Of a stretch of 32,055 bases of DNA, positions 1 to 32,055 are shown one piece after another (position 1 is the stretch's first letter; every line of letters starts with the position of its first letter). The stretch is taken from contig JAFWRC010000003.1 of assembly GCA_017508825.1 (NCBI GenBank), positions 1 to 32,055 on the forward strand, given 5' to 3'. Below the pieces are notes generated by a model. The model did not search any database. It saw nothing but the letters and a program-made list of their open reading frames with translations, and had not been told where the DNA came from. The stretch comes from Lachnospiraceae bacterium (lineage in GTDB: Bacteria > Bacillota > Clostridia > Lachnospirales > Lachnospiraceae). Position numbers and translations under genes: made by a program.

Positions 1-690
1 GACATGGAGCAGCTGCAGCTTGATCCCGAAGATCGGGAACGTATTCAGATATTCTATGGTAGAAAGCATATGGCTGCGGTCTTCTCCGGGCAGGCCCAGG
101 ATCACATGTACGATCACAGGGATCTGCATCTGATGCAGCAGGTGTACGGCATCCTCAAAAACGGAGTTTTCATAGCCGCGGCGGATATACTGTATGGTCT
201 CGGGGTGAATGGTCTGCAGTCCCAGTTCGATCCAGAGAGATTTCTCGGGAAATGCGGCGTGCACTTCCCCCAGTATCTCACAGATCTCGGGATCGAGACA
301 GTCCGGACGCGTGGCAATGGAGATCCCCACCACTTCTTCGTCGGACAATGCAGAAAGATAGCAGGCCCGTAAGTAGTCCGGGTCGCCATAGGTATTGGTA
401 TAGGGCTGGAAATAAGCAATAAACTTATGCCCGTTATATTTTTCGTGGATTCGTTCTTTGCCCTCTTCGAGCTGGGCGCTCAGATCGGTACTGCCCGAAC
501 CGGCCGCAGCAAATTCACCGCTGCCGCCGGCGGAACAGAAGATACAACCGTCCGAATGGATCGTGCCGTCGCGCACGGGGCAGGTACAGCCGATATTCAC
601 GGCAATCTTGTATACCTTCTCCCCGTAAACGCGCTTGCAGTATTCATCAAATGCATAATAGGGCTTGCTGCCCCATTTCACAGCTTCCAT
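1..690 (-). CDS. Radical SAM protein, TIGR01212/YhcC-like (3' end outside window)
   Basis: The minus strand stays open from ATG at 690 to the window edge, giving 230 codons with no stop, so the C-terminus is missing. Residues 37-52 hold three cysteines spaced C-x11-C-x2-C (C37, C49, C52) within a CPVRDGT segment, the pattern of the YhcC/YtqA-type radical SAM family. These would ligate a [4Fe-4S] cluster that cleaves S-adenosylmethionine. Further features are ELGLQTIHPET and HVILGLPGEDR, which match later strands of a radical SAM barrel. Family members have been linked to tRNA modification, but the substrate cannot be read from this sequence. The start codon directly follows the malic enzyme stop (TAAATG), so the two genes are probably cotranscribed and translationally coupled. 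The family call is confident; the function is not. Confidence 0.88.
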   Translation of the reverse strand, partial: MEAVKWGSKPYYAFDEYCKRVYGEKVYKIAVNIGCTCPVRDGTIHSDGCIFCSAGGSGEFAAAGSGSTDLSAQLEEGKERIHEKYNGHKFIAYFQPYTNTYGDPDYLRACYLSALSDEEVVGISIATRPDCLDPEICEILGEVHAAFPEKSLWIELGLQTIHPETIQYIRRGYENSVFEDAVHLLHQMQIPVIVHVILGLPGEDRSHMLSTIEYLNTFPIFGIKLQLLHV

Positions 691-1842
691 TTATTTGATC
701 TGTGCCATAACTGCCTTTGCCACGACATCCGCTACCTGCGGGTGGAAAGCTTCCGGCAGAATGTGTTCTTCATCCAGTTCATCTTCGGAGATAAGACCTG
801 CGATCGCATAAGCGGCAGCCATTTTCATCTCTTCGGTGATCTGTTTTGCACGGCCTTCCAGAGCACCGCGGAAGATACCCGGGAATGCGACTACGTTATT
901 GACCTGGTTCGGGAAATCGCTGCGGCCGGTACCGATGATACGTGCACCTGCTTCTTTTGCGATATCCGGCATGATCTCCGGTACCGGATTCGCCATGGCA
1001 AAGATGATGGCATCCTTGTTCATGCTGCGTACCATATCGGCGGTTACGATGCCCGGCGCGGATACGCCGATGAAGATGTCAGCGCCCACCAGAGCGTCAC
1101 CCATGGTACCGCTGATGTTTTCCGGATTGGTCAGAGCGACCATCTTTTCCTGCATCCAGTTTAAGTTCTTTGCATCTTTGGAGATGACACCCTTGCTGTT
1201 GCAGAGGATGATATTCTTGAAACCGTAGCTTAAGAGCAGCTTAGTGATCGCTACACCGGCAGCGCCGGCGCCGCTGACAACTACCTTGCAGTCTGCTGCT
1301 TCCTTCTTTACTACCTTCAATGCATTGATCAGGGCAGCCAGTACCACGATGGCGGTACCATGCTGGTCATCATGGAATACCGGGATGTCCAGGGTTTCCT
1401 TCAGTCTTTCCTCGATCTCAAAGCAGCGCGGTGCGCTGATGTCTTCCAGATTGATGCCGCCGTAGCCCGGAGCCAGCCATGTTACGGCCTTGATGATCTC
1501 TTCGGTATCCTGGGTGTCCAGGCAGATCGGTACGGCATTTACACCGCCGAACTCCTTGAACAGTACGGCCTTGCCTTCCATAACCGGCATAGCGGCCTTC
1601 GGGCCGATGTTGCCAAGGCCCAGTACGGCGCTGCCGTCGGAAACGACCAGGATCGTATTGGATTTGATCGTGTATTTGTAAGCTGCTTCGGGATCTTTCG
1701 CGATCACCTTGCAGGGCTCGGCTACACCCGGGGTATAAGCCAGAGCCAGATCTTCTGCTGTCTTTACGGAAGCTTTGGCAGTGGTGTTCAGCTTGCCCTT
1801 CCATTCTTCGTGTAACTGTAATGCTTTTTCAGCGTTTGTCAT
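691..1842 (-). CDS. Malic enzyme, NAD(P)-dependent, short bacterial type
   Basis: This 383-aa protein oxidatively decarboxylates L-malate to pyruvate and CO2 with reduction of NAD(P)+ in the cytosol. Its length matches the short bacterial malic enzymes, which lack a phosphotransacetylase tail. Visible sites are the catalytic Tyr36 in YTPGVAEPC, the Lys91 region ([12 protein letters not shown]), metal ligands Glu133-Asp134 in [16 protein letters not shown] with Asp158/Asp159, and the dinucleotide loop GAGAAG at 191-196. The sequence does not decide NAD versus NADP preference. AAAGGAGAG lies just upstream of the ATG at 1842. The gene is divergent from rho and leads a two-gene unit with the radical SAM gene. 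Confidence 0.95.
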
Positions 1843-1876
1843 GATGGTACTCTCCTTTTATACTTAATTAATTCGT

Positions 1877-1905
1877 AGTTTATCATCATGTGTTGAAAAG
1901 CACAA
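1877..1905 (-). promoter_or_regulatory. Candidate sigma-A promoter of the malic enzyme gene
   Basis: Read on the minus strand, TTGTGC (1905-1900) and TAAACT (1882-1877) are 17 bp apart, about 35 bp upstream of the malic enzyme start. Matches to consensus are moderate. There is no experimental support. Confidence 0.42.
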
Positions 1906-1914
1906 GAAAACTAT

Positions 1915-1942
1915 TTGCTTTTTCTGAAAAATAGTGTATAAT
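1915..1942 (+). promoter_or_regulatory. rho: Candidate sigma-A promoter of rho
   Basis: TTGCTT (1915-1920) is followed after 16 bp by a perfect TATAAT (1937-1942). This predicts a leader of roughly 130 nt before the rho start. The -35 elements of the rho and malic enzyme promoters lie close together, back to back. Confidence 0.6.
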
Positions 1943-2078
1943 CGTTCCCGTAGCAGTCATAAAAAGCAATCGTGGACATTTCGTTAAGGAATCCCATTTA
2001 CTGATTTAGCACAGAAGAATATTGTTACAAAGAAATCAATAAGCGTGTATTATATTTATTTTTTTGGGAGGTTTTATT

Positions 2079-3536
2079 ATGGCAAATGCGGCAGACATGA
2101 GAAAACGTTACGAGGGTATTCCTCTGACGGATCTCAAGGGCATGGCTAAGTTTCGCGGCATCAAGTGTACTTCTACCATGAAGAAGGCCGAGCTCGTTGA
2201 AGCAATGCTGGCCAAAGATGAAGAAGAGAATAAAGCGGCTGAGAAGGAAGCGGCATCCGCACAGGTAAAGGAAGAGGCGAAGCCGGCTCCGGTCAAAGAA
2301 GAAGCAAAGACAGCACCGAAGGCTGCGGAAGAGGACAAGGGCGATAAGGGAGAGCGCAAGAAAGCTTTTGATGTGGATGCGTTGGATGAGCAGCAGATCA
2401 AAGAGCTGGACAGCGGACAGACGGTCAACGGCATCCTGGAAGTAATGCAGGACGGGTTCGGCTTTATCCGCTGTGAAAATTTCCTGCCGGGCGTGAACGA
2501 TGTGTATGTGGCACCCAGCCAGATCCGCCGGTTCGCGTTAAAGACCGGTGATATCCTGACCGGCAATACCAAGGTCAAGACAGAGAAGGAAAAATTCCGC
2601 GCGCTTCTGTATCTGACCAGTGTGAACGGTTATGCGCCGGAGACGACACCGAGCCGATTGAATTTTGAAGATATGACACCGGTTTTCCCGGACAAGAAGA
2701 TCAAACTGGAGCGTCCGGGTGCACCGGTATCCATGCGTATCATGGATCTGATCAGCCCGATCGGCAAGGGACAGCGAGGTATGATCGTGGCGCAGCCGAA
2801 GGCAGGTAAGACGACACTGCTGAAGGATGTGGCAAAGTCCATTAAGTTCGCCAACCCGGATATGCATATGATCATCCTGCTGATCGACGAGCGTCCGGAG
2901 GAAGTAACGGATATGAAGGAAGAGGTCGGCGGAGACGGCGTGGAAGTCATCTACTCGACCTTTGATGAGACACCGGAGCATCATAAGCGTGTTGCCGAAA
3001 TGGTGGTAGAACGCGCGAGACGCCTTGTGGAGTATAAGAAGGATGTCATCATCCTGCTGGATTCCATTACCCGTCTGACCCGTGCATACAACCAGGTGGT
3101 TCCGCCCAGCGGACGTACGCTTTCCGGTGGTCTGGATCCTGCGGCGATGCATCCGCCCAAGAGATTTTTCGGCGCGGCGCGTAATATGCGGGAAGGCGGC
3201 AGCTTAACGATCTTGGCAACTGCGCTGGTAGACACCGGCAGCAAGATGGACGATGTGGTATACGAAGAATTCAAGGGTACCGGTAACATGGAACTGGTAC
3301 TGGACCGCAAGCTTTCCGAGAGACGGATCTTCCCGGCCATCGATATTCCGAAATCCAGCACACGTCGTGAGGACCTGCTGCTGACACCGGAAGAGATGGA
3401 AGCAATCAGCATCATCCGCAAAGCAATCAATGGTGTGCGACCGGATGATTCCGTAGACAAGATCATCGATATGTTTGCAAAGACCCACAGCAACAAAGAA
3501 TTTGTGCAGATGATCCAAAAGACGCGATTCTATTAA
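2079..3536 (+). CDS. rho: Transcription termination factor Rho
   Basis: This 485-aa protein is the hexameric RNA-dependent ATPase that ends transcription at Rho-dependent sites. Residues 1-45 form the N-terminal Rho helical domain. A Lys/Glu/Ala-rich linker follows at about 46-105, as in many Gram-positive Rho proteins. Next come the cold-shock-like RNA-binding domain (VNGILEVMQDGFGFIR) and the ATPase domain, with Walker A AQPKAGKTT at 238-246, Walker B DVIILLDSITRLTRAYN, and an R-loop region containing FKGTGNMELVLDRKL. A TTG in frame 15 bp upstream is rejected as start because GGGAGG (2066-2071) is spaced 7 nt before the ATG at 2079. The downstream order rpmE, DUF1385, prmC, prfA is common in Clostridia. 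Confidence 0.98.
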   Translation: MANAADMRKRYEGIPLTDLKGMAKFRGIKCTSTMKKAELVEAMLAKDEEENKAAEKEAASAQVKEEAKPAPVKEEAKTAPKAAEEDKGDKGERKKAFDVDALDEQQIKELDSGQTVNGILEVMQDGFGFIRCENFLPGVNDVYVAPSQIRRFALKTGDILTGNTKVKTEKEKFRALLYLTSVNGYAPETTPSRLNFEDMTPVFPDKKIKLERPGAPVSMRIMDLISPIGKGQRGMIVAQPKAGKTTLLKDVAKSIKFANPDMHMIILLIDERPEEVTDMKEEVGGDGVEVIYSTFDETPEHHKRVAEMVVERARRLVEYKKDVIILLDSITRLTRAYNQVVPPSGRTLSGGLDPAAMHPPKRFFGAARNMREGGSLTILATALVDTGSKMDDVVYEEFKGTGNMELVLDRKLSERRIFPAIDIPKSSTRREDLLLTPEEMEAISIIRKAINGVRPDDSVDKIIDMFAKTHSNKEFVQMIQKTRFY

Positions 3537-3665
3537 AAGAAAAATATACTTGCAATCACAGCGGAATTGTGATACATTTTAGAAGTTGTTGTAAACATGG
3601 AAGGTTCCACACACGTATAAAGAAATAACCTTGTTTATTCGTGAGGTGGAAAGAAGGAGTGTAAA

Positions 3666-3875
3666 ATGAGAGAAGGAATCCATCCTGAGTATTATCAGGC
3701 AACCGTAACCTGCAACTGCGGAAACACTTTTGTGACCGGTTCTACAAAGTCTGAGATCCACGTAGAAATCTGCTCCAAGTGCCATCCGTTCTACACCGGC
3801 CAGCAGAAAGCTACCCAGGCTCGCGGTCGTGTAGATAAGTTCAACAAGAAGTACGGTGTAGCTGCAAACAAGTAG
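3666..3875 (+). CDS. rpmE: Large ribosomal subunit protein bL31, zinc-binding type
   Basis: This 69-aa ribosomal protein sits on the 50S central protuberance and helps bridge to the 30S. It is the zinc-containing (C+) form, with Cys16, Cys18, Cys36 and Cys39 in a CxC and CxxC arrangement. The typical opening [10 protein letters not shown] and the [11 protein letters not shown] end are present, and the length is normal. AAGGAG lies shortly before the ATG. A very strong terminator follows directly, so rpmE is probably expressed at a higher level than the genes behind it. Confidence 0.98.
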
Positions 3876-3896
3876 GTTTTGTATTTGCAAATTGAG

Positions 3897-3931
3897 AAGT
3901 TGGGATAGGAGAACCCTGTCCCAACTTTTTT
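3897..3931 (+). terminator. Intrinsic terminator/attenuator behind rpmE
   Basis: AAGTTGGGA (3897-3905) pairs with TCCCAACTT (3919-3927). The stem extends inward by TAGG/CCTG (one T-G wobble) to 13 bp, closing an AGAAC loop. Six T residues (3926-3931) follow. Only 12 bases separate it from the ribosome binding site of the next gene. Confidence 0.92.
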
Positions 3932-3952
3932 CGTATCTGTACAGGAGTTTTT

Positions 3953-5026
3953 ATGGCAAAGAAGAAAAAAACAGTCTATTCCGGGATCGGCGGCCAGGCC
4001 GTACTGGAAGGCGTGATGATGCGTAACAAGCAGGAATATGCGGTGGCGGTACGCAAGCCGGACGGCACCATTGATGTGACGCTGAAGCAGTCAAAGGGCA
4101 ACCCGGACAGCATCCTGCGCAAGATCCCGTTCATCCGGGGCATCTTCAATTTTGTGGATTCCCTGGTGCTGGGAATGGACATTTTAACCTATTCCGCCGA
4201 TGCGAGCGGGGATGAGAGCGAAGAAGAAAACGGCATTCTGGAGAAGATCTTCCACGAGAAGGCAGACGATGTGGCTATGGGGATCACGGTGCTTTTATCC
4301 ATCGCCTTTGCGATCCTTTTGTTTATGGTGCTGCCGTATGCGGTATCGGAGATCCTCGGGAAATATATCCGTAACCATTCCCTGGTGCTGCTGATCGAAG
4401 GGGTGCTGCGCATCCTGGTCTTTCTGATCTATGTGGCGAGCATCGCGCTGATGAAGGACATCCGCAGGCTGTATCAGTATCATGGCGCGGAACATAAATG
4501 CATCAACTGCATCGAATCGGGACGGCCGCTGACCGTGAAGAACGTGAAGCGTTCCACGCGATTCCATAAGCGCTGCGGCACCAGTTTCCTGATCCTGGTG
4601 GTACTGATCGGGATCGTGCTCTGCTTCTTTATACAGACGGATGTGGTATGGAAGCGTATGGCGCTGCGTATCGCGCTGGTGCCGGTAATCGCGGGCATAT
4701 CCTATGAACTTTTAAAACTGGCCGGTACCAAGGAGAGCATCCTGCTGGATATCATCTCGGCTCCCGGGCTGTGGCTGCAGCGCGTGACCACCAAAGAGCC
4801 GGACGATGAGATGATCGAAGTGGCGATCGCTTCCGTGGAAGCGGTATTTGACTGGGAAAGTTTCCAGAAGAAGCATTTCAAGACCAAGACTGTTAAGAAG
4901 AAACGGATCGAGGCGGACGGCCGTGAAGTGGAGACCGGAGAGGAAACGCTGGAGATCAGCGTACTTGAGGTGGAAGAGATGCTGGCAAGGATACGGAAAG
5001 AAAACGGCGGGGATGACGGCGAATGA
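3953..5026 (+). CDS. DUF1385 (YqhQ-like) membrane protein
   Basis: This 357-aa integral membrane protein belongs to the DUF1385 family (Bacillus YqhQ), whose function is not established. The N-terminal IGGQAVLEGVMMRN segment is typical. Four hydrophobic segments are visible: two between about residues 104 and 166, and two between about 205 and 260. Between the pairs lies the family signature YHGAEHK at 176-182 with Cys183 and Cys186 just after it. The C-terminal ~100 residues are charged and probably cytosolic. AGGAG at 3943-3947 sets the start. The stop overlaps the prmC start (ATGA), so the two are translationally coupled. The position between rpmE and prmC is conserved in many Clostridia. 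Confidence 0.93.
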   Translation: MAKKKKTVYSGIGGQAVLEGVMMRNKQEYAVAVRKPDGTIDVTLKQSKGNPDSILRKIPFIRGIFNFVDSLVLGMDILTYSADASGDESEEENGILEKIFHEKADDVAMGITVLLSIAFAILLFMVLPYAVSEILGKYIRNHSLVLLIEGVLRILVFLIYVASIALMKDIRRLYQYHGAEHKCINCIESGRPLTVKNVKRSTRFHKRCGTSFLILVVLIGIVLCFFIQTDVVWKRMALRIALVPVIAGISYELLKLAGTKESILLDIISAPGLWLQRVTTKEPDDEMIEVAIASVEAVFDWESFQKKHFKTKTVKKKRIEADGREVETGEETLEISVLEVEEMLARIRKENGGDDGE

Positions 5027-5874
5027 GCGGCATCACTTATCGTGAGGCATACCTGCAGGGCAGGGAGCAGCTGCTGGCGGCAGAAGTGCCGGAAGCGGAA
5101 CAGAATGCAAGACTTCTGCTGGAGTATGTCTGTAAAACAGACCGACAGGCAATGCTGCTGGCGCCGGAACGTGTTCTGAGCGCGGAGGAAGAGACGCAGT
5201 ACCGGGAAGTGACCGCGAAGCGCGCGCAGAGAATCCCGCTGCAGCATATCACCGGCTCACAGTACTTTATGGGACTGGAGTTTGCGGTGGATAAGCGTGT
5301 GCTGGTGCCGCGGCCGGATACGGAGATCCTGGTGGAAGAGGTGCTGAAAGACGGCGCCATCGGCGCAAAGGTCCTGGATCTGTGCACGGGAAGCGGATGC
5401 ATACTGCTGAGCATCTTAAAGTATGCCAATTCTGCATGCGGCATCGGAACGGATCTGTCGGAGGATGCGCTTGCGGTAGCGCAGGCGAATGCCGGCCGGC
5501 TGGAAATCCCGGCAGTGTTTTACCGGGGGGATCTGTTCGCGGCATTGCCGGAGACGGAAAAGGGTTATGATATCATCGTATCCAATCCGCCCTATATCGA
5601 GACGGCGGAGATCGATATCCTGATGCCGGAGGTGCGGGAGCACGATCCGTATATGGCGCTGGACGGCGGCGCGGACGGTCTGGATTTCTACCGCAGGATC
5701 ATCGCGGAGACACCGGCGTATTTTGCAGCGGAAGGGCGTTTGTATCTGGAGATCGGATGCGCGCAGGCCCGGGTTGTGGAAACGCTGATGCAGGAGCAGG
5801 GCTACACAGAGATCCATACGGTGAAGGACTACGCCGGGCTCGACAGAGTGGTTGTTGGTGTATACAGCAAGTAA
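5023..5874 (+). CDS. prmC: Peptide chain release factor N5-glutamine methyltransferase
   Basis: This 283-aa enzyme methylates the glutamine of the GGQ motif in release factors RF1 and RF2 using S-adenosylmethionine. An N-terminal helical domain (about 1-85) precedes a Rossmann-type methyltransferase. That domain has the SAM-binding VLDLCTGSGC at 117-126 and the catalytic NPPY at 188-191, which binds the substrate glutamine. The start overlaps the DUF1385 stop by four bases. Its substrate gene prfA follows after about 80 bases, the usual pairing. Confidence 0.97.
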   Translation: MSGITYREAYLQGREQLLAAEVPEAEQNARLLLEYVCKTDRQAMLLAPERVLSAEEETQYREVTAKRAQRIPLQHITGSQYFMGLEFAVDKRVLVPRPDTEILVEEVLKDGAIGAKVLDLCTGSGCILLSILKYANSACGIGTDLSEDALAVAQANAGRLEIPAVFYRGDLFAALPETEKGYDIIVSNPPYIETAEIDILMPEVREHDPYMALDGGADGLDFYRRIIAETPAYFAAEGRLYLEIGCAQARVVETLMQEQGYTEIHTVKDYAGLDRVVVGVYSK

Positions 5875-5956
5875 ATTTAATCCCGGCTTCCTTTTGAGAA
5901 AAAGCCAGGTTACGAAATGACGATAGATGTAAACAGTATTAAGTGAGGGTAATAAC

Positions 5957-7033
5957 ATGTTTGACAAATTAGAGGACTTATTAAGACGATTTGAGGAAAT
6001 CTTAAACGAGCTCTCGGAGCCGGGGGTGGCAAACGATGCCAAGCGGTTCCAGAGGCTGATGAAGGAGCAGAGTGATCTGACACCGATCGTGGAAGCTTAC
6101 AAGGCATACAAGAAAGCCACGCAGGATGCGGAAGATGCGGTGTCCATGCTGGAAGAGGAAAAAGATCCGGAAATGCGCGAGATGCTCAAAGAGGAGTATA
6201 ACGAAGCGAAAAAGCAGATCGCGGAGCTGGAGCAGAAACTCAAGATCCTGCTGCTGCCCAAGGACCCGAACGATGACAAGAACGTGATCGTGGAGATCCG
6301 CGCGGGCGCCGGCGGGGACGAGGCGGCGCTGTTTGCGGCAGAGCTGTACCGTATGTATGCGCATTATATCGAGAGCCGCCGCTGGAAGCTGGAACTGGTG
6401 AACGCGGACGAGACCGGCATTGGCGGTATGAAGGAAGCAGAGTTTATGGTAAGCGGTGCGGGCGCATACTCCGTACTGAAGTATGAAAGCGGCGTACACC
6501 GTGTGCAGCGTGTGCCGAAGACCGAGACCGGCGGGCGCATCCATACATCCACGGTAACGGTAGCTGTGATGCCGGAAGCAGAGGATGTGGATGTGGTGAT
6601 CGACGACAAAGACATCCGTATCGACGTGATGCGTGCATCCGGAAACGGCGGGCAGTGTGTCAATACCACGGACTCGGCGGTGCGTCTGACACATTATCCC
6701 ACCGGTATCGTGATCTATTCCCAGACGGAGAAATCGCAGATCCAGAACCGGGAAAAGGCGTTTGCGCTGCTGCGCGCCAAGCTCTATGACCTGGAGCTGC
6801 AGAAAGCCCATGATGCGGAGGCGGATATGCGACGCAGCCAGATCGGTACGGGGGACCGTTCCGAAAAGATCCGTACTTACAATTTCCCGCAGGGACGTGT
6901 GACGGATCACCGCATCGGACTGACGCTGTACAAGATCGATAACGTGATGAACGGCGATCTGCAGGAGATCCTGGATGCGTGTACGACAGCCGACCAGGCG
7001 GCAAAGCTTCTTAAGATGGGCGAGAGCGCATAA
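5957..7033 (+). CDS. prfA: Peptide chain release factor 1
   Basis: This 358-aa RF1 recognises UAA and UAG and triggers release of the finished peptide. The GGQ tripeptide at 231-233 (SGNGGQCVN) enters the peptidyl transferase centre and is the target of PrmC. The stop-codon-reading P-x-T motif is PKT at 187-189 ([14 protein letters not shown]), which marks RF1 rather than RF2 (SPF). The N-terminal helical domain and the C-terminal [18 protein letters not shown] segment are intact, and the length is normal. GTGAGGG precedes the ATG. Confidence 0.98.
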
Positions 7034-7049
7034 ACAGGAAAACGGTGAG

Positions 7050-7967
7050 ATGAGTGATAAGAATCGTTTGGAATTGATCCGGGATATCTTATTTGTGATC
7101 GGCGGCATCTGTCTGATCGTGGGGGCGGTTATCCTGGGAAAGGGCGTCGTGGATGACATGCGGACCAAGCACCAGCAGGAGGAGCTGCATGCCCTGATGA
7201 GTCAGGCTGCATCGGAACGGACGCTTTCGAAACCTGTCGTTTCCGCCGAAACGCCCAAGGAACAGCCGGCGGATCCCGAGAAGCCGCAGGATGCAGAGAA
7301 GCCGGAAGAGGAGATGGTGCCGGTAGAGGAATACATCGAAACACCGACATCGATGCTGCCGGAGTATGCCATGCTGTATGATCTGAATCCGGATATCATC
7401 GGCTGGCTTCGGATCGAGGGGACACGGATTGATTATCCGGTGATGCAGACGCCGGCGGACAAGTGGCACTATCTGCGCCGGGATTTTTACGGACACAATA
7501 ATACCAACGGCTGCCTTTTTGCGGATCCCCAATCGGAAGTGGGCGTCGGAAAGCTCTCTTACGGATACGAGGATGGCGTGGCGCCGGGGACCAATCTGAT
7601 GATCTTCGGGCATCACATGCGCAGTAAGGAGATGTTCGGTGAACTGGATCTGTATGCGCAGAAAGCGTACGGGACAGCGCATCCGGTGATCTGTTTTGAC
7701 AGCCTGTATGAGCACAGGGAGTATGCGGTGATGGCGGCCTTCCGTGCCGAGGTCTACTATGTGGATCAGGACGCATTTAAGTATTACCAGTTCTTTCAGG
7801 CAGAGAACGAGGAACAGTTCCGGTATTTTTATGACAACGTCAAAGCGCTGTCTTTGTATGATACCGGGGTGACGGCAGAGTTCGGAGACGAGCTGATCAC
7901 ACTGATCACCTGTGATAATTCATCGGAATACGGCCGGTTCGTAGTGGTCGGAAAAAGAACTCAATAA
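7050..7967 (+). CDS. Class B sortase (SrtB-type transpeptidase)
   Basis: This 305-aa membrane-anchored cysteine transpeptidase would join surface proteins to the cell wall. Residues 11-30 form an N-terminal membrane anchor, followed by a Pro/Glu-rich stalk (about 65-100). The sortase B core starts near LNPDIIGWLRIEGTRIDYPV. The catalytic residues are His188 (FGHHM), Cys288 (LITLITCDN) and Arg296 (EYGRF). I chose the ATG at 7050 because AGGA at 7037-7040 precedes it and translation then opens directly on the anchor; a longer reading would overlap prfA. It follows prfA by 16 bases. No LPxTG- or NPQTN-type substrate is encoded nearby, so the target protein is elsewhere. Confidence 0.93.
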   Translation: MSDKNRLELIRDILFVIGGICLIVGAVILGKGVVDDMRTKHQQEELHALMSQAASERTLSKPVVSAETPKEQPADPEKPQDAEKPEEEMVPVEEYIETPTSMLPEYAMLYDLNPDIIGWLRIEGTRIDYPVMQTPADKWHYLRRDFYGHNNTNGCLFADPQSEVGVGKLSYGYEDGVAPGTNLMIFGHHMRSKEMFGELDLYAQKAYGTAHPVICFDSLYEHREYAVMAAFRAEVYYVDQDAFKYYQFFQAENEEQFRYFYDNVKALSLYDTGVTAEFGDELITLITCDNSSEYGRFVVVGKRTQ

Positions 7968-8001
7968 AAGAATTTTATAAAAAAACTGATAAAGACGTAA
8001 G

Positions 8002-8937
8002 TTACAGACGGGCCAAAGATATGCCATAGGGATTGAGCGCATCCCTGTGGCTTTTTTTGATGATCTCGCGGTACTGCGTAGGGGTGCAGCCCATGTATTT
8101 TTTGAAGATCTTGTTGTAGTAACTGGCGTTGTGGAAACCGACTGCCCTGGAGAGCGTCTGGATGGAGTCGGCAGATGCGTCTGCGCGCTGCATGCGCCGG
8201 GCTGACTCGAAGACGCGGTAGATCAGCAGGTGGTCAAAGGGCGCCTCTTTGGTGGTGCGTTTGAAACAGCGGCAGCACTCGCTCTTGCTGACATGGATGC
8301 TCTCGGCGATATGGTCCAGGGTTATGGCATCCCGGTAGCGTTCCTGGATGAACAGGATGGCGTTTTTGACACGCTCCTCATCGAGCAGGGCGCGCACGGC
8401 TACCTGACGCTGGGCAAAAGCATCCTTTTCCAGTAGCTGCAGCCACAGACGGCAGAGCATACCTTTGGTCTCCAGTTCGTACCCGTATTCTTTTTTCAGA
8501 TTGGCATCCAGGATGGCATCCACACATTCCAGGCCGCGCCGGCCGTAGGCATCGCTGCGGTCCAGCACTACATGGGTAAAGTCGGTATTCATGATGAGCG
8601 GTGAAAAATATTTTGCCGACAGAAAGGAGCCGTCTTCAAACAGATAGGACGGGTGAAAGAGCGTGGAAAGGATCACGCATTTTTCGGTATTGGCCGGACG
8701 GATGGAATGCAGCCGGTTCTGGTTGATCCAGATGGCAGCCCCGGCGGGAACCAGCACTTCTTCTTCCCCGACGGTAAAGACCGCCTGGCCTTCCCGGACC
8801 AGATCGATCTCCATCTCATCATGCCACTGGGGGCGCACGCGCTCCATAAACATGCCGGAGAAGTCAATATAATACACACCGATCGGATAATCGGTGTTGG
8901 TATGTTCAAAATAGTCTTCAAAGATCTCTGCAGCCAT
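8002..8937 (-). CDS. AraC-family transcriptional regulator with cupin sensor domain
   Basis: This 311-aa regulator has an N-terminal cupin-like domain (about 15-150), visible in RPQWHDEMEIDLVREGQAVF and VPAGAAIWINQNRLHSI. Its C-terminal double helix-turn-helix DNA-binding domain spans about 195-295 (LDHIAESIHVSKSECCRCFKR, then RAVGFHNASYYNKIFKKYMG and TPTQYR). Cupin-AraC proteins of this kind usually sense sugars and control carbohydrate genes. It is divergent from the diguanylate cyclase and the GH5/GH3 genes, which are plausible targets. The last ~16 residues are encoded by sequence that also forms the sortase operon terminator. GGGG runs precede the ATG at 8937. Confidence 0.92.
   Translation of the reverse strand: MAAEIFEDYFEHTNTDYPIGVYYIDFSGMFMERVRPQWHDEMEIDLVREGQAVFTVGEEEVLVPAGAAIWINQNRLHSIRPANTEKCVILSTLFHPSYLFEDGSFLSAKYFSPLIMNTDFTHVVLDRSDAYGRRGLECVDAILDANLKKEYGYELETKGMLCRLWLQLLEKDAFAQRQVAVRALLDEERVKNAILFIQERYRDAITLDHIAESIHVSKSECCRCFKRTTKEAPFDHLLIYRVFESARRMQRADASADSIQTLSRAVGFHNASYYNKIFKKYMGCTPTQYREIIKKSHRDALNPYGISLARL
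8023..8058 (+). terminator. Intrinsic terminator of the prfA-sortase operon, inside the araC 3' end
   Basis: GCCATAGGGAT (8023-8033) pairs with ATCCCTGTGGC (8041-8051) over 11 bp with one T-G wobble. The loop is seven bases and seven T residues follow (8052-8058). It stops plus-strand transcription but lies inside the coding sequence of the convergent AraC-type gene. Confidence 0.88.
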
Positions 8938-9036
8938 GCCCCCAAGCCCCTGAATAAATGATCATCTCTCAAAAAAAGCATACCATGGATCGCGCCTGAT
9001 TTCAATTTAATACTTGTTCCCAAAAGCCGCAGAACA

Positions 9037-9045
9037 TGATATACT
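9037..9045 (+). promoter_or_regulatory. Candidate extended -10 promoter for the diguanylate cyclase operon
   Basis: TGA-TATACT (9037-9045) fits an extended -10 element. No good -35 is present at 17 bp, though TTGTTC lies 20 bp upstream. It is about 64 bp before the start at 9109. Confidence 0.4.
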
Positions 9046-9108
9046 TATAGTCGGGTGTTTATTCTTATCTGTAGTAAGTATGGCTTTTGAGCGGCACGGG
9101 GGATTGCT

Positions 9109-10977
9109 ATGGTTGGGAACCGGAGAGTAGCGGCGTTATGTACGTCGCGCATCTATGATCTGCAGGTCTATGACTATATTCTGGCGCTATGCGACCGGTT
9201 GCGGGAGCAGGGTTTTTCTTTATGGATCTATTCCATCAACGAGGATCTGTACTGGGTGGAGGAGCATATTCCTTCCGAGGCAGAGATTTTTTCCTATATC
9301 GATTATGAAAAAGTAGATATCGTGATCCTGATGGATGAGAAGATCAAGAATCATACCATCGCGCGCAGGATCATCAAAGACGCGGAAGCGAATCACAAGC
9401 CCGTGGTCGTCGTGGACGGCGAGTACGAAGGCTGCAGCAACGTGCGTTTTGATTTTGCCGCGGGCTTTGAAGCGGTGATGCGGCATGTGATGGAACAGCA
9501 TGTGGTCAAAAAGCCGCATTATATGGGCGGATTCCGGGGTAATGTTTTTTCGGAGGAACGCAAACAGATCTTCCGCAAGGTGATCGAGGAACACGGGATC
9601 CCCTTTGATGAAGAGAAGATGTGCAGTTACGGCGATTTCTGGGCGATGCCGGCCAGAAAGGCGACGGAGGAGATCATTGCGTCCGGGGATATCCCTGATG
9701 CGATCATCTGTGCCAACGACTTTATGGCGATCAATGCCTGCGATGTGATGAAGAACCACGGCTACCGTGTGCCGGAGGATGTGATCATTACCGGTTTTGA
9801 CGGCTATGACGAGGCCTATCTGAACCAGCCGGGCATGACGACCGTCGACTGTGAACTGCGGGAGCTGGCAGAGATGACGGCGGTGGCGGTGGAACACTGC
9901 ATGGAAGGAACATGCGGGGAAGCGCTCCGGGTAGTGCCGAAGCTCGTGACCAGCGAATCCTGCGGATGTCCGCACTGCTCCTATCAGGGACGGGCATCGA
10001 TCAATACGTTCAACGACCGCTTCTACCGTTATCAGGACGATGTGCGCTTAACCCACGACTGTGTGACCAAGATGATCATGTCGGGAACGCTTTCGGAAGC
10101 GGTTTCCAATATGGATCATAAATATACCGACCATATGTGCTGCGTGGTAAAAGCCGAGTGCTTCCGGCGGGAGAGAAACTTCTTTACGGAGGAACCTTGG
10201 GATTCCGCGTATAACCTGATCTATGATCCGGAGTATTCGGACGGGGAGCGGCTGGTCTTTGACAAACGGCAGGTGATGCCGGATCTGAAGAAGCGGATGG
10301 AGAGCGGGTATCCGCTGATCTTCCAGGGGCTGGATTATATGGACCGTCCGATGGGCTACGTGGTTTATTTCTATGATACATACAATATCACGGAATATGC
10401 CAAGACGGCGACACTTACGGAGATGGTGAACCAGGGGCTGGGCGGCTATATCAGCATGCAGTACCAGCAGTACCTGATGGAACGGATGAAGGAGATCTAC
10501 AAGATCGACGCATTGACCGGACTGTATAACCGTCTGGCGTTCCGGGAGGCATTTGATGTGATACGGAACGATCCGGATATGGACGGGGAAGCGCTGCTGG
10601 TCGTGATGGCGGACCTGGATTATCTGAAAGGGATCAATGACGGGCACGGGCATCAGGCCGGAGACCAGGCCATTGAGGCTGTGGCGCATGCACTGCAGGA
10701 TGCATGTCCGGGAAATGCGCTCTGCGTACGTTTCGGCGGGGACGAGATGCTGGCATTTGTGCCGGGGGGCGCGGAAACGGAAGGTATCCTGGACACCATC
10801 GCGCGGCGCCTGGACCAGAAGAGCAGGGAACTGGGCTTCCGCATCTCGGCCAGCTGCGGCACGTATCTGACAGAGATCCATAAGGATATGAATCTGCAGG
10901 CGGCCATCGATATCGTGGAAAAAAAAATGTATGAAGTGAAAAAAAGAAGAAAACAATATGAGCAGGAGGTTATCTAG
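9109..10977 (+). CDS. Cytosolic diguanylate cyclase with LacI-type sugar-sensor domain
   Basis: This 622-aa protein has no signal peptide or membrane segment. Residues 1-290 resemble the periplasmic-binding-protein/LacI sensor fold: RRVAALCTSRIYDLQVYDYI at the start, then PDAIICANDFMAINACDVMK and VPEDVIITGFDGYDEAYLN. A middle region of about 190 residues is unassigned. Residues ~465-615 form a GGDEF domain (KIDALTGLYNRLAF, DLDYLKGINDGHGHQAGDQAI) with the signature written GGDEM at 543-547. GGDEF domains make the second messenger c-di-GMP from two GTP. The last signature residue is Met rather than Phe, and no RxxD product-inhibition site lies just upstream. Context with GH5 and GH3 genes suggests it senses an imported oligosaccharide; that is inference. 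Confidence 0.9.
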   Translation: MVGNRRVAALCTSRIYDLQVYDYILALCDRLREQGFSLWIYSINEDLYWVEEHIPSEAEIFSYIDYEKVDIVILMDEKIKNHTIARRIIKDAEANHKPVVVVDGEYEGCSNVRFDFAAGFEAVMRHVMEQHVVKKPHYMGGFRGNVFSEERKQIFRKVIEEHGIPFDEEKMCSYGDFWAMPARKATEEIIASGDIPDAIICANDFMAINACDVMKNHGYRVPEDVIITGFDGYDEAYLNQPGMTTVDCELRELAEMTAVAVEHCMEGTCGEALRVVPKLVTSESCGCPHCSYQGRASINTFNDRFYRYQDDVRLTHDCVTKMIMSGTLSEAVSNMDHKYTDHMCCVVKAECFRRERNFFTEEPWDSAYNLIYDPEYSDGERLVFDKRQVMPDLKKRMESGYPLIFQGLDYMDRPMGYVVYFYDTYNITEYAKTATLTEMVNQGLGGYISMQYQQYLMERMKEIYKIDALTGLYNRLAFREAFDVIRNDPDMDGEALLVVMADLDYLKGINDGHGHQAGDQAIEAVAHALQDACPGNALCVRFGGDEMLAFVPGGAETEGILDTIARRLDQKSRELGFRISASCGTYLTEIHKDMNLQAAIDIVEKKMYEVKKRRKQYEQEVI

Positions 10978-10978
10978 T

Positions 10979-12016
10979 ATGGGGAAATTTGAAGGGTTTC
11001 AGAAGGGCGTAAATCTCGGCGGCTGGATCTCGCAGTTCGCAAAGTACGATAAGGCGCATTTTGACAGCTTTATCACCAAGGCAGACATCGAGAGCATTGC
11101 ATCTTTGGGCTTTGACCACGTGCGTGTACCGGTGGATTATAACGTGCTGGAAGACGAGGAAGGCAATCCGATCGAGTCCGGCTTCGGTTATCTGGAAAGC
11201 TGCCGCGCATGGTGTGAGGAATACGGTCTTCACATGATCATCGATCTGCACGAGTGCTTCGGCTATTCCTTCGATCCGCTGAAGAAGGATATGGACCGGA
11301 AGAAATTCTTTTATGATGATGCGCTGCAGGCGCGTTTTATGAAACTGTGGAAAGAGATCGTGAGACGTTTTGCGGCATATCCGGAGCAGGTGGCCTTTGA
11401 GCCCTTAAACGAAGTGGTGCTGTATGAAGTGGCAGATGCGTGGAACGGCATCGTGACGAAGTTTATCAAAATGGTGCGTGAACAGGCGCCGAAGAGCTAT
11501 ATCGTGGTCGGCGGCGTATGCTACAACAGCATCACGACGGTACATCTGCTGGATATCCCGCTGGACGACCGCATCGTCTACAATTTCCACTGCTATGAAC
11601 CCATCATCTTTACCCATCAGGGCGCATACTGGGTAGACAAGATGCCGTCGGATTTCCGCGTGGGATATCCGAAGACACTGAAAGAGTACCAGGATGTGAG
11701 CAACAGCCTGGATACGGATCTGGCGGGGGCGGTATTTACCGAGGGCATCAGCGAGATCGGCGAAGGTTTCTACGAGGACCTGTTCGCACCGGCACTGGAA
11801 AAAGCGGAAAAAGACGGCATCCCTCTGTACTGCGGCGAGTACGGCGTGATCGACCTGGCGGATCCGGAAGACCGCCTGCGCTGGATGAAGGATATCCATG
11901 CGGTCTTTGACAAGCATGGCATCGGCCGCGCCCTGTGGAACTATAAGGAGAAAGATTTCGGCTTCGTGGATGAGAGCTTTGCTACGATCCGCGATAGGTT
12001 TATGGAGATTTTGTGA
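10979..12016 (+). CDS. Glycoside hydrolase family 5 (cellulase-like), cytoplasmic
   Basis: This 345-aa single-domain (beta/alpha)8 hydrolase shows GH5 landmarks. GVNLGGW stands near the start and HVRVPVDYNVLE and IIDLHECFG follow. The acid/base is Glu145 in EPLNEV, His204/Tyr206 lie in YNFHCYEP, and the nucleophile is Glu287 in YCGEYGV. There is no signal peptide, so it should act on short beta-glucans or oligosaccharides in the cytosol rather than on polymer outside. The start at 10979 is set by AGGAGG (10964-10969); the previous gene's stop is one base upstream. GH5 covers many specificities (endoglucanase, mannanase, exoglucosidase), so the substrate is open. Confidence 0.93.
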   Translation: MGKFEGFQKGVNLGGWISQFAKYDKAHFDSFITKADIESIASLGFDHVRVPVDYNVLEDEEGNPIESGFGYLESCRAWCEEYGLHMIIDLHECFGYSFDPLKKDMDRKKFFYDDALQARFMKLWKEIVRRFAAYPEQVAFEPLNEVVLYEVADAWNGIVTKFIKMVREQAPKSYIVVGGVCYNSITTVHLLDIPLDDRIVYNFHCYEPIIFTHQGAYWVDKMPSDFRVGYPKTLKEYQDVSNSLDTDLAGAVFTEGISEIGEGFYEDLFAPALEKAEKDGIPLYCGEYGVIDLADPEDRLRWMKDIHAVFDKHGIGRALWNYKEKDFGFVDESFATIRDRFMEIL

Positions 12017-12039
12017 TCATAGAAGGACGCTTGTTCCCG

Positions 12040-12059
12040 GCTTCCCCTTGCGGGGAAGC
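12040..12059. repeat. Perfect 8-bp palindromic hairpin between GH5 and GH3
   Basis: GCTTCCCC (12040-12047) and GGGGAAGC (12052-12059) flank a TTGC loop. No T-tract follows, so it is not a standard terminator. It may stabilise or process the mRNA between the two glycosidase genes. The left part resembles the stretch at 5881-5890 (TCCCGGCTTC). Confidence 0.6.
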
Positions 12060-12110
12060 TGACGGATGAGATGGAAAAACCGGGCAGGAGAATAATAAGG
12101 AGAACAGTAT

Positions 12111-14363
12111 ATGCGCGTGAGCAAAAAAGATACCGAAAAGAAGATCGAGGCGCTGCTTCGGGAGCTGACTTTGGAGGAGAAATCCCGGATGATCCATGCA
12201 TCCGAATTTTTCCGCTCCGGCGATGTGCCGAGGCTGGGCATTCCGAAGATCACAACCTCGGACGGGCCTATGGGCGTGCGGAACGATTTTCATCCGGCGG
12301 ACTGGCATCCGGTGGGAACCTCGGCGGATGCAGTGAGCTATCTGCCCTGCAATACGGCGATCGCATCGACCTGGAACCGCGAACTGGCGCGTATGTCCGG
12401 TGAGGTACTGGGCCGTGAAGCCAGAGGACGCGGCAAGGATATGATCCTGGCGCCCGGCATCAATATCAAGCGCAATCCGCTGTGCGGACGTAATTTTGAA
12501 TATATGAGCGAGGATCCGTACCTGATCGCGGAGATGGTGGTGCCGCTGATCGAAGGCATCCAGGAGAACGATGTATCCGCATGCGTGAAGCACTTTGCCT
12601 GCAATGCCCAGGAGTGGGAGCGGCTGTGGGTCAATGTGGAACTGGACGAGCGTACCCTGAGGGAGATCTATCTGCCGGGCTTTGAGGCGGCGGTGAAACG
12701 CGCAAAGACAAAGGCGCTGATGGGCTCTTATAACCTGGTGCGCGGCGAGCATGGCAGCCAGAGCAAATTTCTGCTGACCGATATTTTACGCAAAGAATGG
12801 AAATACGACGGTCTGGTGGTTTCCGACTGGGGCGCGGTACATGATACCAAAGCGGCTGCGGAGAGCGGGCTGGATCTGGAGATGAGCGTGTTCCCGAATT
12901 TTGATGATTACTATCTGGGAAAGCCGGTGATCGAAGCCGTAAAGAAGGGCGAGATTAAAGAGGAAGACCTGGATAAGAAAGTGCGCAACATCCTGCGCTT
13001 TATGCTGCGGGTGCGCATGATCGAGATCGAGCTGACGGAAAAGAAGAACGGCAGGACCGCGGCAAAGGCCGTGCCGGTGGAAGACCGTGATCCCGGCTAT
13101 TACAACGGATCGGCAATGCACTACTTTGCAAAGCAGACTGCAAGGGAAGCCGTGGTGATGCTAAAGAATGAGAAAAAACGTCTGCCGATCAAGCCGTCAA
13201 TGACAAAGCGTCTGCTGGTGATCGGAAACAATGCGGATAGGAAGCAGTCCAACGGCGGCGGCAGCGGCGAGATCAAGGCGCTGTACGAAGTGACACCGCT
13301 GATGGGCCTGACCCGGGAGTATGGCGGCAATACGGAAGTGCGTTACACACCGGGCTATTATGTTCCGAAGAAGACAAAGGAAGATACCAGCTGGCAGGAA
13401 GATAGCGTATCCGCAGAGATCATGTCGGATCCGTCCGTACGCGACAAACGCAAGGTGGCGGCAGAAGAGAAAAAGCGGATCAAAGAGTACCGGGAAGAAG
13501 CAGTACGTTTGGCAAAGGAATACGAAGAAGTGGTGATCGTGGGCGGTCTGGATCACAACTACGATACCGAGGGCATGGACCGCAAGGATCTGAAGCTGCC
13601 GTATGCGCAGGATGAACTGATCAATGCGGTGCTGGCGGTAAATCCCCGGGCGGTGGTCGTGATGTTTGCCGGCAGCCCGGTGGATATGACGGCCTGGAGT
13701 GACAAGGCACAGGCGATCCTGTGGATGGCCTACAACGGTATGGAAGGCGGTACGGCGCTGGCGGAGGTGATCAGCGGTACGGTCAATCCGAGCGGGAAAC
13801 TGCCGGAATCCCTGCCATCCGATTTTAAGAAAACTTCGGCAGCGGTCTTCGGCGATTATCCGGGACGCAAGCTCACTGCGGCGGAAAAGAAAAAGATGAA
13901 CGCCACCATGACCCAGACCTTTAAGGATGGTGTGTTTGTGGGCTACCGCTTCTATGAGAAGTTTGATGTACCGGTGCAGTACGAGTTCGGTTACGGCTTG
14001 TCCTATACGGAATACAAATACAGCGGTATGACGGTGGAGAAGGCAAAGGGCAAAGATGCGCTCTTTACCGTGAGCATCAAGGTAAAGAACACCGGACACG
14101 TTGCCGGAAAGGAAGCGGTGCAGCTGTACGTGGGGGAAAAGGCGGTTTCCGAAGCCAATCCCGTCAAGGAACTGAAAGGCTTTGACAAAGCGGAACTGGC
14201 CCCGGGGGAGGAAAAGACGGTGAAGTTTATGCTCACCGCAAAGGACTTTTCCCACTTCGACAACGAAACGAACACCTGGCAGCAGATGAAGGGAAAGATG
14301 GTCATTTACATCGGCGCTTCCAGCAGGGATATCCGGGCGAAAAAAGAAGTAACACTGAAATGA
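12111..14363 (+). CDS. Glycoside hydrolase family 3 (beta-glucosidase-like), cytoplasmic
   Basis: This 750-aa enzyme has the three usual GH3 parts. They are an N-terminal barrel with ITTSDGPMGVR and KHFACNAQEWER, a nucleophile Asp239 in LVVSDWGAVHDT, and an alpha/beta sandwich domain (about 335-600, VVIVGGLDHNYDTEGMDR). A fibronectin type III-like C-terminal domain ends the protein (about 655-745). No signal peptide is present. It would release single sugars from the non-reducing end of oligosaccharides, completing the work of the preceding GH5. AAGGAG before the ATG and the 94-base gap without a promoter support cotranscription with GH5. The exact sugar specificity cannot be read from sequence. 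Confidence 0.95.
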   Translation: MRVSKKDTEKKIEALLRELTLEEKSRMIHASEFFRSGDVPRLGIPKITTSDGPMGVRNDFHPADWHPVGTSADAVSYLPCNTAIASTWNRELARMSGEVLGREARGRGKDMILAPGINIKRNPLCGRNFEYMSEDPYLIAEMVVPLIEGIQENDVSACVKHFACNAQEWERLWVNVELDERTLREIYLPGFEAAVKRAKTKALMGSYNLVRGEHGSQSKFLLTDILRKEWKYDGLVVSDWGAVHDTKAAAESGLDLEMSVFPNFDDYYLGKPVIEAVKKGEIKEEDLDKKVRNILRFMLRVRMIEIELTEKKNGRTAAKAVPVEDRDPGYYNGSAMHYFAKQTAREAVVMLKNEKKRLPIKPSMTKRLLVIGNNADRKQSNGGGSGEIKALYEVTPLMGLTREYGGNTEVRYTPGYYVPKKTKEDTSWQEDSVSAEIMSDPSVRDKRKVAAEEKKRIKEYREEAVRLAKEYEEVVIVGGLDHNYDTEGMDRKDLKLPYAQDELINAVLAVNPRAVVVMFAGSPVDMTAWSDKAQAILWMAYNGMEGGTALAEVISGTVNPSGKLPESLPSDFKKTSAAVFGDYPGRKLTAAEKKKMNATMTQTFKDGVFVGYRFYEKFDVPVQYEFGYGLSYTEYKYSGMTVEKAKGKDALFTVSIKVKNTGHVAGKEAVQLYVGEKAVSEANPVKELKGFDKAELAPGEEKTVKFMLTAKDFSHFDNETNTWQQMKGKMVIYIGASSRDIRAKKEVTLK

Positions 14364-14400
14364 TCATTGCTTAGATGATCTGAGAACATTTACGAACATC

Positions 14401-14432
14401 AAAGGGCGTTCTGCAGGCAGGACGCCCTTTTT
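14401..14432 (+). terminator. Intrinsic terminator of the DGC-GH5-GH3 operon
   Basis: AAAGGGCGTTCTG (14401-14413) pairs with CAGGACGCCCTTT (14418-14430) over 13 bp with one wobble, closing a 4-base loop. Five T residues end it (14428-14432). Confidence 0.93.
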
Positions 14433-14495
14433 ACGAGTTATGAGGGAAACGACATGAAAAACGGAAAAAACGACATAAAGATAAAGAATAAACAG

Positions 14496-14525
14496 TTGCT
14501 AAAATGCGATAATAAGACTTATAAT
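14496..14525 (+). promoter_or_regulatory. Sigma-A promoter of the SPFH/zinc-ribbon six-gene operon
   Basis: TTGCTA (14496-14501) and TATAAT (14520-14525) are 18 bp apart in an AT-rich stretch. The site is about 55 bp before the SPFH start and directly behind the terminator of the previous operon. Confidence 0.68.
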
Positions 14526-14580
14526 AATAAGTTAAAGAAGTAACCGTTGTATTTTTTCATTGTTATTCAGGGAGGAAAAG

Positions 14581-15939
14581 ATGGGATTATTTCAGAGTAC
14601 GAACCCGAAGGAAAAAGAGCATAAGGGGATCCTTGGGGCGTTTTCCGTTGATGTGATCAAATGGGAGCCGGAAGCAGGCAGGGAAGCGGATCTGATCAGC
14701 TTCAAGTTTCCGTATGAGGATTTTCCGAACGGCAGTTTTCTGATCGTTGCACCGTCCCAGATGGCGGTGTTCATCAATAATGTGGATACCGGAAGCGCAT
14801 TGAATGCAGAGGGCGGCACTGCGCAGGTATCGGTATTTGCAGGCCCCTGCAAGATCAAGCTGGATACCGGGGACAGCCGTTTTGCGCCGTTCCGCAATAT
14901 CAGCCATAAGCTTACGGGAGGCGAGTCCGCTTTTCACAGCGAGGTATTTTTCTTAAATACCACGTATATGAATGATCTGAAATGGGGTACCCAGAACCCG
15001 GTCGTGGTGGAGGATCCGGAGGAGGAAGTGAACATTCACGTCCGGGCCCAGGGTCTGTTCGGCGCGCACATTGAGCAGATGGACAGCACGGTTTCGGCAG
15101 TGCAGGCCAGAAAATTCCTGCAGAAGGTGGTCGGGACCAAGGCACAGTACACCCGGGAAGAACTGGTACAGTATATGCGTGCAAAGATCCTGGAGTATGT
15201 ACCGGATCTGCTGGCCAAGAATATGGTGGACCAGCACGTCGGCATCCTGAAGATCAGTACACATCTGAGTGATTTTTCGCAGATCATTCAGGCGAAGCTG
15301 ACTTCATATTTTGAAGAGTTCGGCTTAACACTGGACAATTTCTCATTTACCAATATCAATGCGCCGGATGAAGATCTGGCTGCGATCAATGAGATGAAGA
15401 TCCGCCGGAAGCAGAAGTTCCTGGAGGCGGAAGGCAACGCGCAGCAGATGGATATCGAATCCGAAGCCAGAATGCGCATGCGTCAGCGGGAAGGCTATAC
15501 CTATCAGCAGGAGCAGTCCTTCAATATCATGAATGCGGCAGCTTCCAACGAAGGCATGAGCGCCAATCTGATGGGCGCAGGCATGGGACTGACCATGGGG
15601 CTTGGCATGGGCGGAAGCATCGGCGCCGGAATGGGAGCCGTGGCACAGTCCGCTATGGGTAATCCGGCACAGATGATGCAGCCGCAGTCCGCGGCAGCGT
15701 CCGGGGTTCAGAAATGCAAGGCCTGCGGAGCACCGCTGGATCCGGGAGACGGCTTCTGCGCCGGCTGCGGAGCACCGGTGGAAAAAGCCGCATGCTGCAG
15801 CAACTGCGGCAAGGAACTGAAGCCGGGTGCACTGTTCTGCACCGGCTGCGGACAGAAGGTCGGAAAGAAGTGCCCGAACTGCGGCGAAGCTGCGGAACCG
15901 GGAGAAAAGTTCTGTGCGAAGTGCGGAACAGCTTTGTGA
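14581..15939 (+). CDS. SPFH-domain protein with three C-terminal zinc ribbons (YdjI-like)
   Basis: This 452-aa soluble protein starts with an SPFH/band-7-like core (about 1-310), similar in layout to Bacillus subtilis YdjI (MGLFQSTNPKEKEHKGIL at the start, FTNINAPDEDLAAINEMKIRRK near the end of the core). A Met/Gly-rich flexible stretch (about 320-370) follows. Residues 379-452 carry three CxxC...CxxC zinc ribbons, the first using Cys379, 382, 393 and 396. SPFH proteins oligomerise on membranes and organise lipid or protein microdomains. YdjI is held at the membrane by YdjG and YdjH, whose likely equivalents are at 26841-30003. AGGGAGGA at 14569-14576 sets the start at 14581. It is the first gene of a six-gene operon. 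Confidence 0.88.
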   Translation: MGLFQSTNPKEKEHKGILGAFSVDVIKWEPEAGREADLISFKFPYEDFPNGSFLIVAPSQMAVFINNVDTGSALNAEGGTAQVSVFAGPCKIKLDTGDSRFAPFRNISHKLTGGESAFHSEVFFLNTTYMNDLKWGTQNPVVVEDPEEEVNIHVRAQGLFGAHIEQMDSTVSAVQARKFLQKVVGTKAQYTREELVQYMRAKILEYVPDLLAKNMVDQHVGILKISTHLSDFSQIIQAKLTSYFEEFGLTLDNFSFTNINAPDEDLAAINEMKIRRKQKFLEAEGNAQQMDIESEARMRMRQREGYTYQQEQSFNIMNAAASNEGMSANLMGAGMGLTMGLGMGGSIGAGMGAVAQSAMGNPAQMMQPQSAAASGVQKCKACGAPLDPGDGFCAGCGAPVEKAACCSNCGKELKPGALFCTGCGQKVGKKCPNCGEAAEPGEKFCAKCGTAL

Positions 15940-15955
15940 TCGGAGGTAAGGAAGG

Positions 15956-16633
15956 TTGAAAAAACATTTTTCTGTAGTTTTCGGGGCAGCGGCTCTGCTC
16001 TGGGTATTGGCAATGCTTTTCCTGGTAAAAGGAACGGGCTTCACCTTTGTGTGCGCGCTGGTATGCGGCATCCTGGTGTACCTGATCGCCATGGCCGGAT
16101 ATCTGTGGGCGCATAAGCAGCAGAAGGATGCGGAAGCGGAATTATCGAATGTTACTTATGTGATCCTGCTTGGCTATGCAGCAGCCGGCACGGTGATCAA
16201 TGCCAGATTCTGTATGATGAAGTGGGAAGAGGTCGGTATGCTGCTCCTGATCGCGAACTTCGTGATCACGATCGCAGCGGTCGTGCTGGTCCCGGCTTCC
16301 GTAAACAATGCAAAGAAGGGACAGCAGCTGGCAGACGAAGTGCGTGCCCGCACGGCTCCGACTGCCCTGTATTCTTCTACCATCGCATCCCTGATGGCAG
16401 CGGCAAAAGACGATGAGGTACGCAAAGAACTGAAGAAACTGAAAGAGACCGTGGACTACGGTACCAATGTGTCCCGTGTCGATCCGGAGGAAAAAGAGCA
16501 GGCGTTTACAGAGAAGCTGATGGATATCGAGGCACAGTTAAAGGACGGCGCGGCAGCTGATGCGGTCATTGAAAACATCCGCGAAGCGATCCGGCTGTAC
16601 CAGTCCAGAAATGCGTCTATGCAGACACTGTAA
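15956..16633 (+). CDS. Four-helix membrane protein with cytosolic helical tail, unknown function
   Basis: I do not recognise the family. The 225-aa protein has four predicted membrane helices (about 7-24, 28-50, 66-83 and 92-114), then a charged, helix-rich cytosolic tail (115-225, rich in Lys and Glu and probably coiled). Translation starts at a TTG codon, supported by GGAGG at 15942-15946 nine bases upstream. It lies 16 bases behind the SPFH gene and 15 before the zinc-ribbon gene, so it is an operon member. It could be a membrane receptor for the soluble SPFH protein, which has no membrane helix of its own; that is inference. Confidence 0.85.
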   Translation: MKKHFSVVFGAAALLWVLAMLFLVKGTGFTFVCALVCGILVYLIAMAGYLWAHKQQKDAEAELSNVTYVILLGYAAAGTVINARFCMMKWEEVGMLLLIANFVITIAAVVLVPASVNNAKKGQQLADEVRARTAPTALYSSTIASLMAAAKDDEVRKELKKLKETVDYGTNVSRVDPEEKEQAFTEKLMDIEAQLKDGAAADAVIENIREAIRLYQSRNASMQTL

Positions 16634-16648
16634 CAGAGGTGACGGCGC

Positions 16649-17461
16649 ATGGAGATGGGTGCAGGATTAAGCTGTAACGGATGCGGGAGCACAGACGTCA
16701 TTTTTGACCCGGTGAAGCGGCTGCTGATCTGCAATCAGTGCGGAAAACAGGAGTTTTATTCACGGGCTACGCTGAACCGGAACGGAAAGGTCATTTATTG
16801 CAAGGAAAATGCGGTCAGTCAGTTCACGGAAGCAAGATATGCGGATGCCAGACATTTTGCGCTGGATGTCCTGAATATCTCCGTCGAAAATATCCCCGCC
16901 CGGTTTATCATCGCATTTTATAATGATGTGGAGGGGAAAGAAGCCGGACAGCTGAAAGAATTCTTTAACGCGATGAAAGCAGAGGCCCTGGACTATGATG
17001 AGATCCGGGATCTGCAAAAACTGATCGCGGCTTCGCTGCCGTATCTTTCCGAATATGAGAAGGATATCATTACGATCTCGGCAGCCAATATGCAGGCGGA
17101 TGAGGACAAAAAGGAACTTTGTGAATTCATAGATAAGATGTGTCCTTATTTTATCGCCAAGCGGTCATCTTCCGGATTTCTGGATCCGGAGATGGTGGAA
17201 ATGTACGGGGATCTTGCGGAACACTGCGATATTCCCAAAACATGTTTTTCGCTGCTGAAGTCCATAGAGACCAATCCGGATTCGCCCTATAAAGGCAATA
17301 CGTTCGCAATGCGGACGCAGACCCGGTATTTTTATGAAAACTTCGTGGTTCCCGTGGGGAAGATCATCGAACGTATGGGATCGCCGGAGTGGAAACAGAA
17401 GTTTTCGATGACCTATCAACAGAAAAACCGGAAATTTCAAAGTGATGCAGGGATGATGTAA
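16649..17461 (+). CDS. Zinc-ribbon protein of unknown function (270 aa)
   Basis: The N-terminus holds one zinc ribbon with Cys9, Cys12, Cys28 and Cys31 (CNGCG...CNQCG). The rest (about 60-260) is a helical, soluble region that I do not recognise. No membrane segment or enzyme motif is visible. AGAGGTG before the ATG and the short spacing on both sides place it in the SPFH operon. Zinc ribbons also occur in the first gene of this operon and in the protein at 26841, suggesting shared protein-protein contacts within one system. Confidence 0.82.
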   Translation: MEMGAGLSCNGCGSTDVIFDPVKRLLICNQCGKQEFYSRATLNRNGKVIYCKENAVSQFTEARYADARHFALDVLNISVENIPARFIIAFYNDVEGKEAGQLKEFFNAMKAEALDYDEIRDLQKLIAASLPYLSEYEKDIITISAANMQADEDKKELCEFIDKMCPYFIAKRSSSGFLDPEMVEMYGDLAEHCDIPKTCFSLLKSIETNPDSPYKGNTFAMRTQTRYFYENFVVPVGKIIERMGSPEWKQKFSMTYQQKNRKFQSDAGMM

Positions 17462-17484
17462 CCTGCAGCGGAAAGGAAGGAAAC

Positions 17485-19140
17485 ATGGCAGATGTAGCAT
17501 CAGTAAACGTAAGTTCACAGTTAAGTGGTATCGAAAGTTCCCTGAGCATTCTTTCGGAGAATACACGGCAGCTCGGGGAGCGGATGAATGATGTTGACAG
17601 AAAGATGAATAATACTCTGGCGCAGCTTGAGGCACTGAAGAAGGATTTCCTCAGGATGATGGATGAGCAGCGCAAGGAAGCGGAATTTCAGAGGGCGACT
17701 ACGGAGCTGGTGCGTGTGCGTCAGGAACTGGAGCAGAAATTCGGCAATTACAAGGTGGTCCGGGATACCATGCTCGGTGTGCTGCAGGCGACCGACGCCA
17801 AACTGGTAAGACAGACCACCATATCAAAGGTATCGGAAGAGCTGATGCTTTCCACGCCGAAGTACTGGCTGGCGCCCTGCCTGATCGCGGTTGCGGCCTG
17901 GATCGGTAATGACAGGGCTCTTGCGGATCGTGCCATCAGCGAGGCGATGCGCAGGGATACGAAGAGAACTGCGCTCTGCATGGCACTGGTGTGCCGCAGA
18001 AACGGCAGAGAGGACACCTGCTTTGAATGGCTGTCTCTGTATTTCTCCAAACTGGATGCCAGAAACTTCTCGGATCTGGAGTTTTCCTTTGTGGATGCCT
18101 ATGTAAACGGCGTATTCGGTGAGGACCGGAAACACCGCTGTGACGATTATATCGCCAACTGGATCAATGAGATCCGTGACACCACGGAGGACTTTGAAAA
18201 GAAACAGGTGGAGCAGTGGGACGAGATGCTCCGTCTGTATGTGCAGCCGATGGACGGACACTATCCGGCGCTGAAGAAAAACGTGAAGGAATTCGGGCGA
18301 ATCGATGATTATCTGGGACGGATCTGTGCATCGGGATCGGTGGAAACGGCATTTGACAATCTGGCAAAAGCGCCGGTAGATCAGACCCAGCTGGTGCGCG
18401 GGATCGATGAGCGTCTGGTACAGCTGGTCAGCGATTATGCGCAGGAGGAAAAACCGCTGCGGGATCAAGAAGAAGAACTGACGGCCATTAAGGCATACCG
18501 CGGAGACGTGTTTACCGCACAGAAGGTAGTGGAAGGCGCGCGGAGGCTCAAAAAGGCACAGAAGATGGACATGGTTGCCAAAATGACCGATGTCATCTCC
18601 GGAGGAAAGGGACGTGCCATCTCTGAAAGAAAGACGGCGATCTCTTTTTTGAAGAATTATATCAATGACGGCTATGACCGTTTCCTGGATGAGAAGAGCG
18701 AGGCATTTCCGACGCAGATCAGCATCGGTATCGACGGCTGGACGGGAAATACAGTAGACGGTTCCAACGAGACGCAGCTGCTGGATGATTACGAGAAGTA
18801 TATGGATGGTCTCCGTCAGCAGAAGGTGGATGCGGTAAATATGAAGCCGGGGCTTCCCTGGTTTATCGGCGCCGGAGTACTGGGAGTGTTCGGCCTGTTT
18901 ATGATCCCTCACGGAGTGATCCTGGTGCTCCTTATGCTGCTTGGCGCAGGAGCAGCCGGCGGGTACGGATATCTGCAGAATAAAAAGGCGATACAGACCG
19001 TGGAGAGTATTAATAACGAATACAAAGAACTGATCGCCAAAGGCAAGGGCGAGATCCTGATCACCGAGAAAGAGTGGCTGGATGTACGTTCGAAGGTATC
19101 TGAGTTCCGCAGCAAAGAGCGTAAGAAGCTGGTCGCATAA
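17485..19140 (+). CDS. Large coiled-coil protein with C-terminal membrane hairpin, unknown
   Basis: This 551-aa protein is not recognised. Residues about 10-90 are a predicted coiled coil (heptad-like SILSENTRQLGERMNDVDRK). The middle (100-440) is a long soluble helical region with many Cys, Trp and Arg residues. Two hydrophobic segments at about 457-473 and 476-494 form a likely membrane hairpin separated by PHG. A charged cytosolic tail ends the protein. It has no Walker A or other nucleotide-binding motif, so it is not a dynamin-type GTPase despite the similar overall shape. AAAGGAAGG at 17472-17480 fits the start. It may be the structural scaffold of the operon; that is inference. Confidence 0.82.
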   Translation: MADVASVNVSSQLSGIESSLSILSENTRQLGERMNDVDRKMNNTLAQLEALKKDFLRMMDEQRKEAEFQRATTELVRVRQELEQKFGNYKVVRDTMLGVLQATDAKLVRQTTISKVSEELMLSTPKYWLAPCLIAVAAWIGNDRALADRAISEAMRRDTKRTALCMALVCRRNGREDTCFEWLSLYFSKLDARNFSDLEFSFVDAYVNGVFGEDRKHRCDDYIANWINEIRDTTEDFEKKQVEQWDEMLRLYVQPMDGHYPALKKNVKEFGRIDDYLGRICASGSVETAFDNLAKAPVDQTQLVRGIDERLVQLVSDYAQEEKPLRDQEEELTAIKAYRGDVFTAQKVVEGARRLKKAQKMDMVAKMTDVISGGKGRAISERKTAISFLKNYINDGYDRFLDEKSEAFPTQISIGIDGWTGNTVDGSNETQLLDDYEKYMDGLRQQKVDAVNMKPGLPWFIGAGVLGVFGLFMIPHGVILVLLMLLGAGAAGGYGYLQNKKAIQTVESINNEYKELIAKGKGEILITEKEWLDVRSKVSEFRSKERKKLVA

Positions 19141-19170
19141 CGGAAGGATCGGAAAGGAAGGGATAACCGT

Positions 19171-19338
19171 ATGAGTGACAATATGGATATGGAAATGGAC
19201 GGCATGGATGAACTGGAGGCGATGTTCGGCCAGGAGAATCCGGAAACGGAGCAGATGGAGAAAGTAGTGCTTGAGCAGAACCTGAAGGGGTTTGCAAGCT
19301 GCTTTCCGGAGTGGGATCTGCATCCGCCGGTAGACTGA
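19171..19338 (+). CDS. Small acidic protein (55 aa) in the SPFH operon
   Basis: A 55-codon ORF fills the gap between two operon genes. AAAGGAAGGG (19153-19162) is correctly spaced before its ATG, so it is very likely translated. The first half is Met-, Asp- and Glu-rich (MSDNMDMEMDGMDELEAM). The second half is a short helix followed by a distinctive FPEWDLHPPVD end with a Cys just before it. It has no membrane segment. The aromatic-proline tail looks like a peptide that docks onto a partner protein, perhaps as an adaptor or small regulator within the SPFH complex. No family is recognised. Confidence 0.78.
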   Translation: MSDNMDMEMDGMDELEAMFGQENPETEQMEKVVLEQNLKGFASCFPEWDLHPPVD

Positions 19339-19356
19339 TCGGAGATGGGGAAAACT

Positions 19357-20511
19357 ATGGATAACGCAGCAATGACGGGAGCAGCCGTCAAGAAGGACAC
19401 AACAGCAACAACATATTTAAAGATCATAGGGATCTTTGCAGCACTGATCCTGGTGACTGTGGGAGCGGCATTTCTGATCACGGGATTTTTTTCAAGCCGC
19501 AGGGGATCTCCGATGAAGCGCGGTGAAGATGCTATGGCGGAGAAGAACTATACGCTTGCTATAGCATCATACCGGGAAGCGCTGAAGCAGGATCCGAAGA
19601 ATGTCAAGGCTTACGAGGGGATCGTAGCAGCGTATGAAGCACAGGGCGATAATGATGCGGCACTGCATATGCTGGAGAAGGGCTTTGAAAAGACCGGGGA
19701 TGAAAACCTGGAGAGCCGGATGGAAACCCTGCGGGATTCCATCGGTCCGGTGGTCCTGAGCGGGGGGAGCGGCACACTGCAGAATCCGGAACTCGGTCCC
19801 GGGGAAACCGCCAGACAGCGTCAGGTCGAACTGCTGGAAAAAGCGTATGATCTGCTTTCCAAACAGGATTATATCGGTATGTGCAGTGTGGACGGTTCCT
19901 ATGAAGCGGATCTGGTGATCGACGAGCTGAAGGGGGATCACGTGATCTACATCCCCGAGGAAGGCAGTCACGGAACCGGGACAGGCTGCGGCATATACCA
20001 GGTAAGCGGCGGATACTTCTTCTATTACGGTGATTTTGTGGACGGGGAACGCGTAGGGCATGGCGTGTCCTACTGGTATAACGGCAGCGGGTATGAGACC
20101 TATGCAGGCGAATGGAAGGATGATGCGCCTAACGGAAACGGTACCGAAACACTGTACTATGACTATGGTGAAACCACTATCCGGACCGGAACCTTCCGGG
20201 ACGGGCTGGAGGATGGCGATTTCACCATAGAGATTTCGCAAAGTTACAGCAGCGATGTCAAAACAGGGGAATATCATGTGAACTACGGACGCCCGCAGGA
20301 AGCGACGGAAAGATTGCAGGAGATCGTTGCACAGGTCGAGGCGGATATGGATGCAGGAAAGACCGTAGATCCTGATCTTCAGACCATTTATGATGATTAC
20401 CAGTATTATCAGATGTACGGTGACGAAGATATCTATCTGATCTACGAGGATAATTCTTATGAGACCTATTATCGTTACTCGAGTCTGTTCGGAGCATTGG
20501 GCTACCGCTGA
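19357..20511 (+). CDS. Membrane-anchored TPR-MORN protein
   Basis: This 384-aa protein has one N-terminal membrane helix (about 20-44). A TPR-like pair follows (about 53-120, AMAEKNYTLAIASYREALKQ and YEAQGDNDAALHMLEKGFEK). MORN repeats lie at about 215-300 (YYGDFVDGERVGHGVSYW, YAGEWKDDAPNGNGTETL, RTGTFRDGLEDGDF). TPRs bind proteins; MORN repeats are small beta-hairpins often associated with membrane or protein scaffolding. The C-terminus is rich in Tyr and Asp. An ATG at 19345 directly abuts the GGAG and is too close to it, so I prefer the ATG at 19357. It is the last gene of the SPFH operon, before a strong terminator. Confidence 0.85.
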   Translation: MDNAAMTGAAVKKDTTATTYLKIIGIFAALILVTVGAAFLITGFFSSRRGSPMKRGEDAMAEKNYTLAIASYREALKQDPKNVKAYEGIVAAYEAQGDNDAALHMLEKGFEKTGDENLESRMETLRDSIGPVVLSGGSGTLQNPELGPGETARQRQVELLEKAYDLLSKQDYIGMCSVDGSYEADLVIDELKGDHVIYIPEEGSHGTGTGCGIYQVSGGYFFYYGDFVDGERVGHGVSYWYNGSGYETYAGEWKDDAPNGNGTETLYYDYGETTIRTGTFRDGLEDGDFTIEISQSYSSDVKTGEYHVNYGRPQEATERLQEIVAQVEADMDAGKTVDPDLQTIYDDYQYYQMYGDEDIYLIYEDNSYETYYRYSSLFGALGYR

Positions 20512-20539
20512 TGTGTGTTTTATAAGAAAACAGAAAAAG

Positions 20540-20568
20540 CAGGAGACGTGATCCGTCTCCTGTTTTTT
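20540..20568 (+). terminator. Intrinsic terminator of the SPFH operon
   Basis: CAGGAGACG (20540-20548) pairs perfectly with CGTCTCCTG (20554-20562) around a TGATC loop. Six T residues follow. An A-run on the left pairs with the T-tract, so it may also work from the opposite strand. Confidence 0.93.
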
Positions 20569-20616
20569 GCATATGGGAAATGGGATGAAATATAATAAAA
20601 TTACAATGAATCAAAC

Positions 20617-20645
20617 TTGCGGCATCTGCTGAAAAAGAGTATAAT
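20617..20645 (+). promoter_or_regulatory. Strong sigma-A promoter ahead of a small ORF and the 165-aa gene
   Basis: TTGCGG (20617-20622) and a perfect TATAAT (20640-20645) are exactly 17 bp apart, with AT-rich sequence upstream. The expected transcript start is near 20652, so the first ATG (20668) would follow a leader of only about 16 bases. Confidence 0.75.
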
Positions 20646-20667
20646 ACAGATTATAAAGGGAGGGGTA

Positions 20668-20742
20668 ATGCGTTGTTGCGCAGGATCCGTCCCTTTTGTG
20701 TTTTTTGGTATGCTTATGTTAACCGTGATCATCATGACCTGA
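20668..20742 (+). CDS. Possible 24-aa hydrophobic small protein or leader peptide
   Basis: A 24-codon ORF starts two bases behind GGGAGGGG (20658-20665). It encodes MRCCAGSVPFVFFGMLMLTV followed by four more residues, almost entirely hydrophobic after residue 6, as expected for one membrane-spanning helix. It sits between a strong promoter and the 165-aa gene that starts 26 bases later. The gap between ribosome binding site and ATG is shorter than usual, so translation is uncertain. Confidence 0.4.
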   Translation: MRCCAGSVPFVFFGMLMLTVIIMT

Positions 20743-20768
20743 TTTCTGAGTACAGCAGGGGGTGTGGT

Positions 20769-21266
20769 ATGAAGATATTTAATGTCATCGATACGGAAAA
20801 AGTAGCCCGCGGGCTGGAAGAGCTGGGTCGTAAGGCCGGGCTGAGTATGTCCTCGGAAGACAGCAGGGAGATATTGTGCGCTGTCTGGAAGAATGTGGAA
20901 AGCTTAAAGCCCGACCGCTATCTGGAGGCAAGAGCAAATGATGTGATGCTGTTTGACCTGGAAGCTTTTATCGGAAAGCAGTATGCGCGTTATATGATGG
21001 CCCGGAAGACCTATTTCAACCATATCCTGTATGCATTTAACAGCCGCGGATGCATGGGGGATTTTGTCAAGGTGTTTCCGCCGTATGTTTCCTTTCCGGA
21101 ACAGGCGGCAACGATCGATCATGGAGAGTATACCAAAGTATATCATTATTATCTGTCGATATTGGATGATGCCGGTTTGAGAGCGCATTTTCAGGAGTTC
21201 CCCATCCCGCAGGGGCACGGGCTGCAGTTTCTTCCGGAGGAACTGCTCCGGAAACATTCGACGTAA
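20769..21266 (+). CDS. Conserved-looking hypothetical protein (165 aa)
   Basis: I do not recognise this protein. It is soluble, with an N-terminal helical half (KVARGLEELGRKAGLSMSSE) and a C-terminal half rich in Tyr, Phe and His (YVSFPEQAATIDHGEYTKVY). No catalytic or metal-binding motif is obvious. An upstream in-frame TTG would add 32 residues. The ATG at 20769 is preferred because AGGGGG (20757-20762) lies six bases before it. A terminator follows, so it forms a unit with the 24-codon ORF only. Confidence 0.75.
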   Translation: MKIFNVIDTEKVARGLEELGRKAGLSMSSEDSREILCAVWKNVESLKPDRYLEARANDVMLFDLEAFIGKQYARYMMARKTYFNHILYAFNSRGCMGDFVKVFPPYVSFPEQAATIDHGEYTKVYHYYLSILDDAGLRAHFQEFPIPQGHGLQFLPEELLRKHST

Positions 21267-21298
21267 AACACGGTATAACAAAAAAATCTCGTGTTAGG

Positions 21299-21325
21299 AC
21301 TCCGATGGAAACATCGGAGTTTTTT
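21299..21325 (+). terminator. Intrinsic terminator with GNRA-type loop
   Basis: ACTCCGATG (21299-21307) pairs perfectly with CATCGGAGT (21312-21320) around a GAAA tetraloop. Six T residues end it. Confidence 0.93.
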
Positions 21326-21418
21326 ATGTCCTAAAGGAAAGGGCATCGCAAATTCCTATGGCAAGAACATTCAGAGGATGTGCAACTGTCGCGATCACAA
21401 ATGCCAACCCGGAGTATG

Positions 21419-21447
21419 TTGACAGAAATAAAGCATATTGATATCAT
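21419..21447 (+). promoter_or_regulatory. Sigma-A promoter of the second SPFH operon
   Basis: A consensus TTGACA (21419-21424) is followed after 17 bp by TATCAT (21442-21447). The -10 element lies inside a perfect palindrome. Confidence 0.72.
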
Positions 21448-21457
21448 AATGATATCA
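21439..21457. promoter_or_regulatory. 19-bp perfect palindrome over the -10 element: candidate operator
   Basis: TGATATCAT-A-ATGATATCA is a perfect inverted repeat around a single base. It covers the -10 and the predicted transcript start of the SPFH-RHH operon. A repressor here would block RNA polymerase. The ribbon-helix-helix protein at 22552 is an obvious candidate. Confidence 0.65.
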
Positions 21458-21470
21458 CAAAGATTTGTGA
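21455..21470. promoter_or_regulatory. Second dyad (TCACAA-N4-TTGTGA) near +1
   Basis: TCACAA (21455-21460) and TTGTGA (21465-21470) form a perfect 6-bp inverted repeat directly downstream of, and overlapping, the first palindrome. It could be a second binding site or a 5' mRNA hairpin. Confidence 0.45.
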
Positions 21471-21513
21471 GATATAACAGTTCTCAATATGGCTTACAAA
21501 GGAGGGAAAAGTT

Positions 21514-22515
21514 ATGGGAACGAATGTACAGGAAAGAATCATTAAAGGACACAAGAATGGCGGGCTGGTATTGATCATCAGCATCCTGCTGTACCTGGTA
21601 GCGATCCCGGGGCTTGCATTCGGAGGTGTAGTTACTGCGATCTGTATACTCTGGCTGTGCCTGGGCTGGATCACCTGGCTGGGACTGAAGGTTTTGAAAC
21701 CGAACGAGGCTCTGGTACTTACACTGTTCGGCAAATATGTAGGCACACTGGTTGGCGACGGTTTCTTCTGGGTAAACCCGTTCTGCACCGCATTCAACCC
21801 GGCAGCAGGCACCAAGCTCGGACAGAGCGGTGACGTAGCGGTAAACAAATCGGCGGTTACGGTGACCGCACAGGGCGCCACGGTATCCACCGATGCGTAC
21901 AGCAAGAAGATCTCACTGAAGGTGATGACGCTTTCCAACAGCAAGCAGAAGGTCAATGATGTACTGGGTAATCCGGTCGAAGTGGCAGTAGCGGTTATGT
22001 GGAAAGTAAAGGATACCGCAAAGGCAGTATTTGAGGTAGACAACTTTAAGGAGTATCTTTCCCTGCAGGTAGATATCGCGCTCAGAAACGTAGTTAAGGT
22101 TTATCCGTATGACGTGACGGACAACGTGGACACCACAGGTGACGGTATCGTTGATGACGGCAGCCTGCGCGGATCCACCGAGCTGGTAGCAAAGAAGATC
22201 AAGGAAGAGATCCAGAGCAAAGTAACCGATGCGGGTCTGGAGATCGTGGATGCACGGATCACCTATCTGGCATATGCGCCGGAGATCGCAGCGGCAATGC
22301 TGCAGAGACAGCAGGCAGCAGCGGTTGTAGATGCAAGAAAGCTGATTGTCGACGGTGCCGTAGGTATGGTAGAATTGGCTTTGGAACGACTGAATGAGAA
22401 ACAGACCGTAGTGCTGGATGAGGAGCGGAAAGCGGCTATGGTATCGAACCTGCTGGTAGTGCTTTGCGGCAATCACGACGCACAGCCCATAGTAAATTCA
22501 GGCAGCCTGTACTGA
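21514..22515 (+). CDS. SPFH/band 7 membrane protein
   Basis: This 333-aa stomatin-like protein has two adjacent N-terminal membrane helices (about 17-36 and 38-58). The SPFH domain follows (about 60-260: VLKPNEALVLTLFGKYVGTL, DGFFWVNPF, AVAVMWKVKDTAKAVFEVDN, LEIVDARITYLAYAPEIAAAML). A helical tail rich in Ala and Gln typically drives oligomerisation. Such proteins form ring or cage assemblies that partition membrane proteins and lipids. It differs from the SPFH protein at 14581, which has zinc ribbons and no membrane helix. AGGAGGG at 21500-21506 sets the start. It leads an operon with an RHH regulator, a putative peptidase and a thioesterase. Confidence 0.93.
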   Translation: MGTNVQERIIKGHKNGGLVLIISILLYLVAIPGLAFGGVVTAICILWLCLGWITWLGLKVLKPNEALVLTLFGKYVGTLVGDGFFWVNPFCTAFNPAAGTKLGQSGDVAVNKSAVTVTAQGATVSTDAYSKKISLKVMTLSNSKQKVNDVLGNPVEVAVAVMWKVKDTAKAVFEVDNFKEYLSLQVDIALRNVVKVYPYDVTDNVDTTGDGIVDDGSLRGSTELVAKKIKEEIQSKVTDAGLEIVDARITYLAYAPEIAAAMLQRQQAAAVVDARKLIVDGAVGMVELALERLNEKQTVVLDEERKAAMVSNLLVVLCGNHDAQPIVNSGSLY

Positions 22516-22551
22516 TGGCGGTAACAGCAATGTGTAAGGGAGTAAATGCTA

Positions 22552-22749
22552 ATGGCAGAGAAGAAACAGGTACCTTTACGGTTATCGGAAAAACTGTACG
22601 ACGCGATCGCTGCCTGGGCAGAAGATGATTTTCGCTCGGTCAACGGGCAGATCGAATACCTGTTGACCGAGTGTGTGAAGCAGCGAAAGAAAGACGGCAA
22701 GTACGTCGGACAGGATATCGATGTACCGCCCAAGCTCGACATTCAGTAA
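22552..22749 (+). CDS. Ribbon-helix-helix (Arc/CopG-like) DNA-binding protein
   Basis: This 65-aa protein fits the ribbon-helix-helix fold. The short strand QVPLRLSEKLYDAI is followed by helices AIAAWAEDDFRSVNGQIEYL and LLTECVKQRKK. Such proteins bind palindromic operators as dimers and often repress their own operon. An ATG at 22546 is too close to AAGGGAG (22536-22542), so I prefer the ATG at 22552. It follows the SPFH gene by 36 bases. No toxin gene of a known type is adjacent, so an antitoxin role is not supported. Autoregulation through the palindrome at 21439-21457 is a reasonable hypothesis. Confidence 0.85.
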   Translation: MAEKKQVPLRLSEKLYDAIAAWAEDDFRSVNGQIEYLLTECVKQRKKDGKYVGQDIDVPPKLDIQ

Positions 22750-22771
22750 TTTTAGGAAAGAAGTCACAAAG

Positions 22772-23566
22772 ATGAGCAAATCGGAATTTAAGGAAAACCT
22801 GATGGATCAGGCGACGGTAGCGTTTTTTCGTGTATTTGCCAAAAGTCTGAAGAAAACGACGGCAAAAGAGCAGTATACGCGGAATACGGAAGCCTGGGCA
22901 GAGAAGCAGCAGAGCGCGGTACGGGAAAAGATCAATACGGCAGCCGGGCCCGACGATATCCCGCCGTATGTGGAGTACCAGTCGAATCTGACCTGGCTGG
23001 AATACGGGGTGGCAAATAACCTGGAACGGAAACTGTTCTTTCAGGGGCGGGAGCTGACAGCGGCCGAAAACGCCTGTGAAGTGATCGCCGTCTACAATGC
23101 GCTGCTGGCTCTGGAGAAAGCGCGGGGGAAAGGCGGAAAGAAGCGGAAACGCCGGAGCCTGCCGGAGCTGCTTTATCAGTTCTCACAAAAAGGCATGTGC
23201 AACAAAGGCGTATTCGGGACGTCCCCCAAAGCATTGGAAAAGTATTTCCGGGAGCATAATTTCCGAACGGCTTACGCTGCGGGAAAGCAGATCACGGAAG
23301 AAGCGCTGGCGGAGATGCAGGAAAATTATGATACGTTTATCATGACGGCATTTAACCGGGGGCAGAACCCTTTTTCCAATGTGCATACCATGTGCATCAC
23401 AAAGGAAAAAGGCGGCTATCAGCGCCATAACGATTATGAAAAAGAGCAGTTTTATACGACCGTGTATGATGCGGTGCAGAAATATCATGGCGGAAGGGGA
23501 CACGCGATCTGCGTGATCGCCGTGGGGAATCTGCAGGCTGCGACCGGAGAGAAAAGTGATGAGTGA
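22772..23566 (+). CDS. Putative papain-like (C39-type) cysteine peptidase domain protein
   Basis: This 264-aa protein is not annotated from a known family with confidence. It shows a Cys-His-Asn order like C39/papain-fold peptidases. Cys102 is in AENACEVIAVYNALLAL at the start of a helix, GVFGTSPKALEKYF follows, His205 is in NVHTMCITKEKGG, and Asn220 in RHNDY. A basic Lys/Arg-rich patch lies at 120-128. There is no signal peptide or membrane segment. I chose the ATG at 22772 (TAGGAAAG upstream) over an earlier in-frame ATG that overlaps the RHH gene. The thioesterase start overlaps its 3' end by 8 bases. It may be an inactive homologue or may process a partner; the activity is inferred. Confidence 0.7.
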   Translation: MSKSEFKENLMDQATVAFFRVFAKSLKKTTAKEQYTRNTEAWAEKQQSAVREKINTAAGPDDIPPYVEYQSNLTWLEYGVANNLERKLFFQGRELTAAENACEVIAVYNALLALEKARGKGGKKRKRRSLPELLYQFSQKGMCNKGVFGTSPKALEKYFREHNFRTAYAAGKQITEEALAEMQENYDTFIMTAFNRGQNPFSNVHTMCITKEKGGYQRHNDYEKEQFYTTVYDAVQKYHGGRGHAICVIAVGNLQAATGEKSDE

Positions 23567-24320
23567 GAAGGAACATATACTATTCAGCGAACCGAAGATC
23601 CAGCAGTTCCGGGATGCGGATGCGGACGGAGCCATCGGGATGCGGGCGTATCTGAATTATTTTCAGGATACGGTGACGACCTGGATGCACCGGCTGGGCT
23701 GGGGAAACGATGTGATACATGAGAAGTACGGCGTGGCCTGGGTGTTTCTGAAGTACCGGATGCAGGTGTATGCCAAAACGATGTATCATGAACCGCTGCA
23801 GATCGAGTGCTGGGCGGAACCGGTTGGACATTCCGTATCCATCCGTCATGCGGTGGAGATCCGGATGGGGCAGCAGCTGATGGCCAGAGGACGGCTGGAG
23901 AGCTGTCTGGTGGATCTGGAGAACAAGCGGGTGGCCAGGCTGGACCGGATCGGGTATCGGCCGGAACTGGCGCTGGAGAGGGAAAATCCGGTGGAGCCGT
24001 TTACGCGGATCGACCAGGATACAGAGGGATTATGCGAAGCCTATCCCTACATCGTGCGGTATACGGACCTGGATAATAACCGGCATATGACAAACCTGCG
24101 CTATATCCAGCTGATCATGGATGCGTTTACGCCGGAGGAATTCTGCGGAAAGATGCTCTCCGATCTGGAGATCCATTACCGGAACCAGTGCGTTTACGGA
24201 GACCGGCTGTGTGTGCTGCGGGGCGAAGAAGAGGACGGTTACCGGATCCTTGCACGCAAAGAGGACGGGATGCCGGCAATCTGTTCGAAAGTGCGTTTTG
24301 CGGATGCCGTGATACTGTAA
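23559..24320 (+). CDS. Acyl-ACP thioesterase (double hotdog)
   Basis: This 253-aa enzyme hydrolyses acyl-acyl carrier protein to free fatty acid. Two hotdog domains are visible. The first starts near ADADGAIGMRAYLNYFQD and the second carries YTDLDNNRHMTNLRYIQL. The second holds the D-x-N-x-H catalytic signature (Asp172, Asn174, His176) of the FatA/FatB-type family. GGAGAG (23546-23551) supports the ATG at 23559 rather than the adjoining GTG. It overlaps the end of the preceding gene. Its place in an SPFH operon suggests a link between membrane microdomains and fatty-acid composition. Confidence 0.93.
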   Translation: MSEKEHILFSEPKIQQFRDADADGAIGMRAYLNYFQDTVTTWMHRLGWGNDVIHEKYGVAWVFLKYRMQVYAKTMYHEPLQIECWAEPVGHSVSIRHAVEIRMGQQLMARGRLESCLVDLENKRVARLDRIGYRPELALERENPVEPFTRIDQDTEGLCEAYPYIVRYTDLDNNRHMTNLRYIQLIMDAFTPEEFCGKMLSDLEIHYRNQCVYGDRLCVLRGEEEDGYRILARKEDGMPAICSKVRFADAVIL

Positions 24321-24323
24321 AAT

Positions 24324-24393
24324 GAGTCATGGGGACTGAGCCATGGGGACGGTTCTTGTGGCCCGAAATGGGCCGGAGAACCGTCCCCGTGGC
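24324..24393. repeat. REP-like palindrome, copy 1
   Basis: GCCATGGGGACGGTTCT (24340-24356) pairs with AGAACCGTCCCCGTGGC (24377-24393) over 17 bp with one wobble. An inner GGCCC-GAAAT-GGGCC hairpin tops it. A partial extra copy of the left arm (GAGTCATGGGGACT) precedes it at 24324. Arms and inner hairpin match copy 2 at 25566-25620. No T-tract follows. Confidence 0.88.
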
Positions 24394-24425
24394 GGGGGTA
24401 GTTATATAATTTAAATTATAAACGA

Positions 24426-24454
24426 TTGACATGGAAAAAGCGTTCATTTATAGT
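24426..24454 (+). promoter_or_regulatory. Sigma-A promoter of the secreted repeat protein
   Basis: A consensus TTGACA (24426-24431) and TATAGT (24449-24454) are 17 bp apart, about 36 bp before the start codon. This is one of the best promoters in the window. Confidence 0.78.
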
Positions 24455-24489
24455 TGAGACATAAATCCCAAAAACAGGAGGTATGTTTA

Positions 24490-25515
24490 ATGAAACGAGT
24501 TTTAGCAACACTGGCAATGATCGGTGTGGTTGCTTCGGCGCCGTTAACAGCGCTGGCGGCACCGGAGACGATGCCGGACGGAACACAGTTTGATGCGGAA
24601 TATTATGCACAGGCCAACCCGGATGTAGTGGCTGTATACGGAACGGATGCAAATCTTTTGTACCAGCATTATGTAACGAGCGGAAAGGCTGAGGGCAGAG
24701 CGCCGTTTGACGCATCGCAGTATGCGATGATCCTGGAAGACGGAACGGTATTTGATCCGGCTTACTATGCAGCAGCCAATCCGGATGTAGCTGCAGCGAT
24801 CGGAACCAATCCGGAGCTTTTGTTACAGCATTATGAGACCTGCGGAAAGGCAGAGGGCAGAAAACCGTCAGACCTTACGGGGGCGGAAGGAGCTCCCAAA
24901 GAGGCTACAGCCCCGGTAAATCCGGCAGAACTTCCTTTCTATGCAACATTCAGAGGACAGATCATCACCGCAGAAAATGCGGGATACGGAGAGTATGTGA
25001 ATGCATCGGTCGGACTGCTCAGCGCGCCGGAAGCATCCGTGACAAAGGTGGAAGTGGAAGTTCCGTATTTCCAGCTGGTGTCCAGTGACGGAAGCGCCGA
25101 TCTCCTGATCATAGTTCTTGTACCGGATCGAAACCTGATGCAGTCGAATGACGATATCGACAAATGCTTCTTCCGTGTAGAGGGCAATGTCAATGGTCAG
25201 CCGGTCAAACGCGTTATCGCATACGGACCGGAGATGCAGCGTTTGGAGAATGCATATGACCTGGTGGTGGCATCTCTTGTTTCACAGTTCCCGGTATACA
25301 CAGGGGATCTGGTATATAAAGAGTACAGTGATAACGTAGTGCTGGTATCGGCAGATCATATGGGATTACTGCAGATCCTTGCAGAAAATGATATCAGCAG
25401 CCTGAAGGAATACAGTAAGGTTATGGTGCAGGTGAGCCGCGTAGCTACGGATGCCGATAAAGCAGGACGGGCGGCAGAACCGCAGATCGTTGCAACAGTA
25501 ACAGCAATTCAATAA
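24490..25515 (+). CDS. Secreted protein with two FDxxYYAxxNPDV repeats
   Basis: This 341-aa protein begins with a clear signal peptide (MKRVLATLAMIGVVASAPLT, cleavage likely after ALA at 21-23). Two ~37-residue repeats follow at 34-70 and 88-124, each reading FDxxYYAxANPDVxAxxGT, then L(L/Y)QHY, then GKAEGR. Such repeats are common in exported proteins of Lachnospiraceae, but their role is not established. Residues ~150-341 form a separate domain with beta-rich appearance that I do not recognise. It has no LPxTG-like anchor or C-terminal membrane helix, so it is probably released or held by the repeats. AGGAGGT precedes the ATG at 24490. It is monocistronic, between its own promoter and terminator, and bracketed by REP-like palindromes. 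Confidence 0.85.
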   Translation: MKRVLATLAMIGVVASAPLTALAAPETMPDGTQFDAEYYAQANPDVVAVYGTDANLLYQHYVTSGKAEGRAPFDASQYAMILEDGTVFDPAYYAAANPDVAAAIGTNPELLLQHYETCGKAEGRKPSDLTGAEGAPKEATAPVNPAELPFYATFRGQIITAENAGYGEYVNASVGLLSAPEASVTKVEVEVPYFQLVSSDGSADLLIIVLVPDRNLMQSNDDIDKCFFRVEGNVNGQPVKRVIAYGPEMQRLENAYDLVVASLVSQFPVYTGDLVYKEYSDNVVLVSADHMGLLQILAENDISSLKEYSKVMVQVSRVATDADKAGRAAEPQIVATVTAIQ

Positions 25516-25527
25516 AATGTGGTATTT

Positions 25528-25555
25528 GGGGGTGGCAGCAGCCACCCCCTTTTTT
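25528..25555 (+). terminator. Intrinsic terminator of the secreted repeat protein gene
   Basis: GGGGGTGGC (25528-25536) pairs perfectly with GCCACCCCC (25541-25549) around an AGCA loop, followed by six T residues. Confidence 0.95.
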
Positions 25556-25565
25556 CTTTACAGTG

Positions 25566-25651
25566 AGCCACGGGGACGGTTCTGTGGCCCAAAATGGGCC
25601 GGAGAACCGTCCCCGTGGCTGAAAACGAGCCGGAGAACCGTCCCCATGGCT
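25566..25651. repeat. REP-like palindrome, copy 2, plus a half copy
   Basis: AGCCACGGGGACGGTTCT (25566-25583) and AGAACCGTCCCCGTGGCT (25603-25620) form a perfect 18-bp stem. It carries the same inner GGCCC-N5-GGGCC hairpin as copy 1. A third right arm (AGAACCGTCCCCATGGCT, 25634-25651) follows after 13 bases with no matching left arm. Confidence 0.92.
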
Positions 25652-25698
25652 GGTTTGAGAAAGTGCGGGAACGCAACCGTAAGGTAGTGGAAAAAACG

Positions 25699-25737
25699 CG
25701 GGAAATGTGATATTCTTTGTAATGAATTAATTTCCCG
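25699..25737. promoter_or_regulatory. ddh: Candidate ddh promoter flanked by an inverted repeat
   Basis: An extended -10 (TGA-TATTCT, 25708-25716) has no clear -35. It lies between CGGGAAAT (25699-25706) and ATTTCCCG (25730-25737), a perfect 8-bp inverted repeat with a 23-base interior. The repeat would suit an operator or a hairpin around the transcript start. Confidence 0.45.
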
Positions 25738-25772
25738 GAAAATTTTTATGATCGAGAGGAGAAAGAAAAACA

Positions 25773-26759
25773 ATGAGTATCAAAATCGGAATTTTGGGCT
25801 ATGGGAACCTGTCCCGTGGCGTGGAGAGCGCGATCCGTCAGAATGAGGATCTGGAGCTGGTAGCGGTATTTACCCGCAGGGATCCGGCAGGAGTGAAGGT
25901 ACGCACCGAAGGTGTGCCGGTAGTTTCCACGGATAACATCGCTGACTGGAAGGATAAGATCGATGTCCTGGTACTGGGCGGCGGCAGCGCAACGGATCTG
26001 CCGGAGCAGACACCGAAGTACGCAGAGATGTTCAATGTAGTAGACAGCTTCGATACCCACGCACGCATTGGCGAGCATTTTGCAAATGTTGACGCTGCAG
26101 CGAAGAAGGGCGGCAAGGTCGGCATCATTTCCATCGGCTGGGACCCGGGTATGTTCTCCCTGGTACGTATGGTATCCGATGCAGTACTTCCGGAAGGCAA
26201 GCACTATACGTTCTGGGGACGCGGCGTAAGCCAGGGACATTCCGATGCGATCCGCCGGATCGAAGGCGTAAAGGATGCGAGACAGTATACCGTGCCGGTA
26301 GAGGCGTCCGTAGATCAGGTACGCAGCGGTTCCAATCCGGAGCTGACCACACGCCAGATGCACACCAGAGAATGCTATGTGGTGGCAGAGGAAGGCGCAG
26401 ACAAGGCACGTATCGAAAAAGAGATCAAGGAAATGCCGAACTACTTCGCAGATTATGACACGACCGTACATTTCATCAGCGAAGAAGAACTGAAGGCAAA
26501 CCATGCAGGCCTGCCGCACGGCGGTTTCGTGATCCGCAGCGGTGTGACCGGCTTTGATAAAGAACATAAGCACATTGTGGAATACAATCTGAAGCTGGAT
26601 TCCAATCCGGAATTTACCGGTTCCGTGATCGCAGCATATGCGAGAGCGGCATATCGTTTGGCAAAAGAGGGCCAGAGCGGCTGCAAGACCATCTTTGATA
26701 TCGCACCGGCATACTTAAGCGCCAAGAGTGCGGATGAGTTGAGACACAGCCTGTTGTAA
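25773..26759 (+). CDS. ddh: meso-Diaminopimelate D-dehydrogenase
   Basis: This 328-aa NADPH-dependent enzyme makes meso-2,6-diaminopimelate from tetrahydrodipicolinate and ammonia in a single step (EC 1.4.1.16), bypassing the succinylase and acetylase routes. The product feeds lysine and peptidoglycan synthesis. The Rossmann loop GILGYGNLSRG is at 6-16. Family landmarks include VDSFDTHARI, IISIGWDPGMFSL and FWGRGVSQGHSDAIRRI. Full length matches the family. It is monocistronic, with its own terminator. It is flanked upstream by the REP-like elements. Confidence 0.97.
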   Translation: MSIKIGILGYGNLSRGVESAIRQNEDLELVAVFTRRDPAGVKVRTEGVPVVSTDNIADWKDKIDVLVLGGGSATDLPEQTPKYAEMFNVVDSFDTHARIGEHFANVDAAAKKGGKVGIISIGWDPGMFSLVRMVSDAVLPEGKHYTFWGRGVSQGHSDAIRRIEGVKDARQYTVPVEASVDQVRSGSNPELTTRQMHTRECYVVAEEGADKARIEKEIKEMPNYFADYDTTVHFISEEELKANHAGLPHGGFVIRSGVTGFDKEHKHIVEYNLKLDSNPEFTGSVIAAYARAAYRLAKEGQSGCKTIFDIAPAYLSAKSADELRHSLL

Positions 26760-26769
26760 TCAGATTTTC

Positions 26770-26800
26770 GGCCCGGAACATGAACCTTCCGGGCCTTTTT
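26770..26800 (+). terminator. Intrinsic terminator of ddh
   Basis: GGCCCGGAA (26770-26778) pairs perfectly with TTCCGGGCC (26787-26795), followed by five T residues. The next gene starts 40 bases later, leaving little space for a separate promoter. Confidence 0.93.
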
Positions 26801-26840
26801 ATACCCAATCTCTCTGAATTCACAGGAAAGGAGACAGACT

Positions 26841-29150
26841 ATGAATGCTTGTCCGAATTGCGGTGCGGAATTAAAATTTGACATTCAGTCGCAGATGCTG
26901 GCTTGTCCGTTCTGCGGTGCTAAAGTCGATCCGGCAAGCTATACGGAGTTCGGCGCTGCGGCAGACGAAAACCATATTTCCATGGCAGAGGCTGCTTCGA
27001 TCGAGGAAGGGATGGCGGCGGATGTGCTGCATGCTTCCCAGGTGGTGAACACCGTGCAGAGCGGATATGAACAGCCGGGACAGAATGCGTACGGGCCGCA
27101 GGGGTCCGGCATTCTCGGTCCTTCCGGCGGCACGCAGGGAAGCGGTATGCTCGGGCCTTCCGGCAGCTTTGCGTCTTCCGGCGGAGCGACCTTTGCCGGC
27201 GGCAATTTTATGAGCCAGGGAACCGGGATGAGTGGAAGTTTTGCATCCCAGGGAGGAACTGCGCCGTCCGGCGCCGGTTTTGCAGGGGCGGGGAGCAGTG
27301 CAGTCGGCGCAGCCGGCAGCTTTGCATCCCAGACCGGAGCGGCTCCGGTAGCCGGTGGTTTTATGCAGCAGGGACCGGGTGGCGGCATGGGCGGCAGTAC
27401 CGGTTTTGCGGCAGAAGGCGCTTCGACGGCGGCAGCAGCGCAGACTATGGCAGCGGCATCGTTCCTCGGTTCGGTCGCAGCTGCGGAAAATGCAGCGGTC
27501 GGCGGAGGAAATGCGGCATATGCAGGCGGGGGACAGCCCCAGCCGGTGATGAACAACGGCGCAGTTGTGTATACGCAGCAGGGGATGGCCGGACCGGCGC
27601 AGCCGGCATCGGAAGAACCGCTGGATCCGAATTTTGACCCCACGGCCAATTATCAGGAACTGGAGGTCATTTCCTACAGTTGTCCGCAGTGCGGCGGCAG
27701 CATTTATTCCACGGACGAATCCGTGAACGGTTTCTGCAGTTTCTGCGGATCCAATATCACGCTGCAGTCCCGTATGGCCAGGATGAAGTATCCGAAGTAT
27801 GTCCTGCCGTTCCGCGTGAACAAAAATGCCTGCAAGCAGTATTATCTGAATCATGTAAAGAAAGCATTCTTTGCGCCGAAGGAACTGAAGAATCCGGAAT
27901 ATCTGGAGCGTTTCCGCGGGATCTATATGCCGTACTGGGGCTATGATGTGATGATGTACGGCAATGTGCTGCTGCACGGCACGAATTCTTACCGCAGGGG
28001 CGACTATATCATCACGGAGCATTACAACTGCACCGGTCTGGTCGATGCATTCTATAAAGGCCTTTCCTATGATGCATCGTCCTCGTTTGACGATCATTTC
28101 AGTGAGCAGATCGCGCCTTATGACGCACACGCCATGATCGAGTTTAATCCGGCGTACCTGAGCGGTTTCTACGCAGATCTGCAGGATGTCTCTTATCACG
28201 TATACGAAGAAGATGCGATCCGCTTCGGGCAGAAGCAGATCTTAAAAAGCATCCGCCAGAAACATTGTTTTCCGAGAGTGTCGTTTTCGGAAAACCAGGA
28301 GCAGATGATCCACCCGACGATCGATGCGCGGCATGACGGTGTATATACCGCATTCTTCCCGGTATGGTTTCTGTCCTACCGGAATAATGACCGTATCGCA
28401 TACGCGGTCGTGAACGGACAGACGGGCAAACTGATCAGTGATCTGCCGGTGGATAAGAAGAAATTCATCCTTTCGGCATTCCTGATGTCGATCCCGATCT
28501 TTATCCTGCTGATGATGCTGCCGGTCATGCGGCCGGCCGGCATGGTACTTCTGGCAGAGGTATTTTCGGTCATATCCGTCGTTATGCTGACGAATACGGT
28601 AAAGAAAGTCCTGATCCGGGACCAGCGTCTGGATGACCGCGGTTATCTGAGCAAGTATGACCGGGTGAATTTTAATGCGCAGAAAGCAGAGGCGGCCCAA
28701 AAGGCCAAAAAACAAAAGACGATAAGCGGCAGTGCGATCGCATTCATAGTGCTGTTTTGTGCCTTTGGTCCGCTGGCATCGCTGGCAGGAGATGTGTTTG
28801 AAGCGTTTTTCAGCGGGAACAGTTTCGGAATGGCAGCCATTGCATTGATCCTGGCGGTTGTTCTCGTAGTCATCAATTTAAGCGGCACAAAAGCGGTCCG
28901 GGAGCTGGCGGCAAAAGGAAGCGAAATGCTGATCACCGGGATCTGGCTGATCTGCGCCGCCTGTCTGTACGGCGGTGTCGTGATGCTGTTAAATCCGGTG
29001 AGCGATATCCCGTATTATATCGGTGTGGTCATATTGTTTGCGGGAACACTGATGGCGCAGCTGATGGCACTGGAGCAGTACAATATGCTTACGACCAGAC
29101 CGCTGCCGCAGCTGAACCGGAAGGGAGGTGACGACAGTGCGCAGGATTAA
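26841..29150 (+). CDS. Double zinc-ribbon multi-span membrane protein (YdjG-like)
   Basis: This 769-aa protein begins with a zinc ribbon (Cys4, Cys7, Cys22, Cys25) of the type often mislabelled TFIIB or helicase. A long low-complexity Gly/Ser/Ala/Gln linker (about 75-255) follows, then a second ribbon (Cys281, 284, 299, 302). After it come a soluble domain (about 310-535, FRGIYMPYWGYDVMMYGNVL) and six hydrophobic segments between about 542 and 745. Ribbon plus membrane helices next to a TPM gene matches Bacillus YdjG, which helps hold the SPFH protein YdjI and PspA at the membrane. The protein here is much longer. AAGGAG precedes the ATG. The next gene overlaps its end by 14 bases. Confidence 0.85.
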   Translation: MNACPNCGAELKFDIQSQMLACPFCGAKVDPASYTEFGAAADENHISMAEAASIEEGMAADVLHASQVVNTVQSGYEQPGQNAYGPQGSGILGPSGGTQGSGMLGPSGSFASSGGATFAGGNFMSQGTGMSGSFASQGGTAPSGAGFAGAGSSAVGAAGSFASQTGAAPVAGGFMQQGPGGGMGGSTGFAAEGASTAAAAQTMAAASFLGSVAAAENAAVGGGNAAYAGGGQPQPVMNNGAVVYTQQGMAGPAQPASEEPLDPNFDPTANYQELEVISYSCPQCGGSIYSTDESVNGFCSFCGSNITLQSRMARMKYPKYVLPFRVNKNACKQYYLNHVKKAFFAPKELKNPEYLERFRGIYMPYWGYDVMMYGNVLLHGTNSYRRGDYIITEHYNCTGLVDAFYKGLSYDASSSFDDHFSEQIAPYDAHAMIEFNPAYLSGFYADLQDVSYHVYEEDAIRFGQKQILKSIRQKHCFPRVSFSENQEQMIHPTIDARHDGVYTAFFPVWFLSYRNNDRIAYAVVNGQTGKLISDLPVDKKKFILSAFLMSIPIFILLMMLPVMRPAGMVLLAEVFSVISVVMLTNTVKKVLIRDQRLDDRGYLSKYDRVNFNAQKAEAAQKAKKQKTISGSAIAFIVLFCAFGPLASLAGDVFEAFFSGNSFGMAAIALILAVVLVVINLSGTKAVRELAAKGSEMLITGIWLICAACLYGGVVMLLNPVSDIPYYIGVVILFAGTLMAQLMALEQYNMLTTRPLPQLNRKGGDDSAQD

Positions 29151-30003
29151 AGATACAGTCAAAGGAATAAGAATACCCTTGTCATTCATCGCTCTGCTGT
29201 TCGTTTTTTGCCTGGTCCTGCCGTTGACGGCACAGGCCAAAGATGACGATGATAGTGATGATACCGGCTATTACAAAGAGTATACCAATGCGGAGACCGG
29301 TTATACGGCGATCCTTTATGATGAGGCGGATGTTCTGAAAGATTCGAACGAATCCAAGATCCTTGACCGGCTCCGTGATATCACGAAATACGGCAATGCG
29401 GTCTTTTATACTGCGGAAGGAAGTTCGCAGGTGAGTGACAGTCAGGCTTCACGGATGGCGGTGAACTATTATGAAAGTCATTTCGGTTCGCGTTCGGACG
29501 GTGTGGTCGTTGCCGAGATTATGTTTACGGACGGATCGGGCAAGTGCATGCTTTGGGTCGAAACATTCAACGGGGTACACAGCAAAGTGTCAAATTCGGA
29601 TTGCGATTCGATCGCGGACAATGCAGTCCGCAGGCATTCGGGCGACGGTATCCCGGCAAAGTATTTCGGTTATGCGGATGAAACTCTGTCGCAGATCATG
29701 AGGCGGCTGGAGGGACAGAAGATCGCGCAGCCGATGAAATGGGTCACCAGCGCTCTGCTGGCACTGATCCTCGGACTTCTGATCAACTTTATGGTGGTGG
29801 CCGGCTTTAACCGGAAGAAGACACCGAGACAGAATGAGGTATTGGCCGGTCTGGTGACGCAGTTTAACATCACCGATCCGCAAATGGTAATGACACATAC
29901 CGACAGGAAATATTCTCCGAGATCCTCAAGCAGCAGCGGAGGCGGCGGCGGAGGCGGAGGAGGGGGCGGCGGCTCCCACGGCGGAGGCGGTCATGTGGGC
30001 TGA
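29137..30003 (+). CDS. TPM-domain membrane protein (YdjH/YgcG-like)
   Basis: This 288-aa protein starts at GTG 29137, eight bases behind GGGAGG. An earlier GTG at 29128 overlaps that site. An N-terminal hydrophobic segment (about 10-35, LSFIALLFVFCLVLPLTAQA) acts as signal or anchor. The TPM domain follows (about 60-200, YDEADVLKDSNESKILDRL, SDGVVVAEIMFTDGSGKCML). A second membrane helix lies at about 210-235. The tail has a run of 12 Gly and ends in GGGGHVG, a habit of this family. TPM domains face the outside; their enzymatic role is unsettled. The overlap with the zinc-ribbon gene implies coupled translation, as for ydjG-ydjH. Confidence 0.88.
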   Translation: MRRIKDTVKGIRIPLSFIALLFVFCLVLPLTAQAKDDDDSDDTGYYKEYTNAETGYTAILYDEADVLKDSNESKILDRLRDITKYGNAVFYTAEGSSQVSDSQASRMAVNYYESHFGSRSDGVVVAEIMFTDGSGKCMLWVETFNGVHSKVSNSDCDSIADNAVRRHSGDGIPAKYFGYADETLSQIMRRLEGQKIAQPMKWVTSALLALILGLLINFMVVAGFNRKKTPRQNEVLAGLVTQFNITDPQMVMTHTDRKYSPRSSSSSGGGGGGGGGGGGSHGGGGHVG

Positions 30004-30012
30004 AATAACAGG

Positions 30013-30052
30013 GAAAACCATGGGGACGAACCCTATGGTTTTCTTTTTTTTT
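30013..30052 (+). terminator. Plus-strand terminator behind the TPM gene
   Basis: GAAAACCATGGGG (30013-30025) pairs with CCCTATGGTTTTC (30031-30043) over 13 bp with one wobble around an ACGAA loop. A run of nine T residues follows. Confidence 0.92.
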
Positions 30053-30054
30053 CA

Positions 30055-30085
30055 CAAAAAAACCACGGGGCGAACCCGTGGTTTT
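30055..30085 (-). terminator. Minus-strand terminator of the DtxR-type regulator
   Basis: AAAACCACGGG (30059-30069) pairs perfectly with CCCGTGGTTTT (30075-30085). Read on the minus strand the hairpin runs into a T-rich tail. Its sequence is a close relative of the neighbouring plus-strand terminator. Confidence 0.88.
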
Positions 30086-30112
30086 CGATTTGCTGTTCTA
30101 AAAAAAGCAGAT

Positions 30113-30472
30113 TTACTGGAAATGCTCCTTCAGGGCCTTGAAGCTCTCGGCGCTGATGACGTGCTCGATGCGGCAGGCATCCGTCTCGGCGGTGTTCCTG
30201 TCCACGCCCCAGGATGTCAGCATATTGGTCAGGAACTCGTGGCGTTCATAGATCGTATCGGCGATCTTTTTGCCGCTTTCCGTCAGATAGATATAGCCGG
30301 CATCGGTAACCGTGATATGCCCGCGTTCCCGCAGATTCTTCATAGCGATGGATACGCTGGACTTGCGGAAGCCCATCTCATTGGCGATGTCCACGCTGCG
30401 CACCACCGGCAGCTTGTGGCTCAGGATCAGTATTGTCTCCAGATAGTCTTCGGATGATTCGTTTGATTTCAC
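30113..30472 (-). CDS. Short DtxR/MntR-family metal-dependent repressor
   Basis: This 119-aa regulator has the winged-helix DNA-binding domain (about 5-65, VVRSVDIANEMGFRKSSVSI, MKNLRERGHI) and the dimer/metal domain (66-119). It has no C-terminal SH3-like domain. Aligned by eye to MntR, the metal residues are Asp9, Glu12, His78, Cys100, Glu103 and His104. Cys100 replaces the Glu99 of B. subtilis MntR and matches Cys102 of DtxR, while Asp9 is MntR-like. The start is GTG at 30472, supported by AAGGGGG nine bases upstream; longer reading frames run into the promoter. It is divergent from an iron-sulfur scaffold gene, which fits an iron-linked role. Confidence 0.9.
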   Translation of the reverse strand: MKSNESSEDYLETILILSHKLPVVRSVDIANEMGFRKSSVSIAMKNLRERGHITVTDAGYIYLTESGKKIADTIYERHEFLTNMLTSWGVDRNTAETDACRIEHVISAESFKALKEHFQ

Positions 30473-30493
30473 TATGACGTACCCCCTTATAGG

Positions 30494-30508
30494 ATCTCTT
30501 ATAGAGAT
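30494..30508. promoter_or_regulatory. Palindrome at the regulator transcript start: candidate operator
   Basis: ATCTCT-TAT-AGAGAT is a perfect 6-bp inverted repeat. It covers the predicted +1 (near 30503) of the minus-strand regulator gene, so autoregulation is plausible. Confidence 0.5.
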
Positions 30509-30509
30509 T

Positions 30510-30538
30510 AGAATAGTATTTTTTTGTGAAAAAAGCAA
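30510..30538 (-). promoter_or_regulatory. Sigma-A promoter of the DtxR-type regulator
   Basis: On the minus strand TTGCTT (30538-30533) and TATTCT (30515-30510) are 17 bp apart, with a T/A-rich spacer. Confidence 0.62.
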
Positions 30539-30546
30539 GGGGAATA

Positions 30547-30575
30547 TTGATAAAGGGCGCGTCTTATGATATGAT
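30547..30575 (+). promoter_or_regulatory. Sigma-A promoter of the NifU-like/GGGtGRT pair
   Basis: TTGATA (30547-30552) and TATGAT (30570-30575) are 17 bp apart, about 54 bp before the start. It is back to back with the regulator promoter. Confidence 0.65.
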
Positions 30576-30628
30576 GCTGATAATGTTTGCGGGGAAGACG
30601 CAACAAAAAATCGAATAAGGAGGATCAT

Positions 30629-31321
30629 ATGATTTACTCAACAGAAGTGAAGGCTATGTGTCCCGTTACCCAGGGCGTTCATCATGGCGCTGCTCCTATC
30701 CCGGAGGAGGCAAAATGGGTACAGGCAAAAGAGATCAAAGACATCTCCGGCTATACACACGGTATCGGCTGGTGTGCACCGCAGCAGGGTGCATGCAAAC
30801 TGTCTTTGAATGTGAAAGACGGTATCATTCAGGAAGCACTGGTGGAGACCATCGGCTGCTCCGGTATGACTCATTCCGCAGCTATGGCAGCTGAAATCCT
30901 TCCGGGATTGACCCTGCTGGAAGCTCTGAATACCGACCTGGTATGTGATGCTATCAATACCGCTATGCGCGAACTGTTCCTGCAGATCGTTTACGGCAGA
31001 ACCCAGAGCGCATTCTCCGAGGATGGTCTGCAGATCGGTGCAGGTCTGGAAGACCTTGGTAAGGGAACCCGTTCCATGGTTGGTACCACCTACGGTACTC
31101 TGGAGAAGGGACCTCGTTATCTGGAACTGACTGACGGTTATATTACCGAGCTGGCTCTGGATGAGAACGATGAGATCATCGGCTACAAGTATGTAAACTT
31201 CGGCAAGATGATGGAGTTCATCCAGAAGGGTGATGATGCAGCTACCGCACTGCAGAAGGCATCCGGTCAGTATGGTCGTGTAGCAGATGCTGCAAGATTC
31301 ATTAACCCCAGACACGAGTAA
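30629..31321 (+). CDS. NifU/IscU-like iron-sulfur cluster scaffold protein
   Basis: This 230-aa protein resembles the NifU N-terminal/IscU scaffold family, which assembles Fe-S clusters before transfer. The three conserved cysteine positions appear as Cys56 (QGACKLSLNV), Cys77 (ETIGCSGMTHSA) and Cys106 (TDLVCDAINTA), with extra Cys11 and Cys49. It is longer than IscU (about 128 aa), with an added C-terminal part. AAGGAGG five bases before the ATG gives a strong start. The next gene follows after 15 bases; this NifU-like plus GGGtGRT pairing recurs in Clostridia. It is divergent from the DtxR-type regulator. Confidence 0.87.
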   Translation: MIYSTEVKAMCPVTQGVHHGAAPIPEEAKWVQAKEIKDISGYTHGIGWCAPQQGACKLSLNVKDGIIQEALVETIGCSGMTHSAAMAAEILPGLTLLEALNTDLVCDAINTAMRELFLQIVYGRTQSAFSEDGLQIGAGLEDLGKGTRSMVGTTYGTLEKGPRYLELTDGYITELALDENDEIIGYKYVNFGKMMEFIQKGDDAATALQKASGQYGRVADAARFINPRHE

Positions 31322-31336
31322 GGAGGAGAAAAAAAG

Positions 31337-32055
31337 ATGGCATTATTTGAATCATATGAAAGAAGAGAGCCGCAGATCCTTGCTTGTCTGAAAGAGTATG
31401 GCATTTCTTCCATCGAAGAGTGCAAGGAGATCACTGAGGCTGCAGGCATTGATGTATATAAGCTGATCGAAGGCATTCAGCCGATCTGCTTCGAAAATGC
31501 AAAGTGGGCTTACACCGTAGGCGCTGCTATCGCGATCAAGAAGAACTGCCGCAAGGCTTCCGAGGCTGCTGCAGCGATCGGTATTGGTCTGCAGGCATTC
31601 TGCATCCCGGGTTCCGTTGCTGACCGCCGTAAGGTAGGTCTGGGCCATGGTAACCTCGGCAAGATGCTTCTGGAAGAGGATACTGAGTGCTTCGCATTCC
31701 TGGCTGGTCACGAGTCTTTCGCAGCTGCAGAAGGTGCGATCGGTATCGCTGAGAAGGCAAACAAGGTTCGCCAGAAGCCGCTGCGCGTTATCCTGAACGG
31801 TCTGGGCAAAGATGCTGCACAGATCATCTCCCGTATCAACGGCTTTACTTATGTTGAGACCAAATACAACTACTTTACCGGCGAGGTAGAGGAAGTATTC
31901 CGCAAGTGCTACTCCAAGGATCCGGAGTCACCGCGTGCAAAGGTTAACTGCTACGGCGCAAACGACGTACAGGAAGGTGTTGCGATCATGTGGAAGGAGA
32001 ACGTGGATGTATCCATTACCGGTAACTCCACCAACCCGACCCGTTTCCAGCATCC
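31337..32055 (+). CDS. GGGtGRT family protein (3' end outside window)
   Basis: 239 codons are present before the window ends; family members run to about 330 aa, so the C-terminus and the motif that names the family are missing. The visible part (MALFESYERREPQILACLKE, GIGLQAFCIPGSVADRRKVG, RVILNGLGKDAAQIISRING, VNCYGANDVQEG) fits the GGGtGRT family that accompanies NifU-like scaffolds. Its biochemical role is not established. GGAGGAG before the ATG gives strong translation, and cotranscription with the scaffold gene is clear from the 15-base gap. Confidence 0.85.
   Translation, partial: MALFESYERREPQILACLKEYGISSIEECKEITEAAGIDVYKLIEGIQPICFENAKWAYTVGAAIAIKKNCRKASEAAAAIGIGLQAFCIPGSVADRRKVGLGHGNLGKMLLEEDTECFAFLAGHESFAAAEGAIGIAEKANKVRQKPLRVILNGLGKDAAQIISRINGFTYVETKYNYFTGEVEEVFRKCYSKDPESPRAKVNCYGANDVQEGVAIMWKENVDVSITGNSTNPTRFQH

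What the first reader, a model, noticed from the sequence alone, without database searches (positions are those of the whole stretch)
14496..20568. Compact six-gene SPFH/zinc-ribbon/MORN operon with several unrecognised proteins
One promoter and one terminator enclose an SPFH protein with three zinc ribbons, a four-helix membrane protein, a single-zinc-ribbon protein, a 551-aa coiled-coil protein with a membrane hairpin, a 55-aa acidic protein and a membrane TPR-MORN protein. Gaps are only 15-30 bases. Four of the six belong to no family I can name. Scaffold domains and membrane anchors without a visible enzyme suggest a membrane-organising machine, possibly an undescribed complex.
Basis: partly seen in the sequence, partly recalled or inferred. 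Interest (0 to 1): 0.85.

Follow-up and report, generated by a model that had tools for sequence, protein, structure and literature searches.

The report
Five-gene bacterial membrane complex
Five neighbouring genes encode what looks like one membrane-attached protein complex, most of whose parts current libraries do not recognise; relatives of its central pair of proteins also occur, rarely, on a satellite phage, plasmids and another mobile element, which hints at a role in microbial conflict.

Summary
The six genes are there, and five (A SPFH-zinc-ribbon, B membrane protein, C zinc-ribbon, D 551 aa, E 55 aa) form one conserved unit: the order A-B-C-D-E, with gaps of 7-38 bases, recurs in 5 of 5 intact type I loci. 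In one 200-genome family sample full-length C, a close A and the type I D occur in the same two genomes. F (TPR-MORN) follows E by 6 bases but is not conserved. D is the key: its relatives stand with an E-like gene, a double-AAA ATPase and two small families (F5, F10) in 5 of 5 named records, one of them a Streptococcus satellite phage. E ends in a motif (FAxGLPxWD[LIM]xPP and variants) that elsewhere forms D's own C-terminus. A degenerate DNA pattern for this tail hit one viral contig, which carried the whole core. Best reading: E's tail docks on membrane scaffold D, and this operon is an SPFH-equipped, ATPase-less branch of an undescribed, sometimes mobile system, probably for envelope stress or conflict. 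One system: strong. Docking and function: inferred; structure prediction was off.

The parts
14496..14525 (+). putative sigma-70 promoter TTGCTA-18-TATAAT
   Evidence: 10 of 12 matches, but the scan count is not above shuffles; well placed upstream of A
14581..15939 (+). gene A, 452 aa: SPFH (Band_7_1) domain plus three C-terminal zinc ribbons, no membrane segment
   Evidence: 59 and 69% identical in L014 and L015
15956..16633 (+). gene B, 225 aa (TTG start): membrane protein with a hydrophilic C-terminal part
   Evidence: profile match to the B-like protein of type IIa clusters, E 2.9e-16
16649..17461 (+). gene C, 270 aa: N-terminal zinc ribbon plus an unrecognised domain
   Evidence: full-length match in 2 of 200 family genomes, both with the operon
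17485..19140 (+). gene D, 551 aa: coiled coil, conserved body, C-terminal hydrophobic segment(s)
   Evidence: family seen in 26 loci examined
18862..18987 (+). predicted membrane hairpin of D (about residues 460-500)
   Evidence: hydropathy peak 2.54 at residues 468-486; hairpin form and boundaries are an estimate
19171..19338 (+). gene E, 55 aa acidic protein
   Evidence: same place after D in 5 of 5 intact type I loci
19306..19328 (+). DNA encoding the conserved tail PEWDLHPP of E
19345..20511 (+). gene F, 388 aa: membrane-anchored TPR-MORN protein; probably co-transcribed but not part of the conserved unit
   Evidence: no gene of its cluster in the other 20 loci
20540..20562 (+). intrinsic terminator (could work on both strands)
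   Evidence: z -3.9

Best explanation
A-E encode one membrane-attached complex. Shown by comparison: the five genes are kept together, D and E go together in nearly every locus seen, and D-E relatives stand in larger gene sets with AAA and sometimes HerA ATPases. Inferred: D, anchored by its C-terminal hydrophobic segment, is the scaffold; the tail of E (FAxxxPxW[DS][LIM]xPP) docks on D, because D is the only protein common to all versions and in solo versions the tail sits on D's own end; A forms an SPFH assembly that, like YdjI of Bacillus, is held at the membrane by partner membrane proteins (here B and D); C and the zinc ribbons of A are adaptor surfaces; F is a lineage-specific accessory in the slot after E. 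The operon is thus the SPFH-equipped, ATPase-less branch of a broader, sometimes mobile D-E system, whose likeliest role is a response at the cell envelope to stress or attack (phage or toxin).
For: Synteny A-B-C-D-E in the window, L014, L015, L071 and L072, 5 of 5 intact type I loci; a decayed sixth in L080. Type I D forms one side of a branch with support 100/100 (5 rows). In one 200-genome family sample: D in 4 genomes (two of them type II, 25-29% identical), full-length C in 2, A at 69-100% in 2 (other matches of 300 residues or more are 39% or less); the two are G000 and G042 each time. E tail pattern: 2 of 299 family genomes, the same two. Motif regex in 14 of 349 called genes of 21 loci, all 14 being the gene after D or D itself. 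Core F10/D/E/F5/AAA in 5 of 5 named records and in the one viral contig found by the tail pattern. SPFH and B-like genes stand with D, E, F5 and AAA in L017 and L075 and so link the two versions. Between L071 and L072 pN is 0.09-0.26 while pS is 0.79-0.90, saturated. YdjI is likely soluble and needs YdjG/H for the membrane (PMC8581546, abstract and passages).
Against: No structure or interface could be predicted. C is not shown to be homologous to the type IIa protein in its place beyond the zinc ribbon. The motif regex fails in 3 of 26 D loci: L076 and L077 lack the motif, L074 has it with an extra residue. The 26 include near-copies (L081/L082 of one genome; L087/L090 with the same proteins). 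The regex also met three antisense ORFs in the named records, not at their ends. Mobile carriage is rare: D in 4 of 72,556 plasmid records and 1 of 50,697 phage records, and the Fusobacterium 'plasmid' is a 2.1 Mb record, probably a chromosome. Nothing measured says what the complex does; the window operon lies among ordinary chromosomal genes and no defence island was shown. A complete same-genus genome (G004) has no match to D, C or A, so the unit is dispensable.
Confidence: 0.5

Rival explanations
1. Anti-phage (or anti-mobile-element) defence proper: the D-E core senses infection at the membrane, the AAA protein or an SPFH assembly changes the scaffold, and the gene after E is a variable effector. 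(A sharper form of the best explanation; the odds overlap with it.)
For: Core carried by Streptococcus satellite phage Javan368, two Komagataeibacter plasmids (26 and 39 kb) and a viral-collection contig with several serine-recombinase-like genes (recognised by eye). D of the satellite phage clusters with D of the window's order-mates. The gene after E differs in each type I locus: TPR-MORN, 847-aa protein with an adenosine deaminase domain, 236-aa unknown, AraC-type regulator, tandem secreted-looking paralogues. Another SPFH-zinc-ribbon gene of the same genome lies two genes after a TIR-domain gene. The AAA domain scores with PADLOC IetA models.
Against: PADLOC has no model for D, E, F5 or F10 (a 13-bit Cas5 match to D only); IetA hits cover only the general AAA domain. 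D is rare on mobile elements. No enrichment beside known defence genes was measured. No phage test exists.
Confidence: 0.3
2. A PspA/YdjGHI-type envelope-stress complex: A is the YdjI equivalent and B-E stand in for YdjG/H.
For: A has the build described for the Bacillus band-7 protein of the pspA-ydj operon (band-7 plus C-terminal zinc ribbon; PMC11237479, passages; PMC8581546, abstract and passages). The same window holds a zinc-ribbon multi-membrane protein and a weak TPM-domain match at 26841-30003.
Against: PspA found over cut-off in 1 of 5 type I genomes. B-F show no TPM or YdjG-type domain. No relative of the window's YdjG/H-like pair was seen in the fetched flanks of the other four type I loci.
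Confidence: 0.2
3. A remnant of, or variant on, a toxin-delivery apparatus: the HerA-D-E-AAA clusters export polymorphic toxins and the window operon is a reduced form.
For: HerA-type ATPases in L016, L017 and L070. A papain-fold glutamine-deamidase domain (57 bits, over cut-off) with a possible immunity gene in L016; in L017 a gene with only a weak metallopeptidase match, below cut-off; in L070 a long acidic protein without any Pfam match, called toxin-like from place and N-terminus alone.
Against: In this genome the L017 HerA finds only one 101-residue match, no toxin was recognised near the operon, and no HerA or toxin gene was seen beside the core in the satellite phage and plasmids (L088 has no annotation).
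Confidence: 0.15
4. Unrelated genes that happen to share a transcript.
For: F is not conserved, and proteins with some match to A are common (144 of 200 genomes).
Against: Conserved order and co-occurrence of A-E.
Confidence: 0.03

Closest known systems
Bacillus subtilis PspA-YdjGHI complex
   Same: A has the build of the band-7 protein there: SPFH plus C-terminal zinc ribbon, no membrane segment, partner membrane proteins in the operon
   Different: no PspA in the operon (over cut-off in 1 of 5 host genomes), no TPM or YdjG partner found in B-F; C, D and E have no counterpart named in the passages seen
Band-7/flotillin operons with AAA ATPases described with PspA (PMC11237479, passages)
   Same: band-7 proteins next to AAA ATPases and small membrane proteins, as in type IIa clusters L017 and L075
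   Different: those operons use PspA, CesT/Tir-like and YuaF/YqiJ proteins; ours use D, E, F5 and F10, which no library searched names
Cdc48/VCP-type double-AAA ATPases and IetA
   Same: the AAA partner of the wider system matches VCP-like chains in two stretches and IetA models
   Different: no full-length match in 5 of 5 type I genomes; no convincing IetS partner (one 10.8-bit match in L017)
Polymorphic toxin systems with FtsK/HerA ATPases (T7SS)
   Same: HerA-type ATPase and toxin-like genes beside D in some clusters
   Different: window operon and the named minimal cores show neither; WXG-type proteins were not searched for

Membership tests
SPFH / Band_7_1 family (gene A) | match over Pfam cut-off to PF13421 or PF01145 | tested here: met
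   PF13421 101.9 bits (cut-off 24), PF01145 24.3 bits (cut-off 23.6)
PspA-YdjGHI complex | PspA gene in operon or genome | tested here: not met
   over cut-off in 1 of 5 type I genomes (G042); none in G000 (89.7% complete), G260, G342; below cut-off in G941; not in the operon
PspA-YdjGHI complex | YdjH TPM domain and YdjG zinc-ribbon membrane partner in the operon | tested here: not met
   none in B-F; a TPM-like and a zinc-ribbon membrane protein lie 6 kb away at 26841-30003
PspA-YdjGHI complex | SPFH protein recruited to the membrane by its partners | not testable with these tools
   A has no membrane segment; needs an experiment
Known anti-phage defence system | match to PADLOC models | tested here: not met
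   none for A, C, D, F of the window (B and E not scanned); none beyond a 13-bit Cas5 match for D, E, F5, F10 of the satellite phage; its AAA matches IetA over the AAA domain
Known anti-phage defence system | protection against phage | not testable with these tools
   needs plaque assays
Polymorphic toxin / T7SS export | FtsK/HerA ATPase and toxin-immunity pair in the locus | tested here: not met
   none recognised in the window; seen only in some relatives
D-E system defined in this report | D gene followed by, or ending in, the PxW[DS][LIM]xP tail | tested here: met
   for the window; 23 of 26 D loci by regex over

The most novel reading that the evidence does not exclude
An undescribed, sometimes mobile, cross-phylum membrane conflict system built around scaffold D and a dedicated docking peptide (FAxGLPxWD[LIM]xPP and variants) supplied in trans by a small protein E or in cis by D itself. 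Its engine is exchangeable: double-AAA ATPase with F5 and F10, HerA plus toxin-like genes, or, as here, an SPFH assembly with no ATPase, and the gene after E is a swappable effector.
Probability: 0.4. Interest if true: 0.85.

Novelty: categorically new. Interest (0 to 1): 0.7.

Why it matters
If true, it adds a membrane system with several protein families that no library searched here names, and a short, recognisable peptide signature by which the system can be found in raw DNA. The versions (SPFH, AAA, HerA) would let one ask directly how an SPFH assembly can stand in for an ATPase in working a membrane scaffold, and its presence on a satellite phage and plasmids makes a defence or interference role directly testable.

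Tried and rejected
Considered and rejected: F as a core member (no gene of its cluster in the other 20 loci); PspA partnership as a rule; a missing ATPase encoded elsewhere in type I genomes (full-length AAA match in 0 of 5 type I and 5 of 5 type II genomes tested; type I matches stay within the AAA domain; HerA was sought in the own genome only and gave one 101-residue match); homology of C with the 667-aa type IIa protein beyond the ribbon (hhalign probability 28%); filing under Iet or RADAR-like systems (AAA and deaminase hits cover only general domains).

Led nowhere: the PDB sequence search for D has coiled coils as best hits, the rest (e.g. a bacteriocin transporter, TolQ) at E above 0.04; for C, F5 and F10 nothing convincing. 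Viral-contig scans with single D proteins found none, although L093 in that collection does hold a D, so that method misses distant copies. The broad tail pattern gave 0 of 256 order genomes; the D-bearing genomes of that sample have WS, C for G, an extra residue, no second P or no motif, which the pattern does not cover, so it is no count of the system. Paper searches listed no description of the system. Rows dropped before counting D loci: weak D matches in 8 of 22 genomes and 15 of 17 (E 5e-7 to 1e-3, mostly the coiled coil). In those two searches at most three candidates per genome were scored, so D may be undercounted. Starts of genes in other loci were chosen by eye for the gap table; for A of L072 the start used is one codon too early.
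Full report
Setting. The window is one contig (C19, 32055 bases) of an incomplete genome (89.7% complete, 328 contigs). A relative of D at 53% identity comes from a record titled Lachnospiraceae, so that family is the likely host; no tool named the host.

What is there. Six same-strand genes run from 14581 to 20511. A (452 aa) is an SPFH protein of the Band_7_1 type with three zinc ribbons and no membrane segment; F (388 aa) has an N-terminal membrane segment, TPR and MORN repeats; B, C, D and E reach no cut-off in Pfam or NCBIfam. PHROGs gives only weak partial matches (A, B, C, D, F scanned) and PADLOC none (A, C, D, F scanned). A strong terminator follows F. The promoter is only a plausible one. 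The gap E-F is 6 bases, the others 15-30.

Five genes are one unit. Searching 200 family genomes with D gave relatives in four, the own genome included, and a scan of the genome collection gave one more locus (L014). Together with searches of 392 order genomes and 398 phylum genomes (14 and 2 genomes with strong matches, the own genome included in both), I examined 21 loci by gene calling and clustering, 20 of them with D. A-B-C-D-E stand in the same order and strand, with gaps of 7 to 38 bases, in the window, L014, L015, L071 and L072; L080 is a decayed sixth copy. D of these five is one side of a branch with full support. In the same 200-genome sample, full-length C occurs in two genomes only (a third has a match to the ribbon alone). 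A at 69% occurs only in G042 besides the window's own; other matches of 300 residues or more are at 39% or less, though 144 of 200 genomes have some match. The two are the type I genomes. The E tail, sought as a DNA pattern, occurs in 2 of 299 family genomes, once each, again the same two. A complete genome of the same genus (G004) has no match to D, C or A, so the unit is patchy even among close kin. Between L071 and L072 silent sites are saturated while 74-91% of amino-acid-changing sites are unchanged, B being the fastest; a dN/dS ratio could not be given.

F is outside. The gene after E is a TPR-MORN protein here, an 847-aa protein with an adenosine deaminase domain in L071, a 236-aa unknown in L014, a run of related secreted-looking proteins in L072 and an AraC-type regulator (by eye) in L015.

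D and E are the heart of something wider. In L016, L069, L070, L073, L074 and L083, D is followed by a tail-bearing protein (63 to 260 aa where called), the F5 family and, in five of these six, a AAA ATPase, with F10 in the same five (L074's contig ends after F5); L016, L017 and L070 also have a HerA-type ATPase. In L017 and L075 an SPFH-zinc-ribbon gene and a B-like gene (profile match E 2.9e-16) stand in the same cluster as three D copies, E, F5 and the AAA gene, which ties the SPFH version to the AAA version. tblastn of D gave 4 of 72,556 plasmid records and 1 of 50,697 phage records, so mobile carriage is real but rare. All five carry F10, D, a small tail gene, F5 and the AAA gene: Comamonas (643 kb), Fusobacterium (a 2.1 Mb record, probably a chromosome), two Komagataeibacter plasmids of 26 and 39 kb with the same D protein, and Streptococcus satellite phage Javan368. 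With the phage's host these are three phyla. The phage's D sits among D of the window's order-mates, so the core has probably moved between hosts. The L083 contig is short and its D is close to that of Comamonas; it may be a contaminant of its genome.

The tail motif. The protein after D ends with variants of FAxGLPxWD[LIM]xPP (type I: FASCFPEWDLHPP). A regular expression for the core of this motif hit 14 of 349 called genes in 21 loci, and all 14 were the gene after D or, in four solo D genes (two of them copies in one genome), D's own last residues. Counting tails found in uncalled frames, 17 of 20 D loci of that call have it, plus 5 of 5 named records and L093: 23 of 26. L074 has it with one more residue, seen by eye; L076 and L077 lack it. 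The pattern was made from the motif, so this count is descriptive. The more independent test is the scan of the viral contigs with a degenerate DNA pattern of the tail, which returned a single contig; that contig holds D, E, F5, AAA and F10 near several serine-recombinase-like genes (the latter by eye). The same pattern gave no hit in 256 order genomes, so it has few false positives, but it also misses known variants. Three antisense ORFs in the named records matched the regex away from their ends.

No ATPase found for the window's version. A profile of the system's AAA protein finds full-length relatives in 5 of 5 type II genomes and in 0 of 5 type I genomes, where matches stay within the AAA domain. 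The AAA profile matches VCP/Cdc48 chains in two stretches.

Mechanism. Shown by comparison: unit, pairing, motif, wider context. Inferred: the tail docks on D, since D is the only protein present in every version and the tail can be part of D; D is a membrane scaffold by its hydrophobic C-terminal segment and coiled coil; A is an SPFH assembly held at the membrane by its partners, as reported for YdjI with YdjG/H (PMC8581546, abstract and passages). The role is open: occasional mobility and the variable gene after E favour conflict, the SPFH protein favours envelope stress. Both can be one thing, a response to attack at the envelope. The odds given for the best reading and its rivals overlap.

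Known kinds. PMC11237479 (passages) describes band-7 proteins with PspA, TPM and AAA proteins; in the passages seen nothing like D or E is mentioned. PspA is over cut-off in 1 of 5 type I genomes. The polymorphic-toxin survey (PMC3482391, passages) and the conflict-system survey (PMC7159879, passages) did not show this gene set in what I saw. That the system is not in print rests on the listings in an open-licence library only, and on the absence of models in the libraries searched, so a description elsewhere is possible.

Noticed in passing
window 26841-30003: A 769-aa zinc-ribbon protein with several membrane segments and a protein with a weak TPM-domain match (just under cut-off) overlap by 23 bases; they resemble the YdjG/YdjH pair, but no PspA was found in this incomplete genome.
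   Followed up: partly
window 21514-22515: A second, different SPFH gene (Band_7, 84 bits) with an N-terminal membrane segment lies 1 kb after the operon behind a promoter-like site (11 of 12) at 21419-21447.
   Followed up: no
L018 252-5362 (own genome, C128): Another SPFH-zinc-ribbon gene stands two genes after a 963-aa protein with TIR, TPR and DUF6273 domains and a weak zinc-ribbon match; SPFH-zinc-ribbon proteins may be partners of conflict genes more often.
   Followed up: partly
L016 13076-14263 and L070 (oriented) 13194-15533: Two proteins between the AAA gene and F10, one with a papain-fold toxin domain, share an acidic N-terminus with repeats of the form xFxDCx[LIK], perhaps a recognition signal (by eye).
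   Followed up: no
L072 11429-17011: Six related, secreted-looking proteins of 214-269 aa (one cluster) stand after E, with one unrelated gene among them.
   Followed up: no
L094 7393-13671: G522 has a further cluster with two genes of the same AAA family and no D match; each AAA gene follows a 222- or 291-aa gene, and those two resemble each other by eye.
   Followed up: partly
L017, L075: Three diverged D copies per cluster with one E gene seen; the third D follows the AAA gene directly.
   Followed up: no
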